A DNA stretch of 64,000 nt from a virus: positions 1 through 64,000 of the IMG/VR virus record IMGVR_UViG_3300005253_000523; one strand, written 5' to 3'. The position numbers and the translations under genes are program-made. Below the pieces are notes generated by a model, which was not told the origin of the DNA, did not search any database, and worked only from the letters and a program-made list of their open reading frames with translations. This document shows positions 1 through 64,000 of this stretch, one piece after another (position 1 is the stretch's first letter; each line of letters starts with the position of its first letter).

Positions 1-3000
1 TCCACTGAAATTCGATACGGGTTGCACCTGGTGGGATGAACAGATCGAAGCTGCGTCCCTCCTCGGTCGTGTCATCGTAGGCGGCAACCTTGAGATCGCC
101 ATCGTTCGCATCGGTGATGATTGGCGCGACAACCGTGACCGGATAAGCAGCGTTGCTGGGTACACCGGTCTGCTCGGCCATGAGTTGAAGGTCGACCAGC
201 GCCGGGTTGCCAATGGGAACCCAGTTGGCCCCGTCGTAGAAGTACCAGATGTTGTCCGTGCGGTTGAGCACAAACGGGCTCATGTTGGTTTCGCTGGTTG
301 GCGTTCCAGTGGGAATGCCCGCTACGCTTGTCACATAAGGGAAGCCGTCCGTTGCGCTGGCGGCCAGTCCACCCTCACCGGACAGGAAGTGATTGCCACC
401 GCTGGTCATGCGACCGCGAATGACCGAGTTAGTTTTCAAGATCAGATCGTTGGCACCATCAATGAGCCAATGCAGATCGTTTCCACCCGCAACGGTTTGC
501 ATCTCAAAGCCGCCAGAGGCAGAGCCGTTGGACAGAAAGATGCGCTGCTTTTGTGCCGTACTGCCGGTGACCTGAAGCTGGGAGTTGATGCCGTTTTTCC
601 CCCAAAACAGCTGGATCGTGGAGCTGGCCTTGTCGACAGCATCAATCGTGAACGCCGGGACCGCCTTGCCTACGCCGAGGCGCTCATTGACGTCGTCCCA
701 CTTGAACTTGGTATTCCCGCCGATGACATCAAGCGCTGTGCTGAACGCTATGAGACCGCCAGTAGCAATGGTTCCGCCGATCCCGCCGCCGGTACCACCA
801 ACGGTCGAACCCGCTGCACGCCAGCGCGATGAAGTGGAATCGTATTGCAGGACTGCGGCATGGTCAGCACCCAGGACGATGTCGGCATTGAGCGCGAAGC
901 GATTCGCGGCCGTGCTCGCACCATCCTGGTCCTTGAGCGTGATGTCGAAGGTGCCAATGTTGTGGAAGAGCACGAGGCGACCATCTGCACCACCGGTCAG
1001 TCCAGTGATGTCGACGGCTGCACTAGCCGCCTGGCGGACGGTAGAGGCCGTGGTGTACGCGCCGCTCGGTGTGTAGTTGTTTTGATTCGCCGCCAGCGAC
1101 GACGGCGTGATGTCGCCAGTCAATGCGAAGTCTTCCGGGATCGTATCGATGACCGAGAACGAAAGCGTGCCACCGGTCCGTTGCAGGACCTCGAAGTCTG
1201 CGCCGGCCACGATGTCAGCCGGATCTCCAGTGCTGCCAGCACTACGACCGATGACACTGGTGGCAACAGAGTCGCGCAGCTTCGTGTCGTCGACGGCGTC
1301 GGCAGCAATCGTCGTCGCGTTCGATCCGGCCGGTGCAGTGACGTCGCCCGTCAGGGCGCTTCGTTGGATGCCGGTAGCACCCGTGAACTCGAGACCACCA
1401 GCCACGGTAATCTCTTCGGTGTCACCGCTGGCCGCCGTATCACGTCCGAGCAACCGGTCCGTCGTGATGTTCTGGATCTTCGCGAACGTGACAGCGTCGT
1501 TCGCGATCATGGCAGTGCTGATCGCCTGGAAGGCCAACGTGCCACCAGCGCGGGCGAGGACAGTGTCATCGGCGCCGGCAACAATGTCTGCAGGATCTCC
1601 GCCCGTCGCAGCGCTACGTCCGAGCACCGACCGCGCAGCGGAGTCACGCAGCTTGGTATCACTGACGGCGTTCGCTGCGATCGTAGTTGCATTCGATCCG
1701 GCGGCAGCAGTCACGTCTCCGGTCAGGGCACTACGCCGGATCCCGCCAGCTCCAGTGAACTCGACGCCGCCCGTAACGGTCAGTTCCTCGACGTTGCCAG
1801 TGGCAGCGGTGTCACGTCCAAGCAATCGGTCGGTCGCGATGTCCTGCATCTTGGCGAACGTAATGGCGTCGTCCGCCACCATCGCCGTCGAAATCTGAGT
1901 GAAGGAGAGGGTGCCTGCCGCGCGAGCAAGCACGCGGTCATCTACAGCGGCTGCGATGTCGGCGGGATCGCCGGTCGTACCCCCGGCCCGGCCGATCACG
2001 GAGGTGGCCACGCTATCACGGAGCTTCGCGTTACTTATGCCGTTGACCGCTACCCCGACCGTGATGTCGCCGTTGGCACCGCCGTCTGTGAGGGTTAGAA
2101 CGGACGCCTCCGCCTGTAGACGCCGCTCGGCCGTCAGCGTGGCGTCCAGTGCGATGACGACGTAGCTGGCGCCGCGTGGGGCCGCCTCAGAAGAAGTCGC
2201 GCTGTGGGCCGCCAGGCGCCACCGTAAGCTGGTGCTGTCGTACTGCAGGAACGCCGACTCGTCACCCTGCAGGGTCAGGTTCGCACTCAGGGCGAAACGG
2301 TTGGCGGCCGTGCTCGCCCCGTCCTGGTTCGTCAGCGTGATGTCGTTGCTGCCGATGTTGTGGAACAGGATCACGCGGCCGTCTACGCCGCCGGTCAGTC
2401 CCGTGATGTTGACGTTGACACTCGATGCCTGGCGAACCGTTGAGGACGTCGCGTACGCACCGGGCGGCGTGTAGTTGTTTGTGTTCGCAGCCAGCGATGC
2501 CGGCGTGATGTCTCCGGTGAGGGACAGGTCCTCCGGTATCGTGTCGAGTACTGCGAACGACAGCGAACCACCGATGCGCTGCAGGACGGTGTTGTCAGCG
2601 CCGGCTGCGATGTCGGCCGGATCCCCAAAGCTGCCCGCGCTGCGACCGATGACCGACGTGGCTGCGCTATCGCGTAGCTTCGTATCGTCGATGGCGTTCG
2701 CCGCGATCATGGCCGTGGCAATCAACGTGAACGCGAGTGCACCGCCGGCTCTTGACAGGACGCGGTCATCGACGCCGGCAACAATGTCAGCAGGATCCCC
2801 ACTACCTGCCGTGGCTTTACCGATGACAGAGGTACCGGCCGAGTCGCGCAGCTTCGCGTTACTGATCCCGTTGGCCAGGACGCCGACCGTGATGTCGCCG
2901 TTGGCACCGCTGTCGGTGAGAGACAATACCGACGCCTCTGCCTGCAGGCGACGCTCGGCTGTCAGCGTTGCATCGAGACTAATGACGACGTAGGACGCAC

Positions 3001-3211
3001 CGACCGGTGCGCCAGTCACACCAGATATCTGTGCCCATGTCGGCGTGGTGTTCTGCAGGACATAGAAGCTGTCGTCGTCGAGCTGCCGTGCAACCTTGCC
3101 GATGTCGGCGGTGACCACGCTTGCAGCGTTGCGTGCCGTCGCGTCCGCGAACTCGAACGCGTGGACGATGTGGATGCCCTTGGCGACGGTTATGTCTTTG
3201 TGCTGACCCAT
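1..3211 (-). CDS. Tail-fibre-like repeat protein (C-terminus outside window)
   Basis: The minus frame starts with ATG at 3209-3211, directly after the TAA of the preceding gene, and stays open to base 1, giving about 1070 residues without an end. After an N-terminal stretch (MGQHKDITVAKG) it is built from repeats. Five units contain KLRDS, an (A/I)GRS-type turn and GDPADI; two contain DRLLGRDTA followed by SALTGDVTA; two long modules contain LTGDITP, NNYTP and GLTGG. The block beginning GASYVVI and running through ERRLQAEASVL occurs twice, about 825 bp apart. The 'LLGRDTA' repeat is familiar from phage fibre or receptor-binding proteins, and the position at the end of the head operon fits. 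The protein probably forms a trimeric adsorption or decoration fibre. Family assignment is from motif memory, so function is inferred. Confidence 0.8.
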   Translation of the reverse strand, partial: MGQHKDITVAKGIHIVHAFEFADATARNAASVVTADIGKVARQLDDDSFYVLQNTTPTWAQISGVTGAPVGASYVVISLDATLTAERRLQAEASVLSLTDSGANGDITVGVLANGISNAKLRDSAGTSVIGKATAGSGDPADIVAGVDDRVLSRAGGALAFTLIATAMIAANAIDDTKLRDSAATSVIGRSAGSFGDPADIAAGADNTVLQRIGGSLSFAVLDTIPEDLSLTGDITPASLAANTNNYTPPGAYATSSTVRQASSVNVNITGLTGGVDGRVILFHNIGSNDITLTNQDGASTAANRFALSANLTLQGDESAFLQYDSTSLRWRLAAHSATSSEAAPRGASYVVIALDATLTAERRLQAEASVLTLTDGGANGDITVGVAVNGISNAKLRDSVATSVIGRAGGTTGDPADIAAAVDDRVLARAAGTLSFTQISTAMVADDAITFAKMQDIATDRLLGRDTAATGNVEELTVTGGVEFTGAGGIRRSALTGDVTAAAGSNATTIAANAVSDTKLRDSAARSVLGRSAATGGDPADIVAGADDTVLARAGGTLAFQAISTAMIANDAVTFAKIQNITTDRLLGRDTAASGDTEEITVAGGLEFTGATGIQRSALTGDVTAPAGSNATTIAADAVDDTKLRDSVATSVIGRSAGSTGDPADIVAGADFEVLQRTGGTLSFSVIDTIPEDFALTGDITPSSLAANQNNYTPSGAYTTASTVRQAASAAVDITGLTGGADGRLVLFHNIGTFDITLKDQDGASTAANRFALNADIVLGADHAAVLQYDSTSSRWRAAGSTVGGTGGGIGGTIATGGLIAFSTALDVIGGNTKFKWDDVNERLGVGKAVPAFTIDAVDKASSTIQLFWGKNGINSQLQVTGSTAQKQRIFLSNGSASGGFEMQTVAGGNDLHWLIDGANDLILKTNSVIRGRMTSGGNHFLSGEGGLAASATDGFPYVTSVAGIPTGTPTSETNMSPFVLNRTDNIWYFYDGANWVPIGNPALVDLQLMAEQTGVPSNAAYPVTVVAPIITDANDGDLKVAAYDDTTEEGRSFDLFIPPGATRIEFQW

Positions 3212-3931
3212 TTATTCCGTGTCCACGAATTCTCCGTCGCTGTCGATCACGATCGTTCCATCGGTGTCAAGAATTATATCGAGAGCCAGGCCAGCAGCCT
3301 GACGCTGGATCCCACCGATCGGATCGACCTTGGCTCTCATCTTACCCGCGACGCCGGTCACATCTAATTCCAGCCCAGAGGTTCCTCCGTCAGCGCCGGC
3401 TCCCTGCAGATCCGCCGTGGTATGCAGCTCGGCCGCGATCGTATTCAGGATCTTGATCAGGCCGGCGCCGGCAACGACTGCGCCCAGCCGCGTGAACTCA
3501 CTGAACTGCAGCGGCGTGGTGTCGACTACGATCGGATCGTTGGTCACGAGGATCCATCCCGTATCGCCGTTCACGGTTCCCTCGGTGACGAAGAAGAACA
3601 TGCCGGCCGTGACCTCGCTGTCCTGATCAGCGTCGGTGGCCCGGGTGAGGATCCACGGGAGACTGCCACTGCCAACCTGGGTCACGGTGTAGATGCCGTG
3701 GTCCGGATCGGACGTCGCCTCATCCTTGACCGCGACGCGATTGTTCAGCGCCACCGCAACGCCGTCGACTGTCAGTGCGCCGTTCGCATTCGCGGTCAGC
3801 GTCTTGCCGATGCCAGAACCAGCAGCCGTGAACGCTGGCAGTGGCGCGTCCGTGGCAAGTCGGACCGATGCCTTCGGATCGAGGCCGGCGCCTCCGCCGC
3901 CACCGCCTCCTCTGGCAGGGATCAGCAGCAC
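3212..3931 (-). CDS. Fibre-associated virion protein
   Basis: 239 residues. The start is GTG at 3931, 6 nt after the stop of the upstream gene, with no clear Shine-Dalgarno, so coupling or re-initiation is likely. A glycine run (residues about 9-14) is followed by a domain with the pattern VRLATDAPLPAF, LTANANGALTVDG, VAVKDEAT, GIYTVTQVG, TRATDAD and GMFFFVTEGTVN. This pattern recurs in phage tail-fibre and appendage proteins. The C-terminal third is Gly/Ala/Asp rich. Its stop abuts the start of the long repeat protein, so the two are probably co-assembled in an adsorption structure. The exact role is not visible. Confidence 0.8.
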   Translation of the reverse strand: MLLIPARGGGGGGGAGLDPKASVRLATDAPLPAFTAAGSGIGKTLTANANGALTVDGVAVALNNRVAVKDEATSDPDHGIYTVTQVGSGSLPWILTRATDADQDSEVTAGMFFFVTEGTVNGDTGWILVTNDPIVVDTTPLQFSEFTRLGAVVAGAGLIKILNTIAAELHTTADLQGAGADGGTSGLELDVTGVAGKMRAKVDPIGGIQRQAAGLALDIILDTDGTIVIDSDGEFVDTE

Positions 3932-3937
3932 GGCGTA

Positions 3938-4339
3938 CTACGCCGAAGGCTTGTCGCCCTTGGTCGGCGCTTCCTCTCCCGTGGATTTGTCGACGGGTTT
4001 GAGTTCCATGATCCCGGTCTTCTCGTCGATGGTGTACAGCGAGAGCTGATCGACGCCAAACAGTTCCTCGATCTCCTTGTAGACCTTGGAGCGCTCCCCT
4101 TTGCGCACCGAGATCCGACCCATGGCCAGGTTCTGATCAAGCATGGCCTTGTTGACAGCGGGCACAGCCTCGATCGCTTTCGCGACACGGTTCGATGCAA
4201 CCTCCAACTCGGCCAATGACATTCGGCACTCGGCGTCGGCGGCACGAAGTTTCAGGAGTAGGATCTCCGGGAGAACGAAGTTGCCGTCGCTGTCGACCGG
4301 TGGTCCCTTGCCATTCTTGGCCTTCTTCCGTGGTGCCAT
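3938..4339 (-). CDS. Hypothetical protein in head operon
   Basis: 133 residues from an ATG at 4339. Basic N-terminus (APRKKAKNGKG), a helical middle with an LAELEVASNRVAKAIEAV stretch that could form a short coiled coil, and a polar C-terminus ending KGDKPSA. It lies between two other small proteins downstream of the capsid gene, so a minor virion or connector role is possible. I do not recognise the family. Confidence 0.7.
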   Translation of the reverse strand: MAPRKKAKNGKGPPVDSDGNFVLPEILLLKLRAADAECRMSLAELEVASNRVAKAIEAVPAVNKAMLDQNLAMGRISVRKGERSKVYKEIEELFGVDQLSLYTIDEKTGIMELKPVDKSTGEEAPTKGDKPSA

Positions 4340-4348
4340 GGTTTCACT

Positions 4349-4708
4349 CTACTGGGCTGTGGATGGGTGGACAACTTTACGCGATCGGACTCTGGGATTG
4401 TAGCGGTTTCGTCCCACGCGGATCAGATCGCAACGGACCAGCACACTGGTGATTGATCGCGTGAGAGTCACACGTACATTGTCAGCCTGGCAGAAGATGC
4501 GCTCTGCATTACCACCGACCAACTCCGCGCCGAAGTAATGCTCACGGAATCGACGCGGCACAGGCAGAACCGTCTGCGATCCGTTGAATAGAATCGCCAT
4601 GCCACGGACAGAGCCTTCACGGATCAGTTCATCGAGCGCCTCATGGCTCTCGGGTTCCTGCAGGTCGAAGGCTCTGGTATGGCCGTTGGCGAGATTCGCC
4701 AGGACCAC
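4349..4708 (-). CDS. Hypothetical protein in head operon
   Basis: 119 residues, start GTG at 4708, one base after the stop of the upstream gene (TGACGTG), which suggests translational coupling. Mixed alpha/beta composition with a basic C-terminus (RVGRNRYNPRVRSRKV). Not recognised. The operon position makes a small structural or completion protein the best guess. Confidence 0.65.
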   Translation of the reverse strand: MVLANLANGHTRAFDLQEPESHEALDELIREGSVRGMAILFNGSQTVLPVPRRFREHYFGAELVGGNAERIFCQADNVRVTLTRSITSVLVRCDLIRVGRNRYNPRVRSRKVVHPSTAQ

Positions 4709-4709
4709 G

Positions 4710-5027
4710 TCAGCGTCCGCGTCGCGGTCCGCCCTTGCCCTTGCCGGCCTTCACCGCCTTGGTCACCACCTCGGGCTCGGGTGTCTCGGACTCTGGTGTC
4801 TCGGGATCGCCAGCGTCTCCGCTTCCCTCGTCCGACGTCTTGTCCTTGGAGGCCGTCTTCCTGGGTGGCGGTTCGAACACCGAAAAACCACGGACGTTCT
4901 TGCAGTACTCGATCAGCTCCGCGTCGTTGCTCGTTCGTGTCCTGCCACGCTCGAACTTCCCGTGCGGCTTGATGGAGTACGTGGCTGCAGCACCGTTCCA
5001 CGTTATCTCGGCCATGGGTTTATCCAT
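4710..5027 (-). CDS. Small acidic/basic-tailed protein sharing a peptide with the scaffold
   Basis: 105 residues with a strong ribosome site (AGGAGG, 6 nt before the ATG). The N-terminal half (AEITWNGAAATYSIKPHGKF) looks like a small beta domain. The C-terminal half is Glu/Pro/Thr rich, then EVVTKAVKAGKGK and a basic end. The peptide EVVTKAVKAG also occurs in the scaffold-like protein at 6362-7714 and is encoded by an identical 32-bp stretch (4743-4774 versus 7142-7173). It lies just downstream of the major capsid gene, so it is probably a small capsid-associated protein. Confidence 0.75.
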   Translation of the reverse strand: MDKPMAEITWNGAAATYSIKPHGKFERGRTRTSNDAELIEYCKNVRGFSVFEPPPRKTASKDKTSDEGSGDAGDPETPESETPEPEVVTKAVKAGKGKGGPRRGR

Positions 5028-5059
5028 GCGATTCCTCCTGGTAAATGGTCAGTGGGTAA

Positions 5060-5077
5060 GAGGGCTTCTCAGCCCTC
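5060..5077 (-). terminator. Hairpin after the major capsid gene
   Basis: Seven-base-pair stem GAGGGCT/AGCCCTC with a GAGA tetraloop, followed on the minus strand only by TTA. It lies 17 bases downstream of the capsid stop. The weak U-tract suggests an attenuator or mRNA-stabilising hairpin that sets capsid expression apart from the genes below it. Confidence 0.4.
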
Positions 5078-5094
5078 ACAGGTTCAGCGGGAAA

Positions 5095-6297
5095 TTAGCT
5101 GGGGACCGCGATGTTCTTCACGAGCGTCAGAGCTGTCAGCTCCTCGATCTGCGCCTGCGCCTTCACCGTGATGGCGAACTCGTTGGCACCCCGGAAGATG
5201 TTCCGGTCCCGCTCGATGCGGATGTCGCGGCCGATGGCCAGGATGAGGTTCTTCGGATCGGTGAGCAGCATGCGGCCACCGGTCTTGTACGTGACCTTGA
5301 CGGTCGCGCCCGAGCCGATCGTGCCACCACCCAGGCGGGTGATGGTGCCGTTGGCCAGATCGACCGTGTAGTCGTTGCCGGCGCCGGCAACGAACTGGGC
5401 CTCTGGGTTCTTGCCCAGCGCCTGGTTGATCACGACCTGTCCGGTGATCGGCGAGAAGCTGAGCTGCGACGCCGTGGTGCCATCGGTGTTCATGACCACA
5501 TCCTCGGAGAACTGTGGCTCCGAGGGCAGCAAGGACACCGGCATCATCGGGATGCCGAACGGCCGAGGTGCATCGGCACCGTTGACGGCAGCGTCGCCGA
5601 GGCCGGTGCCACGGTTCGACAGACCCTCGCGGTACGCCTGCTCGTGATCGAACGACAAGAACCACCGCATCGCGGCCACGTTCTTGAGGAACTTGTTGGG
5701 CATGGCGCGCTTCGCCTGCCCGAAAACGCTCTGGGCGATCGTCGCGTTCTGCGCGTCGACGACGTTGCCGCCTTCGGCCAGGGCCAACCAACCCTGAAAC
5801 AGCGCGAGGTAGCTGTCCTTGACGAACAGCGTGGTGCTCCCACCTTCGATGAGGTCGGTTTCGAGAGCGGCGGGACCATTGGTCAAGCCACCCCAATACA
5901 ACTCTTCCAAGTTGTTGGCGAGCTGTCGCGCCATCATCTGAATGATGCGCTCCTCGATCTTGTCGCCCTCGATGTTGTGCTCCTTGAAGATGTCGCCGAT
6001 CTCGAACGGCACCATGATCTCGGAGGGCTGCAGCGTGATCTTGCTGGTCGTCACGCCACGACGAAGGTTGGGATCGACCGCCTCGGCCTTGGGAACCGCG
6101 ACACGATTGCCGACGCCGATCTTCTCGATCAGTGCCTGCTCGTTGCGGAACCTCTCGACCCGGACGACGTTCCGCATCGACGTCTCGTCAATGACGAAGT
6201 CGATGAAACGGTCAGCCTGCTTGGGATTGAGCTTCCCGGCATTCGCCAGGGCCGCCGTGGTGATGGTGGCCTTTTCGATCAGCTCTTTGTTGGTCAT
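5095..6297 (-). CDS. Major capsid protein
   Basis: 400 residues, ATG at 6297 preceded by AGGAG. The N-terminal region (LNPKQADRFIDFVIDETSM) and the later pattern QPSEIMVPFEIGD, ERIIQMMARQLANNLEE, YWGG and AMRWFLSFDHE follow the layout of phage major capsid proteins that start with a long helix rather than a cleaved delta domain. The central part FGIPMMPVSLLP and the C-terminal LLTDPKNLILAIGRDIRIERDR are typical of the shell fold, after which an extended tail ends the protein. It is flanked by a scaffold-like protein upstream and small virion genes downstream, as expected of a head operon. Identification is by pattern and context; length fits the family. Confidence 0.9.
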   Translation of the reverse strand: MTNKELIEKATITTAALANAGKLNPKQADRFIDFVIDETSMRNVVRVERFRNEQALIEKIGVGNRVAVPKAEAVDPNLRRGVTTSKITLQPSEIMVPFEIGDIFKEHNIEGDKIEERIIQMMARQLANNLEELYWGGLTNGPAALETDLIEGGSTTLFVKDSYLALFQGWLALAEGGNVVDAQNATIAQSVFGQAKRAMPNKFLKNVAAMRWFLSFDHEQAYREGLSNRGTGLGDAAVNGADAPRPFGIPMMPVSLLPSEPQFSEDVVMNTDGTTASQLSFSPITGQVVINQALGKNPEAQFVAGAGNDYTVDLANGTITRLGGGTIGSGATVKVTYKTGGRMLLTDPKNLILAIGRDIRIERDRNIFRGANEFAITVKAQAQIEELTALTLVKNIAVPS

Positions 6298-6361
6298 GAT
6301 TCGATTGACTCCTGTTGTGCCGTTCTTCTCTTGATTGCCGATCTTGGCGAAAAACTATCTG

Positions 6362-7714
6362 CTACGTACCGAGTACACTACCCCATCCGATGTCGTCTTC
6401 CGATTTCTTGACCTCGGTGGCCTCGGGAGGATCTCCGTCACCAGCACCCGTGGGACGGATGCCCTCGACCGCTTCGAGACGCTTGGTCAAGTCACCGACC
6501 GACTTGTTGATGGTCTCGATCTTCGTGTCGACCTTGCCACCCATGGCCTCGATGGCCTTGGTAACAGGAGTGAGATCGACGGCCGCTGCAGGCGCGGTCT
6601 TTGCGACCTGCTCACCGGCCAGCTCCTTGAGGATCGACTGCAACGCCTCGACCGCTCGCTTGAACTGACTGAGACGGACGCGCTTCATCTTGGCGCCTGA
6701 CTTGAACACGATCATGGGATCGGCATCGTTCTCCGAGCCCATGGCCTTGAAGATCTCGATGTCCCTCTTCTCCGTCTGCGTGGCAGGCTTGCCGTACTTG
6801 TCGATGATCGCTCCGAGCGACGCAGCGATCGAACGCATTTCACTACCCTGCGCGTCTGCGATGTCGGCGTCGGCCTCCATCTCACCAAGCTTGTTGGACA
6901 GGGCCGTCAGCTTTTCCATCGCGGCCGTCAGCGCCCGCATCGTCGATCCCTCGACCTTCTCGGTCTTCTTGTCCTTCTCCTTGGCGCTGCTGACCTGACC
7001 GCTCATCAGGTTGAGCTGATTCATGACGGTCTTCAGCGAAGCAATCATCGCGGGACTCAGCGGCTTGTCACCGAGATCCTTGGCCTGGTTCACGATGCGT
7101 GTGATCGCGGCCAGTGCGGTCTTGGCTGACTTGGCACCAGCGCCGGCCTTCACCGCCTTGGTCACCACCTCGGAATCACCGGCCGCATCGGCAGCGGCGT
7201 CCGCTTCACCTTCGGTGGCAGCGGCGTCCGCTTCACCTTCGGTGGCAGCGGCAGCGCCGTCGCCCTCGGTGGCAGCATCGCCGGCACCATCTGTGGCAGC
7301 GTCGCCCTCGGCGGCAGCAGCAGCATCGCCGTCGCCCTCGGCTGCAGCACCTGCGGCGCCGTCGCCGTCACCCTCGGTGGCAGCGCCGTCGCCGTCACCC
7401 TCGGTGGCAGCACCAGAGCCATCGCCGTCGCCCTCGGCTGCGGCAGTCTCATCGAGATCGCCGAGTCCGAGAAGATCCATCATGCTGGCATCGCCGTCTC
7501 CGGTCTCCGCAGCAGCAGCGCCCTCGGTCTTCTCGACTCGTTCCCTGCCTTCACTGGCCGTAATCGCTGTTCGTTTGGTGGTCATTCCATCCTCCGGTGG
7601 GGCGCGTTTGATGATCAGGAAACGTCGACGGATCGCAGGGAAATCAACGATCGAAACCTCTCTGGTTTCAATGTCTTTGAGTTCTGCCTTTGCATTGGCA
7701 TTCGTTCCCGCCAT
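6362..7714 (-). CDS. Scaffold-like protein with low-complexity acidic region
   Basis: 450 residues. The N-terminus has LKDIETREVSIVDFPA and RRRFLIIKRA, the motif that normally ends XkdF-type prohead proteases. Residues about 75-180 are an Ala/Glu/Gly/Asp low-complexity region encoded by an imperfect 18-21-bp repeat. Then come EVVTKAVKAG (shared with the gene at 4710), long helices rich in Lys/Glu/Leu, and a C-terminus ending GWGSVLGT. A helical, acidic protein directly upstream of the capsid gene is typical of a scaffold. The last eight residues are identical to those of the unrelated protein at 61533-61952. Confidence 0.75.
   Translation of the reverse strand: MAGTNANAKAELKDIETREVSIVDFPAIRRRFLIIKRAPPEDGMTTKRTAITASEGRERVEKTEGAAAAETGDGDASMMDLLGLGDLDETAAAEGDGDGSGAATEGDGDGAATEGDGDGAAGAAAEGDGDAAAAAEGDAATDGAGDAATEGDGAAAATEGEADAAATEGEADAAADAAGDSEVVTKAVKAGAGAKSAKTALAAITRIVNQAKDLGDKPLSPAMIASLKTVMNQLNLMSGQVSSAKEKDKKTEKVEGSTMRALTAAMEKLTALSNKLGEMEADADIADAQGSEMRSIAASLGAIIDKYGKPATQTEKRDIEIFKAMGSENDADPMIVFKSGAKMKRVRLSQFKRAVEALQSILKELAGEQVAKTAPAAAVDLTPVTKAIEAMGGKVDTKIETINKSVGDLTKRLEAVEGIRPTGAGDGDPPEATEVKKSEDDIGWGSVLGT
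7180..7450 (-). repeat. Imperfect tandem repeat in the scaffold gene
   Basis: Units of about 18-21 bp with the core GTCGCCCTCGGTGGCAGC (plus strand) repeat with small changes across roughly 270 bp. They encode (A)AAEGDGDGAA-type residues, so all length changes in multiples of 3 keep the frame. Slippage can easily change copy number. Confidence 0.85.
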
Positions 7715-7741
7715 CGGTCCGACTTCAGTCTACGCACAAAT

Positions 7742-10105
7742 TCAATCCTCACGCAATTTCACGCGCCGCGCGAAACCACCCATGGAGAAGCCACGGAACT
7801 CTCCGCTCTTGATCTTCTTCCAGATCGACTTGTCGAGCACGTGATACATCACCAACCACGATCCCTTCTTAACTTTCTGTCCACCGATGGTCAAATTTAT
7901 GGGTGCGATGTAGCTCTCGAAGATCTCGACGACGCTGTTCACGTTCTTCCGATGCATCAGCCCACGGTTCTGGAACCTGGCCAGCCAACCATGCGCTGCC
8001 CTCTCGATGGTCACAGGCTTGACGGTATCCTCGTGTGCGTCGACCTCGTCCGGTTCGAGCACAATGCCAAGGACGATGTGCTTGTCCTCCTCGGCCTTGT
8101 CGATCGGAAGCATTCTGATCGTGTGACCATCAACGTCCTCGCGCTTCTCGGTCAGGATCACATCGGCCGGATCGATGCTGCCCTTCTCGATTGCTGCCAA
8201 CCTGGCGAGTTGCGTGGCTGGAGGCGCCGGTCCATTGCGTTGCTGCTCAGGCTTCCCCTGATCGGCCCAGAACTCACCGGGCATGATGCTGGTGAGTGAC
8301 TTGCCGTCGAGCTTCAAGCCGTGTGAATGGATCCCGTCGAATGCGGACGACATCACCTGCAGCTCGTGATCGTGACCACCGCCACCTTCGGTGGTCGTGA
8401 ATTCCTCTTCGTTGATCAGAACCTTGTGGACGTGCAGACCACTATCTGGAATCGTCTCGTTCGCAGTCGGCCGCGACATCGTGTGTTCGTGCTCGCCGTC
8501 TTCCTCGGTCACGACGCGCGTGCCATCAGCCAGAACGAATAAGTGAATGTGACGACCGTCGTTCTGGGTCTTCTTCGCTTCACGGATCAGGTTGTGAACG
8601 TGGACACCAGCCTCGGGCACCTGGTTCGGGAACCCCTTCAAGATTTTTTCCATGCTGCTGATCTTGATCAGCCTGCGCTCCTTGCTTGGCACGAGCGCGA
8701 GATCGAACAGCGGCATGTGATCACGGGTCGGTCTTGCCGATGCCTCGTGGAAGTGAACACGGCCACGGTGTTCCTCTGGTACCGATTCCTGCACGAACGA
8801 TTCGATGAGTTCTCGCGTCGCCGGATCGACGGGACCGTTGATGAGAATGCCGGCCGCGTCGACGACGATTGCGTTCGATCGCAAGACCATCGAATGTCCG
8901 AGGCTCTTGAGTAGCTCCTCCATCTTCGCGACGCGCTTGATGTTTTCACAGCGGCCAGTGCGTGAGTTGTAGCGTTTCCCGGGCGGACACTTCGGTTGGA
9001 TCTGCGCTGGCAACTTGCGACCACCAGGATCCAGCGACGGCGACGTGATCGTGTGCGACGCCTTGTTCTCCTTCGGTCGTCCGATGACTGCCTTCACGCC
9101 AGGCGCCAAGGTGATCGTCCGGAAAGATCCAGTCTGAAAATCCCCTGGATTCCGTTGCCGGAACCGGAAGCTGTTCGGCTTCTCGTCGACACCCTTGCCG
9201 TCGAATGTCGTTTTGAAATCGTTGTCCTTCAGCCACTGCCGCGCCTGCGCCAGCGAGAACTTCTCCTTGTCGAAAATGATCGTCTGGACTTCGGTGCTCG
9301 TGGGCTCCTGCTTGGCGACTCGCTTCGTCGCAAAGTTGCTGATCACGAAGGTCTTGTATGCCTTGTAGTTCCCACGACCATCGGGAACGGAATGTGAGAT
9401 CGCCTGGGTCTTGAAGTTTGATGGACCGGCGACGTCGTACGTGACGATGAACTTACTCTTCACGGTCTTGAGGAAGTTCCAGAACCCGTCGTGGTCGAAC
9501 TTCTTCTCGCCGACGTTCTGATCGGTCTTCACGTACGGTGGGTCCAGGAAGAACATCGTCGCCGGCCCGTCGAACTGCTTCATGACCTTGCGATAATCAG
9601 ACGAAAATACCTTGACGCCCTTGAGCCGCTCCTTGGCCTTCTCCAACCGATCCGGAACGGTGACGGTGGTACCGATCGCCGTGCGATCGATTCCGCCCTT
9701 CGGATTGCGCATGAAACCCATCCGTCGTGTCATCACTAACTTGTAGAAGCGCGTGATCTTTGTAGTCGGCGTGGACTTCTTCAACTGATTGAAGAGTTGC
9801 TCGGTCGCCTTCCAGCTCATCCGTTTCAGCGCAGCGAATTCGGCCGGCGTCATGTCACGGATGAACTTGAACGCCTCGGCGATGTCGGTGTCGAGATCGT
9901 TCAAGACCTCCGTCTCGACCTTGGTCTTGGCCCAGAACACAGCGGCACCACCAGCGAACGCTTCGACGTACGACTTGTGTTCCGGGAACAGCGGGATCAG
10001 ACGACCAGCCAGTCGCGACTTTCCTGCCGGCGATCCGAAGACCTGGGCACCGACGCGCTTCATCAGCTCGATGGCGTCAGGCGGAAGATCGTGCGGAGCG
10101 TTCAT
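7742..10105 (-). CDS. Fusion: Dam-type adenine methyltransferase + His-rich domain + XkdF-like prohead protease
   Basis: 787 residues if the ATG at 10105 is used, which overlaps the stop of the MuF gene (ATGA). Residues about 20-260 are a D12-class N6-adenine methyltransferase: EAFAGGAAVFW (48-58) is the SAM motif and DPPY (188-191) the catalytic motif. Residues about 283-347 hold a domain (QARQWLKDNDFKT, FRFRQRNP, IGRPKE) that I recall from phage protease fusions. Residues 450-595 contain seven H-x-H motifs (HFH, HVH, HIH, HEH, HVH, HDH, HSH). Residues about 673-787 match the XkdF-type protease: HIVLGIVLEPDEVDA, MHRKNVN, SWLVMYHV and RGFSMGG, where the Ser is the likely nucleophile. The protease would mature the prohead; the joined methylase is very unusual. 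No frameshift or stop separates the parts. Confidence 0.85.
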   Translation of the reverse strand: MNAPHDLPPDAIELMKRVGAQVFGSPAGKSRLAGRLIPLFPEHKSYVEAFAGGAAVFWAKTKVETEVLNDLDTDIAEAFKFIRDMTPAEFAALKRMSWKATEQLFNQLKKSTPTTKITRFYKLVMTRRMGFMRNPKGGIDRTAIGTTVTVPDRLEKAKERLKGVKVFSSDYRKVMKQFDGPATMFFLDPPYVKTDQNVGEKKFDHDGFWNFLKTVKSKFIVTYDVAGPSNFKTQAISHSVPDGRGNYKAYKTFVISNFATKRVAKQEPTSTEVQTIIFDKEKFSLAQARQWLKDNDFKTTFDGKGVDEKPNSFRFRQRNPGDFQTGSFRTITLAPGVKAVIGRPKENKASHTITSPSLDPGGRKLPAQIQPKCPPGKRYNSRTGRCENIKRVAKMEELLKSLGHSMVLRSNAIVVDAAGILINGPVDPATRELIESFVQESVPEEHRGRVHFHEASARPTRDHMPLFDLALVPSKERRLIKISSMEKILKGFPNQVPEAGVHVHNLIREAKKTQNDGRHIHLFVLADGTRVVTEEDGEHEHTMSRPTANETIPDSGLHVHKVLINEEEFTTTEGGGGHDHELQVMSSAFDGIHSHGLKLDGKSLTSIMPGEFWADQGKPEQQRNGPAPPATQLARLAAIEKGSIDPADVILTEKREDVDGHTIRMLPIDKAEEDKHIVLGIVLEPDEVDAHEDTVKPVTIERAAHGWLARFQNRGLMHRKNVNSVVEIFESYIAPINLTIGGQKVKKGSWLVMYHVLDKSIWKKIKSGEFRGFSMGGFARRVKLRED

Positions 10106-12255
10106 GGTCCGAAAGATAGTACCACCGGCTCGGTACGGCACAGCGGATGGAACGGTGGCAGGACTGCCCCGGCCTCGATCAGACGATCGGTAGCGTCTCC
10201 ACTTCCCTTATCAGCACCGTCCAGTGCTTCCTCAATCGCAGGGCCAGAGATCCACGGTTGGATCTGTCGAATTTGTTCAGGATTCTTCGCGTCGAGGAAA
10301 CGATCGATGTGCTTGCCAGCAGTCTCGACCGTGAATGTCTGACCAACCATTTGCTGGCAGTTGTGTACTACGACATCAGCAACGATGTACGTAGGATCAT
10401 CTCCCTCAATCTCCAGGTTATAGCAAGGCAGGGCCAGCTTGATCGGTTCAAGACGTAGGGGAATCCAACCAATCAGGCAGTCTGTTTCAACTTGCGACGC
10501 GTCCGTACACCAGCGAGCGCCATGATCAGGGTACGAGTAATGGCTTTGATCGGATCCCTTTTTAGATCGGCCTCTCGGATCCTCACAGCGATCCAGCCGT
10601 TGCGAATGATGGCTTCCTGTTTTGATTGGCTTATGACCCGCCCTTTTGTGGTGTGCCAATATATTCCATCCACCTCCAAGGCTATCGAACCAAGAATCAA
10701 GAAATCCACGGATCCATTTCCCGCTTGTACTTCCGCCTCGTATCGCAGACCGAGATATTTCAGGGTCTCCTCGACGGCCAACTCCGGATAGGTCGCCGCC
10801 GTACTTCGGCAGTAGCACGCCTTCGAACAGTAACGCTTGTTCAGCCCTTTGAATTCCCCGCCGCAATGCTGGCACAGTCGTGCTTGAGAATATGTCGCAC
10901 ATTTTCGCGAACAGTGTTCTCTTCGTTTTTGCAATAAAACCTCGACGGGCTTCAACCTGAATCTCTTGCTGCACCGCTTGCACCGAGTCCAGAGCGCTTC
11001 CGGTGGCAAACCTTTCCTTCCGGCCTTTCTGCGACATGCCAATGAACAGTGTCTCCAACTGCCTCTGAGGACTTCCGCTCTGCGCCTCTCGATGACCTTT
11101 CCGCAGTGTTCGCAGGCCGTCGTTAACCAGTAAATCTTTTTTTTGTGGCGATATTGGCACTCCCGACCGCAATACTTCTTCCTGTAGTATCTGGACGGAT
11201 GCGTTCGTATCGCTGCCCCGCAACCTACGCACTCTAACGAAATCGGCATCTGTTATCTCCCGAGCCGCCACCCAACCCCTAGCAGTCAGGATTTCGTGCT
11301 CTGGAGTGATCATAAATCGATGACCGAACGAATTACAGACAAACCAGTCCTCGTTCACCCGTCGTTTTGAAACAGCCTGCACACGCCGCTTGAATCCGTG
11401 CCCTGTCAGGATTTCTGTACCAGGCGTCACGTCTTCGATCGGCAGCTTGCCTCCACTACCCAGGGTCACAAGAGACCCTGGCGCAAAACATATCTGTCCA
11501 GTACGATCGTCATTGGGATTGGTCAGGCGATAGGTTATGACTCCGCCCTTCTGGAAGCCTTCGATCTTCGAGAAGGTCCGTCCCTGCTGGGCGGCCACGC
11601 TGGAGAGCTGCCGGAAGTAGAGTTCGGGATTGCCGGCGTACTGCGCGGGAATCGTCGGCGCGAATGAAGTGACACCACCAGGCACCAGACCGAACTCACG
11701 ACCGAGCACCGGACCCAGCTCTGCCGACGCCGCCCGGAAGCTCAGTCCCTGGTTGAGGATCACGTCCTCGGTCACGCCAGCGATACGCCGGCTGAGTTGC
11801 TCGCTGTAGAAGTCGCCGACCCAGAACACGTGATGGCGTCGGATCGCCTTGACGGTGCGCGTACTGCGCAATGAGAAGCTGAGCTGAACGCGCGCTTCAC
11901 GCTGGGTCAGCTTCAACGTCCGAGAGTAGATCCGCTTCACCAGACCCTCGGTGATCACCTTCTGTGGATTGGTCATCGGCGATGCCAATGGCGCCGCCAG
12001 ACGTTTCAAGAACGATGACATCGCCTTGCGAGAACTGTTCCCCGCCTTGCGATACGCGACCAGGCTGCCGGCGAGCGAACCACGTGCGGCACGCTTCCAG
12101 GATCGGTTGGTGAGTTCGGTGAGCTGCTTCTCCGTCTTGATCGTCATGCGACGGATGTTCGACTCCGCCTTCAATATCGCAGCCAGTGTGCTCTCAACTT
12201 CTTCCGACAACTCCATGAGCGTCGGTGTCGTGAGAGCGTCTAGATCAATCCTCAT
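10102..12255 (-). CDS. MuF-like minor head protein, interrupted by an intein
   Basis: 717 codons. The N-extein (1-255) is a helical, basic protein that ends with the MuF-type pattern TNPNDDRTGQI. The C-extein (85 residues) continues with CQQM and ends with LPPFHPLCRTEPV, the classic C-terminal MuF signature. Joined, the mature protein would be 340 residues and read RTGQI-CQQM. MuF proteins sit inside the head next to the portal and help DNA packaging or ejection. The start at 12255 overlaps the end of the portal gene by 11 bases. The intein covers 10360-11490 and itself contains an endonuclease gene in another frame. Confidence 0.88.
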   Translation of the reverse strand: MRIDLDALTTPTLMELSEEVESTLAAILKAESNIRRMTIKTEKQLTELTNRSWKRAARGSLAGSLVAYRKAGNSSRKAMSSFLKRLAAPLASPMTNPQKVITEGLVKRIYSRTLKLTQREARVQLSFSLRSTRTVKAIRRHHVFWVGDFYSEQLSRRIAGVTEDVILNQGLSFRAASAELGPVLGREFGLVPGGVTSFAPTIPAQYAGNPELYFRQLSSVAAQQGRTFSKIEGFQKGGVITYRLTNPNDDRTGQICFAPGSLVTLGSGGKLPIEDVTPGTEILTGHGFKRRVQAVSKRRVNEDWFVCNSFGHRFMITPEHEILTARGWVAAREITDADFVRVRRLRGSDTNASVQILQEEVLRSGVPISPQKKDLLVNDGLRTLRKGHREAQSGSPQRQLETLFIGMSQKGRKERFATGSALDSVQAVQQEIQVEARRGFIAKTKRTLFAKMCDIFSSTTVPALRRGIQRAEQALLFEGVLLPKYGGDLSGVGRRGDPEISRSAIRGGSTSGKWIRGFLDSWFDSLGGGWNILAHHKRAGHKPIKTGSHHSQRLDRCEDPRGRSKKGSDQSHYSYPDHGARWCTDASQVETDCLIGWIPLRLEPIKLALPCYNLEIEGDDPTYIVADVVVHNCQQMVGQTFTVETAGKHIDRFLDAKNPEQIRQIQPWISGPAIEEALDGADKGSGDATDRLIEAGAVLPPFHPLCRTEPVVLSFGP
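10360..11490 (-). mobile_element. Intein in the MuF-like gene
   Basis: 377 codons. The first residue is Cys (CFAPGSLVTLGSGG, block A), followed by EDVTPGTEILTGHGFK and the block B region with MITPEHEILTARGWV. The end has CYNLEIEGDDPTYIVAD (block F) and VVVHN (block G), followed by Cys as the first extein residue. All splicing residues look intact: Cys1, the TxxH-type block B (TPEH), the terminal His-Asn, and Cys+1. The roughly 250 codons between the blocks have no recognisable domain in this frame; in the +1 frame the same DNA encodes a complete endonuclease. Confidence 0.9.
10473..11249 (-). CDS. VSR-like homing endonuclease encoded out of frame inside the MuF intein
   Basis: 258 residues, ATG at 11249 with GGGAG 7 nt upstream. 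Four zinc-binding repeats of the type CxxC...(H/Y)CxxxC occupy about residues 7-150: CVGC/CGREC, CEHC/CSLAC, CKRC/CSRKC and CQHC/CSKAC. The C-terminal 100 residues form a VSR/PD-(D/E)XK-type nuclease: PELAVEETLKYLGL, GSVDFLI, ALEVDGIYWH and IIRNGWIAVRI. The layout of zinc-finger DNA binding plus VSR-like nuclease fits homing endonucleases. It reads in the +1 frame relative to the intein, starts after the N-terminal splicing blocks and stops before block F, so it lies entirely within the intein without touching the splicing motifs. Confidence 0.88.
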   Translation of the reverse strand: MPISLECVGCGAAIRTHPSRYYRKKYCGRECQYRHKKKIYWLTTACEHCGKVIERRRAEVLRGSWRHCSLACRRKAGRKGLPPEALWTRCKRCSKRFRLKPVEVLLQKRREHCSRKCATYSQARLCQHCGGEFKGLNKRYCSKACYCRSTAATYPELAVEETLKYLGLRYEAEVQAGNGSVDFLILGSIALEVDGIYWHTTKGRVISQSKQEAIIRNGWIAVRIREADLKRDPIKAITRTLIMALAGVRTRRKLKQTA

Positions 12256-15085
12256 TGTCGTCGAAGCGTTTCAGAATCTGCTGGTCGACTGACTTACGGA
12301 AGTTCTGCAGTTTCTCGATCATATCCTCAGCGATTTCTTCGGCGATCGTTTCACCATTCGGAACATCACCGGAAAGAATCTTGTCGACTTCGGCCTGGCT
12401 CGTTTTTGCGCCGACCTGAGCGAGCGCGAACTGCAACGAGTACGGCACATCGAGCTCGATGCCCTTGGGCTCCGGTCCGAAGTCTTCGCCGAACACATCC
12501 TTGCCGATGTTGTCTGCTCTGCGTGGTGTCATACCACCAGACTTCTCAAGGATGTTTGCCATCTTCACTAGGATCTCGTCGTCGGTGATATTCGGGTGCA
12601 TCGACTTGAACGCATGGAATCGAGCCTTCCATCGGGTCATCACGAATCGATTGAACAACTCGTCGTCGTCAGCACGGTCAGGACCGAAGACCTGCTCGTC
12701 GCCGACGCGCTTCGAGACGGCTGCCGTCGAACGGTTGTAGTCTTCGGAGTTACCCGAGATCAGGACGCGGCCATTTCGACGAGTGACCAGCATGCCATTG
12801 GGCACCGTGAAGCAGGACACCTTACCCTTGTACGGGACACGTGAAATCTGTTTCTTTTGCAACAGATGACGCTGATCACGATGACCGTTGCTTACCCAGA
12901 TTGTCGACCATCCCTCTTCACTACGATCTACCTGACGAGTGGTGAGCGCAATACCAAGACGAACACAAATCTCGTGGAGCTGATCGTTCAATAACTTCGA
13001 AGTCGTACCGTATGTGAATGATCCTTCGCTACCCATCGCGGGACGACTACCATCGCCATCGATCATTGCATCGAGTAATACCTGAAGCTGATCGGCCTCA
13101 ACGCCGAGAACCCAACGAGGCAGACATTTATTCTTGGCGCCATGACCGCAACTATCACGGAGCCATCGCCACATCCCAACGTGACAGGCGCTGATATTCA
13201 ACTGACCGGGATGCGATTCGCAGACCCCTACTTTGAAACTCATCTCCTTAAGAGTCCGGATCATGTCATCCGCAACTTCACCAACATTTTGAGACAGGTT
13301 GAATGGACCAGGCGTTTCGGTCGTACTCCCCTCGCTGACAAAATAACCAAGGAACTTTAAGAATGTCGTGCCGTCGACGTTCCAACCTTCGCGATCCTCA
13401 TAGCGTTCTAGATCGCGGGTAGGATTTTTGCTCGGCTTATCAGGATGCCAGGTATTATTCGGATCGTTTCGCGGTACCTCGAAGGCTTCGTAATAGCGAC
13501 CGCGCCAAGATGCCGAGACAGGGATTTCCAAACAACCACCACCATTGCCACCACGAACATTCTGAAGATCACCGGCTTCACAAAATCTCCACGGGCGCTC
13601 AGGCCAAGCACTAGCAGCCGTTGGTCGCGTCCACATTCGATGGTTCGGCGTGACCAGTGCATCAATGCCACGGTTCTTCAAGTGAATCAGTTCGCCGTCA
13701 TAGTCGTACTGATGGCGGGCAGTCGGGACTTGATACTCAACTTCTCCGGTCGCAGCGTTGTAGGTTGCAAGAGCCTGCTGCGAACTAATCTCGTCGTACT
13801 TCTGCCAACCACGGTCGGTCAAATACTCCGTATCGGATGAGCTACAACGCCCCACGAAGATCGGCGGCAGGCGGAAGCTCTGGCGGATCTTGTCGCGGTT
13901 GTTCTTGTCGTACTCCAACCACAGCTCGTCCCTCTGCTGGTGTGGCTTGGTCGGCTCGATCCGAATCTTGAACGCAGTCGGATTCGGATTGCCCTCATCC
14001 ATCGGCTCACCTTCGAGGATGATCATCGAGCTGTAATTTGCCTCCTGTTGCAGCGACTCGATGAACTCAGTTACGCGCTTAACGCTACCATCGGTGAGCG
14101 TTCCGTTCTCGACGATGAGAAATAACGACGGGACTGCGTTGTTAGACAGCGTGTTGAAGTTCAGCTCCTGCGCCTTGCGACTGCCGAAGAACTCGAAGAT
14201 CGCTCCAATCCATTCGGGAACGCCGTAAGAAGAGTGCGGCGAATAGATTTTGTGATGGAGAACGCTGGTGGCGCGCATCGGAAACTCGATTGGTTTTTCA
14301 TTCGTGCCGTATTCACCGGTCGTGAAGTCGAGATCCCGTGGATCGCCCGCCTCCTTGAAGAATCGGATCCTCTCCGCGCGGATCTGAACGTAACGCCGAA
14401 AGCGCGAGAGCATCTTGACATTGCCGATCGTCAGATCCTCATTGATCACTGGCACGTCGATGACAACTGGATCACGCTCCAGAGAAGTCATGCGAACCGT
14501 ATGCGCATGGATGTGACCGAGTCCAACGAGTTCGCGGTTGGGTGCATCGATCAGTTCCATGTAGCCATTGCCCGTCTGGACCTTGTCGTGCTTGATGCGC
14601 GCACGGATCTCTGTGAGAGACAGCTTCGGATGGACCGCCGATAGTCGAGTACTCAGCCGGGCCTTCTCCGTGTTGATCTCGGTCTCGAATTTCGATCGGA
14701 TCTTCTCGTTGCGCAGGAGCATCGACTCCTTCAATCGGTGGCCGAACTTCACAGTGTTCGTGACCATCGTGCGAATGTTCTGGCCCAGCTCGTTGCTGTT
14801 ATCCATGGCCAGCGCGAGGAAACTCAAGTCGTAGGGTGGATCGATGACGGTGGCGCGGCCTTCGATCTTCGTGTGAAAGAGATCGTCCTCCTCACTCGAT
14901 GCGTGGCCAAGACTGCGTCCGCCTTCCGGAACCTGCGGCAGCCCATCCTGCTTCTCGATCTTCCGCAGTCCCTCACGAGGACTGATGATCGTCGCCCTGA
15001 GAACCTGATGGTGGCGCTTGCCAGACTTGTCGACGACTTCGACTGGCAGTGTGCGGACGGTTTCGGCGGTAGCGTCTTTGGCCAT
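12245..15085 (-). CDS. Portal protein, interrupted by a LAGLIDADG intein
   Basis: The gene starts at ATG 15085; a GTG nine bases upstream (15094) is in frame but less likely. The N-extein (about 413 residues) has a portal-type body: LDFTTGEYGT, TSVLHHKIYSPHSSYGVPEWIGA, LNFNTLSNNAVPSLFL and QSFRLPPIFVGR. The C-extein (167 residues) continues SEDYNRSTA. The join IFVGR-SEDYN is a conserved place in portals of this type. The portal is the DNA entry ring at the head vertex and docks TerL. It sits between small virion genes and MuF, as in many phage head operons. The intein occupies 12749-13846. Confidence 0.88.
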   Translation of the reverse strand: MAKDATAETVRTLPVEVVDKSGKRHHQVLRATIISPREGLRKIEKQDGLPQVPEGGRSLGHASSEEDDLFHTKIEGRATVIDPPYDLSFLALAMDNSNELGQNIRTMVTNTVKFGHRLKESMLLRNEKIRSKFETEINTEKARLSTRLSAVHPKLSLTEIRARIKHDKVQTGNGYMELIDAPNRELVGLGHIHAHTVRMTSLERDPVVIDVPVINEDLTIGNVKMLSRFRRYVQIRAERIRFFKEAGDPRDLDFTTGEYGTNEKPIEFPMRATSVLHHKIYSPHSSYGVPEWIGAIFEFFGSRKAQELNFNTLSNNAVPSLFLIVENGTLTDGSVKRVTEFIESLQQEANYSSMIILEGEPMDEGNPNPTAFKIRIEPTKPHQQRDELWLEYDKNNRDKIRQSFRLPPIFVGRCSSSDTEYLTDRGWQKYDEISSQQALATYNAATGEVEYQVPTARHQYDYDGELIHLKNRGIDALVTPNHRMWTRPTAASAWPERPWRFCEAGDLQNVRGGNGGGCLEIPVSASWRGRYYEAFEVPRNDPNNTWHPDKPSKNPTRDLERYEDREGWNVDGTTFLKFLGYFVSEGSTTETPGPFNLSQNVGEVADDMIRTLKEMSFKVGVCESHPGQLNISACHVGMWRWLRDSCGHGAKNKCLPRWVLGVEADQLQVLLDAMIDGDGSRPAMGSEGSFTYGTTSKLLNDQLHEICVRLGIALTTRQVDRSEEGWSTIWVSNGHRDQRHLLQKKQISRVPYKGKVSCFTVPNGMLVTRRNGRVLISGNSEDYNRSTAAVSKRVGDEQVFGPDRADDDELFNRFVMTRWKARFHAFKSMHPNITDDEILVKMANILEKSGGMTPRRADNIGKDVFGEDFGPEPKGIELDVPYSLQFALAQVGAKTSQAEVDKILSGDVPNGETIAEEIAEDMIEKLQNFRKSVDQQILKRFDDNED
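12749..13846 (-). mobile_element. LAGLIDADG intein in the portal gene
   Basis: 366 codons. It begins with Cys (CSSSDTEYLTDRGW, block A), has block B near ALVTPNHRMW, and two dodecapeptide motifs of an in-frame LAGLIDADG endonuclease: FLKFLGYFVSEGS and LQVLLDAMIDGDGS. It ends with VSCFTVPNGMLVTRRNGRVLISGN, with Ser as the first C-extein residue. The C-terminal residues are Gly-Asn instead of the usual His-Asn, a tolerated variation. Both acidic residues of the dodecapeptides (E and D) are present, so the endonuclease may be active. Confidence 0.9.
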
Positions 15086-15106
15086 GTCACCCACTCAGAT
15101 GGGTGA

Positions 15107-15340
15107 TTAGCCCTTCTTTGTTTTGATCGTCGCGGAAGCGATGTCGTGCAGGGCAGCGTAGTCCGTGTCCGTGATACCCGCGTCCGCGTCGAGCTTCGCG
15201 TTGACCGCGTTGTTCGTGGCCCGCATCGTCTCGAAGTCGTCGGCGACATCCCGCATGGCCGTGGCCAGAGTCGGAGTGCCGGATCCCTGCGGCGTGATGC
15301 CAGCGAGGCCCTCGCCGAAATTCGATTTGATTATTGCCAT
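15107..15340 (-). CDS. Small virion-type protein
   Basis: 77 residues, ATG at 15340 behind AAGG. The sequence TPTLATAMRDVADDFE and the Asp-rich DADAGITDTDYAALHDIA recall short proteins encoded beside portal or fibre genes of phages. A minor structural role is likely from position; no catalytic motif is visible. Confidence 0.7.
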   Translation of the reverse strand: MAIIKSNFGEGLAGITPQGSGTPTLATAMRDVADDFETMRATNNAVNAKLDADAGITDTDYAALHDIASATIKTKKG

Positions 15341-15380
15341 GGGTGCCTTCTGGTCAGGGGTTCAGTTCAGCTCATCAACC

Positions 15381-15737
15381 CTATGGGTTGACGGGCTCGG
15401 GACCACCCCAGGCTTCCCAGGCGAGATCCTCGGTGGTGGTGTCGTTGATATCGGCCAGAACAGGAATGCGGAAGCCCGGATTTCCTGCGCTGTCGGCAGC
15501 CAGGATTGTCACTCCGCCCGTGGCGAGTGTGGTCACTGTGCCTGCCGCGACAGTCTTCTTGTTGCGCTCGGGATTGGCGGAATCACCGAGACCCGGAAAC
15601 CGTTCCACGGTCGCGAGATTGGTGACGTTGAACACCTTGACGGTGTGGGGCTCGAAGCCAAGGCTGCGAACATCGATGATCGCGTTCGTCGCCTTCAGGC
15701 GACCTGACTTGTGCTGAAGTCCGTTGCTCGATGACAT
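15381..15737 (-). CDS. Small virion-type protein, possible head decoration
   Basis: 118 residues with a good ribosome site (AAGGAGA before ATG 15737). Predicted beta-rich: HTVKVFNVTNLATVERF, VAAGTVTTLATGGVTI and FRIPVLADIND. It lies between terL and the portal gene. Such beta-rich small proteins are often head decoration or completion proteins, but I cannot name the family. Confidence 0.65.
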   Translation of the reverse strand: MSSSNGLQHKSGRLKATNAIIDVRSLGFEPHTVKVFNVTNLATVERFPGLGDSANPERNKKTVAAGTVTTLATGGVTILAADSAGNPGFRIPVLADINDTTTEDLAWEAWGGPEPVNP

Positions 15738-15804
15738 TCGTCGTCTCCTTGGTGGATACCGTCCGAGGTAACTAGTGGGACTCTATGGTTGCCGCGCTGC
15801 CCTG

Positions 15805-17214
15805 TCAAATTAGTCCTGGCTCCTTCCGACGCCGACGCCGAGCGCCACGCAGACCCTGGCGGAACGCCAAGTCGAAGGCATCGTAACTGTCGTCGCGTTC
15901 TTTTCGCAATCCCTTGAGCGCGCAGAGGTGCCGAACAAAGGCGTGCATCGATCGCCGAATATGAATGCCTCCAGGTCCAACGATGGCAGCAGTCTGGTTC
16001 TTGCGCGCGGTCTTGTCCTGGATCTGCCACTGCGGTTGGATCGGGATGTCTGGAAACATCTCGCGCACCTGTTGAGTCATCACGATCTGATAGGCGTTCG
16101 ACTCGATCACCACGCGGACCGTCGCAGGGTACTCCTCATATTTGTGTCGGATGTAGTGAACCTGCTGCGAGAACGGCATCCGTTTTTCCTGGATGTCGAA
16201 GATCCACGGCTCGCGGGTCTGCTTGTGAACACCGAGGGTCGCGTGAGCGAACTTGTCATTGTGTTGCTGGAGACCAGCAGCGAGATCGACTCCCTGCCAC
16301 ATGAAGATGTCGGATGGGTAGGCACCATCCTCGTAAGTGAAATGCTCCGGGGTAAAGATCCCACCGAGGCTTTGTCCGGTCGACACCATGTACTGCCGCT
16401 CGAATGCACCCAGGTTGCCCTTCCGAATCCGATGCATCTTCTTGGTCGAGAAGCGTTCCTCCCAGACCGACTGATCATCCTCGCCGAGCACCGGGAATCG
16501 AACCGTCGTCCCCTTGTAATCCTCCTTCTCCAACCAGCCGAGAAAGTCTTCGTCGTGCCAACGCGTGCCGATCACCCACAGGCGACCATCTACAGGATCG
16601 AGCGTCGGATACAGAGTGTCGTAGAACCAGTCGTACACCTTCTTGCGCTGGGCCGGGGTCTGACTGTTGTCCTTGGTCACGATGTCGTCCGCGATGATGA
16701 TTCCAAAATGCCGACCGGGCAGCGCCGAGTCTGTACCCATGCACGTGATCGTTCCTTCACGGTCAAACGACTTTCGTGGCGCGACCATGATCTCGCCGTC
16801 AGACCAAATCTTGGCTCCGGTCACGAAGTCTCCGAACAGCTTCTTGAGCAATTCGTTGCTCTCGAACTGCGTCTTCACACCACGCAGGAAGACCTTCGAC
16901 TGATCTGCTGATTCAGACGCGAACAGGATCTTCACGTTCGGGTTGCAGATGATCTCGCCGATGGCCTTCGTGATCGTACAGAGCGTCGTCTTCCACGATC
17001 CGCGGAACCCAAGCATCAGTCCTTCGTCGACGCTGTCCTGCCAGTCCAGCATGTCGCGATGGAACGGCTGGATCGGAATGTTGAGAACGTACTTGGCCAG
17101 GATATCGAAGCGCCGATGCTCCTTGATCAATTCGCGGAGCTGATCGTATCGACTCTCACGCGCGACATCGAGACGATCGGACAGATCCGATGTCGCTTTG
17201 TATGGCGACACCAT
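15805..17214 (-). CDS. terL: Terminase large subunit
   Basis: 469 residues. The ATPase domain has a Walker A-like GFRGSWKTT (69-77), Walker B IIIADD (172-177) and the coupling motif GTRW (216-219). The nuclease domain has the acidic motifs GVDLA (308-312), IES (370-372) and DSYDAFD (442-448), so both the packaging motor and the headful or cos cleavage site residues appear intact. Its ATG overlaps the stop of the ParB-methyltransferase gene by one base triplet, indicating coupled translation. The C-terminus is very basic (ARRRRRKEP). No small terminase gene is obvious next to it. Confidence 0.95.
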   Translation of the reverse strand: MVSPYKATSDLSDRLDVARESRYDQLRELIKEHRRFDILAKYVLNIPIQPFHRDMLDWQDSVDEGLMLGFRGSWKTTLCTITKAIGEIICNPNVKILFASESADQSKVFLRGVKTQFESNELLKKLFGDFVTGAKIWSDGEIMVAPRKSFDREGTITCMGTDSALPGRHFGIIIADDIVTKDNSQTPAQRKKVYDWFYDTLYPTLDPVDGRLWVIGTRWHDEDFLGWLEKEDYKGTTVRFPVLGEDDQSVWEERFSTKKMHRIRKGNLGAFERQYMVSTGQSLGGIFTPEHFTYEDGAYPSDIFMWQGVDLAAGLQQHNDKFAHATLGVHKQTREPWIFDIQEKRMPFSQQVHYIRHKYEEYPATVRVVIESNAYQIVMTQQVREMFPDIPIQPQWQIQDKTARKNQTAAIVGPGGIHIRRSMHAFVRHLCALKGLRKERDDSYDAFDLAFRQGLRGARRRRRKEPGLI

Positions 17215-18554
17215 TACTTGAGCTGTGCAACTTCAAGCCGACTGATCGCAATCTTGTGAAACTTCTGTTTCTGTTCGCAGCCGAGGCCAGCGATATCGAG
17301 TTGCTTGCATGCGACAAGTGTACTGCCGACGCCGGCAAACGGATCGACGACGAGGTGACCCTTGCTCGCGTGCCGTCGTAGCAACCTCTCCATCAACCAC
17401 ACAGGCTTCTGCGTCGGATGATCGAATCGTTCCTTGCCCCTGCACGTCGGTCCCGTGATGACGTCGTGTGCCTCCGAACTACCGGCGTTCTTCCACGGCG
17501 TGAAGTGCGCGGTGCCTCTCGTAGCCCAGACGATCGCCTCCTTGGCATGCGAGTAACCGGGCCTGGACTGCGGCGCTGGATCTGTCTTGTGCCAGATCAG
17601 TGCACCGCGATACTTCCAACCCATTTCATCGAACACGTTCTGGTATGTGCCCACTGCCTCCACGGAACAGAAACTGACGATGGTAGCGGTGGCGGACATT
17701 GCCTTCGCCACCTCGAACACCCAACTGACGTCGAGCTGATCCCAGCTCGGCGCTTCGCCCAGCGCCTTGCGCTCCTTGTAAGCTATCGGCGACCAGTGCA
17801 AGGAGTACGGTGGGTCGGTCAAACAGAGATCGAACTTGTAGCTCTTGTCCATCCACTTCGGGATCCAGCTCTGCCAGTCGCCGCGTTCCACGCGATGAAG
17901 ACTCGCCCCTGTGCCCTCGTCGTCCGACTCGCTCTGCTTGCGCTGCCGCTGTCGCTCCTCTGCCTTCTTGTGTAGTCGGCGCTCTCGGCTCATGCGACGG
18001 ATCTCGGACAGCGCCTTGCGCTCTGCCTCCGATCGTTTCTTGGTGTCGGCGATGCCGTTGATCCGCTTCTTGTCTTCGGCTGACAATGTGGTCGCCAACT
18101 GGATCGCCAACGCAGCCGTCGACTCAGCGATGTGAAGTTGCAGGGCGACATACAGACTGAAGCGCGGTTGCTTCTTTCCATTTTTCGGAAACTTGTCAGG
18201 TTTAGTATCGAAGATGCCTTTCCATCGGATCAATGCCTCGCCCATCTCGATCGATGAGAAGTTGCGCCGCTGAACGTTCTCGATGATCTGGATCCGGAGC
18301 GCACTCTCCGCGTGCTGGTTCGCAACGATGACGGCAAGCACCTTCCGCTTCAACTTCTTGCACGCCATCATCCGGCGGAATCCCGCGATCAATTCGTATG
18401 GCTTCTTGCCCTTCTGCTTCGATAAGGCAATCGGTGTGATCTGACCGTCGCGTTTGATCGTGTCTGCCAGCGCATCGATCTCGGCGGTGTCGGTACGTGC
18501 GCGCCAACCCAGATCTATTTGAGACGGCTGTACCTGTATGACCCGGTCGTTCAT
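17214..18554 (-). CDS. ParB-like domain fused to a DNA (N4/N6) methyltransferase
   Basis: 446 residues. Residues 1-115 resemble the ParB/Srx N-terminal fold (DALADTIKRDGQITPI, LIAGFRRMMA at about 55-65, IENVQRRNFSSIE). A charged helical linker follows. From about 238 a beta-class amino-methyltransferase is seen: LTDPPYSLHW (catalytic, 245-254), HPTQKPVWLMERLL (379-392) and DPFAGVGST (SAM, 404-412). Such ParB-methylase fusions are common in phages and probably modify phage DNA. It is directly upstream of terL with overlapping stop and start. The target base cannot be told from the motif alone. Confidence 0.9.
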   Translation of the reverse strand: MNDRVIQVQPSQIDLGWRARTDTAEIDALADTIKRDGQITPIALSKQKGKKPYELIAGFRRMMACKKLKRKVLAVIVANQHAESALRIQIIENVQRRNFSSIEMGEALIRWKGIFDTKPDKFPKNGKKQPRFSLYVALQLHIAESTAALAIQLATTLSAEDKKRINGIADTKKRSEAERKALSEIRRMSRERRLHKKAEERQRQRKQSESDDEGTGASLHRVERGDWQSWIPKWMDKSYKFDLCLTDPPYSLHWSPIAYKERKALGEAPSWDQLDVSWVFEVAKAMSATATIVSFCSVEAVGTYQNVFDEMGWKYRGALIWHKTDPAPQSRPGYSHAKEAIVWATRGTAHFTPWKNAGSSEAHDVITGPTCRGKERFDHPTQKPVWLMERLLRRHASKGHLVVDPFAGVGSTLVACKQLDIAGLGCEQKQKFHKIAISRLEVAQLK

Positions 18555-18565
18555 CGAGGATCAAT

Positions 18566-18826
18566 TCAAGCGCGCTTGCGCGCCTTCTTCTTCGCTGGCT
18601 TCCGCTTGCGTGCCTTGGTCGGACGTGGGTTGTCCTCGTAGTACCGATCCCACCGAGCCTTGACTGCGTTCGATGCACGCGCCGATCGTTCCTCTGGCGT
18701 CATCGTCTCCATCGAACGCTTGCCACCCTTCTTCCCACCACGGCGCCCGATGCGAGCCATGTATGCGGAGACCTGTCCCCTGGTTGGAAGTGGTTCGGGC
18801 ATGGGGTTGTTTTCGGTGGTGTCCAT
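18566..18826 (-). CDS. Small basic protein, first gene of the head operon
   Basis: 86 residues, ATG at 18826. The core MARIGRRGGKKGGKRSMETM and TPEERSARASNAVKARWDRY resembles short basic phage and plasmid proteins with an 'AxKARW' motif, and the C-terminus is Lys/Arg rich (KPAKKKARKRA). It may bind nucleic acid. A promoter with the phage operator lies just upstream (18863-18890), so this gene heads the whole virion transcript. Confidence 0.75.
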   Translation of the reverse strand: MDTTENNPMPEPLPTRGQVSAYMARIGRRGGKKGGKRSMETMTPEERSARASNAVKARWDRYYEDNPRPTKARKRKPAKKKARKRA

Positions 18827-18862
18827 TCTTATCGCGCCTTAGTGGAAACGGGTCAAGTCTGT

Positions 18863-18890
18863 ATCCTACTAAAGCCGTAATGGAATGCAA
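18863..18890 (-). promoter_or_regulatory. Operator-bearing promoter for the head operon
   Basis: On the minus strand TTGCAT (18885-18890), a 16-nt spacer and TAGGAT (18863-18868). The spacer contains the repeated phage motif as CTAAAGCCGTAATGG (plus strand, from 18869). A second similar site, CTTATCGCGCCTTAG-like, lies at about 18829-18843 between this promoter and the ATG, so two operators may control the head genes. Leader length is about 30 nt, unlike most other promoters here. Confidence 0.7.
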
Positions 18891-18898
18891 GGGCTTTT

Positions 18899-19372
18899 CT
18901 AGATCCAGGGCTTTTTACCCGTGGATAGCAGCCTCATGCGGATGCGATGGTAGCTGGCCAGGACGCGCCTTGAATGGGGGCTGTTCCGCGTGCAACCGCG
19001 ACCGTTGTACCTACTGAGCGCCCGCTCGATATCCCCACACCGCCTCACATGGCGAGCCAGGCACCGGACCCCGGCCATGACATTGAACCGGGGACGAAGG
19101 ATTCTGGCCACGTCCTTCTCGCCGCCAACGCAGTCGTCGCCACGGCGTAGTCCCATGAGACCGATGTCCGCCCGATCCCTCTTACCGCGAACGCGAGGGC
19201 GGAAGCTGCTCTCGCGTGCAATGAGCGCCACCACCAACAATGGATCGACGTCGTACCGATCGGACGCCTCCAGGATCAACGGCGCGAACCTCTGAGCGTG
19301 CTCGGCCCTCTTGGCACTCGGCCAGGGCAGGACCAGCGAAATCGCGAGCAGAATCTCAGCCACGTGAAACAC
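18899..19372 (-). CDS. Lytic transglycosylase-like (SLT) protein
   Basis: About 157 residues from GTG 19372 (or GTG 19363, three codons later). A hydrophobic N-terminus (VAEILLAISLVLPWPSA) looks like a signal peptide or anchor. The catalytic region YDVDPLLVVALIARESSF carries the SLT glutamate in ARES, followed by IGLMG, the AGVRCLARHVRRC segment and ALSRYNG, all characteristic of the SLT fold. It would cleave peptidoglycan glycan strands at lysis or entry. The start overlaps the upstream AbrB-like gene by 8-17 bases. It is short for the family but has the full catalytic core. Confidence 0.8.
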   Translation of the reverse strand: MFHVAEILLAISLVLPWPSAKRAEHAQRFAPLILEASDRYDVDPLLVVALIARESSFRPRVRGKRDRADIGLMGLRRGDDCVGGEKDVARILRPRFNVMAGVRCLARHVRRCGDIERALSRYNGRGCTRNSPHSRRVLASYHRIRMRLLSTGKKPWI

Positions 19373-19532
19373 GCTTGGTGATGACCAGCGCCTTGCGACC
19401 GGCGACGATCTTGACCGCCAGCGAGACCGCACTGCCCTTGCGCAGCCCGAGCTTCTTGCACAGTACCTTGTCCACGATCACCGCCACGGAGTGGCCGACC
19501 TGGATCGCGTTCTTGTCAATTCGCTCCGTCAC
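19356..19532 (-). CDS. AbrB/SpoVT-like small protein
   Basis: 58 residues starting at GTG 19532, which overlaps the end of the upstream gene. The pattern VGHSVAVIVDKVLCKKLGLRKGSAVSLAVK matches the swapped-hairpin AbrB/MazE fold (S-x-(A)-V-x-I-P-like start, then LGLxxGs). Such proteins bind DNA, often as antitoxins or transition regulators. No toxin gene is next to it, so a phage regulator is more likely. Missed by length cutoffs. Confidence 0.65.
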   Translation of the reverse strand: MTERIDKNAIQVGHSVAVIVDKVLCKKLGLRKGSAVSLAVKIVAGRKALVITKRVSRG

Positions 19533-19707
19533 TGTTTTGCACTCCGAACGTCTTCGCCCACTTGAACGCGAAATCGGCCGAGTATCCGACCGTCGACTTC
19601 TTCGACTTGCGCGGCCTCGGTTCGTCGCGCTCGATCTGAACCGGCATGACGGCAACGCCATGCGCGCATCGCACGACGATGACTCCCGGCATTCGTTTCT
19701 TTGGCAT
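19516..19707 (-). CDS. Hypothetical small protein
   Basis: 63 residues: MPKKRMPGVIVVRCAHGVAV, then a basic linker and AFKWAKTFGVQ. The end overlaps the AbrB-like gene start by 17 bases. Not recognised. Confidence 0.6.
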   Translation of the reverse strand: MPKKRMPGVIVVRCAHGVAVMPVQIERDEPRPRKSKKSTVGYSADFAFKWAKTFGVQNSDGAN

Positions 19708-19716
19708 CGGACGAGT

Positions 19717-20286
19717 CTAGCGCACCAGATCAGTTAGCTGCCGGAACCGGGCCAGAAAAATCTTCTCCGCTATGCCGGCACTCAGAGGATCGATGCGTTC
19801 GATCTTCGATCGGCGAGGGGCGTAGCCATCCAGTCCGCGCAGGTCCATGTCCTCGGCGACGAAGACAGCACGGTCAGCATCCTTCACCACACGGTTCTCG
19901 CAGATCCCAACCGGCAGACCGAACCGTTGCTCGATTGCATTCGTCCACATCCCGTCCAGTTCCTTGACGAACGCAAGCTCGGGAAGATTCTTCAGCGGAC
20001 CGATCCAGTCGTGCAGGTATGCCTCGGCCCCGTCGTGCAGGAAGCCAGCGAGCGTGAAACGCCACCGATCCTTATCGGCCAAGCCACTGCACTCGATTGA
20101 TACGAGGTCGCTGACGATCACGCTGTGCTGTGCGACCGAGTAATGCTCGGCGTCGATGTAACCGTTGAACCTGCACTGCCGCGACAAGGAACGCGCGATG
20201 TCCTCGATGTGGATCTTCTCGGGATCCGCGTCGATGACCTGGATGGTCGTTCGGGTTGGGAATGTCAGGAACTCTCCGGGCTGCAT
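19717..20286 (-). CDS. HD-domain phosphohydrolase (YfbR-like)
   Basis: 189 residues. The HD metal ligands are visible: HYSVAQHS (first His), FLHDGAEAYLHDW (the HD pair) and KDADRAVF (distal Asp). The N-terminal RTTIQVIDADPEKIHIEDIA and spacing resemble phage YfbR/5'-nucleotidase-like HD proteins that hydrolyse deoxynucleoside monophosphates, which would adjust nucleotide pools. The ATG lies 6 nt after the -10 box of its own promoter (20293-20321), so the mRNA is probably leaderless. Confidence 0.8.
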   Translation of the reverse strand: MQPGEFLTFPTRTTIQVIDADPEKIHIEDIARSLSRQCRFNGYIDAEHYSVAQHSVIVSDLVSIECSGLADKDRWRFTLAGFLHDGAEAYLHDWIGPLKNLPELAFVKELDGMWTNAIEQRFGLPVGICENRVVKDADRAVFVAEDMDLRGLDGYAPRRSKIERIDPLSAGIAEKIFLARFRQLTDLVR

Positions 20287-20292
20287 GACGCG

Positions 20293-20321
20293 GTTATAAC
20301 GGTTATAACGCCCACAATCAA
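20293..20321 (-). promoter_or_regulatory. Promoter of the HD gene (leaderless)
   Basis: TTGATT (20316-20321), 17-nt spacer, TATAAC (20293-20298), then 6 nt to the ATG. The box lies in a tandem 9-bp repeat (GGTTATAAC twice in a row, 20292-20309 on the plus strand), which may be an operator. It is back to back with the DUF932 promoter. Confidence 0.65.
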
Positions 20322-20348
20322 GGGGTCTGTGGGGGGTGAAAATAATCC

Positions 20349-20376
20349 TTGACTCAATCTAAAGCGGCTATAGAAT
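20349..20376 (+). promoter_or_regulatory. Operator-bearing promoter of the DUF932 gene
   Basis: TTGACT (20349-20354), 16-nt spacer and TAGAAT (20371-20376). The spacer and -10 contain the phage motif as CTAAAGCGGCTATAG (20360-20374). The translated start follows at 20424 behind AAGGA, so this transcript has a leader of about 40 nt. Confidence 0.7.
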
Positions 20377-20423
20377 ACAAGACCTGGGCAGAATCCTCTG
20401 ACCCACAAACCAAGGAAAAGACG

Positions 20424-21545
20424 ATGACAACCGAAAAAACAACGACACCAGTATTTGATGGAGTACTTGCAACCACGGCAGAGCGCCGGGCATTCGCCGA
20501 GAAGAGGATGCACGAATACATCCAGCACGGCGTTCCGATCGCGCAATCGATCGTCAACAAGGTACTCAACGAAGTGCCCAACGACCAGATCGCCAAGGCG
20601 ACTGCATTGAACTTCAAGGCGGACGACAACGGCATCACCTACCGTGCCGGCGACAACCACCGGACCATGCACCGCAACGCCCTCGGGCAGCTCGCGGTGC
20701 GCGCGGGCATTCCGATCAAGTACCTCGATCACTTGATGGAGACGGGCAACGAGTGGAAGCAGGATCTGCTCGCGCACACACTGAACCAACACTTCCACAA
20801 CGATGACCACCGCTACCTGCTCCGCTCGGTCGGCGACGAGACGCGCGCCGTTCTCAGCGACAAGTACAAGCGGATCGACTGCCGGCCGGTGCTGGACAAG
20901 TTGATCGCCAGTGCATCCAAGGCCGGCGCGCTGGTTGTCGACGGTGCGACCAGCGCCATCCGGTCGAACCTGAAGTTCGTGCTGCCCACGATCTTCGAAC
21001 CGGTGCCCGGCGAGTTCGTGGTCTGGGGACTGTCCTGGACGAACAGCGACTTCGGTCGCGGCGCCAACGAGCTGAACATCTTCTTCGGCCGCGTCTGGTG
21101 CTGGAACGGGATGGTCGGCGAGAAGGCCATCCGGCAGATCCACCTCGGCCGCAGGCTCGGCGATGACATCGCGTACAGCGAGCGCACGCTACAGCTCGAC
21201 ACCGACACCGCCGTCAGTGCCGTCGCCGACGTCGCCAACCACTACCTCAACCCCGACAAGGTTGAGGGTCACCTGGCCGCCATCGCATCGGCCCACAACG
21301 CCAAGCTCGATCCGAAGACTGCCGAGGGCGCGCTGGCAAAGCGCACCAGCAAGGCCACGGCAAAGTCGGTCGTCGACAAGTTCAACAGCGCGGACGTGAT
21401 CGATCTGCCGCAGGGCCAGAGCGACTGGCGCTGGGCCAACGCGATCAGCCTGGTAGCCCGGGACAGCGACGACGGCGATCGCAAGATCGACCTGGAGCGG
21501 CTTGCCGGCGACGTCCTGACGAAGCACGGACTGAGCATCAACTAG
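20424..21545 (+). CDS. DUF932 family protein
   Basis: 373 residues from ATG 20424 (AAGGAAAAGACG upstream); a TTG at 20349 is in frame but lies inside the promoter. Matches the phage/plasmid DUF932 family: RRAFAEKRMHEYI, LAVRAGIPIKYLDHLM, QHFHNDDHRYLLRSVGDETR, AVLSDKYKRIDCRPVLD and the late GVEFVVWG-type segment. The family is widespread on phages and plasmids and highly expressed early in some, but its biochemical role is not established. It stands alone with its own promoter at the divergent boundary of the head-operon side. Confidence 0.85.
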   Translation: MTTEKTTTPVFDGVLATTAERRAFAEKRMHEYIQHGVPIAQSIVNKVLNEVPNDQIAKATALNFKADDNGITYRAGDNHRTMHRNALGQLAVRAGIPIKYLDHLMETGNEWKQDLLAHTLNQHFHNDDHRYLLRSVGDETRAVLSDKYKRIDCRPVLDKLIASASKAGALVVDGATSAIRSNLKFVLPTIFEPVPGEFVVWGLSWTNSDFGRGANELNIFFGRVWCWNGMVGEKAIRQIHLGRRLGDDIAYSERTLQLDTDTAVSAVADVANHYLNPDKVEGHLAAIASAHNAKLDPKTAEGALAKRTSKATAKSVVDKFNSADVIDLPQGQSDWRWANAISLVARDSDDGDRKIDLERLAGDVLTKHGLSIN

Positions 21546-21610
21546 GAGGTGTGCCCTCCCTGCTCGCGGGCGATCGCGGGCAGGCGGGGTGACATAACCG
21601 GAGAACGACC

Positions 21611-21970
21611 ATGGGACGCGAGAAACTGATCGACAAGGTGAAGAAGCTACTGGCGCTGTCCACGAGCGCCAACGAGCACGAGGCTGCGAACGCTGCCGCG
21701 ACTGCCCAGCGGATCATGTTCGAGCACAAGATCGCCGAGTTCCCAACGACAATCGCCAGCTCGGAGCCGAGCCGCGTCGCCTCAAATAGTCTGTGCTTCG
21801 ATCACTCGCGGTTGATTTCTTCGACCGCCTTACGCGCCTGGTCTGCGAGATCCTGGTGTTGCTTTGCTGTCCGCTCGAATACAGTCGTGAGCTTCCCGGC
21901 AGAACCCATGTCGACGATCATCTTCACGGCTTCGCCGATGGCCTGGCCGTGCCAGCGATGCCGAATCTGA
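21611..21970 (+). pseudogene. DUF2786 protein, probably truncated
   Basis: The first ~45 codons encode a clear DUF2786 domain (GREKLIDKVKKLLALSTSANEHEAA, TAQRIMFEHKI) behind a good ribosome site (GGAGAACGACC). From about codon 57 the frame runs antisense to the convergent gene at 21802-22596 and its sequence becomes Ser/Arg/Trp rich and unlike any protein. DUF2786 proteins are normally longer, with a second domain. The gene has probably lost its 3' part by deletion that fused it to its neighbour, or it makes only the N-terminal domain with a junk tail. Confidence 0.6.
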
Positions 21971-22596
21971 ACTCCACTCGCCTTCTCGAATTCATCGACG
22001 ACGATCTTGAGTTCCTGATAGCTGCTACCGACCCGATCCTTCACGCGCTTCTCGGCGTCGGCGATCTCCTTGCGGTGTTTCTCATAGGTTTCGTTATAGA
22101 CCTTCTCGCGCAAACGAATTTCGGGAATGTTCATTGCCGCCTGCGCCGAGCGCAACATCGACGCCACGAAGCGACGCGGGATCTCGACGGGCCGCTTCTG
22201 ATACGGCGCCTTCTTGATCGTGTGGAGCTTGTCACCCTTGGCAACGATCAGCCCCCACGGCTCTGGCAACTCGTCTTCCTTGACGACGTCCGGTGTTCCA
22301 GCAACGACCCACCACTCGTTGCAGAACTCCCACAAGGGCTCCGCCTTCGCCGGATGTTTCAGCTCGCGACGCCAGTCGCTGCGATGAGACTTGAACTCGA
22401 AGCCAGAGATCGTGAGACCGCGCGACGGCCACAACCCCATCGCGACCGCGTCGGCGTAGCGCTCGGTGCGGGCTGCGCCGGTCGTGTTGCGCACCTCCGG
22501 GAACAGTGCGTACTGATCGCCTGGGTACCGCACTCGCAGCATATCGTACAGCTCGTTGGACGACTTGGTTTCGTAAACCTTCTTCTTGACCGGCAT
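21802..22596 (-). CDS. Hypothetical protein, possible nuclease-like N-terminus
   Basis: 264 residues from ATG 22596; another ATG at 22605 is only 1 nt from the -10 box and so unlikely. N-terminal part: SNELYDMLRVRYPGDQYALFPEVRN, then ISGFEFKSHRSDWRRELKHPAKAEPL and FCNEWWVVAGTPDVV. The E-x-K in a beta strand next to a helix with repeated Lys is reminiscent of PD-(D/E)XK or Mrr-type folds that read 'E-K-S-RSDW...ELK...K'. The C-terminal half is a long charged helix. Function is inference only. Confidence 0.75.
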   Translation of the reverse strand: MPVKKKVYETKSSNELYDMLRVRYPGDQYALFPEVRNTTGAARTERYADAVAMGLWPSRGLTISGFEFKSHRSDWRRELKHPAKAEPLWEFCNEWWVVAGTPDVVKEDELPEPWGLIVAKGDKLHTIKKAPYQKRPVEIPRRFVASMLRSAQAAMNIPEIRLREKVYNETYEKHRKEIADAEKRVKDRVGSSYQELKIVVDEFEKASGVQIRHRWHGQAIGEAVKMIVDMGSAGKLTTVFERTAKQHQDLADQARKAVEEINRE

Positions 22597-22605
22597 CGGC
22601 GGCAT

Positions 22606-22634
22606 ACCCTACGGAATCCGCATAAGCATGGCAA
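22606..22634 (-). promoter_or_regulatory. Promoter of the 21802-22596 gene
   Basis: TTGCCA (22629-22634), 17-nt spacer, TAGGGT (22606-22611); the ATG at 22596 follows 9 nt later. No phage operator in the spacer. Confidence 0.55.
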
Positions 22635-22648
22635 GCGATTCATTCTCG

Positions 22649-22677
22649 TTGACAGGGTACTCGACCGGCATTAGCAT
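22649..22677 (+). promoter_or_regulatory. Promoter of the DnaJ-zinc gene (leaderless)
   Basis: TTGACA (22649-22654), 17-nt spacer, TAGCAT (22672-22677), 8 nt before the ATG. It is divergent from the promoter at 22606-22634. No operator motif in the spacer. Confidence 0.65.
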
Positions 22678-22685
22678 CCGGGGCC

Positions 22686-23381
22686 ATGACGGTACAGCAC
22701 GGCGATACGATTCCAGACGCGCACAAGGAGCGGTGGTGCGAGATCCACGGGCAGTCGCATCCCGCGCACCACATCTGCTGCCACTACGGCGACGCGATCA
22801 TCGCGGACATTATTCGTGACGGTCCGTTCAATGATTCAGATTCACTGACTGTGGATCGCACGTTCCCAGACTTCCAGACCGTGCTCGCCGCTGCCCGCGA
22901 CCACGATCGCATCGCCAAGTTCCTGCTCGACGAATGGCCTGACGTAATCGCCGGCAGCGCGGCCGATACAGTCGTGCCACTGCTCGCCGAGTACAGATCG
23001 CTGCGCCAGGTCGCGGAGATCACCGGCCGTCTCGTCGACAACCCAATGAGCGTGACAAACATCCGGCCAGACATACGAGAGGCCCTCGATAACTACGCGA
23101 AGAAGCGGTGGCCCACGGGACAATTCTTGAGCGCGGTTCTGTCCAACGATCTCAAGGGAGCGACTGGCCATGCCGACGCCGACAACATTCGCGTGCTGCC
23201 GGCGATCGTCTCCTACATCTACAACGATCTGCCCGCGCCATGCTGGGGCAGCAAGGAAGAAGTCGTCGCCTGGCTCGCTGCTCGCTGCAAGACGTGCAAC
23301 GGCACTGGCACGACGCCTGACCACGACGAGAACGATCCGCTGAGCAAGTGCACCGAGTGCGATGGGAAGGGCCACCAATGA
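22686..23381 (+). CDS. Phage protein with DnaJ-type zinc motif
   Basis: 231 residues. The middle (DIREALDNYAKKRWPTGQF, SAVLSNDLKGATGHAD, LPAIVSYIYNDLPAPCWGS) is a domain I recall from many phage hypothetical proteins. The end carries a two-knuckle zinc site of DnaJ type: CKTCNGTGTT and CTECDGKGH. The N-terminus also has a Cys/His cluster (RWCEIHGQSHPAHHICCHYG). Role unknown. It heads a five-gene ATGA-coupled operon with the next genes. Confidence 0.8.
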   Translation: MTVQHGDTIPDAHKERWCEIHGQSHPAHHICCHYGDAIIADIIRDGPFNDSDSLTVDRTFPDFQTVLAAARDHDRIAKFLLDEWPDVIAGSAADTVVPLLAEYRSLRQVAEITGRLVDNPMSVTNIRPDIREALDNYAKKRWPTGQFLSAVLSNDLKGATGHADADNIRVLPAIVSYIYNDLPAPCWGSKEEVVAWLAARCKTCNGTGTTPDHDENDPLSKCTECDGKGHQ

Positions 23382-23707
23382 CTGCCGCGTATGAACAGCG
23401 TGCCCGCGCTCGGGAACGTATCGGACACGATGACTTCGAGAAATTGTCGACCGCGCTATACGGACGAGAGAGGTACTACAACGGCCACGAAGGGATCTCA
23501 ATGGGAGATAACCTGGCCAGCATTGCCGTCGAAGAAATGATGACGATCGTTGTGGCGAAAATCCGCGCACGTGAAAGAGATCTTCGGGAACTCGGCGAAA
23601 AAATCTGGAACGACAAAAACCAAGAAGTGAATTCGAGACACGATCAATCAGATCGCTACGCCGAGCGCGCATCTGAACTCGAACAACTAGCAGATCAAAT
23701 GGAGTGA
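23378..23707 (+). CDS. Hypothetical helical protein
   Basis: 109 residues from ATG 23378, which overlaps the upstream stop (ATGA). Rich in Arg, Glu and Gln, with long predicted helices in the second half (IRARERDLRELGEKIW). No known motif. Confidence 0.7.
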   Translation: MTAAYEQRARARERIGHDDFEKLSTALYGRERYYNGHEGISMGDNLASIAVEEMMTIVVAKIRARERDLRELGEKIWNDKNQEVNSRHDQSDRYAERASELEQLADQME

Positions 23708-23708
23708 T

Positions 23709-24635
23709 ATGGGTGACAAGACGAAGATCCAGTGGACCGCCACCGTAAATAAAGACGGAACGGTCACACCAGGAGCAACGTGGAATCCGATCGTGGGTTG
23801 TCGGCGCGTCTCGGCCGGCTGCGAAAAATGTTATGCCGAACGCCTCTCTGCCACGCGTCTGAGTCAGACGCCGAGGTACAAGGGCCTGGCAGTCATGCGC
23901 AAGGCCGGACCACGGTGGACGGGCAAGACGCGGTTCATTCCCGACGAGTTAGTGAAGCCACTGCGCTGGCAACGACCTCGGAAGATTTTCGTGTGCGACA
24001 TGGCCGATCTCTTTTACAAAGAGGTACGGCCGGAATGGATCGCGGCCGTGTTCGGTGTGATGGCATCTGCACCACACCACACATTCCAGGTCCTGACCAA
24101 GCGGCCGGAAATCGCAGCCGACTGGTTCAAAAACTGGCAGCCCGAGGAATGCCAGAAGATCGCGATGAATCTCGTGCCGTGGAAGGGATTCCTGAATACG
24201 AAGTTCGTCGACCGCTGGCCGCTGCCGAATGTATGGCTCGGCACCAGTATCGAGGATCAGGCCACTGCCGACAAGCGGATCAACTACCTGCGCAAGTGTC
24301 CGGCCGAGATCCGATTCGTGAGCTACGAGCCAGCGCTCGGTCCGATCGACTTCGAGGAACACGTCGTGAACAAGCGACCGCTCGACTGGATCATCGTGGG
24401 CGGCGAGAGCGGTCCAGGTGCAAGACCGTTCGACGTCAACTGGGCACGTAAGACGATCGACATCTGCCGCGACGAAGACGTCGCCTGCTTCGTCAAGCAG
24501 CTCGGCGCGCGACCATACGACAGCACATCCGGCGCCGCGCCCTATCTCAATGATCGCAAGGGAGGAGACATCACCGAGTGGCCGCCTCCTCTCCGCGTCC
24601 GGCAGTTTCCGAAAACCAGGAAGAGGGCAGCATGA
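23709..24635 (+). CDS. Phage Gp37/Gp68 family (DUF5131) protein
   Basis: 308 residues. The family hallmarks are present: KIQWT, ATWNPIVGCRRVSAGCEKCYAERL (three-Cys cluster), IFVCDMADLFYKEV, HTFQVLTKRPE, NVWLGTSIEDQATADKRI, RFVSYEPALGPID, IIVGGESGPGARPFD and VACFVKQLGARP. The cysteine cluster and TIM-barrel-like layout recall radical-SAM or iron-sulphur proteins. In other phages and elements it often travels with three-Cys-motif partner proteins; none is seen next door. Enzymatic activity is not established. Confidence 0.9.
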   Translation: MGDKTKIQWTATVNKDGTVTPGATWNPIVGCRRVSAGCEKCYAERLSATRLSQTPRYKGLAVMRKAGPRWTGKTRFIPDELVKPLRWQRPRKIFVCDMADLFYKEVRPEWIAAVFGVMASAPHHTFQVLTKRPEIAADWFKNWQPEECQKIAMNLVPWKGFLNTKFVDRWPLPNVWLGTSIEDQATADKRINYLRKCPAEIRFVSYEPALGPIDFEEHVVNKRPLDWIIVGGESGPGARPFDVNWARKTIDICRDEDVACFVKQLGARPYDSTSGAAPYLNDRKGGDITEWPPPLRVRQFPKTRKRAA

Positions 24636-24880
24636 AGATCGCAATCCGTCTCGCGCTGAGCGCCGTGTTCATTTACTACATCTATGCCCAGACCACGAGC
24701 TGGATGCTGGCCGTGGTCCTGGCAGCGATGACGGTCTCGATGGAGCTGCGGGATTTCAACATGAACGTCACGCGCGGTGTACTGATGCGTGTTGCGAACA
24801 ACCAGAAGCAGATCGTAGACATACTTGCCAAGGATCACGGCATCGATCTGCACAAGCAAATCGACGCCGAGCTCAACTGA
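24632..24880 (+). CDS. Small membrane protein
   Basis: 82 residues from ATG 24632, overlapping the upstream stop (ATGA). Residues about 4-35 form one or two hydrophobic segments (IRLALSAVFIYYIYAQ, SWMLAVVLAAMTVS), then a soluble helical tail. Holin-like topology cannot be excluded but there is no lysis gene beside it. Confidence 0.7.
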   Translation: MKIAIRLALSAVFIYYIYAQTTSWMLAVVLAAMTVSMELRDFNMNVTRGVLMRVANNQKQIVDILAKDHGIDLHKQIDAELN

Positions 24881-25233
24881 TGCGCCGCATGTCTTTCTCG
24901 CTCACGGAGCGACAATTTCTAGACGGAACCAAAAATGTTACGAGAAGGACTGGCTGGCGCGGTCTGCAAAAGGGTGATCGGTTCATGGCCGTACGGAAGT
25001 GCATGGGTCTCAAGAAGGGAGAGAAGCAGGTCGTGCTCGGCGAATGCGTCGTCCTCGGTGCGCGTCGCGAACGTCTCTCCGAGATCACCAAACACGATTG
25101 CATCCGCGAGGGATTTCCTGATCTCACGCCAGATGAATTCGTTGATATGTTCAATCGGCACATGCGATGTGGTCCGAATGCACGTATCACGCGCATCGAG
25201 TTTCGCCGGGTCGAATCACACCGCTATGTATAG
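24880..25233 (+). CDS. ASCH-domain-like protein
   Basis: 117 residues. The start overlaps the preceding stop (TGATG). The sequence FSLTERQFLDGTKNVTRRTGW, LQKGDRFMAVRK, VVLGECVVLGARRERLSEIT and EGFPDLTPDEFVDMF follows the ASCH pattern (input helix, conserved GxKxxTRR-like turn, then beta barrel, then Glu in EGFP). ASCH proteins bind RNA or modified nucleotides. Last gene of the plus operon; its end overlaps the convergent gene by 18 bases. Confidence 0.75.
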   Translation: MRRMSFSLTERQFLDGTKNVTRRTGWRGLQKGDRFMAVRKCMGLKKGEKQVVLGECVVLGARRERLSEITKHDCIREGFPDLTPDEFVDMFNRHMRCGPNARITRIEFRRVESHRYV

Positions 25234-25938
25234 CTGTTCGAGATCACGAAGTACCGTGCCATATAGATGATGCCAGCGCTCCTGTAGGTCGATTATCCGA
25301 CCATTGATGTCGGAGTAGAGCCGACGAAGCTCATCATTGTTACGAACACAAACGTTGTAGTCGGATGCCAGTAGGCTGGTAAGCCGCATGAGTTCTGCAT
25401 CGATCTTGTCTTTAGCGTTGTTTTGTTTGTAATTGTTTTTTTTGTAATTGTGTGGCTGACAGAATTCAAGCAGAAGATTCCGATCATGATCTTCCAATCT
25501 CTCTCGCCATCCTTCAACTTCCACGATTCCATAAAATCCGTAACCCCTCGAAGTCGGTTTTTTCCCAGCTAAAACATTTAAAAAAATGCCAGCGATTGAG
25601 ACGATCCCTTGATCTGTGCGCAATGATTCAAGTTGACCGGAAAAATCCGGATCGTTTGCGAGAGATCCAATACAGGCACGTCTTAGTTCTTGTCCTAGTT
25701 GCCACACCACATGGACGTGTTCTGAATCCTCCTTGTACCCACAACCCTTCCAGAAATAGTTAACCAAACCCCACGGGACTCCAAAGAGAGCATCATCGTC
25801 AAGATCGATGATCTGCTCACATGGAAGTTGTCGGAATACAGACATGGTCATCTGCCGCTTACCAATTTGTAAAACACGAATACTTATCGAGGTCGTGTTG
25901 ATCTTCGCATCTTCAACGGTCATCAATTTTGTCGTCAT
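25216..25938 (-). CDS. AT-rich orphan gene of unknown function
   Basis: 240 residues; ATG 25938 follows AGGAG. Base composition is clearly more AT-rich than the neighbours, with runs such as TTGTTTGTAATTG encoding Asn/Lys (NYKKNNYKQNN at about 165-175). Predicted helical C-terminus. Its own operator-bearing promoter (25959-25989) and the terminator behind it (25997-26023) make it a separate unit. It looks like a recently acquired cargo gene. No domain recognised. Confidence 0.7.
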   Translation of the reverse strand: MTTKLMTVEDAKINTTSISIRVLQIGKRQMTMSVFRQLPCEQIIDLDDDALFGVPWGLVNYFWKGCGYKEDSEHVHVVWQLGQELRRACIGSLANDPDFSGQLESLRTDQGIVSIAGIFLNVLAGKKPTSRGYGFYGIVEVEGWRERLEDHDRNLLLEFCQPHNYKKNNYKQNNAKDKIDAELMRLTSLLASDYNVCVRNNDELRRLYSDINGRIIDLQERWHHLYGTVLRDLEQLYIAV

Positions 25939-25958
25939 GCCGATCTCTCCTGAATGGA

Positions 25959-25989
25959 ATCCTACTAAACCTGAGATAGCACGGGTCGA
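25959..25989 (-). promoter_or_regulatory. Operator-bearing promoter of the AT-rich gene
   Basis: TAGGAT (25959-25964) with the motif CTAAACCTGAGATAG just upstream (25965-25979). The -35 is weak: TCGACC at 25984-25989 lies 19 nt away. The leader is 20 nt with a Shine-Dalgarno, so this one is not leaderless. Confidence 0.5.
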
Positions 25990-25996
25990 ATAAAAA

Positions 25997-26023
25997 GGCC
26001 GGGGACTTGCGCTGTCCCCGGCC
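25997..26023 (-). terminator. Rho-independent terminator, minus strand
   Basis: Ten-bp stem GGCCGGGGAC/GTCCCCGGCC, 7-nt loop, followed on the minus strand by TTTTTA. It would stop any transcript entering from above before the AT-rich gene. No clear gene lies upstream of it on this strand. Confidence 0.75.
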
Positions 26024-26361
26024 CATTCAACTCCGCCAGTCTAGGGCGGCGATCTGATCGGCTGCATGGCAACCACCTCGTTTTATAGAATGTATGTGCG
26101 TAAATCGCTTTTGCGTTTTGGCCGGCTGTTCGTCCCGCCGGTAGGGTCGTGGATTCTGGGTGGGTGGCCTCCTTGATGGGGGTTCAAGTGCGCAACACCG
26201 CCATCCTACCCTGACCGCCACGTCGCTGTATGCGTGGCCCGCTCCGGGGCGAAGGCAGCCCGCCCGGCAGCGTGGCCCGGCCGGCGGTAGCACCCCACAC
26301 AGGGGCAGACGTGGCGTTTCCCGCCCGGAGCAGTGCGGCGGTCGATTGTGGTCGATTCTTC
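26024..26361 (+). other. Non-coding stretch of about 340 bases
   Basis: No convincing protein on either strand. A minus-strand TATAAA box (near 26080) and a GAGGTGG element precede an 8-codon ORF (MQPIRSPP) that ends just before the terminator above. The last 50 bases (26312-26361) are one copy of a duplicated promoter-upstream sequence. Confidence 0.4.
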
Positions 26362-26390
26362 TCGACTTCCTACTAAACCGGGTTTAGATT
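26362..26390 (+). promoter_or_regulatory. Operator-bearing leaderless promoter, copy 1
   Basis: TCGACT (26362-26367), 17-nt spacer, TAGATT (26385-26390), 7 nt to the ATG. The spacer contains CTAAACCGGGTTTAG (26373-26387), an almost perfect palindrome that reaches into the -10 box. Confidence 0.75.
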
Positions 26391-26397
26391 GATACCC

Positions 26398-26601
26398 ATG
26401 AACCGCCCCACCCCGCCAGAAGGTCGCAGCTACTACATCGGACCCTACAAGGGCGACAAGATGATCGTCGAGGTTGGCAGCGAGGAAAAGGCTGCCACGG
26501 TGAGCGAGGCCGGTTACGGATATTTTCATGTCACTGCCGACGACGGCACCAGGATCAGCAGGCCATATCACGTTGCTGACAAGAACTGGCGATGGGCATG
26601 A
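26398..26601 (+). CDS. Small protein, leaderless
   Basis: 67 residues: MNRPTPPEGRSYYIGPYKG, then DKMIVEVGSEEKAATVSEAGYGYF and HVTADDGTRISRPYH. A compact beta-rich protein of unknown role. The ATG is 7 nt after the -10 box and has no Shine-Dalgarno. Confidence 0.7.
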   Translation: MNRPTPPEGRSYYIGPYKGDKMIVEVGSEEKAATVSEAGYGYFHVTADDGTRISRPYHVADKNWRWA

Positions 26602-26650
26602 GGCGTTTCCGCCCCGGAGCAGTGCGGCGGTCGATTTCTCCAGATATTTC

Positions 26651-26679
26651 TCGACATGCTACTAAAGCGGGTTTAGATT
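26651..26679 (+). promoter_or_regulatory. Operator-bearing leaderless promoter, copy 2
   Basis: TCGACA (26651-26656), 17-nt spacer, TAGATT (26674-26679), 6 nt to the ATG. The spacer carries the perfect palindromic arms CTAAAGCGGGTTTAG (26662-26676). About 50 upstream bases repeat those of copy 1. Confidence 0.75.
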
Positions 26680-26685
26680 AGGTTT

Positions 26686-26904
26686 ATGGACAACACAACG
26701 ACACTGATCAAGAAGCACACCGCCTCCATCGCCACCCGCTGCGGCTACGAGGTCAACCACAATGGCACGATCGTCGGCTGGGTCGCGCAGGATGCGAAGG
26801 GCCGCTGGGTGCCCTGGATCTCCAAGGATGGCCCCCACTGGAACAAGGCAACCAAAACCCGCAATGAGGCCGTCGACTACACGATCCGCCACTTCGCGCA
26901 CTAA
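26686..26904 (+). CDS. Small protein, leaderless
   Basis: 72 residues: MDNTTTLIKKHTASIATRCG, YEVNHNGTIVGWVAQDAKGRW and WNKATKTRNEAVDYTIRHF. The N-terminal and C-terminal helices flank a WV-type beta hairpin. No family recognised. Followed by a strong terminator. Confidence 0.7.
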   Translation: MDNTTTLIKKHTASIATRCGYEVNHNGTIVGWVAQDAKGRWVPWISKDGPHWNKATKTRNEAVDYTIRHFAH

Positions 26905-26928
26905 AGCTGGTTGCGCATTGCGCCGAAG

Positions 26929-26954
26929 GCCCCCGGGAGACCGGGGGCTTTTTT
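26929..26954 (+). terminator. Rho-independent terminator
   Basis: Stem GCCCCCGG/CCGGGGGC with a GAGA loop followed by TTTTTT, 24 bases after the preceding stop codon. Confidence 0.9.
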
Positions 26955-27005
26955 CGTTCGGACAGCGAGTCGAAAAAAAAAGATCCAAAAAAAGCGACGT
27001 AGGGG

Positions 27006-27033
27006 TTGCATACTAAAGCGGCTACTGTATAGT
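27006..27033 (+). promoter_or_regulatory. Operator-bearing leaderless promoter
   Basis: TTGCAT (27006-27011), 16-nt spacer with CTAAAGCGGCTACTG (27013-27027), TATAGT (27028-27033), 7 nt before the ATG at 27041. Confidence 0.75.
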
Positions 27034-27040
27034 GACACTC

Positions 27041-27344
27041 ATGGACGCGACGATCACCTTCGGCAACCCCGGCAGCGAGAAGACCCTGCGAGGTCCGCCG
27101 GATCTCGCTCACCCTCGGCCGCAGCGACGCGGGAACCTGGTCCTCGTACCTGGCGATCAGTTACGACGACGGCGGCAAGGTTGCCTGGGTTCGGATGCAA
27201 TCGCAGCCCCGAGCACGCCGCCAGGATGCGTTCGCCGATCTGATGGCCAACGTCGCCTGCTACTTCGACGGCCTGCCGGCCGGATACACCTTCACCCTCA
27301 ACGGCAAACGCCGGAACGAGATCCCCAGCTACCTCAACCGATAG
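27041..27344 (+). pseudogene. Small gene with an apparent +1 frameshift
   Basis: The ATG follows a leaderless promoter and the first 17 codons read MDATITFGNPGSEKTLR. The frame then becomes Arg/Pro-rich nonsense. Skipping G at 27092 gives a clean continuation from 27093 to the TAG at 27342: VRRISLTLGRSDAGTW, SSYLAISYDDGGKVAWVRMQ, DAFADLMANVACYFDGLPAG and LNGKRRNEIPSYLNR. The total would be about 101 residues. Either one base has been inserted (mutation or sequencing error) or the gene uses a +1 shift at CGA-G. The next gene starts 10 bases later. Confidence 0.65.
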
Positions 27345-27354
27345 GAGAACGACG

Positions 27355-27648
27355 ATGGCCATGACACTCACAGAGAAAAGAGCACGCCGCACGGAACGCG
27401 CAGAATCGAAGCGCCGCATCGAGCAGGCGCAGAAAGAAACCCGCGCCATCGTTACGACCGGCATCTGCCCGGAATGCGGATCGGGTCTGCAACAGAACCT
27501 GGCACTAACCGGCTGGTGGCAGTGCGATCAGTACGGCGCTGACGGGTTCCGCAAGGACGACTCGAAGCCAGCATGCGGCTGGCAGGGATTCACCAAAGAT
27601 AGGAGAACGACGATGCGAACCACACGAGAAACACAATGCCGATCGTAG
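27355..27648 (+). CDS. Zinc-ribbon small protein
   Basis: 97 residues with AGGAGAACGACG before the ATG. A basic helical N-terminus (TEKRARRTERAESKRRIEQA) is followed by CPECGSG and two further Cys (WWQC, ACGW), a plausible zinc ribbon. It may bind nucleic acid. Confidence 0.65.
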   Translation: MAMTLTEKRARRTERAESKRRIEQAQKETRAIVTTGICPECGSGLQQNLALTGWWQCDQYGADGFRKDDSKPACGWQGFTKDRRTTMRTTRETQCRS

Positions 27649-27854
27649 TACCGAAGAACAACCGAGTGCCATCGTACTTCTACCTGGCGATGCCAGGCAT
27701 GCCGGTTGTCTGCCTGACCATGATCGAGTACCTGGCGCTGCCAGTCGCACGACTCAAAGACAGCAACGTCACCAATTCTCGCGATCGCGCCCTGCGCTGG
27801 GCGGAGAAGGATGGATCTAACATCGTCCCGTTCGACATGGAGCTACTGCGATGA
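27636..27854 (+). CDS. Hypothetical protein
   Basis: 72 residues, overlapping the previous gene by 13 bases. VPSYFYLAMPGMPVVCLTMIEYLALPVARL suggests a buried or membrane-associated segment. Not recognised. It ends the plus block, converging with the accessory operon. Confidence 0.55.
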   Translation: MPIVVPKNNRVPSYFYLAMPGMPVVCLTMIEYLALPVARLKDSNVTNSRDRALRWAEKDGSNIVPFDMELLR

Positions 27855-27857
27855 GAT

Positions 27858-28125
27858 TCATTCGTCCAGAGCGTCGAGCAACATCCGAAGCCAGAACCGG
27901 TCGCCCTTGTTGATCTGAAGATCGAAGACCTTGTCTGGCCCTGGCCAGGCGGGGGGGGTCGTCGTCGGCACCGCGTAAGCACAGGCGCTCGGTGTTGACG
28001 TCCGGGCCGTGCGGTACCGCCTGGGGCAAACGGCCGACACAGGCGCTGTCAAGCGCTCGTCGTACGTAGTTGCAGTCCTGGTGCGGGCACCACGACGGGC
28101 GTTCGTTGGGCCAGGACTTTGCCAT
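27858..28125 (-). pseudogene. Zinc-type small gene with homopolymer frameshift
   Basis: From ATG 28125 the protein reads MAKSWPNERPSWCPHQDCNY, then RRALDSACVGRLPQA and ends in DDDPP at a run of eight C on the coding strand (27951-27958). In the original frame it continues as Arg-rich nonsense. With one C fewer it continues as AWPGPDKVFDLQINKGDRF and WLRMLLDALDE, stopping at 27858. The two halves together look like one 88-residue protein with a Cys/His zinc site. An indel in the C-run, phase variation or ribosomal slippage are all possible. Confidence 0.6.
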
Positions 28126-28137
28126 GGGCAGAGTCTA

Positions 28138-28311
28138 TCATTCCGTTGCGCGGTCGACTTCTATACGTTCGATCTCGTTCTCCAGCGCCTGCACCCGCAG
28201 CTTCAACTTTTCGCGATCGTGGGTCATGGCAGTGAGCTGGTCCTTCGTCGCCTGGTGGGCGGTGCGCTCGCGCGCAAGATCGCCGCGATATTTTCCATCG
28301 TCACCCCACAT
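28138..28311 (-). CDS. Very small coiled-coil protein
   Basis: 57 residues from ATG 28311, overlapping the end of the gene above by 11 bases. MWGDDGKYRGDLARERTAHQ then TKDQLTAMTHDREKLKLRVQ and ALENEIERIEVDRATE: heptad-spaced Leu and charged residues predict a coiled coil. It resembles phage Rz-like or tape-associated small helices only in composition. Confidence 0.65.
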   Translation of the reverse strand: MWGDDGKYRGDLARERTAHQATKDQLTAMTHDREKLKLRVQALENEIERIEVDRATE

Positions 28312-28633
28312 GCGGCAGCTCGTCCTTCAGCACCGCGCGCACTGACTCCATCGGCATCGGCATCGGGCGCACGTCGTTGAGTCGTTTCCACACGCGCTCG
28401 GCGAGATCATCGACGTCGATCTTCAGAGCATCTCGCTCGCGTTCAATCGCTGCCAGCTTCATCTTCGTATCCTGGTACGCGTGGCGCTCGTCAGCGGCGT
28501 TGGCCTTTCGCGTCTGTCGAATCATGTCATCCAGTTCCTCCTGCGTGATCGGCTTGTTGCAATGACGCCACGCGATCCAGGTAACAGCGCTGCCGACAAC
28601 TACGATCGCAAAAATGTAGATCAGAAAATCCAT
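28301..28633 (-). CDS. Membrane-anchored coiled-coil protein
   Basis: 110 residues from ATG 28633 (AAGGATAACAAG upstream). An N-terminal transmembrane helix (FLIYIFAIVVVGSAVTWIAW, residues 3-22) precedes a long charged helix (ELDDMIRQTRKANAADERHA, KLAAIERERDALKIDVDDLA). One membrane anchor plus a coiled coil is typical of i-spanins or spanin-like proteins, but lysis genes are not adjacent. Function open. Confidence 0.7.
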   Translation of the reverse strand: MDFLIYIFAIVVVGSAVTWIAWRHCNKPITQEELDDMIRQTRKANAADERHAYQDTKMKLAAIERERDALKIDVDDLAERVWKRLNDVRPMPMPMESVRAVLKDELPHVG

Positions 28634-28637
28634 CTTG

Positions 28638-28868
28638 TTATCCTTTTCGTTTCTCCAATGCCTCCAGGACAATGTCAGCAGCCTCGCCGAATCCATCGAG
28701 GTGCCGCATGCGGATCGCTGCCGTGAGTGTGTGCACAGTCGCCTGTGCGAGTTCCTTTTCACTCGGTGGGAATCCTGTCACGGGATTCAGAGATACCTGA
28801 GCGCGTGCCAAATGCGCCGTCACCTCCTGGCGGATCCGCTGCTGATCTGCCCATTGCCGGCTGGTCAT
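28638..28868 (-). CDS. Hypothetical helical protein
   Basis: 76 residues from ATG 28868, ATGA-coupled to the gene above. MTSRQWADQQRIRQEVTAHL, then FPPSEKELAQATVHTLTAAI and FGEAADIVLEALEKRKG. Predicted all-helical. Not recognised. Confidence 0.65.
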   Translation of the reverse strand: MTSRQWADQQRIRQEVTAHLARAQVSLNPVTGFPPSEKELAQATVHTLTAAIRMRHLDGFGEAADIVLEALEKRKG

Positions 28869-29332
28869 TCGATCACCGCTTGAATGTTTTCCGGAATTGT
28901 CCAGAGACCGAGCGCGCCTCTGCACGGAATCGGTTTCGGTAGCTGGATGAAATCGGTGAGCAACCAACCGACCGGTCCCTGGAACCACGGATCGTCCTTG
29001 ATGAATTCGAGGCAGGTCGCCGGATCCGTCCATTCACACTTTCCATCGCGCTTGTCGTACCAGGCAGATACAACCGCAGTCGACACAATGGCTGCGGAGA
29101 TACCGCCGGCTTTCCTGATCGCGGCGTGGATAGCGATCTCGCACGCGCGATCGTGCTTCGACACACCTCGCGCCCAAGCCGCATACTCGGCGTTCCACTT
29201 CTTGCCGGCGTGGATCGCGATGCGCTGCCCGAAGACACTGGCGTGCGGTTTCCACTTGCGGTTCTCGACGCTCTTGAGTGGCTGGTGACCCATCATCGAA
29301 GCCACCGGCTGGTGTAACGTCAGCGCTCTCAT
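28865..29332 (-). CDS. ASCH-domain protein
   Basis: 155 residues from ATG 29332. MRALTLHQPVASMMGHQPLK followed by SVENRKWKP is the diagnostic ASCH start (sxxQPWAxLIxxGxKxvExR). Later IAIHAGKKW, GAIVSTAVV-type strand and the WLLTDFIQLPKPIPCRGALG end also fit the family. ASCH folds bind RNA and some are nucleotide hydrolases or RNA-modification readers. A second ASCH-like gene lies at 24880. Confidence 0.8.
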   Translation of the reverse strand: MRALTLHQPVASMMGHQPLKSVENRKWKPHASVFGQRIAIHAGKKWNAEYAAWARGVSKHDRACEIAIHAAIRKAGGISAAIVSTAVVSAWYDKRDGKCEWTDPATCLEFIKDDPWFQGPVGWLLTDFIQLPKPIPCRGALGLWTIPENIQAVIE

Positions 29333-29354
29333 GAATCGTTTCCAAGGTCGACCA

Positions 29355-29645
29355 TTACGTGTCGTCCTCTGCAATCTCTCGCACGTGGGCGCGTGCGCGG
29401 CCAACGTCGCCCTCTGGCTGGCGTTCGCACGTCGTGGCGTTGTGGCCAGGATTCCCGCAGATCGCACAGTAGACGGGCCGTGTGCCGCCGTCAGGGTGCC
29501 GCTTCTGGCGCTTGCGATCCCGATCCCACTGCCGGCACACCGAACAGTACGGATCACCCTTGCGGTTCCCGCAACGGGTGCAGACGCCGAGCGCGATCCG
29601 GGCAGCGTACAGGGCAGCGTAACTAGTATTCACGCGCTTGCTCAC
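29355..29645 (-). CDS. Zinc-knuckle protein
   Basis: 96 residues. Two zinc sites: CTRCGNRKGDPYCSVC (CxxC...CxxC) and CAICGNPGHNATTC, a CCHC knuckle (C-x2-C-x4-H-x4-C). Between them is a basic stretch RDRKRQKRHPDG. CCHC knuckles bind single-stranded nucleic acid. Start overlaps the stop of the gene above (ATGA). Confidence 0.7.
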   Translation of the reverse strand: MSKRVNTSYAALYAARIALGVCTRCGNRKGDPYCSVCRQWDRDRKRQKRHPDGGTRPVYCAICGNPGHNATTCERQPEGDVGRARAHVREIAEDDT

Positions 29646-30055
29646 GGCTTCACCACCATACCGTCCGCATTTACGAGCACGTCGCCATTTTCAAACGACA
29701 TCGTCCACTTCCATCCTGATACGCCCCTGACGATGGTTTTCCAGTCGTCGTTACCGCGCATATTGCTCCGAAGAATCTCCTCACCCGGATCGTTGCGGGC
29801 CTCGAACTCGGCCAACGTTTCCAACTTTCCGTTGATGTAGTGTGTTCCCGATTCACCAATGCGCTTCGGCTCCCAGCGACCATCGCCGCCCTCTTCCGTA
29901 TGGAACCGAAAACCGTAGGGACGGGAGTTGTATCGTTCCGTGATCTTCGACGCCCTCTTCACGGCCTCTCTGACATCCCACTCGGGGATCTCTTGGATGG
30001 TTCTCTCGGACACGAACGTGCCAGGGCTGTAGAACGTTACGAAGTGTTTGATCAT
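29642..30055 (-). CDS. Hypothetical protein
   Basis: 137 residues: FVTFYSPGTFVSERTIQEI, then EWDVREAVKRASKITERYNS and RPYGFRFHTEEG. Mixed alpha/beta, with GTHYINGKLETLAEFEARND near the middle. I recall similar phage proteins of unknown role. ATGA-coupled to the next gene. Confidence 0.7.
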   Translation of the reverse strand: MIKHFVTFYSPGTFVSERTIQEIPEWDVREAVKRASKITERYNSRPYGFRFHTEEGGDGRWEPKRIGESGTHYINGKLETLAEFEARNDPGEEILRSNMRGNDDWKTIVRGVSGWKWTMSFENGDVLVNADGMVVKP

Positions 30056-30073
30056 GGTTTCACCAAATGTCCT

Positions 30074-30217
30074 TTATTCGTTCGTTGCCTCCGCGAGCTG
30101 TTTCTTCAGGTCCTCCATATCGCGATCCTCGCGCCGTCGCTCTTTGACAAGGCTGTACGCCTTCGCGCCCAGCTCCGCGATCTCCGCGATGATCTTGGCC
30201 TTGTCGAGCTTGCTCAC
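30074..30217 (-). CDS. Very small helical protein
   Basis: 47 residues from GTG 30217, overlapping the stop above (GTGA) with AGGAGGCGCC upstream. Highly charged helix: KAKIIAEIAELGAKAYSLVK and REDRDMEDLKKQLAEA. Below usual length cutoffs. Confidence 0.65.
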   Translation of the reverse strand: MSKLDKAKIIAEIAELGAKAYSLVKERRREDRDMEDLKKQLAEATNE

Positions 30218-30606
30218 GGCGCCTCCTGCAATACCAGCGGGAAAAGCTGGCGCGCAACGATACGCGGCCACGCTACGCAGGCGAACTCAAATGCCGGCTG
30301 CGCGTCCTCGCGCCGTGCCTGGAATCCCTTGACGTAGAATCCAGAATTGCAGGCTCCACGCTTGTCACCCGATCGATCCCACCAGACGAATGCGAACCAG
30401 CAATCTGGTCGACCGCCGCACGTCCAATGCACGCGACCATCAGGCTTATCAGGAACCTGGCGATTTCTCAGAAGACCACCATCGAGATGTTCGATCTTCC
30501 ACGGACTGCCTGGCGGTGGTTCGAGACTGAGGCGATCCTTACCGCCCTGCAGGAAGTGACCACTACCTGGCGCGAAGCCGAAATAGTATGCAAATTTCTC
30601 AGCCAC
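30214..30606 (-). CDS. Hypothetical protein
   Basis: About 130 residues from GTG 30606 (AGGAA upstream); an in-frame ATG at 30648 would overlap the previous gene by 50 bases. Contains AYYFGFAPGSGHFLQGG, then VHWTCGGRPDCWFAFVWWDRSG and ARQLFPLVLQEAP. The paired Trp and Cys suggest a compact structured domain. Not recognised. Confidence 0.6.
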   Translation of the reverse strand: MAEKFAYYFGFAPGSGHFLQGGKDRLSLEPPPGSPWKIEHLDGGLLRNRQVPDKPDGRVHWTCGGRPDCWFAFVWWDRSGDKRGACNSGFYVKGFQARREDAQPAFEFACVAWPRIVARQLFPLVLQEAP

Positions 30607-30802
30607 CGGATTCCTGTTCCAACTTGACTCGAATGGCGCGGTACTCATCCAGGCACCGCAAGATCGTCGTCAACTCGATAGCCAACTCTGGCGGCAATTT
30701 CATCATCGCGGTGATGATCGACTTCCTCACCACTGTGGCAGCCCTCTCGATATCTTCGATCGTCGACGGCTTGCCTGTCGCGTCTTCCATTTCAACTCCC
30801 AT
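30599..30802 (-). CDS. Hypothetical helical protein
   Basis: 67 residues from ATG 30802 with AGGAGGAAGTC upstream. STIEDIERAATVVRKSIITA and ELAIELTTILRCLDEYRAIR predict two helices. Not recognised. Confidence 0.65.
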   Translation of the reverse strand: MGVEMEDATGKPSTIEDIERAATVVRKSIITAMMKLPPELAIELTTILRCLDEYRAIRVKLEQESGG

Positions 30803-30811
30803 GACTTCCTC

Positions 30812-31126
30812 CTATGTTGCCTCGTGGCCCTGCCCAGCCGGTCCTTCCAAGCCACACGCCCAGCAGTGCTTGCCTGCGCGGACGTTGCCTTCGCACGCAT
30901 CACACGCCTTGCCCGGATCGTCGAAAGACATGGCGCCGATCGACGACACGCATTCGTCGACAACACGGTTGCGGTAGTCGCCATAAGAGTTCTGCGGCCC
31001 AGGCATCTTGTTCCGCTTGCACGCCTCGATGGCACGTGCGCGGCCGGTCTCGACCTCCGCCCGAGCAAACTTGGTCACCTTCCTGGCGAGTGGTCCGAAC
31101 TTCTTCGCGCGATCAAACATGATCAT
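30812..31126 (-). CDS. Zinc-binding small protein
   Basis: 104 residues from ATG 31126, ATGA-coupled; ATG 31138 is an alternative start. The N-terminal half is helical and basic (FDRAKKFGPLARKVTKFARA). The C-terminus has CDACEGNVRAGKHCWACG, a CxxC...CxxC zinc site. Possible nucleic-acid binding. Confidence 0.6.
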   Translation of the reverse strand: MIMFDRAKKFGPLARKVTKFARAEVETGRARAIEACKRNKMPGPQNSYGDYRNRVVDECVSSIGAMSFDDPGKACDACEGNVRAGKHCWACGLEGPAGQGHEAT

Positions 31127-31320
31127 CGCGGCACCCATATCTTCCAGAGATGGCAACCGCTGCACTGGATCTGCCTGTGCGTCTTGCCCTTCTTCCTGGC
31201 CCACGGATGCCAGTCGGCGGATGCGTTCGGCGCTGTCGTGTGGTTCTTCGCGTTCGGGCACAGACTCGATATGAACTGATCCTGGCGATCCATCTCGGCT
31301 ATCTCAGACTGGATGCTCAC
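31123..31320 (-). CDS. Small Cys/His protein
   Basis: 65 residues, ATGA-coupled on both sides. LCPNAKNHTTAPNASADWHP and IQCSGCHLWKIWVPR give a possible C-x-H...CxxCH zinc site. Not recognised. Confidence 0.6.
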   Translation of the reverse strand: MSIQSEIAEMDRQDQFISSLCPNAKNHTTAPNASADWHPWARKKGKTHRQIQCSGCHLWKIWVPR

Positions 31321-31757
31321 TTCGGAAGCTCCGATTCAGAAACAGCAACACGAACCGCTGTGAGAATCCCGTCCAATTGAACCGCGTTGAAGTTGACCAA
31401 CTCTCTGCGCACCTTGTTGAGTACCAGTTCCACGTCTATCGGCTTGGGTGATCGGAACCAAGTTACGGTTTCGTCGTTAACCCAAAAACCGAGTTCGCCT
31501 TTCCACAGTCCAAGATGTTTACCATTGCTGTCGCGTAGCGCATCCTCCCAGTCGCACGCCACTAGGTCTTCCGTCCCGGTCGTCACACGGAGAATTGTCT
31601 CCGCTCTGGCATACCAATGGTTTACGCGATTGTTCACGGCTTCGATCACATCGCGCAGTCTCCACAGCGCCGCCCTTGTCTGCTTGTTGGCGTCGCCAGA
31701 AATGGCTTCGATTTTATTTCTGGCAGATTCCAGCATTCTCGGTAGCTCGTCGGTCAC
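31317..31757 (-). CDS. Hypothetical protein
   Basis: 146 residues: helical N-terminus (PRMLESARNKIEAISGDA, WRLRDVIEAVNNRVNHWYA) and a beta-rich middle (LGLWKGELGFWVNDETVTWF). Not recognised. Confidence 0.65.
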   Translation of the reverse strand: MTDELPRMLESARNKIEAISGDANKQTRAALWRLRDVIEAVNNRVNHWYARAETILRVTTGTEDLVACDWEDALRDSNGKHLGLWKGELGFWVNDETVTWFRSPKPIDVELVLNKVRRELVNFNAVQLDGILTAVRVAVSESELPK

Positions 31758-31999
31758 GTCGTTCCTCCTTCGCTCAGGATACGGGCCATGTGCACGGCAC
31801 GATTGCGCTGGTTCCGCAGTTCGCCGAACTTGTACACTAAGACTGCCGGCGTCGGATCGGTTTCAAATACCTTTCCGGCTGCGCGCTTCTCCTCGCACTG
31901 CGGACAGCCCTTCTTGAAGAACCGCTTTCCGAACGCGTAGGTTGGCACGCCTTTTCTATGGTAAGTGCACTGCAAGATCCAGATTTGTTTTCGTGACAT
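31754..31999 (-). CDS. Small zinc-type protein
   Basis: 81 residues. LQCTYHRKGVPTYAFGKRFF then KKGCPQCEEKRA gives a likely C..H..CxxC site. Start overlaps the stop of the gene above (TAATG). Confidence 0.6.
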   Translation of the reverse strand: MSRKQIWILQCTYHRKGVPTYAFGKRFFKKGCPQCEEKRAAGKVFETDPTPAVLVYKFGELRNQRNRAVHMARILSEGGTT

Positions 32000-32418
32000 T
32001 ATTTCTTTGTAGTGAGGAGCGCGTATTCCATCGAGTCGTTGTCCATCGTGATCTGACCAAGAAGCTGATCAAGACCACCGTCGTTGAACTTTGAAACGCG
32101 ACCGCGATCGTCGTACCACCGATCGTCATCGCCGCGTGTCAGCGTCTGCTCAACGGATCGCTTCCACCACAGAAATCCAACCCGATAGCGAATTCGTACG
32201 GTCGTAGAAGAGACCGCTGGGCTCTCATAACCAATCAATTCAACCGTGCTCGGATACATCAGTCCCTCCACTTTTCGCAGCGTCGCGCGCCACATCATGA
32301 ATCGTCTTTCCTGCGGTTGGATCGTCCCAGAGTCCGTTGCACTTGCTGCAGACGAGTCCAGACAGATACGTACCGCGAAAGAAAAACTGATCATGTCGCC
32401 GATCTTGGGATGGCTCAT
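31999..32418 (-). CDS. Hypothetical protein
   Basis: 139 residues from ATG 32418, ATGA-coupled. SHPKIGDMISFSFAVRICLD, then MYPSTVELIGYESPAVSSTT and GFLWWKRSVEQTLTRGDD: beta-rich. Not recognised. Confidence 0.6.
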   Translation of the reverse strand: MSHPKIGDMISFSFAVRICLDSSAASATDSGTIQPQERRFMMWRATLRKVEGLMYPSTVELIGYESPAVSSTTVRIRYRVGFLWWKRSVEQTLTRGDDDRWYDDRGRVSKFNDGGLDQLLGQITMDNDSMEYALLTTKK

Positions 32419-32552
32419 CGTCGCCTCCGTCTGGCCTTGACCCACTCGTAGGTATCCGCGCCCAGCTTGCTGCTGATTGTCCAGATCGGATTGATGACAG
32501 CGATGAACACCAGCAACTCCCACAGCTCGAAACTGATCGTGATCTCGTTCAT
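32415..32552 (-). CDS. Very small membrane protein
   Basis: 45 residues from ATG 32552. A hydrophobic segment (LWELLVFIAVINPIWTI, about 10-26) is followed by a basic end (WVKARRRRR), so the C-terminus is probably cytoplasmic. Candidate lysis or anti-host peptide but no evidence beyond topology. Confidence 0.65.
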   Translation of the reverse strand: MNEITISFELWELLVFIAVINPIWTISSKLGADTYEWVKARRRRR

Positions 32553-33106
32553 CGTTTCTCCTTGTCGATCGCATCTGGCGGCGCGATGCCCGGCCGCATG
32601 TTCGATCCACCCATGAGCTGCGCGTGCCAGTTCGCGCACGCTGCCGCCGTCGCAATGATCCGGTGCAGTTTCTTGAGCAGGTCATCGGGAGGTGTCGCGA
32701 GCGCCTTGCCACCGAGATATCCGATCAGCCAAAACCAATCGGCGTCGGTCTTACCGGCGTCGTCGCTGCCCCAGCGCTTCTGCTGGTGCGTGGCCTCGGC
32801 CGGCAGTGCGCGCAGAAAGTCAGTGTAGATCGGCGCGTCGAGCAGAGCGCTGACGAGATCGTTCACGACCTCGGCGCCAGCATGGATATCGTGCTTGAGC
32901 AGCACACCAGTCACGCGATCGACGATGGCGTCGACTGGTGTGCTGAGTGGATCACCGCCAGTCTTGACCAATTTAAAACACGCCTCACAAGTGAAATCAT
33001 CCGGATCGAGCGACCACTTATGTTCGATCGGCCAATGGAACGGGATGTCCGTTGTGAATCCGCACATCGGCAGACCATTGAGCAGGCCGTGGATAGTCAC
33101 GGTCAT
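32549..33106 (-). CDS. Conserved phage hypothetical protein
   Basis: 185 residues. The C-terminal half (KRWGSDDAGKTDADWFWLIG, YLGGKAL, KLHRIIATAAACANWHAQL) is a pattern I recognise from many phage early-region proteins. The N-terminus has FTCEACFKLVKTG, a single CxxC. Role unknown. Confidence 0.75.
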   Translation of the reverse strand: MTVTIHGLLNGLPMCGFTTDIPFHWPIEHKWSLDPDDFTCEACFKLVKTGGDPLSTPVDAIVDRVTGVLLKHDIHAGAEVVNDLVSALLDAPIYTDFLRALPAEATHQQKRWGSDDAGKTDADWFWLIGYLGGKALATPPDDLLKKLHRIIATAAACANWHAQLMGGSNMRPGIAPPDAIDKEKR

Positions 33107-33591
33107 GTGGCCAGCTTCTTTCGTGCGTAGTCGAGTGCAACGCTCACGACGTCGTCGTCATATGGCAGCGGACCATCGTCCTGGGTCGCGTCCCAGACTG
33201 CCAGCAATACCTCTTCGATGATCTGCTGACGTGTGAACGCAACCTCCTCAACCAACGACGTGCCCTCGAACGCGTCCATCATTTCGCCGCACGCAAAGTA
33301 GACCTTCGACATCAGTCCACCGACATTCGGTTCCTCGCAGAAATGCAGGAAGCGCTTCAAGGTCGATTCTGAATTCTCTGAACTCTGTCGATCGAACCAC
33401 CAATCGCTGCAGCCGTCCCACTTCACGCGGCCGTGGGCATAGAGTTCCTGATCGTCGACATTCTTGGGAAAGTTCCTCACCGTTTCAAACAGTTCGAACT
33501 CGACCCGTATAACCGTGCCATCGCCATCGTCGACTGGCGTGGCTACCAGCGTCCAGTTCGGATCGATGACCTTGGTGATCTTCTCGGTCAT
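33103..33591 (-). CDS. Hypothetical protein
   Basis: 162 residues: TKVIDPNWTLVATPVDDGDG, VRNFPKNVDDQELYAHGRVK and FACGEMMDAFEGTSLVEEV. Acidic, mixed alpha/beta. Not recognised. ATGA-coupled both ends. Confidence 0.65.
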   Translation of the reverse strand: MTEKITKVIDPNWTLVATPVDDGDGTVIRVEFELFETVRNFPKNVDDQELYAHGRVKWDGCSDWWFDRQSSENSESTLKRFLHFCEEPNVGGLMSKVYFACGEMMDAFEGTSLVEEVAFTRQQIIEEVLLAVWDATQDDGPLPYDDDVVSVALDYARKKLAT

Positions 33592-33812
33592 GCGTGCGCC
33601 TCAACCTCGATGGTCTTGATGTGCTTCGGCCGGCATACCGGGCAGTAGTCCATGATCGTGTCGTCGACCTTGTCGTCGCGCCATCCCTGTCGCCTGGCCG
33701 CGCGTCGGATGACGTGGGCGATGCTGTAGTTGCCGCGAGGGATGAACCGCCGGCCGCAACCGCCGTCGCAGATGATCCGCATGCCACTTCCGTCATGACG
33801 GTGGTCGATCAT
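33588..33812 (-). CDS. Small zinc-type protein
   Basis: 74 residues from ATG 33812. Two CxxC-like pairs: ICDGGCGRRFIPRG and DYCPVCRPKH, a likely zinc ribbon with a basic helix between (VIRRAARRQGW). Confidence 0.65.
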   Translation of the reverse strand: MIDHRHDGSGMRIICDGGCGRRFIPRGNYSIAHVIRRAARRQGWRDDKVDDTIMDYCPVCRPKHIKTIEVEAHA

Positions 33813-34627
33813 GTTTTGACCTTCAGTGCGCGGATGCGGTCGGCGGCAGCCTGTAGGATCTCCGCTTCTAGTTTGTGATCGGGATTCCCGCTCTGCGGTT
33901 TCCAGTCCTCGCACTCGGCGATGGCTTTATCGAGTACCTCGTCGACGCCAGAAACGCGCAGCCAGATCGCACCGAGGTGCTCGCCGCGATGGAAGGTCAG
34001 CCAGGCAAGACGGAAGCGCAGCTCGGGCATAGAACTCCAGTCGTCGATCTTGTCCTCGACGATGCACAGCCCGCGCGACAGCACCTTTCGATCCTTGATC
34101 GCCCCGTCGAAGAGGCACTCCACGAACGGCGGTGGGATCGTCTGTGCGGACAATTCTTGCGCGAGTTCGGTGCCTGGATTCGGGCCGAGTTCTTTCCCGC
34201 AGTCAGCGCAGTACGGAACGATGGCTCGCGGATCATCTTGCATGCTGACCGGATTCGTGTGCTGGCAATCAGCACCTACTGGGTCGCGTCCACCAGCAAC
34301 GTGATCAGGGTTCCGTTCTCCAGGGCGATCGATATCTGACTGGATACGATCGTCACGTCCATCGTCTCCGGTGCGTGGTTCAGAGTTTTCTCCAGCCACC
34401 GCATCGTTTTCTTCGAGACCTTCTTGCCGGCCCGGCCGCCGATCAGTGTCAGCTTTTTGTTCATCGTTTTCTCCTTGGTCAATGCGTTTGTGCGCGCGAC
34501 CCACGTCAGCGGCCACCAAATCCAATGCATTAGCAATCGTAAACGCAAGCCGCGATCCTGACTCCGGTGGCGTCCGATCTGCGACCTCACGTATCCGCGC
34601 GATCGATTCCCTCAGTGCATCGCTCAT
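33809..34627 (-). CDS. Composite ORF: N-terminal helical protein run into a Cys-containing protein
   Basis: One open frame of 272 codons, ATG 34627 overlapping the stop above. Codons 1-57 look like a real helical protein (DALRESIARIREVADRTPPE, RLAFTIANALDLVAADVG). Codons about 58-128 are polar and repetitive, and this DNA also encodes a better protein in the +1 frame (34276-34464). From Met at 34243 the sequence is again gene-like (AIVPYCADCGKELGPNPGTE, LRFRLAWLTFHRGEHLGAIW, DEVLDKAIAECEDW). It may be two genes, at about 34440-34627 and 33809-34243, joined by chance read-through, or one fused protein. Confidence 0.5.
   Translation of the reverse strand: MSDALRESIARIREVADRTPPESGSRLAFTIANALDLVAADVGRAHKRIDQGENDEQKADTDRRPGRQEGLEENDAVAGENSEPRTGDDGRDDRIQSDIDRPGERNPDHVAGGRDPVGADCQHTNPVSMQDDPRAIVPYCADCGKELGPNPGTELAQELSAQTIPPPFVECLFDGAIKDRKVLSRGLCIVEDKIDDWSSMPELRFRLAWLTFHRGEHLGAIWLRVSGVDEVLDKAIAECEDWKPQSGNPDHKLEAEILQAAADRIRALKVKT
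34276..34464 (-). CDS. Nested small gene in the +1 frame
   Basis: 62 residues, ATG 34464 with AAGGAGAAAACG upstream, the best ribosome site in this region. NKKLTLIGGRAGKKVSKKTM, then WLEKTLNHAPETMDVTIVSS and ENGTLITLLVDATQ read as a normal small alpha/beta protein. It lies fully inside the composite frame at 33809-34627. Confidence 0.6.
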   Translation of the reverse strand: MNKKLTLIGGRAGKKVSKKTMRWLEKTLNHAPETMDVTIVSSQISIALENGTLITLLVDATQ

Positions 34628-35016
34628 AGCTGATCCTTCAGTTCAGCGAGAGCGCGGTCGAGACAATTCAGCAGCGTCTGTATGTCGTCCTCGCAGGACC
34701 AATGCCCATCGTTGCCGTCAGGGGCCTGCTCGTCTTTACGCAACCATTTGTGATTGTTCCTGCGCGCTCGAATGGCTTCGACTTGGGCGAGTTCTTCACG
34801 GGCGACCTGCGCCAGCGCACGCTCACCAATTGCCCGCGCTAGTCGTTTGTCGTACCTCTCCTGCCAACCAGGGATCTGCCCTGCCAAGTCGCGCGCCTTT
34901 TCATCTTGCGCAGCCTTCACGCCATCGGTGACAGCCTTACGTTCCTCCGTCGTCAGTGGGCCACTGTCGTGTTCGAGGTCAGCAAGGATCTCGTTCAGTT
35001 CCTCGGCGTTCGTCAT
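34624..35016 (-). CDS. Hypothetical helical protein
   Basis: 130 residues, strongly helical and charged: LNEILADLEHDSGPLTTEER, IPGWQERYDKRLARAIGERA and EELAQVEAIRARRNNHKWLR. Not recognised. Confidence 0.65.
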   Translation of the reverse strand: MTNAEELNEILADLEHDSGPLTTEERKAVTDGVKAAQDEKARDLAGQIPGWQERYDKRLARAIGERALAQVAREELAQVEAIRARRNNHKWLRKDEQAPDGNDGHWSCEDDIQTLLNCLDRALAELKDQL

Positions 35017-35261
35017 CGCTTATCCTTGCGCGTGATCTGTACCGATGCGACCAGCAGGTTCACGATGACGGTACTGCCGCCGACGTCGATGCCAAGCCGG
35101 TAGTCCCACCCACCACCGAAGCGGCCCCAGTGATGTTTCGGGTCTCGCCGTTCGTAGTTGAACTCGAAGCCTGCCATCGACCAGTGCCGCTCGCTGGACC
35201 GCTGCGGATGCGCCTCGTTGTGCTCGACCATGGCCGCCGCGAATTCTGCCTTCGAACTCAT
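35013..35261 (-). CDS. Hypothetical protein
   Basis: 82 residues from ATG 35261, ATGA-coupled. AEFAAAMVEHNEAHPQRSSE, then FEFNYERRDPKHHWGRFGGG and TVIVNLLVASVQI. Mixed composition. Not recognised. Confidence 0.6.
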   Translation of the reverse strand: MSSKAEFAAAMVEHNEAHPQRSSERHWSMAGFEFNYERRDPKHHWGRFGGGWDYRLGIDVGGSTVIVNLLVASVQITRKDKR

Positions 35262-35485
35262 AGCACCCTCGCAACTCGATCGAGCGCCCAGCACGCCGCC
35301 CACCCGCGCAACCAGATGACCGGCGTGTGACCACCGAGAAACTCTGGTGCCGAGCGCGTAAACGACAAACTGCAGTGACCGTCGTCGTGTTTGAGCACCA
35401 CCTCGGTTCCGATCGGAACGTCGACCCAGTCGTCGACGAGGTCCAGATTCTCCTGGTGCGATCGGAGCTTGTGATTGCACTTCAT
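35258..35485 (-). CDS. Hypothetical protein
   Basis: 75 residues from ATG 35485. MKCNHKLRSHQENLDLVDDW, VDVPIGTEVVLKHDDGHCSL and PVIWLRGWAACWALDRV. Not recognised. Confidence 0.6.
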   Translation of the reverse strand: MKCNHKLRSHQENLDLVDDWVDVPIGTEVVLKHDDGHCSLSFTRSAPEFLGGHTPVIWLRGWAACWALDRVARVL

Positions 35486-35661
35486 GCGTCGTCCTCGAAT
35501 GCTTCTGCGCACTGGCCGCATTTCTGGTAGCGGGAGATCGCCGCGTGGTGGGCGATGGCAATGTCTGCGATCTCCTTGGCATTGCGAAGGTCAACGTCTG
35601 CGCCGGCAACGCGATGGTTTTGCTCGGCGAGACGGCGTGCGATTTTTTCAACCAGGGTCAT
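35482..35661 (-). CDS. Small helical protein
   Basis: 59 residues from ATG 35661, ATGA-coupled. MTLVEKIARRLAEQNHRVAG, EIADIAIAHHAAISRYQKCG and QCAEAFED. One CxxC-like pair (KCGQC). Not recognised. Confidence 0.6.
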   Translation of the reverse strand: MTLVEKIARRLAEQNHRVAGADVDLRNAKEIADIAIAHHAAISRYQKCGQCAEAFEDDA

Positions 35662-35861
35662 TCGTACCACCGTGGAAATTCTAACTTGCTGGTCTTGAGG
35701 GCTTCGTCCGCGATCAGCGCTGGATTCTCGTGACCAACTGCAATGGCACGAAGAACATCACCGCGCAGTTCGTCTTCGGCGATGTGCGCTTCAGGAGAAA
35801 GCGGCATCCGCGCCAGCTCCCGGATCTTCTCGACGCGGTCCTGTACCTCTGTAAGCGTCAT
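35658..35861 (-). CDS. Small helical protein
   Basis: 67 residues from ATG 35861. MTLTEVQDRVEKIRELARMP, then EAHIAEDELRGDVLRAIAVG. The start resembles the next gene downstream (MTLVEKIARR...), which may reflect duplication. Not recognised. Confidence 0.6.
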   Translation of the reverse strand: MTLTEVQDRVEKIRELARMPLSPEAHIAEDELRGDVLRAIAVGHENPALIADEALKTSKLEFPRWYE

Positions 35862-36073
35862 TCGGCTCCCATGTAGATCACCAGGCCCGACGTCGGGCAC
35901 TGATCTTCGCAGAAGGCATCGGCCTTGCTCTTCTCGTTGAACATCGCCATGACGTGGGCGTCGGAGAAGTCGTGGTTGTCGTCTGGCTTCAAACGACTAG
36001 TCCAGACCACCGCCCACCGCATTTCGGATTCCACGGTGACTTCGATCTCGGTCTTTAACTTGATATTCGGCAC
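35858..36073 (-). CDS. Small protein, first gene of the accessory operon, leaderless
   Basis: 71 residues from GTG 36073, which lies 6 nt after the -10 box; GTG 36076 is only 3 nt away. TEIEVTVESEMRWAVVWTSR and HVMAMFNEKSKADAFCEDQC. It starts the long ATGA-coupled accessory operon that runs down to about 27.9 kb. Confidence 0.65.
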   Translation of the reverse strand: MPNIKLKTEIEVTVESEMRWAVVWTSRLKPDDNHDFSDAHVMAMFNEKSKADAFCEDQCPTSGLVIYMGAE

Positions 36074-36079
36074 CACCGA

Positions 36080-36109
36080 TCAATACACTAAAGCGGGTAG
36101 AGTAATCAA
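36080..36109 (-). promoter_or_regulatory. Operator-bearing promoter of the accessory operon
   Basis: Minus strand TTGATT (36104-36109), 18-nt spacer, TATTGA (36080-36085). The spacer holds the motif as CTAAAGCGGGTAGAG (plus strand, 36088-36102). Confidence 0.7.
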
Positions 36110-36711
36110 GCCCTAAAAGCTGCGGCCTTCTTAACCGGCTTTATAAACGGGTATTTTGCGGGACTTACGACCCACGGGCTATCCACGTAAGGCAGGCGGG
36201 AAAGATGACTGGGGTGCCCGCCCTTGGTAGTCCCGGCCACGATGGTCCGGCACCGCCAGGCGCTGCAAGTGAGAAATTTTAGAATCAGCGCGATCCGGAC
36301 CTCGCACTCCATTTTTATCTTCGGTATCGGATTACCCCAGGCAAGACAGACCGTGCTGTGGTTGATCAAGTCCATGGCCTCGATCGGATTGACACCGACT
36401 TCGTGACCGGCGCGAATGCGCGCGACCAACTCCGATGGATCCGTCGCCACGTACTCGAATAAGTTATATGCGATGTACGCGCCCCATCCCCAGCGCTTCG
36501 CGAACCCAACCATCTTGGTGGCCGTCATGTCATCGACGTCACCATTCGCCATGCCAGGGTTCAAGCCTATGAACGCACCGGTCTCCTTCCCCTCGTCCCA
36601 GACGCGTAACAACGAGGTGCGGAAGCCTGGACCGGAAAAGTGCGCGCCACGGCGGATGGCATTCACTTCGTCGCGACCCTGATGACGGCGTCGAAGACCC
36701 AGCAGCTCCAT
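36106..36711 (-). CDS. DUF1643 family protein
   Basis: 201 residues. The diagnostic order is present: GAFIGLNPGMANGDVDDMTA, FAKRWGWGAYIAYNLFEYVA, TDPSEL, NPIEAMDLI and TVCLAWGNP. DUF1643 proteins are common in phages; no activity is established. The end overlaps the promoter of the operon below, so that promoter lies inside this gene's last codons. The exact start (36711) has no strong ribosome site. Confidence 0.8.
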   Translation of the reverse strand: MELLGLRRRHQGRDEVNAIRRGAHFSGPGFRTSLLRVWDEGKETGAFIGLNPGMANGDVDDMTATKMVGFAKRWGWGAYIAYNLFEYVATDPSELVARIRAGHEVGVNPIEAMDLINHSTVCLAWGNPIPKIKMECEVRIALILKFLTCSAWRCRTIVAGTTKGGHPSHLSRLPYVDSPWVVSPAKYPFIKPVKKAAAFRA

Positions 36712-36716
36712 CTGTT

Positions 36717-36998
36717 TCAGTTCTTCGCGGATGACAGCTCCTTGGGAATCGCGCTGACGTTGAAGGTAGCGTCCTTCAGGACCGGGATCACGCTGCCTGC
36801 CTCGACCAAGTCAAATGAACTGTGCTCGATCACGGCGTCGAAGACCTGCCGCTCCCAGTCCTCGCGCACGGATACCACCACCGATCCTTCCGGGATGCCG
36901 TCCTTCACGACACGGAACGCCTTGTCCGATGTGAGAATGCTGGTCAACGCATCGTGGGAGATCAAGACGCGGGCGAGTCGTCGCGGTGGCTTGTTCAT
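36717..36998 (-). CDS. Hypothetical protein
   Basis: 93 residues: PRRLARVLISHDALTSILTS, GIPEGSVVVSVREDWERQVF and EHSSFDLVEAGSVIP. Probably a small alpha/beta fold. ATGA-coupled to the gene above. Confidence 0.65.
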   Translation of the reverse strand: MNKPPRRLARVLISHDALTSILTSDKAFRVVKDGIPEGSVVVSVREDWERQVFDAVIEHSSFDLVEAGSVIPVLKDATFNVSAIPKELSSAKN

Positions 36999-37444
36999 GG
37001 GTCCTGTCTTTCGTTCACGGGTAGTAGGAGGCGCTGGCGGATCTGAATCGCGACTTCATTGCCGATTGGATCGGGAAACTGTTTGCGGTCCTCCAGGACC
37101 TCGATCATACACATCGCCTTGTGTAGTAGCTCGGCGTCGGTAAGAACGCCACCCATGCACTTCCCGCACCGGCAGTGCTTGTCGTCGCGTAGCCGCTGCA
37201 CCTCGCGGCAGATCTGGGTCAGCGTCACCGGGCCAACGTCTTTCGCCCAGCGCAGACCAACCCAGTGCGGGCGACGATCCGGGCCAAGCATGTTCTCTAA
37301 TTCGTCGAGCGTCACCGGAATAGCGTCGTTGTATCGTGGCCACGGCTTTTTACTCGCCCTGCAAATGGCATTGGCCGCGCGCACGGATAACAGAATCGTC
37401 TCGCCGGATTCCAGTTTGCTCGCAGTTTGTTTGGGTGCTCCCAT
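36995..37444 (-). CDS. Hypothetical protein with a CxxC-type motif
   Basis: 149 residues from ATG 37444. AIPVTLDELENMLGPDRRPH, GPVTLTQICREVQRLRDDKH then CRCGKCMGGVL, and a helical end (ELLHKAMCMIEVLEDRKQF). The CxCxxC may bind metal. Not recognised. Confidence 0.6.
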   Translation of the reverse strand: MGAPKQTASKLESGETILLSVRAANAICRASKKPWPRYNDAIPVTLDELENMLGPDRRPHWVGLRWAKDVGPVTLTQICREVQRLRDDKHCRCGKCMGGVLTDAELLHKAMCMIEVLEDRKQFPDPIGNEVAIQIRQRLLLPVNERQDP

Positions 37445-37445
37445 G

Positions 37446-38021
37446 TCAACCAATCCGGTCCCGCATGAGCAACCACAGGAATGTGTAGACCATGTACTCG
37501 GAGTCAATGTTCACAGAAAACTTGCACGGATTCTCGCTGTGCGGGCCGAACTGAACTTCCTCGGGGAACCCTTCAAAAAAGCAGTTATCCCAACACTCGC
37601 CCAGGATGTAACCATTGGGGAACCGCTCGCGATCATCGTCGCTATAGTCAAGCTTGAATCCGCGTATCACGTCGGTGTTGATGGGCGTCTCCGAGAGGAC
37701 CGAGACATTCCAGTTGTAGTAGTTGTGGCGCAGGACGATTTGCAGACCGATATCCGGGCGCTCCAGGGAGTAAACCGGCAGCCGCACGCTCTTGGATGTG
37801 TGCTCACCGATGACGTAAACGTCTATCTTGCAGTCGTCGCGCGGCGGCGGTGCCTGTTCTCTCTTGCCATAGGGTACGTCGGCCCAGAAAAGCCCAGCCA
37901 GTTGATTTCGCACGAAGTGAACCTGGTAGAGCCGGGGGTCGCTCGGGATCGCGTAGATCAGCCTGGTATCCTTGTGCTCATCGAGCCACTTGTCGTACCA
38001 GGGTTGCAGATGTTCTTTCAT
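37446..38021 (-). CDS. Hypothetical protein
   Basis: 191 residues from ATG 38021, overlapping the stop above (TGATG). MKEHLQPWYDKWLDEHKDTR, YQVHFVRNQLAGLFWADVPY and ENPCKFSVNIDSEYMVYTFL. Beta-rich and acidic. Not recognised. Confidence 0.65.
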   Translation of the reverse strand: MKEHLQPWYDKWLDEHKDTRLIYAIPSDPRLYQVHFVRNQLAGLFWADVPYGKREQAPPPRDDCKIDVYVIGEHTSKSVRLPVYSLERPDIGLQIVLRHNYYNWNVSVLSETPINTDVIRGFKLDYSDDDRERFPNGYILGECWDNCFFEGFPEEVQFGPHSENPCKFSVNIDSEYMVYTFLWLLMRDRIG

Positions 38022-38554
38022 CAGTCCTTGTCCCATCGGATATCGTGGTCGTACAGGAAGGCTCGGACGTCGACGTCGCTCTCGACCGTAAACTCGTGAC
38101 TGTTGTGGTCCTCGGTCTCTGCAGTGACACGGCTGCCAGCTTTCAGGAGAAAACCATTGCGCACCTGTTCCGGTTCAAGACGGATTGATTGGGAGTCCTT
38201 GGCTATGTAGTACACGTGAGGCTGATGCGCGAATGGTCCAATGATTGCGATGTCGTCGTTGTTCACGCGATCGGTTTCCAGATTGTACGCCTCGACCGCA
38301 ATGGCCATGAACACGGGATCCATCGCATAGCCGTTCTTGTCGGCCCACAGACACATCCGTCCGGGATGCGGGATGTGACTGCTCTGCCACATGTCCTCTT
38401 CGCCCTTGGTCGCGTCAACGCGCCCACTGACAGGCTGCACGACGAAGACGCTGTACCATTTACCGTCATCCTCGCCGGTCACGACCGGGCGGTCGTATCG
38501 AGGATCGCCCTGGTAATGCAAAAGGTTCCCGCTATGACTCTTGAGTTCGCCCAT
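38021..38554 (-). CDS. Hypothetical protein, leaderless
   Basis: 177 residues: GNLLHYQGDPRYDRPVVTGE, SSHIPHPGRMCLWADKNGYA and HQPHVYYIAKDSQSIRLEPE. The ATG is 6 nt after the -10 box of its own promoter. Not recognised. Confidence 0.65.
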   Translation of the reverse strand: MGELKSHSGNLLHYQGDPRYDRPVVTGEDDGKWYSVFVVQPVSGRVDATKGEEDMWQSSHIPHPGRMCLWADKNGYAMDPVFMAIAVEAYNLETDRVNNDDIAIIGPFAHQPHVYYIAKDSQSIRLEPEQVRNGFLLKAGSRVTAETEDHNSHEFTVESDVDVRAFLYDHDIRWDKD

Positions 38555-38560
38555 GGCGCG

Positions 38561-38590
38561 ACCCTACTCTAAAGCGGGTCGAGTAGTCAA
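38561..38590 (-). promoter_or_regulatory. Operator-bearing leaderless promoter
   Basis: Minus strand TTGACT (38585-38590), 18-nt spacer, TAGGGT (38561-38566), then 6 nt to the ATG at 38554. The spacer contains CTAAAGCGGGTCGAG (plus strand, 38569-38583). Confidence 0.75.
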
Positions 38591-39351
38591 TCAGGATAAT
38601 TTGCGTTCGCCTTTGCAAGTGCCATGACCTCAACCTGGCGCAGCCGTTCACGTGTAATGTTCATGGCCTCGCCGCAGGCGTCGAGGGTCAGGCCATCGGG
38701 ATTGGCGTCGGCGATGTCCAATACACATGATCGATCAGGTTTCATCTCGTGCGGTTCGATGCTCGGATCGTGAATCTTGATGATCCCATCCTTGTCGCCA
38801 GGATCCAGATATAAATTTTTGCTACAGCCGACATATGGACACGGTCGGGGGACGTTCGCGCAGCCGGCGCGAGTAGCCGGCATGTTCGGAAACTCTTCGT
38901 CGCTCGCATCCAGAATCTCGCGGATCTTCTTTTCACGCTTGGTGAGGTAACGACGAGCGATCGTGGCGCCCTTCGGGCGGCCGTTGATATCGTGCTTCAC
39001 GTTCTCGCGTAGCTTCTCGACTTCAGGATTGCTGACGTCGTCCGCACTCAGCGTGACCAGCGTGAGGTGGACGACCTTCTTCGGTTTCGGTTCCGGTTCC
39101 TGGACTGGCTTCGGCTTCGGCTTCGCTGCCTTGGTTGGCTTTGCCGTCTTCGCCTTGCGGACTGGACCCGGTGGCAGGCGCGGCCAGATCGGTTCCGGTT
39201 CGCCGATCGATTCAACTGGCTTCGGTTCTGGATTCGGCCGGGCAGGTTGTTCCGCCCGGCCTACTGAGGGCGGGTGAGACGCCACCCCTCCGCGTGCAGT
39301 CGTCTGAGTGCCTGGCAGACCATCGTCTGCGCACGTGTCGATGGGTTGCAT
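38587..39351 (-). CDS. Sigma-70 region-4-like DNA-binding protein
   Basis: 254 residues from ATG 39351 (GTG 39285 is a possible later start). Residues about 35-95 are Pro/Lys-rich. From about 165: RPCPYVGCSKNLYLDPGDKD, SCVLDIADANPDGLTLDACG and EAMNITRERLRQVEVMALAK. The end is a sigma region 4.2-type helix-turn-helix (LTLDACGEAMNITRERLRQVE). The preceding CPYVxC block is a pattern I recall from similar sigma-like DNA-binding proteins of phages and deltaproteobacteria. It lacks region 2, so it is not a full sigma factor; a transcription regulator is likely. Confidence 0.75.
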   Translation of the reverse strand: MQPIDTCADDGLPGTQTTARGGVASHPPSVGRAEQPARPNPEPKPVESIGEPEPIWPRLPPGPVRKAKTAKPTKAAKPKPKPVQEPEPKPKKVVHLTLVTLSADDVSNPEVEKLRENVKHDINGRPKGATIARRYLTKREKKIREILDASDEEFPNMPATRAGCANVPRPCPYVGCSKNLYLDPGDKDGIIKIHDPSIEPHEMKPDRSCVLDIADANPDGLTLDACGEAMNITRERLRQVEVMALAKANANYPD

Positions 39352-39524
39352 TTACCCAATCCGTCCGCATCGAGTGACGTCATGAACGCAGTGGCGGTGA
39401 TGTGGCCAGAGCAGTAACCATCGACCAGCTCGCCCAGTTCGTTGAGATCGGCCTCGCGAATCGCAACAGATCCGCCGAGCTTCGTCCCGCTGGTAGTGAG
39501 CGCCTTCTGTAACAACGTCGACAT
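39261..39524 (-). CDS. Hypothetical protein
   Basis: 87 residues from ATG 39524: STLLQKALTTSGTKLGGSVA, ADLNELGELVDGYCSGHITA and AQTMVCQALRRLHAEGW. Helical. It overlaps the sigma-like gene by about 90 bases if that gene starts at 39351. Confidence 0.6.
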   Translation of the reverse strand: MSTLLQKALTTSGTKLGGSVAIREADLNELGELVDGYCSGHITATAFMTSLDADGLGKCNPSTRAQTMVCQALRRLHAEGWRLTRPQ

Positions 39525-39655
39525 GGCCCCAGTCTGGCATCGCGGAACACCACCGCCATAGAAAAATGCGGCGGGAGGTCGTATCCTCCTGGCCAGCTTC
39601 CCACGCTCGCTAAAACATGGCCCGGCAGCGTCGCAGGACCAGTATAGCTCGGCCG
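39525..39655 (-). other. Short spacer without a clear gene
   Basis: About 130 bases between the 39524 start and the stop at 39656. No ORF with a start and ribosome site on either strand, and no operator motif. Confidence 0.5.
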
Positions 39656-39757
39656 CTACTTGAACGGACAACGCTCGCCTATGCGCCGGTAATGACCGTG
39701 GTATCGGCCGCGACGTGGGCACGACGGGACGAATGGGTGGCGGCGTTTGCGTTTCAT
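39656..39757 (-). CDS. Very small basic protein
   Basis: 33 residues: MKRKRRHPFVPSCPRRGRYH, then GHYRRIGERCPFK. The ATG overlaps the stop above (ATGA). Short and very basic; real because of the coupling, but weak otherwise. Confidence 0.45.
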   Translation of the reverse strand: MKRKRRHPFVPSCPRRGRYHGHYRRIGERCPFK

Positions 39758-39921
39758 CGCTCGTCGCGGCCGACCTGGATAGTACGACGCTCTGCAGTCG
39801 TGTACTTGCGTGTACCCAGGCGGGCGATCGGTGGATCGTAACTGCCGTGATGCGATTTCCACGGCTTGCACATCAAACAGCCGCGCCGCTGGTGCTTTGG
39901 TCGTTTCCGTTTGTGATTCAT
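39754..39921 (-). CDS. Very small basic 'CLMCKPWK' protein
   Basis: 55 residues from ATG 39921 (ATGA with the gene above). MNHKRKRPKHQRRGCLMCKP, then a GTRKYTTAERRTIQ tail. A basic N-terminus followed by GCLMCKPWK recurs in small phage and plasmid proteins; one CxxC may bind zinc. Too short for standard cutoffs. Confidence 0.65.
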   Translation of the reverse strand: MNHKRKRPKHQRRGCLMCKPWKSHHGSYDPPIARLGTRKYTTAERRTIQVGRDER

Positions 39922-40253
39922 CTATTCGCCGTCGCCAGGATACCGCGATCAAGGTACTGCACAACCACGTCATCCAGCAACACGTCGATGTCCTCCATCG
40001 ATGCGCGTGGCTCGGAGAGCTGGATGCAGTTGAGCCAGTGACCACAGATGCGGCGGACCTCATCCTCTTCCATCGGCGGATCAGCCATGAACTCGCGCAC
40101 CGCCGCGACCATACCCTCGCTAATACCAGGGTATCGAAACACGCTCAGGAAGCGCCAACGAACCACACCGTCTCGAAAGACGACCACGCCGACGTTCAGG
40201 CGTTCGTCGGCAATAGCATCCGGCACCAATCGCAGGACCGCGTAGAACGTCAT
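39918..40253 (-). CDS. DUF3037-like protein
   Basis: 111 residues: MTFYAVLRLVPDAIADERLN, VGVVVFRDGVVRWRF is the typical DUF3037 start (YxxxRYVPDxxxxExxNVGVVVF). The rest is helical (GMVAAVREFMADPPMEEDEV). Function unknown. Confidence 0.75.
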   Translation of the reverse strand: MTFYAVLRLVPDAIADERLNVGVVVFRDGVVRWRFLSVFRYPGISEGMVAAVREFMADPPMEEDEVRRICGHWLNCIQLSEPRASMEDIDVLLDDVVVQYLDRGILATANR

Positions 40254-40564
40254 CCCTCGCCGCTCCCGTCTCCATCATCCTTCGCGGTTCCGATCGCGAC
40301 CTCGTCGTACAAGATATCCATCGCCTGATCGAAGGCAGCGGATGCCGATGCCTGCGGATCGGAAACGCACAAGCCACCAGTCTCAACGTACACGCCCGGT
40401 GGATCGTCGGGATGTGGTGACCGATCGGGGTTGTAGCTGATCAAACACTCCCAGCCCTTGATCGTGCGACTGCTACCTTCGAGCTTCAGCTCAGCGCGCT
40501 GGTACGTGACCGCGATCTCTCCCTCGAACTCGCGGCCGTCGAGGTTGGTGACGTGTAGTCTCAT
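40250..40564 (-). CDS. Hypothetical protein
   Basis: 104 residues from ATG 40564: MRLHVTNLDGREFEGEIAVT, TIKGWECLISYNPDRSPHPD and AAFDQAMDILYDEVA. ATGA-coupled at both ends. Not recognised. Confidence 0.65.
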   Translation of the reverse strand: MRLHVTNLDGREFEGEIAVTYQRAELKLEGSSRTIKGWECLISYNPDRSPHPDDPPGVYVETGGLCVSDPQASASAAFDQAMDILYDEVAIGTAKDDGDGSGEG

Positions 40565-40812
40565 CGCCAGCGGAACTCGGGGCGATGACCTGGCTTCGGA
40601 ATCGTGATTGGTAGGTTGGGAAAACGGCCAGGGTCTTTCGACGACAGATCCAGCCATCCAGTGATGCTGACGTTGTCATTTCCGGGCGGGAGCTTCACGA
40701 CACGGCATGGACCCACCTCGAACGAAGTGACCCCCCTCGGTGCGGCCTTGGCCTTGGCATTTCGAGCAGACCACCAGGCGGCCAGTGCAGCGAATAGGGT
40801 TCGGCGCTTCAT
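40561..40812 (-). CDS. Predicted exported small protein
   Basis: 83 residues from ATG 40812. MKRRTLFAALAAWWSARNAK then AKAAP is a positively charged start with a hydrophobic core and an AxA-like cleavage site, so a signal peptide is likely. The mature part (ITGWLDLSSKDPGRFPNL) is short. Shares the first 15 coding bases with the next gene. Confidence 0.6.
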   Translation of the reverse strand: MKRRTLFAALAAWWSARNAKAKAAPRGVTSFEVGPCRVVKLPPGNDNVSITGWLDLSSKDPGRFPNLPITIPKPGHRPEFRWR

Positions 40813-41228
40813 GCCCACGTCATATCCGGTGGGCGTCCTGCCTGGATCATGCTCCAGAAAAACTTCGCAGATGGATCGACGTTCTCAAATCGAATGTCCT
40901 TGACACTTCCGTTGGCCGGCAGCTCCACACTCCAGGCAGGATCGGATCCGTTGTAGACATTCACCGCCAAAGGCCACGACGGTCCGATGAGTCTCATTTG
41001 TCCATCCAATGCCATCGCGGCCCAGAAGTGACGAGCACATCGCGATGTCACACCAGCACGGCGAACGACACGGCCATCTTTCAATACCATGGCTAGCTCG
41101 GATCCATCGTCGTCGTAGAACGTGATCACGAAGTCAACGATGTGCAGATCGCCAGCGTGGGCAGATCGCAAGGCCAGTGCACCGACCGGGGCTAGTGCTG
41201 CAACCTGGATTATGGTTCGGCGCTTCAT
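40809..41228 (-). CDS. Predicted exported protein
   Basis: 139 residues. MKRRTIIQVAALAPVGALAL then RSAHAG gives a twin-arginine-like signal peptide with cleavage near AHA-G. The mature part HIVDFVITFYDDDGSELAMV, SRCARHFWAAMALDG and FFWSMIQAGRPPDM is unknown. Exported phage proteins can change the cell surface or block superinfection. Paralogue-like to the gene at 40561 only at the N-terminus. Confidence 0.65.
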   Translation of the reverse strand: MKRRTIIQVAALAPVGALALRSAHAGDLHIVDFVITFYDDDGSELAMVLKDGRVVRRAGVTSRCARHFWAAMALDGQMRLIGPSWPLAVNVYNGSDPAWSVELPANGSVKDIRFENVDPSAKFFWSMIQAGRPPDMTWA

Positions 41229-41407
41229 GTCGCTACCTCGACGTCCTCGGGTCGTAGCGCGGCCAGCGTCGCTCTCACATCCCGTTTGACCATCCGAAGC
41301 ACCATCGCTTCCTGTGCTGGCCTCGGACTAACGTCTCCGTTCGGTGTGGTCCCGTGTTGGTAGACCTCTTTGATCAAACGTTCGACGACTTTATTTGGAA
41401 AGGTCAT
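41225..41407 (-). CDS. Small protein
   Basis: 60 residues from ATG 41407: MTFPNKVVERLIKEVYQHGT, then RPAQEAMVLRMVKRDVRATL. Helical, ATGA-coupled. Not recognised. Confidence 0.6.
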   Translation of the reverse strand: MTFPNKVVERLIKEVYQHGTTPNGDVSPRPAQEAMVLRMVKRDVRATLAALRPEDVEVAT

Positions 41408-41637
41408 CGGCCAGATTCTCTCAATGCCGATCGGATCTTCGTGATTGTGTCGGAGAGAGGTTGCGTGTCGAGCGGCTTGAACTTCGGTGATCGGCCGGCG
41501 TGGTTCCAGAGCCAGTGAAAGAAAACTCGCACGCGCAGGTACGGCGGTCGCATCGCGTGCCGGCAGTACTTGCAACGGACCCCGCACAGATCATCCGTCA
41601 TGCGCACGGCGCGTGCGATCAGTTCAGCCTGCGTCAT
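41404..41637 (-). CDS. Small CxxC protein
   Basis: 77 residues from ATG 41637: ELIARAVRMTDDLCGVRCKY, then CRHAMRPPYLRVRVFFHWLW. Cys pattern C-x3-C-x2-C could bind metal. Not recognised. Confidence 0.6.
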   Translation of the reverse strand: MTQAELIARAVRMTDDLCGVRCKYCRHAMRPPYLRVRVFFHWLWNHAGRSPKFKPLDTQPLSDTITKIRSALRESGR

Positions 41638-42368
41638 CCCGTTGCCTCCTTCGGATTGTAATCGAACGCGACGCCACGACGTTCGCGGTTGTGCAGGACG
41701 GCCTCGACGTACTTGCCGACCGCCTCGGGAACCGTTTTGCATTCGCGGTGCAGGCCATAGATGGCGTCGTCGCCACAGTCCCAGGAGTTCTCACCCTTGC
41801 CAGGGAACTGTGGAGCCTTGCCACCTCTCGGGATTTCAACCTCACACATCGATCTTCGATCGGCGAACCAGCGCGGTCGCTTCCAGATGCCGGTGTACAT
41901 CTCGACCGTGCCGGGATAGCTGCGCTCGGGAAGCGGCAGGAGAACATCGACGACGCGCTCGTCTTCCTTCCAGTGCTTCACCTTCCCGAGTAGCACGTCG
42001 AGGAAGTGAAACGATCCATCGCGCCAGCGCGGTCGTTGGTTGTTCCAGCAATCCGGATCGGCCCACACACGCCACCACAACGTCCAGTCGTGTATCGACA
42101 AACTGAGATCGCGCTTGTCCTTCTTGTAGGAGCCCGGATATCCGAGCGAAACGTACAGGGCGAAGAACGGCAGACCAATCGAGAAGCCGTAGCCGCTCTC
42201 CTCGTCATGCCCGATCGAAAACTTGCAACGCAGTCGCGGCGAGAACACCCACTGCCATGCGAGGTTCCATCCGGAGTCCTTGCCGAAGTGCCACCAGGCT
42301 CGACCGTTGAAAGGAACGCGGCGACGTCGCTTGTCGTCTTCGCTCAGGTTCTGCCAGTGGAAGTGCAT
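41634..42368 (-). CDS. Hypothetical Trp-rich protein
   Basis: 244 residues from ATG 42368: FNGRAWWHFGKDSGWNLAWQ, SGYGFSIGLPFFALYVSLGY, LSLSIHDWTLWWRVWADPDC and GSFHFLDVLLGK. Aromatic-rich beta protein, probably a compact barrel. I do not recognise the family. Confidence 0.7.
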   Translation of the reverse strand: MHFHWQNLSEDDKRRRRVPFNGRAWWHFGKDSGWNLAWQWVFSPRLRCKFSIGHDEESGYGFSIGLPFFALYVSLGYPGSYKKDKRDLSLSIHDWTLWWRVWADPDCWNNQRPRWRDGSFHFLDVLLGKVKHWKEDERVVDVLLPLPERSYPGTVEMYTGIWKRPRWFADRRSMCEVEIPRGGKAPQFPGKGENSWDCGDDAIYGLHRECKTVPEAVGKYVEAVLHNRERRGVAFDYNPKEATG

Positions 42369-42372
42369 CGTC

Positions 42373-42594
42373 CTATCGCTTCGGGCAGTCGATTGCGTGT
42401 TGTTTCGGGATTGCAATCTCGCGTCGGCTCCCGTCCAAATCGATCATCGCCGTCGTGTATCCGCCACCGGCGTCGATGTGGCAACGCATGCATGATGGAT
42501 CGACGATCGAGAAGCTGTCGATCACCATCTCACCGCGCTCGTCGTAGTGACCGGCGGCACCGATACCCATGCCGAGTTTCTCTGGTTCGTTCAT
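42373..42594 (-). CDS. Hypothetical protein
   Basis: 73 residues: GMGIGAAGHYDERGEMVIDS, CMRCHIDAGGGYTTAMIDLD. The CxxCH resembles a c-type haem site but there is no signal peptide, so haem attachment is unlikely. Confidence 0.6.
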   Translation of the reverse strand: MNEPEKLGMGIGAAGHYDERGEMVIDSFSIVDPSCMRCHIDAGGGYTTAMIDLDGSRREIAIPKQHAIDCPKR

Positions 42595-42800
42595 CGGCGG
42601 CGTGCGATCTTCTTGGCGGCATCGCGTGCGCGGTTGCGATGGTCGCGGGTCGCGGCGCGGATTTTTCCATCCGCCATCGCAGTCAGGCGCGAGACGCGAT
42701 TGAGTTCCAGTACCTCGCCATGCTCGCGCGGACTCAGCGGAACCGCCTCCTCGTCGTCGAAGGAAGCCATCGTGTCAACGTGTCCGGTGTCCGGGCTCAT
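42591..42800 (-). CDS. Hypothetical protein
   Basis: 69 residues from ATG 42800 (a TTG 6 bases upstream is unlikely). SFDDEEAVPLSPREHGEVLE, then basic RAATRDHRNRARDAAKKIAR. Not recognised. First gene of its block. Confidence 0.55.
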   Translation of the reverse strand: MSPDTGHVDTMASFDDEEAVPLSPREHGEVLELNRVSRLTAMADGKIRAATRDHRNRARDAAKKIARRR

Positions 42801-43250
42801 GGTCAAACCGTAGCATCACTCCTCGTTAGAATGCGCAAAACATAAAGTCGCCCAATCAATTCGGGCAGGTACGTCGCTCTGCAGAACTCTCAAACTCCTC
42901 GGCCCCGCACTACCGCGATTGTACTAAGGCGGGTGAGTACCCGACCACGGTGTCACCACCGGCCGGGAAGGGTGCCGCCGCACGGGCTGCCAGCGCTGGC
43001 CACCGACTGCATCGCCCACCAACCGCAACAGCGGGATCAGGACGAGGACAACGACGGGAAGCAAGGATCGACCCTAGCACCACATTGAGAGCACCGCAGC
43101 AAGAGGAAACGTCGGGGTTCCGGGCGGTACAACGGGACTGCCGTAGTTCGCAGAAACCGTCGTTTCGCGCAGATGGACTGTACCGGGCCAGCCCTCAATC
43201 GAGCCGGCAAAACAGGAACGGCGCCACGTGGAACATGTTACATTAACAGT
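42801..43250. other. Intergenic region with an operator-like palindrome
   Basis: About 450 bases without a convincing gene. It contains GTACTAAGGCGGGTGAGTAC (42921-42940), a variant of the phage operator with perfect GTACT/AGTAC arms, over a minus-strand TACAAT (42918-42923). The leader to the 42800 gene would be about 115 nt. A 45-codon hydrophobic minus ORF starting TTG near 43063 ends exactly in the operator but has no ribosome site. Confidence 0.5.
42918..42946 (-). promoter_or_regulatory. Operator-like site with a weak promoter
   Basis: TACAAT -10 (42918-42923) with the operator variant in the spacer (42921-42940); the -35 (around 42941-42946, GGTCGG) is poor. Possibly a repressor site with little promoter activity. 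Confidence 0.4.
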
Positions 43251-43598
43251 GTGAAAGCAGGAAATCACAGGCTCTGCACCAGGTGCCAGGTGAACTGGCA
43301 TTCGAGGCAGGCCTGGTGCGTCGATTGCCAACGGTCCTACGGGGCAGCGTACATGAGGACCTGGCGCAAGACCCATCGGCTGAAGGGCGATGCCAGACGA
43401 AAGATGAACGCGCGATCCTATGCGCACGTGTACCTGTCTCGCGGCAAACTGAGCCGGGAGAACTGCGTGGACTGCAGATCGCCCAAATCCCAAATGCACC
43501 ACGCCGATTACAGCAAGCCGCTGGAGGTCACCTGGATCTGCCGACCGTGCCACCTCGCTCGTCACGGGATAGCTGAGCGGACGAATCATCCGGCCTGA
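43251..43598 (+). CDS. HNH-like zinc protein, leaderless
   Basis: 115 residues from GTG 43251, 6 nt after a TACATT box. Four CxxC pairs: CTRCQ, CVDCQ, CVDCRSPKSQMHHADYSKPL and CRPCHLARHG. The HHADYSKPLxVTWICRPCHxxxH end matches small phage HNH-type or zinc-ribbon proteins encoded near replication or packaging genes. Could nick DNA, but the full HNH catalytic triad is not certain. Confidence 0.65.
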   Translation: MKAGNHRLCTRCQVNWHSRQAWCVDCQRSYGAAYMRTWRKTHRLKGDARRKMNARSYAHVYLSRGKLSRENCVDCRSPKSQMHHADYSKPLEVTWICRPCHLARHGIAERTNHPA

Positions 43599-43689
43599 AA
43601 CAATCGCAGAGCCACTGGAGCGCCGCAGCGGAATATTTTTGGGAATAATTCGGCGGATCCCAGTGGGATTCACTGAGGCTCAACGGGAT

Positions 43690-44124
43690 TCAACCGTGAA
43701 ACGGCATGCCGGCGCTCGGTGTCTTCGTCACCGGAGGGTTCGGCGGGCCGGTGTTGGGCGGAGTCCCAGGCGCCTCGGGCGGCAACGGGGGGCCGGTGTT
43801 CGGGGGCGGCTGCTCCGATCTGCGCGCGGCAAGGGCCTTGTTGGTCGCCTCTTCCAGTCTCCACGTGGCCATCCCAGTGTCCGATGGCGGGTCCACCAGA
43901 TGACGCCAGAGATGCAACGGCGGCGCATCGAGATCGACGCCGGCAAGGAGGTGCTCGGCCAGCTCCTCGACATCCGTCTTCAACAGCCAGCGGCGGACGG
44001 CTTGGCGCTGTTCCTCGGTGTGCGGCTGGTACGGAATCGGTCGCTCGGAACCGGCGGGGGCGGGTGTCTCTAACTCCCCGGGCGGGGGCGGTGGTTCCGG
44101 CCAGCGGTTCGTCGGAAAGATCAT
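43690..44124 (-). CDS. Pro-rich protein, paralogue 1 of 3
   Basis: 144 residues. The core RRWLLKTDVEELAEHLLAGV then DLDAPPLHLWRHLVDPP is shared with the next two genes. N- and C-terminal extensions are Pro/Thr-rich (PEPPPPPGELETPAPAG, PGTPPNTGPPNPP). Function unknown. Confidence 0.6.
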   Translation of the reverse strand: MIFPTNRWPEPPPPPGELETPAPAGSERPIPYQPHTEEQRQAVRRWLLKTDVEELAEHLLAGVDLDAPPLHLWRHLVDPPSDTGMATWRLEEATNKALAARRSEQPPPNTGPPLPPEAPGTPPNTGPPNPPVTKTPSAGMPFHG

Positions 44125-44387
44125 CCCTGCACTCCCGTGACCGTCTCTTCCAGTTCCTTGAGACGTCGCGCAGCCATCAACCCAGGTGGATCGATCGCGG
44201 ACGTCCCGCCTCGTGGTAGCACGCAGAACAGCTCAGGCGGTGGGTGGTCGAGATCCACGCCGGCAATGACGTGATCGGCGAGGTCCTCGACGTCGGTGCG
44301 CAGGATCCATCGGCGAATCGCATCGCGCTCGTGTTTCGGATCCGGGCGGTAGCCCATCGGACGAGGGCGGCCGGTCGGTTTCACCAT
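44121..44387 (-). CDS. Small protein, paralogue 2 of 3
   Basis: 88 residues, ATGA-coupled. Core: RRWILRTDVEDLADHVIAGV then DLDHPPPELF. Followed by a helix with LMAARRLKELEETV. Unknown function. Confidence 0.6.
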   Translation of the reverse strand: MVKPTGRPRPMGYRPDPKHERDAIRRWILRTDVEDLADHVIAGVDLDHPPPELFCVLPRGGTSAIDPPGLMAARRLKELEETVTGVQG

Positions 44388-44390
44388 GAT

Positions 44391-44591
44391 TCAAACACCA
44401 CGCACATAGGTCGCCCCGTACGGCAGCGGTGACACCAGATCCATCGGCGGCCGGTCGAGGTCAACGCCATCAAGCACGAGATCGGCGAGGTCCTCGACAT
44501 CCGTGCGGAGAATCCAGCGGCGGATGGCGTCGGGATCGTACCTCGGATCTGTCTTGTACCAGATCAGCCGCCCGGCCCCCGCGATACTCAT
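44391..44591 (-). CDS. Small protein, paralogue 3 of 3
   Basis: 66 residues from ATG 44591. Core: RRWILRTDVEDLADLVLDGV then DLDRPPMDLVSPLPYGATYV. The three paralogues lie head to tail within 900 bases, so they arose by tandem duplication. Confidence 0.6.
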   Translation of the reverse strand: MSIAGAGRLIWYKTDPRYDPDAIRRWILRTDVEDLADLVLDGVDLDRPPMDLVSPLPYGATYVRGV

Positions 44592-44635
44592 GCGGGGATT
44601 GTACACGGGAGCCGGTCTCGGAACGCGCCAACCCA

Positions 44636-45280
44636 TCAGGCTACCTGCCTCCAGATCTCGCGGTTCACGATCTGGCGGACCGTACTTCGAGCAACACCGT
44701 ATCGTCGCGCCAGCGCACCCTTCGATTCACCGGTCTGGTGAAGCCCGCGCAACTCGCGAATTTTTTCTGTGGTGAGCTTCGAACTGTGTTGAGCCTCGCC
44801 GATGCCAGTGCGATTCTGAGTCAGCACCGCCGCAACAGGATCCATGCCATCGTAAATCCGCTCGGTGATCGTGCACGCACGCACCTTCGCAATGCCTGCA
44901 CGAACCCAGCCATGGGCGGTGCGACATACACCGTCGATCTCGATGCGAATACACATCCGTCGGTTGTCGTTCTGTTCTGTCTGCGTCGCCCATCGCACGT
45001 TGCCGGGTTCATAGTTCCCGTCGTTGTCGATGCGATCGAGGCTCCATCTTCGGCCGAGGCCAGGTGGATCGCCAACGTCCTCCAAAAATTTCGAGAATTT
45101 TTTCCAGCGATCACAGACAGAGATCCCGCGGCCTCCATAGTAGTGGAAGGCCCGATTTTTCGGATTGCCACACCGCCCACGGATGGCACTCCAAACGCGG
45201 CGAACCTTACGGCGAACGGGGCTCATGGATCCAAGGCTACCTCGGCGGAAGGCCCGATCGTCAGGATCATTCTTATCCAT
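44636..45280 (-). CDS. HNH/AP2-type homing endonuclease-like protein
   Basis: 214 residues from ATG 45280 (45301 and 45226 are alternative starts). AIRGRCGNPKNRAFHYYGGR, SVCDRWKKFSKFLEDVGDPP and SLDRIDNDGNYEPGNVRWAT form the pattern of phage HNH-type proteins, in which NYEPGNVRWAT is the signature end. The C-terminus (TTEKIRELRGLHQTGESKGA, ARRYGVARSTVRQIVNREIW) is a resolvase-like helix-turn-helix. A free-standing homing endonuclease is likely. Confidence 0.75.
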   Translation of the reverse strand: MDKNDPDDRAFRRGSLGSMSPVRRKVRRVWSAIRGRCGNPKNRAFHYYGGRGISVCDRWKKFSKFLEDVGDPPGLGRRWSLDRIDNDGNYEPGNVRWATQTEQNDNRRMCIRIEIDGVCRTAHGWVRAGIAKVRACTITERIYDGMDPVAAVLTQNRTGIGEAQHSSKLTTEKIRELRGLHQTGESKGALARRYGVARSTVRQIVNREIWRQVA

Positions 45281-45301
45281 GGAATGGCGCCAACCCCCCA
45301 T

Positions 45302-45897
45302 CCTCCCCCCCAGAGCAGCGCGTCGTAAAGTGTAACCCCCCCTACCCTTTCCTATGGCAGAGTAAAACAGGGCGGTACCGATCCGGAAGCGCGGCCGGCT
45401 ACCAGGGGATCGACCGGCACCCAGACTCGCCCCGTCGCCGCCACGTGGGGGGGACGGGGCGTTCCGATCCTACGCGGGACCGGTGGGGCCACGGCGTTGA
45501 ACGATCAGCACAGCGCCTCTCCGTACACCGTGCTGGGAGAGCCGACCACTTACGGGTGGGTACGTGGTCAGGCGGGCCGGGCCATCCCCGGCAGGGCCAC
45601 GGGTGGGAGCGCCGCAGGCGTTTCACCGTACGCGAGAAAAGTTCACGCACTACTTTAACGTTACGTCTGCGCGGGACTCACGCCGATCGTTCGCGCAAGC
45701 ACGCGATAATGCACCCATGATGCCGGTCGCCGAAAGCTAGGCCGGGAAAGACGGACCCCTGGCAGGGGGCCGCGTGAGATCCTCGCACCGTTACACCGCT
45801 ACAGGATCGCGGTTCGTATCAATCCGAAACACGATCGCAGTACCTGGAACGATCCGAACCGTCCCGCATTCTAATCACTGCGATCGCAGGGCTTTAC
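45302..45897. other. Intergenic region of about 600 bases
   Basis: No supported gene on either strand. It is C/G-run rich near 45290-45345 (CCCCCC and TAACCCCCCCTACCC), and has a hairpin-prone stretch at 45740-45770 (CCCCTGGCAGGGGG). No operator motif and no tRNA fold could be found by eye. Confidence 0.4.
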
Positions 45898-46902
45898 CTA
45901 CTCGGGGACTGTCGCTGCGCGAGCCGCCTCGACTTCACGTTCCAGGTCATCGTCGCTGGTCGTGTCGTCACCGCCGAAGTCTTTCCGATCGCCTGATCCC
46001 GGCGTCAAGGTTCCGAGACCACCTCGCGCAGTGGCACCACCACGAGACGCTTTGATCTTCACTCGTCGCGTCCGCGTGGTCTGCGTTTCCTCGACTTCCA
46101 ATTCAGCGACGAGATCGGTCAGTGCCGACAGCTCTTTTCGAAGCGTGGCGATCATGCCCGTGCGATCGTTGCTGGCCTTGTGAGTTTCGGGTGCGCGCGT
46201 TTCAATCACACCCATTGCAACGCCGCGATCGAATAGCCGTTCATAGATATCCGACTGTGCCTTGCACGCTGATACGAGCGCGTTGTATTGCTTCGAGTCC
46301 GGGTCCTCCATGAACAGCTTGCACGCGTGTTCGAGTTTCCGAATCACTCCGATCTGGAAACTGATGTATCTGACGAAGTTGTCGCGGTGGTTTGCCGATG
46401 CCCACGACTTGTATTGCTCCTCGACACCGGTCCGGATCAATGCAGCAGCCTGCTTGCCTTGCATATCGAGTTGGTCGCCGGCATAGCCAACCGTTCCACC
46501 GAGTCCAAAGTGTTCGAGTAGGACCACGATCGCGTCGCGAGCTTCTTTCGGTTTCAGTCTCTTGCGTTGTGCGATCCTGTCCTGCGCTCGTTTCCGCACG
46601 TCGCCCTTGACCACCTTGACTGCCCGCGTCCGCATCGTTCCGAGAATCAGGATGTGGTCGCCATCGTCGCCAGTCACACGTCGCAAGGATCCGGGCTCGA
46701 ACACGGCCGCGCGTCTCTGAACGTATTGCCACTCCTTCTCGTTGTGGCGACAGACCTTCCACGAGTATCCCTGAGCTGCGACCCACGCACTCGCATCCTT
46801 CTCCTCGAACTTCTTACGCGGCAGTGCCACGATGAAGACGTGCCGCTCGCCCTCGAACGTATCCGGGCCGTGCTTGCCCTTCCTATCCTTCAACGTCGCC
46901 AT
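45898..46902 (-). CDS. Hypothetical protein with coiled regions
   Basis: 334 residues from ATG 46902, which lies 20 bases inside the end of the gene above. Basic N-terminus (TLKDRKGKHGPDTF), then FIVALPRKKFEEKDASAWVA. The middle (GKQAAALIRTGVEEQYKSWA, FQIGVIRKLEHACKLFMEDP, QYNALVSACKAQSDIYERLF) is helical. The end is acidic (DDTTSDDDLEREVEAARAAT). A small-terminase or packaging-accessory role is possible by composition but not shown. Confidence 0.65.
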   Translation of the reverse strand: MATLKDRKGKHGPDTFEGERHVFIVALPRKKFEEKDASAWVAAQGYSWKVCRHNEKEWQYVQRRAAVFEPGSLRRVTGDDGDHILILGTMRTRAVKVVKGDVRKRAQDRIAQRKRLKPKEARDAIVVLLEHFGLGGTVGYAGDQLDMQGKQAAALIRTGVEEQYKSWASANHRDNFVRYISFQIGVIRKLEHACKLFMEDPDSKQYNALVSACKAQSDIYERLFDRGVAMGVIETRAPETHKASNDRTGMIATLRKELSALTDLVAELEVEETQTTRTRRVKIKASRGGATARGGLGTLTPGSGDRKDFGGDDTTSDDDLEREVEAARAATVPE

Positions 46903-47353
46903 GGTCGATGATAGCACCCGTGGTCGTATCGAATATGTACAGCTTCGGAATCAAGCCGACTGCCAACACGATCACAGTACCCTCTGCCAGAGGTCCCTTC
47001 GCAGCAAGAAGGTCACGGATGGCAAACACCACCTCGGATGTCGTCGGCATCAGAAACTCGCGAACGATCTTGACGTCGGTCGGCAATGGCTGCGCCGCCT
47101 CCTCTGCATCGCGCGCCGCACGACCAGCGTCGGTGTACGTCGTGAACTTTCGGTGACACTTCACGCAGATCAACACGGCCACGTGTTGCGTTACTTCATG
47201 AGCGACTAGATCCCGTCCCTCATGATCCGGACACACGTATACGCTGCACTCCACGTCCACGCCGTCGTCAACACGATCGATCGCACCGCACGTCCACGCT
47301 TCATCGTCGGGATCCCTGACCAGCTTCGCCTTCGGATGTTTCGCGCAACCCAT
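46883..47353 (-). CDS. Zinc-containing hypothetical protein
   Basis: 156 residues. Several Cys/His positions in the N-terminal half: MGCAKHPKAK, WTCGAIDRVD, CSVYVCPDHEG and ICVKCHRKF, likely two zinc sites. The C-terminal half is hydrophobic (EGTVIVLAVGLIPKLYIFDT). Not recognised. Confidence 0.65.
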   Translation of the reverse strand: MGCAKHPKAKLVRDPDDEAWTCGAIDRVDDGVDVECSVYVCPDHEGRDLVAHEVTQHVAVLICVKCHRKFTTYTDAGRAARDAEEAAQPLPTDVKIVREFLMPTTSEVVFAIRDLLAAKGPLAEGTVIVLAVGLIPKLYIFDTTTGAIIDHGDVEG

Positions 47354-47871
47354 TATGCATTGCCTTTCTCTTTGCCGTCCTTGTCGAGATACGCCGGTAC
47401 GAACCTCGCACGCGGTTCGCCTTCCGGCTCCGGTTCCTTCTCTGCCTCTGCATCGGCGGCAGCACGCACCTCACCCAGTGCGTGGTCCGCTTCCAACTTG
47501 TCGCGCAGTTCCTTGACCGCCTGGTTCCGCTCGCATCTCTTCGCGTTCATGTACTGCTTCAGCATCGCCTCGTAACAGATGCGGACCATCTGCGGCGGTA
47601 GCACGAACGAATAACTATCGTCGTCCTTGAGGTCCAGCTCAGACTCGGTCTGAATGATCCTCTGTATCGTCCTCTTCCAATCGTCGAACTCGGCGAGTAG
47701 TTTTCGATGTGCCACGGCCACGTCCTGTCGCTGCACGGGATCGGTTATTCCCCGTCGTCGTCGTGCCAGGGCTTCCGGCCAGTTCACCAGCGTGGCGCCT
47801 AGTGGCTTGCCGAGTGACTTCTGCTTTTTGGATTTGCCGAGTGACTTCTTCTTCGTAGTGCGCATAGACAT
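47353..47871 (-). CDS. Hypothetical basic-to-acidic protein
   Basis: 172 residues from ATG 47871 (47865 possible). Start: MSMRTTKKKSLGKSKKQKSL, then GITDPVQRQDVAVAHRKLLA and EFDDWKRTIQRIIQ. The C-terminus is acidic (DADAEAEKEPEPEGEPRA-type). Its first 78 codons overlap the frame of the next gene. Confidence 0.6.
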   Translation of the reverse strand: MSMRTTKKKSLGKSKKQKSLGKPLGATLVNWPEALARRRRGITDPVQRQDVAVAHRKLLAEFDDWKRTIQRIIQTESELDLKDDDSYSFVLPPQMVRICYEAMLKQYMNAKRCERNQAVKELRDKLEADHALGEVRAAADAEAEKEPEPEGEPRARFVPAYLDKDGKEKGNA

Positions 47872-48079
47872 TGCAGTTCTCACACGTCATACCTTCTAAA
47901 CCAGCACGACTAGCGGCGTCAAGGCACCCTGCGTGGCTCGGGCAGTCGTGGAACCGGGCCGGTGGTATCAGGGGATTGTCGCCCTCGTCGAGGTCAGTCG
48001 GCCTCGGTTTCAGTCCACCGACCAGCGGTAGCCGCTCGATCAGAACACCGAGATCCTGCTTGCGCGCCATGCGTGCCAC
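47639..48079 (-). CDS. Small Cys-cluster protein overlapping the next gene
   Basis: 146 codons. The first ~75 are gene-like: MARMARKQDLGVLIERLPLV, then FHDCPSHAGCLDAASRAG and MTCENCNVYAHYEEE, with two zinc-type Cys pairs. The rest is Thr/Arg-rich and lies over the well-formed start of the 47353-47871 gene, so the tail may be untranslated shadow or a real overlap. Confidence 0.45.
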   Translation of the reverse strand: MARMARKQDLGVLIERLPLVGGLKPRPTDLDEGDNPLIPPARFHDCPSHAGCLDAASRAGLEGMTCENCNVYAHYEEEVTRQIQKAEVTRQATRRHAGELAGSPGTTTTGNNRSRAATGRGRGTSKTTRRVRRLEEDDTEDHSDRV

Positions 48080-49177
48080 TTACGGCAACTGTAGAGCAGC
48101 GATGCGAGCCGTCAATGCCTTTTTGGTTTTGGGTCCTACCACACCGTCCGTCTTCAGCACGTCGCGAGCACGCCCGCGCTTCCTAAACGCCGATGTACTC
48201 CTCTGAAAAATGCGTACCGCACGCGATCTGTTCACAGGATCTCCGGTGACGTGATAGCCCATTCGATTGAGTAGCCGATCCACCTCGTTCGGATCCTCCT
48301 GATCGATGAAAGCATCTGGCTCGTCCCACGGCACCACGATCGGTTCGAGGTCGCAGCGCACCTCGTTCGCTTCTACGTCCCACCAAGTGCCGTCGTCGTC
48401 GGCACTGTGACCGAGGTCAGGGTACTCGCCGAGATCCATCCCACCAGAGTCCGGACTGATGTCGCTGACGATGTTTGACCGTAGCTGCGCGATCGGGAAC
48501 ACGAATGGACTACCGGTATCACTCTTCGTTGCCCACACGCCATGGTGCGGAAGCATCCATGTGGGATCGAGTGGTTCGTTCCAGTAGCCGGTCATCACGT
48601 GACCGATGTTTGCGTTCGCAATGATCTGTCCTCTGGTGAACGACTCGTACACATTGACGTTGGCACCGATCTTCATGATCTGGCCCTTCACATCGACTGC
48701 GGGTTTGTCCAAGATCATCGTCGTGCCATCCTTGGCAGTCCCGATCGATGGACCTCGACCCATGTTGCGGTTCTCGATACCGAGGCACACGTTGTTCGAC
48801 CAGTTGCCGTGCCACGTCCCCAGGTCCCAGCTCGCGTTTATGATCGTCGGTACCGGGAACAATGCCTGCATCGACTTGTCCGCCAACCGATCCCACCGCT
48901 CGCCGGCAGTGTTGTCAGGTTTGCGATCGAATACCGTCACGTGCCACGAGCTGCCCGTGTTCCCCCAGCCCGGATGGTTGCACCACTTCAAAGCCTTGAT
49001 GCCGCTCGCACCGCCCGTGTAGTGAAAGAGAATGCCCTTCGGTCTACCGTTCCGCCAGCGCCGTACGCGTCTGGGAAAGTCTGGCTCGGGTCGGCAGTTG
49101 ATAGATCGCAGTACCTCCTCGCTGATCCACTTGAGTTCCCGGTACACCTCGCGCGCCTCGTTGTGATCGATGAGCAT
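48080..49177 (-). CDS. Endolysin: N-acetylmuramoyl-L-alanine amidase with peptidoglycan-binding domain
   Basis: 365 residues. The amidase_2-type core has GILFHYTGGASGIKALKWCN (first zinc His), GNTGSSWHVTVFDRKPDN, then NNVCLGIENRN. The C-terminal 65 residues (VDRLLNRMGYHVTGDPVNRS, AVRIFQRSTSAF, KTDGVVGPKTKKALTARIAA) are a PG_binding_1-type repeat. It would cut the bond between muramic acid and the stem peptide. Candidate holins lie nearby at 49990-50127 and 50366-50857. Confidence 0.85.
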   Translation of the reverse strand: MLIDHNEAREVYRELKWISEEVLRSINCRPEPDFPRRVRRWRNGRPKGILFHYTGGASGIKALKWCNHPGWGNTGSSWHVTVFDRKPDNTAGERWDRLADKSMQALFPVPTIINASWDLGTWHGNWSNNVCLGIENRNMGRGPSIGTAKDGTTMILDKPAVDVKGQIMKIGANVNVYESFTRGQIIANANIGHVMTGYWNEPLDPTWMLPHHGVWATKSDTGSPFVFPIAQLRSNIVSDISPDSGGMDLGEYPDLGHSADDDGTWWDVEANEVRCDLEPIVVPWDEPDAFIDQEDPNEVDRLLNRMGYHVTGDPVNRSRAVRIFQRSTSAFRKRGRARDVLKTDGVVGPKTKKALTARIAALQLP

Positions 49178-49188
49178 GGTTGTTTCCC

Positions 49189-49482
49189 CTACCAGTGCGA
49201 CTGCTGCTGCTTGCGTTCGCTGTTCTTGTCGTCGATCTCCAATTGGATCTTCATCTGTAGCCGCGCCGCTATGGCTTCGATGATTGTCCGGATCGCCTGC
49301 GCCGTACGACCGCCGCGTCCGATCACCTTGCCGATGTCATTGCCGGCAGGTCTAACCGTAATGATCAAGGTGCGACCTTCGGCAGACGCCAGCACTGCAA
49401 CCGTCAGACCGTCGCGGTCGTCGACAAGTTCCTTCACGATACTCTCGACCATGGAGTGGATACGATCTGCTGGTTCATCCAT
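49189..49482 (-). CDS. KhpA-like KH-domain RNA-binding protein
   Basis: 97 residues from ATG 49482, overlapping the upstream stop by 8 bases. MVESIVKELVDDRDGLTVAV, TLIITVRPAGNDIGKVIGRG and GRTAQAIRTIIEAIAARLQM. The GxxIGRGGRTAxAIR signature is the type-II KH motif of the bacterial RNA chaperone KhpA. Bacterial KhpA is about 75-80 residues, and this one has a slightly longer N-terminus and a basic tail (ERKQQQSHW). KhpA works with KhpB on cell-wall and division gene mRNAs in Gram-positive bacteria, so a phage copy may tune host or phage mRNA. Placement right after the endolysin is intriguing. Confidence 0.8.
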   Translation of the reverse strand: MDEPADRIHSMVESIVKELVDDRDGLTVAVLASAEGRTLIITVRPAGNDIGKVIGRGGRTAQAIRTIIEAIAARLQMKIQLEIDDKNSERKQQQSHW

Positions 49483-50023
49483 GGCTGGTCTTCCTGTGGT
49501 GTCTGGTTTCATTCCATCGCAGCCGATCGATCAGATCCGGATAGTCGATCTGTACAACCACATCCTTCTCGCGCTGGGTCAGTGGTGCTGGCGTGAAGAG
49601 TTCATACAATGCCATCAGCGTTCCCATTCGCACCGTGACCTGGATCGATTGCCGACCCTTCTCCCGCGTGATCACGATCGGTAGCTGGTCGCTGCCCGTG
49701 TCGTAAATGTCCTTCTCGGCCTGCGCCAGTTTCCGGATCGGGCTGACGCCTGCTGACGTCGACAGCTCGAACCACCACGCACAATCCTCGACGACGACGT
49801 CTGAGTGCTTCGCGCCTTCTGACTGCCGCGCACGCCGCACCCGCGATCGCTTCAGTAGTTCACGGTGTAGCTTTGGGAACCGCGATGCATCGACGAGCTT
49901 CTTCACCAGTCCAGGCGGATCGAAGACGTCGCGCAGATCTCTTGCGATCTCTGCTTCGAACGTCTTGCCCTTCAACCGGGATCGTCGTCCTACTTGGGAA
50001 GGTGTGCTCTTTGGTCGTGCCAT
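49475..50023 (-). CDS. Resolvase-like PD-(D/E)XK protein
   Basis: 182 residues: GRRSRLKGKTFEAEIARDLR, EGAKHSDVVVEDCAWWFELS and PIRKLAQAEKDIYDTGSDQL, QLPIVITREKGRQSIQVTVR. The order E-(D-V)-(F-E)-(Q-A) matches phage and archaeal Holliday-junction resolvase-type nucleases (KGxxFE, DV, ExK, QA), but the Lys of E-x-K is replaced (FELSTS). It may still cleave with another residue, or may be inactive. Confidence 0.65.
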   Translation of the reverse strand: MARPKSTPSQVGRRSRLKGKTFEAEIARDLRDVFDPPGLVKKLVDASRFPKLHRELLKRSRVRRARQSEGAKHSDVVVEDCAWWFELSTSAGVSPIRKLAQAEKDIYDTGSDQLPIVITREKGRQSIQVTVRMGTLMALYELFTPAPLTQREKDVVVQIDYPDLIDRLRWNETRHHRKTSHG

Positions 50024-50127
50024 CGGATCCGTCTGGTATCGAGTTCGTACTTCGGTAATGTCTCCGCCCGCTGTACCCCGCGCCCTATCACGTAGCCGAA
50101 TATAAATGCGAGGACCAGCGCTGTCAT
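49990..50127 (-). CDS. Very small membrane protein
   Basis: 45 residues from ATG 50127, ATGA-coupled above and overlapping the resolvase-like gene by about 34 bases. MTALVLAFIFGYVIGRGVQR is one transmembrane helix followed by a basic tail (YELDTRRIRWHDQRAHLPK). Too short for usual cutoffs. Possible holin or small membrane toxin. Confidence 0.6.
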   Translation of the reverse strand: MTALVLAFIFGYVIGRGVQRAETLPKYELDTRRIRWHDQRAHLPK

Positions 50128-50369
50128 TTCCTAGCCTTGATCAAGGCAGCCGTCGCCTCAGCCAATTCGTTCGGCGTTCCCAGTGCCTTCTGGTAGGACG
50201 CCAGCACGCCTTCAAGCTGCACGATGCGGGTCTCCTGATCGTCGATCACGTCGCAGACATCATCGAGTGCATCCATCAGCACCGTGATCGCGCGCATCTC
50301 GGATCCCTCCGTCGCCCGGAGTTCTGGACTGATCAGTTTCAGCCTCTCGCGTATATCGGCCGTCGTCAT
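50124..50369 (-). CDS. Small coiled-coil protein
   Basis: 81 residues from ATG 50369, ATGA-coupled. TTADIRERLKLISPELRATE, ETRIVQLEGVLASYQKALGT: helical with heptads. Not recognised. Confidence 0.65.
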   Translation of the reverse strand: MTTADIRERLKLISPELRATEGSEMRAITVLMDALDDVCDVIDDQETRIVQLEGVLASYQKALGTPNELAEATAALIKARK

Positions 50370-50857
50370 GGATGCTCTCGATAACGCGGATGTACGGCTT
50401 TTTCGAAGTGGCTGCCGTAGTACGGATGCTCGCCACGCAACGTCGCCGTCAGCATCGCCATCAAGATCGCAATCAGTCCGCCGAGCGCCCACCACGTTGC
50501 TGGTATCCACCACGGGATTCCAAACACGTTCATCACCACACCGATCGCGATCTTCTCGAATGCCTCCGACGTCATCTGTTCGCCGTGCCGCAGTTCCGCA
50601 TCCCACAGCGGACGGTCCATGTCTTCCTTGACCATGATCATATGAGGCCCGAACGTGCTGCCGCCCCACTCCTGATAGAACTTGCGAGTGAACCAGCGGT
50701 TCAATCCAAGCTCCATAAAGAGCGCGCCTCGATACGTGAAGAACCGGTGACCGCCAAGCGCATACATGAACAGCAACCCGATCAGACCAATCAGGTTGGC
50801 TCCTGACGTCGCGACGTAAATGATCGGGTAGCCGATGATCTTGAAAAACGTTCGCAT
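50366..50857 (-). CDS. Membrane protein, possible holin
   Basis: 163 residues. Two N-terminal transmembrane segments (FKIIGYPIIYVATSGANLIG, LIGLLFMYALGG) and two more near the C-terminus (IGVVMNVFGIPWWIPATWWA, LGGLIAILMAMLTATL), with a soluble loop between. It is close to the endolysin, which would suit a holin, but no specific holin signature is visible. Confidence 0.65.
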   Translation of the reverse strand: MRTFFKIIGYPIIYVATSGANLIGLIGLLFMYALGGHRFFTYRGALFMELGLNRWFTRKFYQEWGGSTFGPHMIMVKEDMDRPLWDAELRHGEQMTSEAFEKIAIGVVMNVFGIPWWIPATWWALGGLIAILMAMLTATLRGEHPYYGSHFEKAVHPRYREHP

Positions 50858-51120
50858 TACTTGGAGCGACCTCGTCGACGACCCTTGCTCGGCATCATCG
50901 GCGGCGGTGACTCAGCGTCGGTATCCTCAGCCGTCGCTGCTGCCGTCTCCGGTGGTCCCACGTCCGGTGCTTTGATCGGCGGTGCGGTCTTGCCTTCGAG
51001 CATGGCAAGTGCCTCGGCCTTCTTCAGCCCGCCCTTCACGATATCGTTGTTCGCATCGATCACCATGTATACGCCGCCCTCGGCTCTCACTATCCACGGT
51101 GTTGGGTTGTTCTCAGTCAT
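50857..51120 (-). CDS. Hypothetical protein
   Basis: 87 residues: NNPTPWIVRAEGGVYMVIDA, LKKAEALAMLEGKTA and a Pro/Ala/Thr-rich tail ending KGRRRGRSK. Not recognised. Confidence 0.6.
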   Translation of the reverse strand: MTENNPTPWIVRAEGGVYMVIDANNDIVKGGLKKAEALAMLEGKTAPPIKAPDVGPPETAAATAEDTDAESPPPMMPSKGRRRGRSK

Positions 51121-51143
51121 GGCTTCCTCCTCCTGGCATCATA

Positions 51144-52769
51144 TCAAACTCCCCACTCAACTCCTGCAGTGCTGCGTGGACTACCGAGTAGCAGTCGCTC
51201 GCGGGCACGTGTAAAAGCAACGTAGAACGTCCGGCGCACGTCGTCCTTGCCATTCGACGAACACCAGTGACCGAATCCATTCGGTGAGAGATCCGGCCAG
51301 ATGCTGACTACATCGGATTCAGAACCTTTAACGCTGTGAACCGTGCCCACGACTACCTTCGGTGTCTCCGTGATCAGTTTGGGATCACGCCGTATGATCC
51401 GGATCGGATAACTGAACCCGCGCTGCTTGGGTGGCAGGATGTTCCGCTCGTACCAGTCGAGGTCACCGTTATAGATCGCAGATCGATGCTCGGGTCGAAA
51501 GAACTCCTCGTCTCGGATCACATCGTTCGGTGTCTCCTTCGCAAGCTTCTTCAGTTCCGACTTGGCACCGCGACGTGCGAAGACGGCGGCAGATAAGTGC
51601 TCGGCCCACGCATAGACCTCCTTCGCGGTCCACACTTCCAGGAACGCGCCGTCGCCATGGATGGTGCTGTTGCGTGACAGGAACGTCCACAACCGATTGG
51701 CCAGCGATCCTTTTGCGTTCCGCAGTGGGTTCCAGTCACCGCGAGTCAGTCGGTACGGGTTGTGAAACGGAATGCCCTCGTCGCGCAGTACTGACACGAT
51801 CGGGTTCAGCATGTAGCTGCACGCCGCCAGCACCATGAACGTACGACCGGCAGCGATCTCAGTATTGATCTCGTTGATGAGTGGCTGCACGTGCCGGAAC
51901 GTTGCTGATGTCGTCTCTATCGATCCTTCTACGTCCCTCGGCAGGTATGGCTTGGTCACGCGGGCACTGATCTTCTCGATCCAGGACATCGCGAACGAAT
52001 GGATCACTCGTGGCACGCGGTAGCTCTGCGACAGGATCCGTTTCTGATTTTCGGAAATTGGTGCCTCGATGAGGCTGTCAGGCGTCGCGCCCCTCCACGT
52101 GAACAGTGCTTGATCGTCGTCGTACGCGATCACTAACTTGTCGAAGTGCTCCGCCCACTGCCGCATGAGCGTAAGTTCAAGCTTCGTCGAGTCCTGTGCT
52201 TCGTCGAGGATGGCAACGCGCACTCCGGCAGGCGGTGGCACCTTCTTGGTTACACACGTCTCGATGAGATCCGTGAAATCCATGTAGCCCTCATCGTCCT
52301 TCCACTTGCACCAGCGGCGATAGAAACCCTGCGCCTCTGTAGGCCACGCAGTGAACGGAGTCATCGTCGCGCGCATGCGTTGAACCATCGACATCTTGTC
52401 GTCGCCGGCACCGAAGCCAGAACCGTTCCAATCCGGATCCTCGAAGTCCTTGGCGCCACACAGTTGATCGCTGGACGCAGCGACCTCGTTCCACTTCGCA
52501 ATCATCTTGTCGGCGATCTTGGGTTGGTCGAGTAGATGGAAGCAGATCGAGTGCAGCGTACCCACGCGCGCTGCAGTGGTTCGATCCTTGCGACGTCGCT
52601 TACCTGCCTCGGGATCGATCCGCGCAGCAATCTCGGCTGCTGCCGTGCGCGTGAACGACACCACCATCACCCCGCGTTCGTCGTACCGCTCCCGGGCCGC
52701 TTTGATCTGCCGCGTCAGATACGTGGTCTTGCCCGTGCCCGGCGGACCCAATACGTGGAACTCTTGCAT
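51144..52769 (-). CDS. UvrD/Rep-type DNA helicase
   Basis: 541 residues from ATG 52769; an earlier in-frame start (52868) lies in the repeat region. Walker A GPPGTGKTTYLT is at the N-terminus, followed by motif Ia (VVSFTRTAAAEIAARI), motif II LDEAQDSTKLE, motif III YDDDQALFTWRGA, motif IV SYRVPRVIHSFA, motif V VVVGTVHSVKGSESDVVSIW and motif VI FYVAFTRARERLLLG. Complete superfamily 1 helicase with 3'-5' polarity expected. It probably unwinds phage replication intermediates. It shares the replication block with a primase and an SNF2 helicase. Confidence 0.9.
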   Translation of the reverse strand: MQEFHVLGPPGTGKTTYLTRQIKAARERYDERGVMVVSFTRTAAAEIAARIDPEAGKRRRKDRTTAARVGTLHSICFHLLDQPKIADKMIAKWNEVAASSDQLCGAKDFEDPDWNGSGFGAGDDKMSMVQRMRATMTPFTAWPTEAQGFYRRWCKWKDDEGYMDFTDLIETCVTKKVPPPAGVRVAILDEAQDSTKLELTLMRQWAEHFDKLVIAYDDDQALFTWRGATPDSLIEAPISENQKRILSQSYRVPRVIHSFAMSWIEKISARVTKPYLPRDVEGSIETTSATFRHVQPLINEINTEIAAGRTFMVLAACSYMLNPIVSVLRDEGIPFHNPYRLTRGDWNPLRNAKGSLANRLWTFLSRNSTIHGDGAFLEVWTAKEVYAWAEHLSAAVFARRGAKSELKKLAKETPNDVIRDEEFFRPEHRSAIYNGDLDWYERNILPPKQRGFSYPIRIIRRDPKLITETPKVVVGTVHSVKGSESDVVSIWPDLSPNGFGHWCSSNGKDDVRRTFYVAFTRARERLLLGSPRSTAGVEWGV

Positions 52770-52933
52770 AATAATGGTGTAACAGGTGCTGTAACGAGAA
52801 ACCGCGTTAATGTAATGGTGAGTATTGAATGATTCTAGTGCTGTAACGCCGTACACCTGTAACACCAAAGTTTTCTGGCCTATGCCCCGAAAACATTTCT
52901 CGCGTGTACGGGGTTACAAACGTTCCGATCATG
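52770..52933. promoter_or_regulatory. Repeat-rich region between primase and helicase (operator or origin)
   Basis: 164 bases with several related sites: GGTGTAACAGGTG (52776-52788) and its inverted near-copy CACCTGTAACACC (52854-52866); the direct repeat GTGCTGTAACG (52786-52796 and 52838-52848); and TGTAACGCCGTACAC (52843-52857) with an inverted copy GTGTACGGGGTTACA (52904-52918). All share a TGTAAC core. Clustered repeats between replication genes fit a repressor operator array or an iteron-type origin. Confidence 0.6.
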
Positions 52934-54691
52934 TCAATTCGCATGGTTAGGAGCCTCGGCTTGGAGGTACGCCGACAGCGCTATTACCGAACTACGGTTT
53001 CCGGACGCCCATGCCGCACTGATCACGTCGACCAGAGGCCGCGTCCAGCGACGCATGACGCCAGCTTCATCGCTTTTAACGCGGACTGGCTTACTCGTCC
53101 AGCCGGCTCTTTTCAGCGCCAGGCGGGCCTCGGACAGCGTGATCTTGTCGGCCCGGCCAGGCGCACGAAGGAAGTTCGCCACCAAGTGGCTGATGTTGAT
53201 GCACACGGTTTTCGTGTCGTCGATCCGCTTGATGAACGGACTGCGATCGTCCGGCACGCTGTCCTCGATATCGACGTCGATCGGTTTGTGTACGTTGAGG
53301 TAGCCTACGATCCAATCGTCGACCATGCCTTCGTTGGTGGAAGCCTCGTCGAGTTCGAGCGGCTCCACTACATCGAGCATGAGTTGGAAGATCGGATTCC
53401 AGTCACTCTTCTTCACTTCGTCGATGACCTTGCCCGTGACGTCTGACACCGCTGCCTGAAACCGATCGTGCTTCTGCAGTGTCGTGATCGGACCGACCGG
53501 GTACTGCTTGCCGTTGACCACCAGAATGTACACTGGTTTGTCCTCAACGGTCTTGAGGATGCTGTCGAACCGCACGCCTAGATCCTTTTCAAGTCGGTCG
53601 AGGCGGTCCTTGCGGTACTTGACCTTGTGATCGTCGTTGGTGGCACTCTTTCCGATCTGCGCAAGCATGTTGCGCTCGTCGCTATCCGCGTCGCGCTTGG
53701 CTTGTTCGTCGGCGTATGCCTCTGCCTTTGCGATGGTGGGTACGAAGTAGCTGTCGCGCATCTTGTCGTCGAGACGGAACCCATGCTTCGATCGGAACGC
53801 GATCATCAGGTTAACGATCTCCTGCTCGCTCCACTTGAACAGCGCCGCTCTGTTCGCCAGGGCCTGATCGTATCGGCTCGCATTGTTGTGAAGCTCTGGA
53901 CGTTTAACGTTCCACGTGTCCGCGAACTCCTTGTCGTTCTGCAATGCGATCGCGAACTTCTCGGCCGGGGGCTGCGCCTCGTGATGGTACGTCCAGTTCC
54001 CTTGCACGCGACCTGGGCCGGCGTCCTTGTAGTCTTCCTCGGTGAGGTACTCGTCGAAGTCGCCAAGCGTCCGCGCTCGCGTCGGTCCGAGATCAGGCAA
54101 GAGACACGGGACCTTCTTGCCCTTGTAGTTGTCTGTGCCGGCGATGCGCATGATGCGACTGAGGTCTCCCACGTTGTCGATCTGCCAGCCGTGGGCACGC
54201 GCCTTGCGAATGATCAGGCGATTCCAACCACGTGATATCTTCGCCGCCTCGAACCGCTCCTCTGCCTTCTCGAATAGATGCAGCTCGGGCAGTAGCCACC
54301 AGGGCTGTAGACCGTGGCCGCTGTGAACGATCAAAGACGGTGCGATCGGTAACTCGGCGATCAACGACCGTGCTGCTGCTTCGTCTGGCGGATAGCTCTT
54401 GCCCTTGTGCGCGTCGCCAGAGATATCGATGTCCGCCCAGAGACCTGGGATGCCGATCACCTGATCTGCATTGGCGCGCTCGTTGTCGGACAGTCCCCTG
54501 GGACCGATGCCGGCGCCGACGTAGGTGTCGCCCTTGTTCTGGTAGGCAGCGTCGACAGCGCTCTCGATACTACTTGCCCAGTACGACCGCTTCCCGCGAG
54601 GCGTCCAGATCAGGATCGCACCCTGAGCTGGCACCTCGGGAAAGAGCGTGCTCATGAAGCGCGCTATGACCTCGCGGTCGGCCACGTTCAA
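52934..54691 (-). CDS. AEP-type primase (primase-polymerase)
   Basis: 585 residues. The catalytic motif WADIDI (85-90) is the hxDxD of archaeo-eukaryotic-type primases, SGHGLQPWWLL (124-134) is the sxH motif, and the third conserved part is DNVGDLSRIMRIAGTDNYKG (about 185-205). The C-terminal half is a helical domain probably for helicase or template contacts. This enzyme would make primers and may polymerise DNA. It is ATGA-coupled to the Cys-motif gene above (54688). Confidence 0.85.
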   Translation of the reverse strand: MNVADREVIARFMSTLFPEVPAQGAILIWTPRGKRSYWASSIESAVDAAYQNKGDTYVGAGIGPRGLSDNERANADQVIGIPGLWADIDISGDAHKGKSYPPDEAAARSLIAELPIAPSLIVHSGHGLQPWWLLPELHLFEKAEERFEAAKISRGWNRLIIRKARAHGWQIDNVGDLSRIMRIAGTDNYKGKKVPCLLPDLGPTRARTLGDFDEYLTEEDYKDAGPGRVQGNWTYHHEAQPPAEKFAIALQNDKEFADTWNVKRPELHNNASRYDQALANRAALFKWSEQEIVNLMIAFRSKHGFRLDDKMRDSYFVPTIAKAEAYADEQAKRDADSDERNMLAQIGKSATNDDHKVKYRKDRLDRLEKDLGVRFDSILKTVEDKPVYILVVNGKQYPVGPITTLQKHDRFQAAVSDVTGKVIDEVKKSDWNPIFQLMLDVVEPLELDEASTNEGMVDDWIVGYLNVHKPIDVDIEDSVPDDRSPFIKRIDDTKTVCINISHLVANFLRAPGRADKITLSEARLALKRAGWTSKPVRVKSDEAGVMRRWTRPLVDVISAAWASGNRSSVIALSAYLQAEAPNHAN

Positions 54692-55434
54692 CCGTTGGGT
54701 CGGTCTCTTTGATCCAGGACGACAACCTCGAACGCACCACGCAGTGGTTCGATGATCGTTCTGATGTGATCGATGTCGGTCTTCTCCATTCGCCTGGCCA
54801 TCTTGAACGTGGCCTGGTGGTACTCGATGCCGTCGTTGTTCTTATCCTTGGTCAGACCGATCTCGGTGATGACACCTGGGTAAGCGACGACGCCAGAGGT
54901 CAGTCGCGTCAGGTACTTCTTGAAGTTCGATAATGACGTCGGCGGCAGGCTCAGCACGCGAGGCATCAAGCTGTCGGGCATCATCAAGAACAGAAGCTTC
55001 CGCTCCTGGCACGCCTTGCCCTTGCCCTTCTTCGCGCTCTCGAATTCGTTGAGCGGGCAGCCGATGCAGCTTCCGCCCGGCTTGCCGATGCCCATCTTGC
55101 CGTCGTTGCTGTAGCAGTCCGGTGGGCTATTGCCACCACCGTCGTCGAGCGACTTCTCCCAGTACGCACGGGCCACGCGGTAGTACACGATCACGGCCTC
55201 GATGGTCTTGACCGACTTCTCGCCTTCCTCAAGATCCGGAACCATGAACATGGACGTGCTGCCCGTCGGGATCTGGATCTTGTCCAGGTCCCGCTGCCCC
55301 AGTTTCTCGTCGCCGAAGTTCTCCTGCAGCGCGTGCGCGAATTCAGCTGCGTTGAGCTTCGCGATCGCGAAACCCTTCTCACTGAGCACTTCCAGTGTCG
55401 TTGTCTTCTTGTCTTTTCCGTTCTTGGTCATCAT
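54688..55434 (-). CDS. Phage DNA-metabolism protein with a four-Cys motif
   Basis: 248 residues. The middle has PPDCYSNDGKMGIGKPGGSC then IGCPLNEFESAKKGKGKAC, a C..C..C..C cluster I associate with phage replication proteins. Later LLFLMMPDSLMPRVLSLPPT and SNFKKYLTRLTSGVVAYPGV. Probably a single-stranded-DNA-binding or primase-partner protein by position between the primase and nuclease-type genes. Exact role not visible. Confidence 0.7.
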   Translation of the reverse strand: MMTKNGKDKKTTTLEVLSEKGFAIAKLNAAEFAHALQENFGDEKLGQRDLDKIQIPTGSTSMFMVPDLEEGEKSVKTIEAVIVYYRVARAYWEKSLDDGGGNSPPDCYSNDGKMGIGKPGGSCIGCPLNEFESAKKGKGKACQERKLLFLMMPDSLMPRVLSLPPTSLSNFKKYLTRLTSGVVAYPGVITEIGLTKDKNNDGIEYHQATFKMARRMEKTDIDHIRTIIEPLRGAFEVVVLDQRDRPNG

Positions 55435-55456
55435 CGTTCTCCTGCTGGTTGGTCGT

Positions 55457-55903
55457 TCACTTGCCTTTACGGACGCGCACGGAGTACTTATCCGATACGC
55501 GAATCAAATTCTGTAGATCGTTTGGTAGGTCGAGCTTCTTGTTCAAGTCATCGGTGCTGATCTCGTCGGGGTTGGCCTTCTCATAGTCCGCGATCCGCTC
55601 GCGCACCCACGCGCTGAACGTGTTGCCGTTGATGTTGTCCTTGACCAGTTCGCCGTGACCATGCTCGCGGAGTTTCGCATACCCCGCATCCTTATCGGTC
55701 AATGAAGCGTAGAGAGATCGCTGCAGGTAGACAGTGCTCTTACCCTTTGTAATGTTCTGCAGACCGTGGTCCTGGAAGTACTCGATCAGACTCGCTTCCA
55801 TCGTCGCGATTTTGATCTTGACTCCGTCTAGTTTCGCTTCGAGATCCTGTTTTGTGGTAACGAGCTTGACGTAGGCGTCGGCAGTCTTTATGGTCGCTCT
55901 CAT
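55457..55903 (-). CDS. Hypothetical phage recombination-region protein
   Basis: 148 residues. Helical N-terminus (AYVKLVTTKQDLEAKLDGVK) then STVYLQRSLYASLTDKDAGY and NTFSAWVRERIADYEKANPD. The pattern of a coiled coil followed by a small folded domain is common in phage recombination-region proteins of unknown function. Confidence 0.7.
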   Translation of the reverse strand: MRATIKTADAYVKLVTTKQDLEAKLDGVKIKIATMEASLIEYFQDHGLQNITKGKSTVYLQRSLYASLTDKDAGYAKLREHGHGELVKDNINGNTFSAWVRERIADYEKANPDEISTDDLNKKLDLPNDLQNLIRVSDKYSVRVRKGK

Positions 55904-55943
55904 TGCTGGCTCCGATGTTGGTTGTTGGTAATCTGGTCGTTCA

Positions 55944-56846
55944 TCAAGGGACGAGCCCGGCCTCGGTCGGGCTTTTCTCTTTTTGGAAAAGCATCTGGAA
56001 TGCTAACGCCGCTTGCTGCGGGACGACGGCGTTGCCGAGACATCCAATTCGGTCCACCCGCTTTGGAACCCCATGAGCCACTCGACCCACGTCGGGTTCA
56101 ATGTTCCACCAGCCACTATCGGTAGAGGTTCGCTGCCGATCGAGTTCGCCCCCCTTTTGGCTCCCTTGAACGTCCTTTGGTCGCGCCGAACAGGAGTGGG
56201 CCACATTTTCACGGCTGCGCCGAGACTCGGGTTCCCCTTTTGATACATCGTCGGGCCCCTGTCGCCATCCGATCTTGTCGGCGTCGGCCACATGCCGCGC
56301 GCCACTCCGTCCAGCGTTGGGCGAAGCGTCCCACTCTTGTCGCGCTGCCATCCTCCCGCCTCGTTCGCTCGCGGCGTGGGCAAGAATAAAGACTCGACGC
56401 CGGAGATGGGGCGCTCCAACGTCGGCCGCTCGAAGCACCGACCACTCTGCATCGTACCCGCAAGCGGCCAAGTCTCCGAGTACACGGTCGAGTCCCCGGT
56501 TAACGAGAGCTGCGACGTTTTCAATGAACACGTATCGGGGTCGAAGTACGCGAATGATGCGGGCGAACTCTGACCAGAGTCCGGACCTCTCTCCATCGAT
56601 GCCGGCGCGCTTCCCTGCGTTGCTGATGTCCTGGCAGGGGAACCCTCCACAGATGATGTCTGGTCGTTCCGTTTGCTCATCCACTTCCCTCACATCATTG
56701 TATCGCTTGACCTCTGGCCAGTGCTTGGCCAATACAGCGCGGGCATATGGATCCGACTCCGCCTGCCAGATCACTGGACCCAGACCGCACATCTCAAGGC
56801 CAAGTTCAAGGCCACCGATGCCAGAGAAAAGAGATCCGATTTTCAT
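55944..56846 (-). CDS. DNA (cytosine-5) methyltransferase
   Basis: 300 residues. Motif I LFSGIGGLELG (6-16), motif IV GGFPCQDIS with catalytic Cys (67-75), motif VI ENVAALV (109-115), motif VIII PHLRRRVFILAH (146-157) and motif X GNAVVPQ (271-277) are all present in order. The stretch between motifs VIII and X (about 160-265) is short and polar (VADADKIGWRQ, WWNIEPDVGRVAHGVP), in place of a normal target-recognition domain. It is ATGA-coupled to the SNF2 gene. Residues about 56-281 are also coded in the +1 frame by another gene. Confidence 0.92.
   Translation of the reverse strand: MKIGSLFSGIGGLELGLEMCGLGPVIWQAESDPYARAVLAKHWPEVKRYNDVREVDEQTERPDIICGGFPCQDISNAGKRAGIDGERSGLWSEFARIIRVLRPRYVFIENVAALVNRGLDRVLGDLAACGYDAEWSVLRAADVGAPHLRRRVFILAHAASERGGRMAARQEWDASPNAGRSGARHVADADKIGWRQGPDDVSKGEPESRRSRENVAHSCSARPKDVQGSQKGGELDRQRTSTDSGWWNIEPDVGRVAHGVPKRVDRIGCLGNAVVPQQAALAFQMLFQKEKSPTEAGLVP
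56003..56680 (-). CDS. Overprinted gene inside the cytosine methyltransferase
   Basis: 225 residues in the +1 frame. FAYFDPDTCSLKTSQLSLTG, YSETWPLAGTMQSGRCFERP, TLERPISGVESLFLPTPRAN, MWPTPTRSDGDRGPTMYQKG and the end TLNPTWVEWLMGFQSGWTEL. The motif SLKTSQ...SETWP...G and the end WVEWLMGFxxGWTxL are familiar from phage proteins encoded next to cytosine methyltransferases, so this frame is very likely translated as well. Function unknown; it may assist or regulate the methylase. Confidence 0.75.
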   Translation of the reverse strand: MSKRNDQTSSVEGSPARTSATQGSAPASMERGPDSGQSSPASFAYFDPDTCSLKTSQLSLTGDSTVYSETWPLAGTMQSGRCFERPTLERPISGVESLFLPTPRANEAGGWQRDKSGTLRPTLDGVARGMWPTPTRSDGDRGPTMYQKGNPSLGAAVKMWPTPVRRDQRTFKGAKRGANSIGSEPLPIVAGGTLNPTWVEWLMGFQSGWTELDVSATPSSRSKRR

Positions 56847-59737
56847 TCGCCCACTTTCGATACTAGCGACATCACGAAGTCAACGATGCTCCGCTTGTCG
56901 TGCAGGGACCTGTAGATCCCTTCGTCGATCGTCTTGCTGGCCACCATCATCACGTTAGTTACCTTGCGGGTCTGACCCGGTCTATGGACGCGTGCCTTCG
57001 CCTGATCCAATTCGCCGAGGCTGTAGCCGATCGAGTAGAACACTGCATACCGCGCACGCGTGAGATCGACGCCGAGCCCACCGGACTGGATCTGCACTGC
57101 CAGTATCGGCGCGCCGCCCTCCTGCCACTCCGCAAGCTGATTGCGGCGTCCCGATAGTTCCAGGCAGTTTGTGTCGACTGCCTCGGCTGCAGCGTGAACG
57201 TTGTCGAGGTCGTGGTGGAATCTGCAGAAGACCACCATTGCCTCGCCGGCACTGGCGCCGGCCTCCTCCATCACCTCTTGCAAGACCTTGGCCCGGCTAT
57301 CACCCACTTCGTGGATTTTGCCGTCGTCGTCCTTGGCATAGCCCGACGTCGCCTGTTGCAGCTTGAGCACCTTCACCAATGCATTGGCGGCCGTGACTTG
57401 TTCGCCCGACTCGACCCAGGCAATCAGATCGCGGAAGAGTTCGTTGTGTAGCTTGCGCTCCGCCTTGCCCAGCGGCACGTCGCGAGTCACGTCGATCACG
57501 TCTGGAAGATCGAGAACGTCGCGGCTCACGTGCAGGGTAATGGTATCCATGCGTGCCTTGAGATCGTCGAGGTTCTGGTACTGCGACGTCTCTGGATAGT
57601 GCATGGTCTTTTTCGCCTGGCTGATCAGATTGGCATAGACGTTGATCTTCCAGCCGACGTCCTTGTTAGCGCGATCGCCTCTGTCCCCTGCGAGTTCGAT
57701 CGTGTCGACGATCTCCTGATCGGTCATCTGAAACTTAATGCAGCGGATCACGAGCGACAGCTCACGGGAGAAAATGTTCTTGAACTTCTTCTCGCCAGTG
57801 AAGATCGCTTTGAAGTCGGCGTCGTTGGTCAGTGCGACCTGTAAGCGATCGGGCTGAGATGGATCCTTCTGCACCTTGAACGTTGCTGGCGTGATGTACT
57901 TGAGCTTGAATTTGGTATAGCTGTCGCCATAGATGCCTGGGTCCAGGGCACGGAACTCGGCGAAGACGTCAGCGGGACCGTGAGGCATGAGCGTGCCCGA
58001 CAACCCGGTCGCATGCTTGGTGCTGTGTCGGAGCGTGCTACAGAACAGCGACGCGCGCCCGGTGGGACTCTTGATGCGGTGGCAATTATGAACAAGTAGC
58101 CCGTTGGCAAAGTAGTTGCCAGTACCCGTTTCTAGGTTGAAGACCTTACGGCTTTTAACACTTCCTCCATCACATGATCCGTTTTGTCGATCACAATCTG
58201 ATTTGGAAATCTCAGAACGGTCCATCCTCGCCGCCGAAGAAACCGATCTTTCTTCCTGTCCTTGGCTTTTACGGTTGACGTCGTATGGGACCACCCGTCG
58301 ACCTCGATCGCGATTTTGAGAGTCGGTTCTGCAATATCGATCTTGTAGTGTGTCGGGAAACCTGGTCGTCGCGGCTTTATCGAGATGATGTGTTCGATCG
58401 GCCAACCGAGACGTGCTGCCAAGAGTTTCTGTGGGATTGTTGGCTCCCTGCCGTTGCCACCGTTCAACTGCCGATATCCTTGCTCTCGTAACGTTGCTTG
58501 TCCTTTGGCTCTGATCTTTTTCGCAGTTGCAGGATTCTTGAAGGGATTGCGATTTGAAAGAAGATAGGTAGCGAGTTTCTTTCTGAACTCTGGTTGTCGC
58601 TGTTGATTTTTCATTCTCTCTCGTGCCAGCTCTCGTCTCCGTTCCGTGTCCAGCGTTGCCACAAAATCCGGACGAGACATGCGCCATTGGGCTGAGCAAC
58701 TCCTTCCGCAAAATCGTGTCGGACGGCTCTTGACTTTCTGTTTGTACTTCCGCCCGCACCATTCGCATCGCGACTTCGGATCCGCCATTGAAAATGCGTT
58801 TTAACTCAATGTGGGTCACAAAGTCAAAATTCGATACATCGCCTGCAGGTACATAACCATGTGTTGTCCACACAGGATGATTCGGTGTCAGCATCGTATC
58901 GTTGACACGGACTAAACTGTTCGAGGTTTCCCTGCGGAAAGTGAATCGAATCGGTGTCTCGGTTACCTGACATTCGTTGTCCATTCCGTAGACCAGATCT
59001 CCTTCGGCCAGTTCGCTAATCGGTCGATCGCCTTCTGGTGTCGCGATCATCGTATCGCCAGGTACACATTCATCCATGACCACCAGATCCCACGGCATCA
59101 CCCGAGCCCAGTCGCCGAACGGATCCCGCCAGGCACCCTCGTAGTTGATCACGAACATCAAGTTGCCGCCTCCGGACGGCGCCGCATTGGCTGCGGCGAA
59201 TATCTTGTCGGCGAAGTCAGTTCGCTTCTGGATGGTGCCGTCGCGCAGGGCCACGACACGTATGTCCACGGCCGCGTACTTCTCCACCTCCAGCGGCCAT
59301 ACCGATATGACGGACGCAGGGCAGAGCACCAACGTGCGGCGGAGATCGTAGTTCGTGATGGCGTCGATCACGGATCGGGTCTTGCCCGTGCCCATGCCGC
59401 CGTCGATGCAGGACGCACCGAGCTGACCGATCATGTTGGTCGCCTCGATCTGGTGTTTCCAGGGTGGCGGATCCTTGGTGATGAGCTTGGTCGATGCGAG
59501 AGGCACGTCCATGGTCGCGTATGCGAGCAGATCACCTCCGTCGATAGTGAACTTGTGACGGGTCAGGCAGGCGCGCAAGGCACGCGCCACTGCCGGCGTG
59601 CGATCATAAGACCATGCCCGCTGCGCTTTGTTCCAGCGCACGGTCGGGATCGCCTTCAGGTCTTTGTTAAGCGTCTGGTCGAACGGCGTGTGAACAAAGA
59701 AGTGGTCATCCTGCGCTTCGATTCGTGCGGTTGGCAT
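56843..59737 (-). CDS. SNF2-type helicase, interrupted by an intein in the DECH box
   Basis: 964 codons. Walker A GGMGTGKTRSVID (113-125), motif Ia LVLCPASVISVWPLEVEKY and motif II VVMDE-CHRIKSP, with the intein between Glu and Cys. Motif III LSGTLMPHGP, then motif V IQSGGLGVDLTRARYAVFYS and motif VI QAKARVHRPGQTRKV. Spliced, the protein is 636 residues, with DECH as a natural DExH box. SNF2 proteins translocate on dsDNA; in phages they often help replication or remove proteins. ATGA-coupled to the methyltransferase. Intein at 58085-59068. Confidence 0.9.
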   Translation of the reverse strand: MPTARIEAQDDHFFVHTPFDQTLNKDLKAIPTVRWNKAQRAWSYDRTPAVARALRACLTRHKFTIDGGDLLAYATMDVPLASTKLITKDPPPWKHQIEATNMIGQLGASCIDGGMGTGKTRSVIDAITNYDLRRTLVLCPASVISVWPLEVEKYAAVDIRVVALRDGTIQKRTDFADKIFAAANAAPSGGGNLMFVINYEGAWRDPFGDWARVMPWDLVVMDECVPGDTMIATPEGDRPISELAEGDLVYGMDNECQVTETPIRFTFRRETSNSLVRVNDTMLTPNHPVWTTHGYVPAGDVSNFDFVTHIELKRIFNGGSEVAMRMVRAEVQTESQEPSDTILRKELLSPMAHVSSGFCGNAGHGTETRAGTRENEKSTATTRVQKETRYLSSFKSQSLQESCNCEKDQSQRTSNVTRARISAVERWQRQGANNPTETLGSTSRLADRTHHLDKAATTRFPDTLQDRYCRTDSQNRDRGRRVVPYDVNRKSQGQEERSVSSAARMDRSEISKSDCDRQNGSCDGGSVKSRKVFNLETGTGNYFANGLLVHNCHRIKSPTGRASLFCSTLRHSTKHATGLSGTLMPHGPADVFAEFRALDPGIYGDSYTKFKLKYITPATFKVQKDPSQPDRLQVALTNDADFKAIFTGEKKFKNIFSRELSLVIRCIKFQMTDQEIVDTIELAGDRGDRANKDVGWKINVYANLISQAKKTMHYPETSQYQNLDDLKARMDTITLHVSRDVLDLPDVIDVTRDVPLGKAERKLHNELFRDLIAWVESGEQVTAANALVKVLKLQQATSGYAKDDDGKIHEVGDSRAKVLQEVMEEAGASAGEAMVVFCRFHHDLDNVHAAAEAVDTNCLELSGRRNQLAEWQEGGAPILAVQIQSGGLGVDLTRARYAVFYSIGYSLGELDQAKARVHRPGQTRKVTNVMMVASKTIDEGIYRSLHDKRSIVDFVMSLVSKVGE
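58085..59068 (-). mobile_element. Intein in the SNF2 helicase gene
   Basis: 328 codons. Block A CVPGDTMIATPEGDRPISEL, block B region with DTMLTPNHPVWTTHGYV and C-terminal VFNLETGTGNYFANGLLVHN, then Cys of the extein. Cys1, TPNH, terminal His-Asn and Cys+1 are present, so splicing should work. Between block B and block F about 215 codons in this frame are Ser/Arg/Thr-rich with no domain; the same DNA codes for an endonuclease in the +1 frame. Confidence 0.9.
58132..58788 (-). CDS. VSR-like homing endonuclease encoded out of frame inside the SNF2 intein
   Basis: 218 residues from ATG 58788 (no strong ribosome site). One zinc knuckle CEWCGRKYKQKVKSRPTRFC then GRSC, a NUMOD3-like helical part (RNPFKNPATAKKIRAKGQAT then LREQGYRQLNGGNGREP), and a PD-(D/E)XK-type nuclease: PTHYKIDIAEPTLKIAIEVD, GWSHT, KKDRFLRRRGWTVLRFPNQI. 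Its start lies after block B and its stop before block F. The frame relation to the intein is the same (+1) as in the MuF intein. Confidence 0.88.
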   Translation of the reverse strand: MADPKSRCEWCGRKYKQKVKSRPTRFCGRSCSAQWRMSRPDFVATLDTERRRELARERMKNQQRQPEFRKKLATYLLSNRNPFKNPATAKKIRAKGQATLREQGYRQLNGGNGREPTIPQKLLAARLGWPIEHIISIKPRRPGFPTHYKIDIAEPTLKIAIEVDGWSHTTSTVKAKDRKKDRFLRRRGWTVLRFPNQIVIDKTDHVMEEVLKAVRSST

Positions 59738-59927
59738 GTCTCTTTTGCTGGCTGGTGGGTTTCAATTCGAGTTCGATCAGACCGTCTAGCCAGACCCTCA
59801 CGATGTGAGCCACATATGGACTGCGCTTCTGTCCATTGACGTGAGCCGCACGGTCAAGACGTCGTACCAGAGTAGCCGGCAGTGAGAGGTTGACCTGTCT
59901 GGTGGGCATCGGGATCGGCACCTTCAT
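59706..59927 (-). CDS. RHH (CopG/Arc-like) regulator
   Basis: 73 residues. PTRQVNLSLPATLVRRLDRA then AHVNGQKRSPYVAHIVRVWL matches the ribbon-helix-helix fold: the beta strand at residues 9-14, then two helices. RHH dimers bind short palindromes. The end overlaps the SNF2 start by about 30 bases. A perfect palindrome (59954-59968) lies just upstream, a likely autoregulatory site. It is the only obvious small repressor in this half of the window. Confidence 0.75.
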   Translation of the reverse strand: MKVPIPMPTRQVNLSLPATLVRRLDRAAHVNGQKRSPYVAHIVRVWLDGLIELELKPTSQQKRHANRTNRSAG

Positions 59928-59953
59928 TCATCCGAACCGATCCGTCAACGGAA

Positions 59954-59968
59954 TATAGGCCGCCTATA
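59954..59968. promoter_or_regulatory. Palindrome upstream of the RHH gene
   Basis: TATAGGCCGCCTATA, arms of 7 bp around one base, 27 bases upstream of the RHH start. On the minus strand it contains a TATATT -10-like box near 59950-59955. Likely operator for the RHH protein. Confidence 0.6.
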
Positions 59969-60159
59969 AAGTATGGCTGTGGTCAAGCTGTGGATGGAAC
60001 GCCGTGGCCGCCCGGAATGACGGCGGTCTTCGCGGTCTGCCGCCTGTGGCGTTTTGTGCGCCCAGCGTGCCCCTGTCCCGGCCGTTCTCAGGATCCCGGC
60101 CCGGTAGTGTCCGGGACAACGGCCGGCCCACACAACCGCGCTGTGGGCCACAACTGAAA
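59969..60159. other. Intergenic GC-rich stretch
   Basis: About 190 bases with no supported gene on either strand. It contains a hairpin GGCCCACA/TGTGGGCC (60126-60149) beside the terminator that follows. No operator of the main type was seen. Confidence 0.4.
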
Positions 60160-60188
60160 CGCCCCCTGGTATGGCTTGCCAGGGGGCG
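60160..60188 (-). terminator. Terminator hairpin below the 60214 gene
   Basis: Ten-bp stem CGCCCCCTGG/CCAGGGGGCG, 9-nt loop, followed on the minus strand by TTTCAG. The U-tract is short, but a second hairpin follows 10 bases on, so termination is plausible. Confidence 0.6.
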
Positions 60189-60213
60189 CGTGGGCGGCGA
60201 GCCCGGTCGGCGC

Positions 60214-61182
60214 CTACGCTGCCTCCCTCTCACCCCAGCCGGTGACGCTCGCCTTGCTGGGCCGGGTGAAGATCGCGAAGTGGGCGTCGCGGCCCTGCTT
60301 CAGTGTGGCGGTGAACTCGACCGCGCTACCGCGCAGGTCTGACCGACCCGGTCCGGTCCGTGTACCGTTGCTGAGTTCGCTCTGCAGATCGTTCAGGTCC
60401 AGGCTATCGACCTCGGCGTTCCAGGCGTCGCGCAGCCGGTTGTCCTCTGCGTGCTGCGCATCGAACAAGGTCTGCGGGCAGGTGCCCCAGGCGAGCCAGG
60501 TGCCGGCGTCGGTAACTACCTTCACCGTCATCTTGAACTGCGTGCCCCAGTCGGTCTCGCGGCTCTTCACCGAAACGACCGTGCCGCGCACTGTGACCCG
60601 GCCTTCCGGTGCGGGTACGTTCTGCTCGGGCGGGCGGTTGGCCGCGTCGGCGATCCGGCGGGCCGTCTTCATCACCGCCGCGACCTGGGCCGGGCTGAGC
60701 CAAGGCTTCCGCTCGAAGCGGGCGGCGACGTCCGCGACGAAGCTGTTGTCGACCGCGAGCGCTTCTTCGAGGCCGGGGTGCTCGGCGAGGAACGCTGCGC
60801 GCTTCTCAGCGTTGAGGCGGGCCTCGGTCACCTTGGCCTTCTCCGCCCGGCGTCGCTTCTGTTCCAGGTTCCACTCGGCGCGATCGGCATACAGCTCATA
60901 CTTACCCGCGCAGTCGTGGCCCATGTGGATGTGTTCGCCATCCTCGTGCTTCCAGATGTCGCCGTGGACGAAGTTCGCGCCGCAGACATCGCAGCGGCCG
61001 GGTTGGCTGGCGCGCTCTGGGTGTTGAAAGAAGCGGACCGCAGGATCACTCTGCAGCGCCCGAACCCGCTCCATGTTCCAGATCGGGAACGAGGCGCTCG
61101 GCAGCGAGTAGCTGGTCACCCAGGTGTACTCGGCCGGGCGGATCTCGCTGACCCGGTGGTTGTCGTTTCGTGTGGTTGTCAT
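60214..61182 (-). CDS. Zinc and OB-fold-like phage protein
   Basis: 322 residues from ATG 61182 (AGGAG upstream). First half: ERASQPGRCDVCGANFVHGD, IWKHEDGEHIHMGHDCAGKY, a zinc site CxxC...HxxHDC. Then a helical part (EQKRRRAEKAKVTEARLNAE). Last part: APEGRVTVRGTVVSVKSRET, FKMTVKVVTDAGTWLAWGTC and VEFTATLKQGRDAHFAIFTR, an OB-fold-like domain. This two-part pattern recurs in phages. Probably binds single-stranded nucleic acid. Confidence 0.75.
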   Translation of the reverse strand: MTTTRNDNHRVSEIRPAEYTWVTSYSLPSASFPIWNMERVRALQSDPAVRFFQHPERASQPGRCDVCGANFVHGDIWKHEDGEHIHMGHDCAGKYELYADRAEWNLEQKRRRAEKAKVTEARLNAEKRAAFLAEHPGLEEALAVDNSFVADVAARFERKPWLSPAQVAAVMKTARRIADAANRPPEQNVPAPEGRVTVRGTVVSVKSRETDWGTQFKMTVKVVTDAGTWLAWGTCPQTLFDAQHAEDNRLRDAWNAEVDSLDLNDLQSELSNGTRTGPGRSDLRGSAVEFTATLKQGRDAHFAIFTRPSKASVTGWGEREAA

Positions 61183-61196
61183 CGTCGTGCTCCTGT

Positions 61197-61424
61197 CTAG
61201 TTGGTTTTCCAAATTGCGTGACCGCGCTTCCGGTCGTAGATGACCGCGCGATCATAGTGTGATGGGATCTGTGCGACTGACTCGTGCTGAGCAGCTTCGA
61301 TCGAATCGAACTGACCGAGATCGAAGGCAGCCCCGTCCGCGTAGGCCGTAACGCCGTAACGCGCCGACTCGCAGGGAAACGCCTTCGCGCCGTTCAGGTA
61401 GTTGCCGGTGTTGTTGGTTGCCAT
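61197..61424 (-). CDS. Small protein, leaderless
   Basis: 75 residues: NNTGNYLNGAKAFPCESARY, GVTAYADGAAFDLGQFDSIE. The ATG is 7 nt after the -10 of an operator-bearing promoter. Not recognised. Confidence 0.65.
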   Translation of the reverse strand: MATNNTGNYLNGAKAFPCESARYGVTAYADGAAFDLGQFDSIEAAQHESVAQIPSHYDRAVIYDRKRGHAIWKTN

Positions 61425-61431
61425 AGGTACT

Positions 61432-61460
61432 AATCTAAACCCGCTTTAGTAGTAGGTCCA
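61432..61460 (-). promoter_or_regulatory. Operator-bearing leaderless promoter
   Basis: Minus strand TGGACC (61455-61460), 17-nt spacer, TAGATT (61432-61437), 7 nt to the ATG. The spacer has the perfect operator: on the plus strand CTAAACCCGCTTTAG (61435-61449). Confidence 0.75.
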
Positions 61461-61497
61461 GGGATTCGTACAGAAATCGACCGTCCGCGTGCGTTAT

Positions 61498-61526
61498 TTG
61501 CCGTAAGTCCCGGACACCGCTAGAGT
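61498..61526 (+). promoter_or_regulatory. Leaderless promoter of the 61533 gene
   Basis: TTGCCG (61498-61503), 17-nt spacer, TAGAGT (61521-61526), 6 nt to the ATG. No operator motif in the spacer. Confidence 0.55.
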
Positions 61527-61532
61527 TGTCCG

Positions 61533-61952
61533 ATGGACCAACCGAAGACCGTGACCGTGGAAAAGGCCATCAACTTGCGCGATGGCGAGGAGCTGCAGGG
61601 TTTCATCAAGGAGGCCATCTCTGCCATCCGCCGCGTGAAAGGCGTCGACGGCAAGGCCAACGACGACATGTTTCTCACCGGGATCTTCAAGGACCATCTC
61701 GTCGCGCGCACCCTGGAGAAGGGAAAGTTTTTCCGGTTCCCGTTCACGCGCGATGGCAGCGGCGTCCTGAAGCTCGGCAAGGGAATGGAAGTGAAACAGA
61801 TCTTCGCGCCGGTCGCGGCGTCGGTCGAGAAGTCAGAGGATCCGGATCAGCACGTCGAGGTGATGCTCGCCATCGCCAAGAGTGCATCGATCGAGACAGA
61901 GGAACATCCGATCGTCGACGACCCCGGCTGGGGTTCTGTTCTCGGAACCTAG
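61533..61952 (+). CDS. Protein with the scaffold-type C-terminal tag GWGSVLGT
   Basis: 139 residues: TVTVEKAINLRDGEELQGFI, AISAIRRVKGVDGKANDDMF, FFRFPFTRDGSGVLKLGKGM and MLAIAKSASIETEEHP. The last residues DDPGWGSVLGT repeat the end of the scaffold-like protein (DDIGWGSVLGT). The two genes use different codons for it, so it is conserved at the protein level. The protein is otherwise not recognised. Perhaps it is packaged into the head. Confidence 0.7.
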   Translation: MDQPKTVTVEKAINLRDGEELQGFIKEAISAIRRVKGVDGKANDDMFLTGIFKDHLVARTLEKGKFFRFPFTRDGSGVLKLGKGMEVKQIFAPVAASVEKSEDPDQHVEVMLAIAKSASIETEEHPIVDDPGWGSVLGT

Positions 61953-62182
61953 AACGCGGTCGCCGGTCGCTTCGCGCCGTTGGTGATCTCGTCCCAGCAC
62001 TCGCCGCAGACCTCGGTGTTCCACTCCGTCTCGTAGTGGGCCGGCTGCTCGTTGCACTCTTGACACGGCCGCTCCTTTGAATCGGTCTGGTTTCTATTCT
62101 CGATGAAACGCCGCGCGGTGATGACCAGCGTGGTCAGTTCATCAAGTAACCGTTCAATCCGTTTTCGCGTCTCTCCGTGCAT
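61949..62182 (-). CDS. Small zinc protein
   Basis: 77 residues: TRKRIERLLDELTTLVITAR then CQECNEQPAHYETEWNTEVC, GECWDEI. A CxxC...CxxC zinc ribbon after a helix. It is convergent with the 61533 gene and overlaps it by 4 bases. Confidence 0.65.
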   Translation of the reverse strand: MHGETRKRIERLLDELTTLVITARRFIENRNQTDSKERPCQECNEQPAHYETEWNTEVCGECWDEITNGAKRPATAF

Positions 62183-62792
62183 CGATCTCTCCGGTGATGA
62201 GTTTCTGTAAGCTGGATGCCTTGGTCACGTAAAGGGAATCGATCTGCAGCACTTGCTCGTACAGGACGCAGCGCTGAACCAAGTTGTGGGCGACGGCATG
62301 CCGGTTGCGCCAGCTATCGATCCGAGCATTGCGTTCCCGGCACCGAGCGACGTCCTCTGCCAGGTCATCCATCTCTGCATCGACCGCGTCCTGGACAGCG
62401 AAGGCAAGGTCGCCGGCTTCGTGTATCGGCGCAATGAACATGGCCGACTCCATCGTGGACAGGATTGCCTTGAACGCTTGCAGCTCGGGCAGGTACGGCG
62501 CGGCCACGAAGTAGAGCCCACCGTTCCACGCGCGCAGGGATACGGCGCCGAGGTATCCGAGCAAGGCACGCGTGATCATTTTCCGAATTTCGGAAACAAC
62601 GTAGACGCCGCCCTTCTTGTCGGGAGGCATGTACGACTGATCCAGATCCATGCTGACCATCATCTCTCGGAGGTTGGTCACGTCGACGCGCAGGTCACGG
62701 CCGAGCGACCACCACACCAGGAATCCGATCGGCGGTTCACCGAACCAGAGTCGCTTGACCAGCTCTGGCCGGACCTGTTTAGCCTTCGGCAT
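62154..62792 (-). CDS. Hypothetical protein, MPKAKQ cassette gene
   Basis: 212 residues from ATG 62792. Start MPKAKQVRPELVKRLWFGEP, then DLRVDVTNLREMMVSMDLDQ, KGGVYVVSEIRKMITRALLG and VDAEMDDLAEDVARCRERNA. Not recognised. The start lies in the repeated 21-bp junction, inside the end of the gene above. Confidence 0.65.
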   Translation of the reverse strand: MPKAKQVRPELVKRLWFGEPPIGFLVWWSLGRDLRVDVTNLREMMVSMDLDQSYMPPDKKGGVYVVSEIRKMITRALLGYLGAVSLRAWNGGLYFVAAPYLPELQAFKAILSTMESAMFIAPIHEAGDLAFAVQDAVDAEMDDLAEDVARCRERNARIDSWRNRHAVAHNLVQRCVLYEQVLQIDSLYVTKASSLQKLITGEIDARRDAKTD

Positions 62793-63165
62793 TGGTATCA
62801 TCCTGCGCGTGGAAATAGCGCCAGTCATTGGAATCGACTCCAACGAAACACGTTGACACAAAGTCTGCCGACCTCACTTCGAATAGGTTGCTGCCTGTCG
62901 TGTTTGGTGGTGGGTGGTCGATCGCGATGATCGCGCGAAGCTCCCAACCCTGAACGCCGAAGTTCACCTCAACCTCATCGCCGCTCGATGGTCGGACACG
63001 TTCGGTATCTTTGCACTCTGTCACAAGCCGTATTGCCAAGTCGGCCAGCTCTCGCCACTTCTCTTTACCGGCTTCGCTGTGGTACTCCCACGCTGACTCG
63101 TCTGACCATTCGTAACAGCACAGTTCTTTCGCGATCAGGTCGCGTGCCTGTTTAGCCTTCGGCAT
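62779..63165 (-). CDS. Hypothetical protein, MPKAKQ...NAEG cassette gene
   Basis: 128 residues: MPKAKQARDLIAKELCCYEW, SDESAWEYHSEAGKEKWREL and FEVRSADFVSTCFVGVDSND. It ends NAEG, whose codons overlap the next gene's start. Not recognised. Confidence 0.65.
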   Translation of the reverse strand: MPKAKQARDLIAKELCCYEWSDESAWEYHSEAGKEKWRELADLAIRLVTECKDTERVRPSSGDEVEVNFGVQGWELRAIIAIDHPPPNTTGSNLFEVRSADFVSTCFVGVDSNDWRYFHAQDDTNAEG

Positions 63166-63388
63166 TGTCAGTCAATCCGACCAGCTTCTGCGGCCGTATA
63201 TCAGAGAACTCTTTCAACAGCGCGGTCTCGCCTGCATCCGTAGCAACGAAATCACCCTTATCATCTCTACGAGCCCAACCATTGCGTACGCACTCATTTG
63301 CCGTGGCATGACTGATTGTATCGCCAGGGAAAAGCGGACCATTCCGATAGATGTTAAACAATTCTTCGACAACGTGTTTTAGGGCCAT
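63152..63388 (-). CDS. Hypothetical protein ending NAEG
   Basis: 78 residues with AAGGAGAAACG upstream. MALKHVVEELFNIYRNGPLF then SHATANECVRNGWARRDDKG look like a winged-helix-type start. It ends VGLTDNAEG. Not recognised. Confidence 0.65.
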   Translation of the reverse strand: MALKHVVEELFNIYRNGPLFPGDTISHATANECVRNGWARRDDKGDFVATDAGETALLKEFSDIRPQKLVGLTDNAEG

Positions 63389-63444
63389 GAATTTCGTTTC
63401 TCCTTTTTGATCAACTCGGGCCGCGCCTGTTTAGCCTTCGGCAT
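63379..63444 (-). CDS. Mini ORF starting with the junction repeat
   Basis: 21 residues: MPKAKQARPELIKKEKRNSW then P. It starts in the junction repeat exactly like the MPKAKQ genes, but stops soon; its sequence also holds the ribosome site for the next gene. Probably the stump of a cassette gene or a leader peptide. Confidence 0.4.
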   Translation of the reverse strand: MPKAKQARPELIKKEKRNSWP

Positions 63445-63739
63445 TGAGCGGCGTCCTTGCGCGTGGCTTGCCGCGCTCGATCCAATTGGCGTGAGCCTCG
63501 CGCACCAGCTCCTCGACCTTGACCGGTACGTCGGGACCGTTCTGGCAGGACCGTGCCGCGATCGGTTTCTCGATGTCGCAGCAATCCATGTTCACGGTCT
63601 GCCGTTCCGGGTGGCATTCGATCTCGAAATCCCAGCCAGCCTCAGTAAGTTCCGCTGCCAGCGCCTCGACGTCGTCCGCCATGTCGATGAACTCTGCGCT
63701 GCGACCACCATGCGGGAATGTGAATTGCGTGAACTTCAT
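63431..63739 (-). CDS. Hypothetical protein ending NAEG
   Basis: 102 residues from ATG 63739 with GGAGG upstream. FTQFTFPHGGRSAEFIDMAD, DVEALAAELTEAGWDFEIEC and PVKVEELVREAHANWIERGK. It ends TPLNAEG over the junction repeat. Not recognised. Confidence 0.65.
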   Translation of the reverse strand: MKFTQFTFPHGGRSAEFIDMADDVEALAAELTEAGWDFEIECHPERQTVNMDCCDIEKPIAARSCQNGPDVPVKVEELVREAHANWIERGKPRARTPLNAEG

Positions 63740-63758
63740 CAGTCCTCCTTTGCTTCGT

Positions 63759-64000
63759 TCACCGTGCCTCGATCTGAACTGCGGCAGGTTCTGCACAGTT
63801 CGATGGATTCATGTAGTGGTACAAATCTTCTTCAAAGATCCATCCATCTTTAGTGACTTGCTTGCACTTCGCAAAATTCAAAACGCGGAAAGCATCACAC
63901 CGCTTGATGTAATCGACAGCGAGGATTGAGTGAAATCCATAGTGGGTCTCCCACACGCTTAGCACTAGAGGTAACTTGAAAACGTCGATACTGGGGCTGA
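63759..64000 (-). CDS. Partial gene running off the right edge
   Basis: The frame from the stop at 63759 stays open to base 64000 with no required start inside the window: SPSIDVFKLPLVLSVWETHY, GFHSILAVDYIKRCDAFRVL and FEEDLYHYMNPSNCAEPAA. GTG at 63965 is a possible start if the gene is short. AT-rich compared with its neighbours. Not recognised. Confidence 0.55.
   Translation of the reverse strand, partial: SPSIDVFKLPLVLSVWETHYGFHSILAVDYIKRCDAFRVLNFAKCKQVTKDGWIFEEDLYHYMNPSNCAEPAAVQIEAR

Follow-up and report, generated by a model that had tools for sequence, protein, structure and literature searches.

The SNF2-type helicase gene of this virus very probably carries, in its Walker B box, a mobile intein whose linker, joining the two Hint splicing halves, is overprinted in +1 by a homing endonuclease. 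As the sequence reads, a host ribosome could translate straight through the whole intein. A helicase-intein precursor would be made and spliced to an active helicase, with the intein linker as a disordered loop, and the nuclease would be translated separately, by internal initiation, from the same mRNA. Helicase genes that lack the intein would be cut by the nuclease where they encode Walker B, and the intein and nuclease would then be copied in as a unit during repair (homing). Splicing, cleavage and homing are steps that we infer from sequence. Such an overprinted architecture could also decay to a mini-intein or, once stops in the linker were tolerated, give a split intein around a separate endonuclease gene, the layout known as a 'fractured gene'.

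The window, meaning the whole 64,000-nucleotide stretch of DNA that was analysed, comes from an IMG/VR virus record of 69 kb, and all features described here lie on its minus strand. The helicase ORF (964 aa, 56843-59737; PHROG 62 DNA helicase, 1.2e-89) has no stop across the intein; helicase and intein form a single ORF, 59737-56843, that is, not the split-intein or fractured layout. The 328-residue intein (58085-59068) runs from C1 at 59068 to the terminal VHN, the Asn codon of which ends at 58085. It is preceded by the N-extein (59069-59737), which ends in the Walker B residues VVMDE, and followed by the C-extein (56843-58084), which begins with the +1 Cys (58084-58082), giving the insertion site VVMDE/CHRIKS (DE/CH). 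The N-terminal sequence of the intein is CVPGDTMIATPEG and its C-terminal sequence is VFNLETGTGNYFANGLLVHN, followed by Cys. The N-terminal Hint block (residues 1-88, 58805-59068) contains block B as TPNH and has a profile match to solved inteins; the C-terminal block (58085-58150) contains blocks F and G as VFNLET...LLVHN. C1, the block B TPNH, VHN and the +1 Cys are thus all present. When the exteins were joined and compared to an uninterrupted phage helicase (L335), ...VVMDECHRIKSPTG... aligned to ...IICDESHRIKSPNS... without a gap at the site.

In the host frame, Pfam matched SNF2/Helicase_C and Hint_2 (1.1e-5, a match just short of the curated cut-off), and profile and structure comparisons both yielded Hint fold matches, Mtu RecA, NpuDnaB, gp41-1 and NrdJ-1 among them. 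AlphaFold modeled the Hint parts with pLDDT >90 (over most residues of the N-terminal block) and the linker with pLDDT ~45, so the intein-frame linker is predicted to be disordered. No Pfam domain was matched in the host-frame linker, in line with the sequence-only reading, which had staked its case on the linker holding no recognisable in-frame domain. An RNA intron was rejected, as no group I or II intron in the window reached the Rfam gathering threshold. Because Hint parts lie at both ends and the flanks align without a gap to an uninterrupted helicase, the insert is, on these sequence comparisons, identified as an intein inside a conserved ATPase motif.

Relative to the helicase, the endonuclease ORF (218 aa, 58132-58788) is read in +1. 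Its ATG start overlaps the intein codons F-N-G, its TAG stop sits within the block F codons N-L-E (AAC CTA GAA), and 19 nt of it double as code for the C-terminal Hint block. Pfam matched DUF559 (5.6e-13) and MTES_1575 in this frame, which together with the host-frame Hint match bears out the earlier claim of splicing blocks in one frame and an endonuclease in the +1 frame of the linker. A zinc knuckle (C8-x2-C11 ... C27-x3-C31, 58696-58767) is nearly invariant in 48 aligned members. It is followed by an NPFKNP...GGNG segment (58450-58548), a helix plus GGNG before the nuclease core, with GNG invariant and NP nearly invariant. The core itself (P-HYKID...AIEVDG-SH...D...GW-VLRF, 58198-58356) carries the DUF559 match; its catalytic residues D151, D164, H168 and D177 are invariant and E162 is nearly invariant among the same 48 members. 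The AlphaFold model of the endonuclease has a mean pLDDT of 92, and its best PDB fold match is the homing endonuclease I-Bth0305I (3r3p; E 2.8e-3, TM 0.72 on target), a type also reached by profile comparison (E 0.0038). By its sequence, the +1 ORF encodes a conserved nuclease that combines a zinc knuckle with a PD-(D/E)XK (EDxHD/Vsr-like) core. The build first proposed for it held for the zinc knuckle and failed for its NUMOD3-like repeats, a NUMOD3-containing endonuclease being rejected in the absence of a Pfam match at E ≤ 0.1. Since the endonuclease frame differs from that of the splicing domain, the element is not a canonical bifunctional intein.

To place the locus among its relatives, IMG/VR and 84,980 prokaryote genomes were scanned and duplicates removed. 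Among 151 non-redundant relatives with a recognisable intein, from phages and bacteria, the endonuclease was nested in +1 in 142, in +2 in none and in frame in two (L173 and L250); the remaining layout, split-intein halves around the endonuclease ('fractured'), was found in seven. When loci were sampled with a narrow alignment of the intein N block, and not with the nuclease, nearly all DE/C inteins again carried the endonuclease in +1. In the phage collection, nearly all relatives of the endonuclease lie under genes with a helicase or P-loop ATPase annotation or under an unnamed large ORF, and a plasmid search gave no match. The six annotated Vibrio, Corynebacterium and Pseudomonas phage loci examined all have the nuclease in +1 of an uninterrupted host ORF, and in all six the annotation names the host-frame gene only. 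Most host genes encode SF2 helicases (31 of the 43 that were scanned have Helicase_C), and a second group encodes AAA+ clamp-loader-like ATPases. The insertion site recurs as well: of 140 loci, 121 have DE as the last two residues of the N-extein, and the +1 extein residue is C in 122, S in 17 and T in one. The overlap of the endonuclease with splicing blocks F and G is general in the relatives, because in most loci the distance from its stop to the end of the intein is 8 to 57 nt (10th-90th percentile). The out-of-frame endonuclease layout in helicase inteins is old, inherited and widespread. The sequence-only reading had taken this helicase intein for a second, independent case after an intein in a MuF-type gene of the same window; it is not a copy of the MuF pair, but neither is it a separate event here, as the inteins sampled include at least 142 of its family, with the same endonuclease in the same frame.

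Selection appears to act very differently on the two frames. Synonymous shuffling of the window endonuclease created a mean of 8.7 intein-frame stops, and none of 500 shuffles was stop-free, as compared to zero stops observed. Across 99 loci, every locus had zero intein-frame stops as compared to 8.9 expected by the same shuffle. In the +1 arrangement an intein-frame stop is always made by a wobble T followed by a nuclease codon starting AA, AG or GA; such a T was found at 0 of 1595 positions, as compared to 3800 of 6825 (56%) at other pyrimidine wobbles. Once the frame is open this last count only restates that it is open, but an open frame was no condition of locus collection, and it was found in 107 of 109 loci with an intein N block in the first sample. 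In 34 independent pairs the nuclease frame had a median pN/pS of 0.42 and the intein frame one of 1.06, with 0.28, 0.25 and 0.44 substitutions per codon position. While p-values are indicative only, the sequences being phylogenetically non-independent, the substitution pattern indicates purifying selection on the nuclease frame, with amino-acid constraint in that frame only. The intein-frame linker is held stop-free without conservation of its amino acids. The result is a rare long overprint (~650 nt): selection acts on the protein in one frame and, in the other, on nothing but the absence of stops.

Under +1, any intein-frame stop can be removed silently by a wobble T to C change. Under +2, the Met followed by K, N, T, I or M that is found in 129 of 140 nucleases forces an intein-frame stop in most codon contexts. 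Because +1 stops are silently removable and +2 stops are mostly forced, +1 is the tolerant offset, and common ancestry accounts for the remainder of the constancy. The shared +1 offset of the window's two cases had been put forward as an argument for a repeatable mechanism. That argument is rejected as proof, given that only two same-strand offsets exist, that +1 is the tolerant one and that terminase inteins use +2; the coincidence is weak evidence for a mechanism.

How the nuclease is expressed can be approached from the start region. Of 129 relatives, 57 show a Shine-Dalgarno match of 5 or more at the ATG that most closely precedes the zinc knuckle, as compared to 4.9% of other host ATGs (odds ratio 15, from sequences that are not phylogenetically independent). 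In 142 of 142 loci the nuclease frame is also closed by a stop inside the intein, downstream of C1, at a median of 234 nt after C1 and with a median gap of 33 nt to the usual ATG. Because of this enrichment and the universal in-intein stop, the sequences favour internal initiation over a frameshifted fusion. The rival, in which ribosomes undergo a programmed frameshift out of the intein frame and into +1 to yield a fusion of Hint-N and endonuclease, would suit the constant +1 offset. It gains some ground from the window's own endonuclease ATG, which has no recognisable Shine-Dalgarno motif, and from five of the 142 loci that have no good start codon near the knuckle. It is nonetheless unlikely, as the stop in every locus confines any shift to a short zone, the ATG is preceded by Shine-Dalgarno sites far more often than other ATGs are, and the terminase inteins are in +2.

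Evidence for mobility comes from pairs of near-identical phages, drawn from the relatives and not from the window phage. Corynebacterium phages phi673 and phi674 have helicase flanks that are 99% identical and differ by exactly 906 nt at DE/x, which is the whole intein with its hidden nuclease; the first codons past the site also differ, as a conversion tract would give. Between CP-T1 and vB_VchM-138 the difference at DE/x is exactly 1059 nt, with DEAHH becoming DE-intein-CHH. In a third pair (L001/L339) the empty site is visible in the protein (DEAHH), while the nucleotide boundaries are not clean. In such near-identical phages, the sequence differences indicate that the intein and hidden nuclease are gained or lost as one unit at DE/x. 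phi673 and phi674 have a common laboratory host. They suit a test of the proposed route, as their helicase site differs by exactly the element. Decay is seen in two other relatives: one has a nuclease that is truncated yet still in register (L257), and the other (L292) is a 143-aa mini-intein without nuclease at the same kind of site. The search that had been suggested for inteins without the insert thus found an example.

In the seven split relatives (L108, L177, L179-L183), helicase and intein come in two pieces with the nuclease between them, in +1 to both, and one of them (L108) has about 20 stops in the intein frame across the nuclease region. The seven form one clade among nested sequences (support 100). 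The simplest reading is that the overprinted state came first and gave the fractured layout once stop avoidance was relaxed, with the direction of change inferred. Free-standing relatives, the other product of the search suggested earlier, were found at three loci (L007, L095 and L102), one directly upstream of an uninterrupted helicase. In a tree with a DUF559 outgroup, nested members occupy the deep branches with free-standing ones among them; support for the deep branching order is poor in this tree and in the second one. That nested forms gave rise to fractured or free-standing ones is only a suggestion, drawn from where such rows sit within nested clades.

These same forms bear on the origin of the window's element. 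A recent, independent insertion of a free-standing endonuclease gene into a helicase mini-intein, as first envisaged, would draw on just such free-standing relatives and on a nuclease-free mini-intein like L292. We consider it quite unlikely, as the window nuclease clusters with nested ones in both trees (with weakly supported deep branches), and the free-standing forms, lying within nested clades, look derived or interchanging. Out-of-frame capture as such is supported, having been repeated with several nuclease types; a recent, separate event at this locus is not supported. That only the intein is functional, the +1 ORF being either a sequencing artefact or what is left of an in-frame homing domain after decay or a frameshift, is highly improbable and refuted by the comparative data: the two relatives with the same nuclease in frame stand against the same offset in 142 loci, cultured phages included, purifying selection on the +1 frame, a full set of catalytic residues and a fold predicted with confidence. 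Equally hard to credit is a functional intein-frame linker domain of which the +1 similarity is a shadow, as the few linker residues that look conserved (e.g. residues L241 and Q242) are those that the conserved nuclease H-Y-K codons yield when read one base off, and the linker combines a pN/pS of ~1 with low pLDDT and no Pfam domain.

The overprinted helicase intein is not the only one of its kind. The comparison case in the window proved real: the ORF that the sequence-only reading named MuF-type (10102-12255) contains an intein (10360-11490) with a Vsr/MTES_1575-type endonuclease (258 aa, 10473-11249), also in +1 of its host ORF. This endonuclease has four zinc fingers, and the relatives found for it, in mycobacteriophages and viral contigs, are mostly free-standing. 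The two endonucleases align over only 36 aa (E 0.001) and the two inteins are 28% identical over 50 aa, and so neither is a recent copy of the other, as the first reading required. Three terminase inteins (L269, L293, L329) hide an HNH_3 nuclease in +2, and two further viral inteins (L290 and L301) have a NUMOD1-type ORF in +1. Given these unrelated nucleases (MuF and terminase HNH_3) and the NUMOD1-type ORF, out-of-frame nucleases have entered inteins more than once and in both offsets. Support for repeated capture comes from at least four types of nuclease (DUF559/EDxHD in +1, four-zinc Vsr type in +1, NUMOD1-type in +1 and HNH_3 in +2) in SF2/AAA+ ATPase, MuF and terminase inteins. We lean, by a little, towards the broader view that inteins with an out-of-frame nuclease have a distinct architecture, widespread and evolved repeatedly (with four or more nuclease types), in which splicing and homing would be evolutionarily uncoupled and from which fractured-gene split inteins would arise via relaxed stop avoidance.

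In the standard view, an intein endonuclease is either a domain of the intein or, in split inteins, a separate gene. The present family suggests that many database 'linker' or 'disordered' regions of phage inteins may hide nucleases missed by annotation. No description of an intein with a homing endonuclease in another frame was found in the literature searched; a possibly overlapping preprint on actinobacteriophage inteins of 'non-canonical architecture' (Gosselin et al. 2025, doi 10.1101/2025.01.02.630785) lay outside the comparison. The closest precedent found is the ShiLan domain, in which out-of-frame HNH nucleases reside in phage methylase inserts without a splicing domain (PMC11855218). 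A relative of Pacc40, a comparable hidden nuclease, is free-standing beside an uninterrupted methylase (PMC11855218). As here, the insert is patchily distributed, has no stop in the host frame and contains a homing-type nuclease in another frame. ShiLan, however, has no Hint domain and an HNH nuclease in the third frame, as opposed to a full intein around a +1 nuclease of DUF559/EDxHD type, and the target here is the Walker B box of ATPases. Canonical bifunctional inteins, such as the HNH_3 intein of cyanophage CL131 with its endonuclease in frame (PMC6293099), share the Hint blocks around a homing endonuclease and the conserved gene as insertion target, but the endonuclease here is outside the intein polypeptide. 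Group I and II introns with homing endonuclease ORFs also pair a mobile element with a separate nuclease ORF, whereas the present insert is translated through, has protein-splicing blocks at its flanks and matches no RNA intron family.

The 'fractured genes' of Dassa et al. 2009, as cited in PMC3229294 and PMC12350094, combine split inteins with EDxHD/Vsr homing endonucleases. A nuclease of the same broad superfamily lies between two intein halves here as well, the intein profile matches gp41-1 and NrdJ-1, and the seven split relatives share the fractured layout in the same relative frame. The window and the 142 nested relatives differ in having one uninterrupted intein ORF with the nuclease overprinted. 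The overprinted family would offer a stepwise route linking the in-frame-domain and split-intein states.

Both out-of-frame nucleases have free-standing relatives. A member of the helicase-intein nuclease family stands alone in a Spirochaetaceae MAG (L095:3887-4501), where a helicase ORF without interruption (L095:4462-5955) begins within the 3' end of the nuclease gene. A free-standing relative of the MuF nuclease (L170:3512-4436) likewise runs at its end into the beginning of the large ORF that follows, and a Hint N block lies ∼3.7 kb downstream. Other out-of-frame nucleases are found in terminase inteins, with an HNH_3 nuclease at offset +2 in three (L269, L293 and L329) and a NUMOD1-type ORF at offset +1 in two (L290 and L301).

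In the window, the portal protein ORF (12245-15094, minus strand) contains a LAGLIDADG_3 domain in frame with the ORF, and this is apparently a third intein-like insertion of the same phage, of the conventional kind. A single minus-strand ORF (7742-10141) has an N-terminal match to D12-class DNA methyltransferase and a C-terminal match to an XkdF-type protease. Separately, a DNA methyltransferase gene (55944-56846) is overlapped, out of frame, by a long minus-strand ORF (56003-56680).

Sampling of intein N blocks also recovered Gly-rich viral proteins with internal minimal Hint domains of 129-147 aa, running from CFP to VHN, with the N block near the match position (L274, L279, L296, L303, L304, L307, L309, L312, L315, L321, L323, L327 and L330-L332). 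These domains may undergo cleavage instead of splicing; the first residue following them is mostly Gly, in place of Cys/Ser/Thr.
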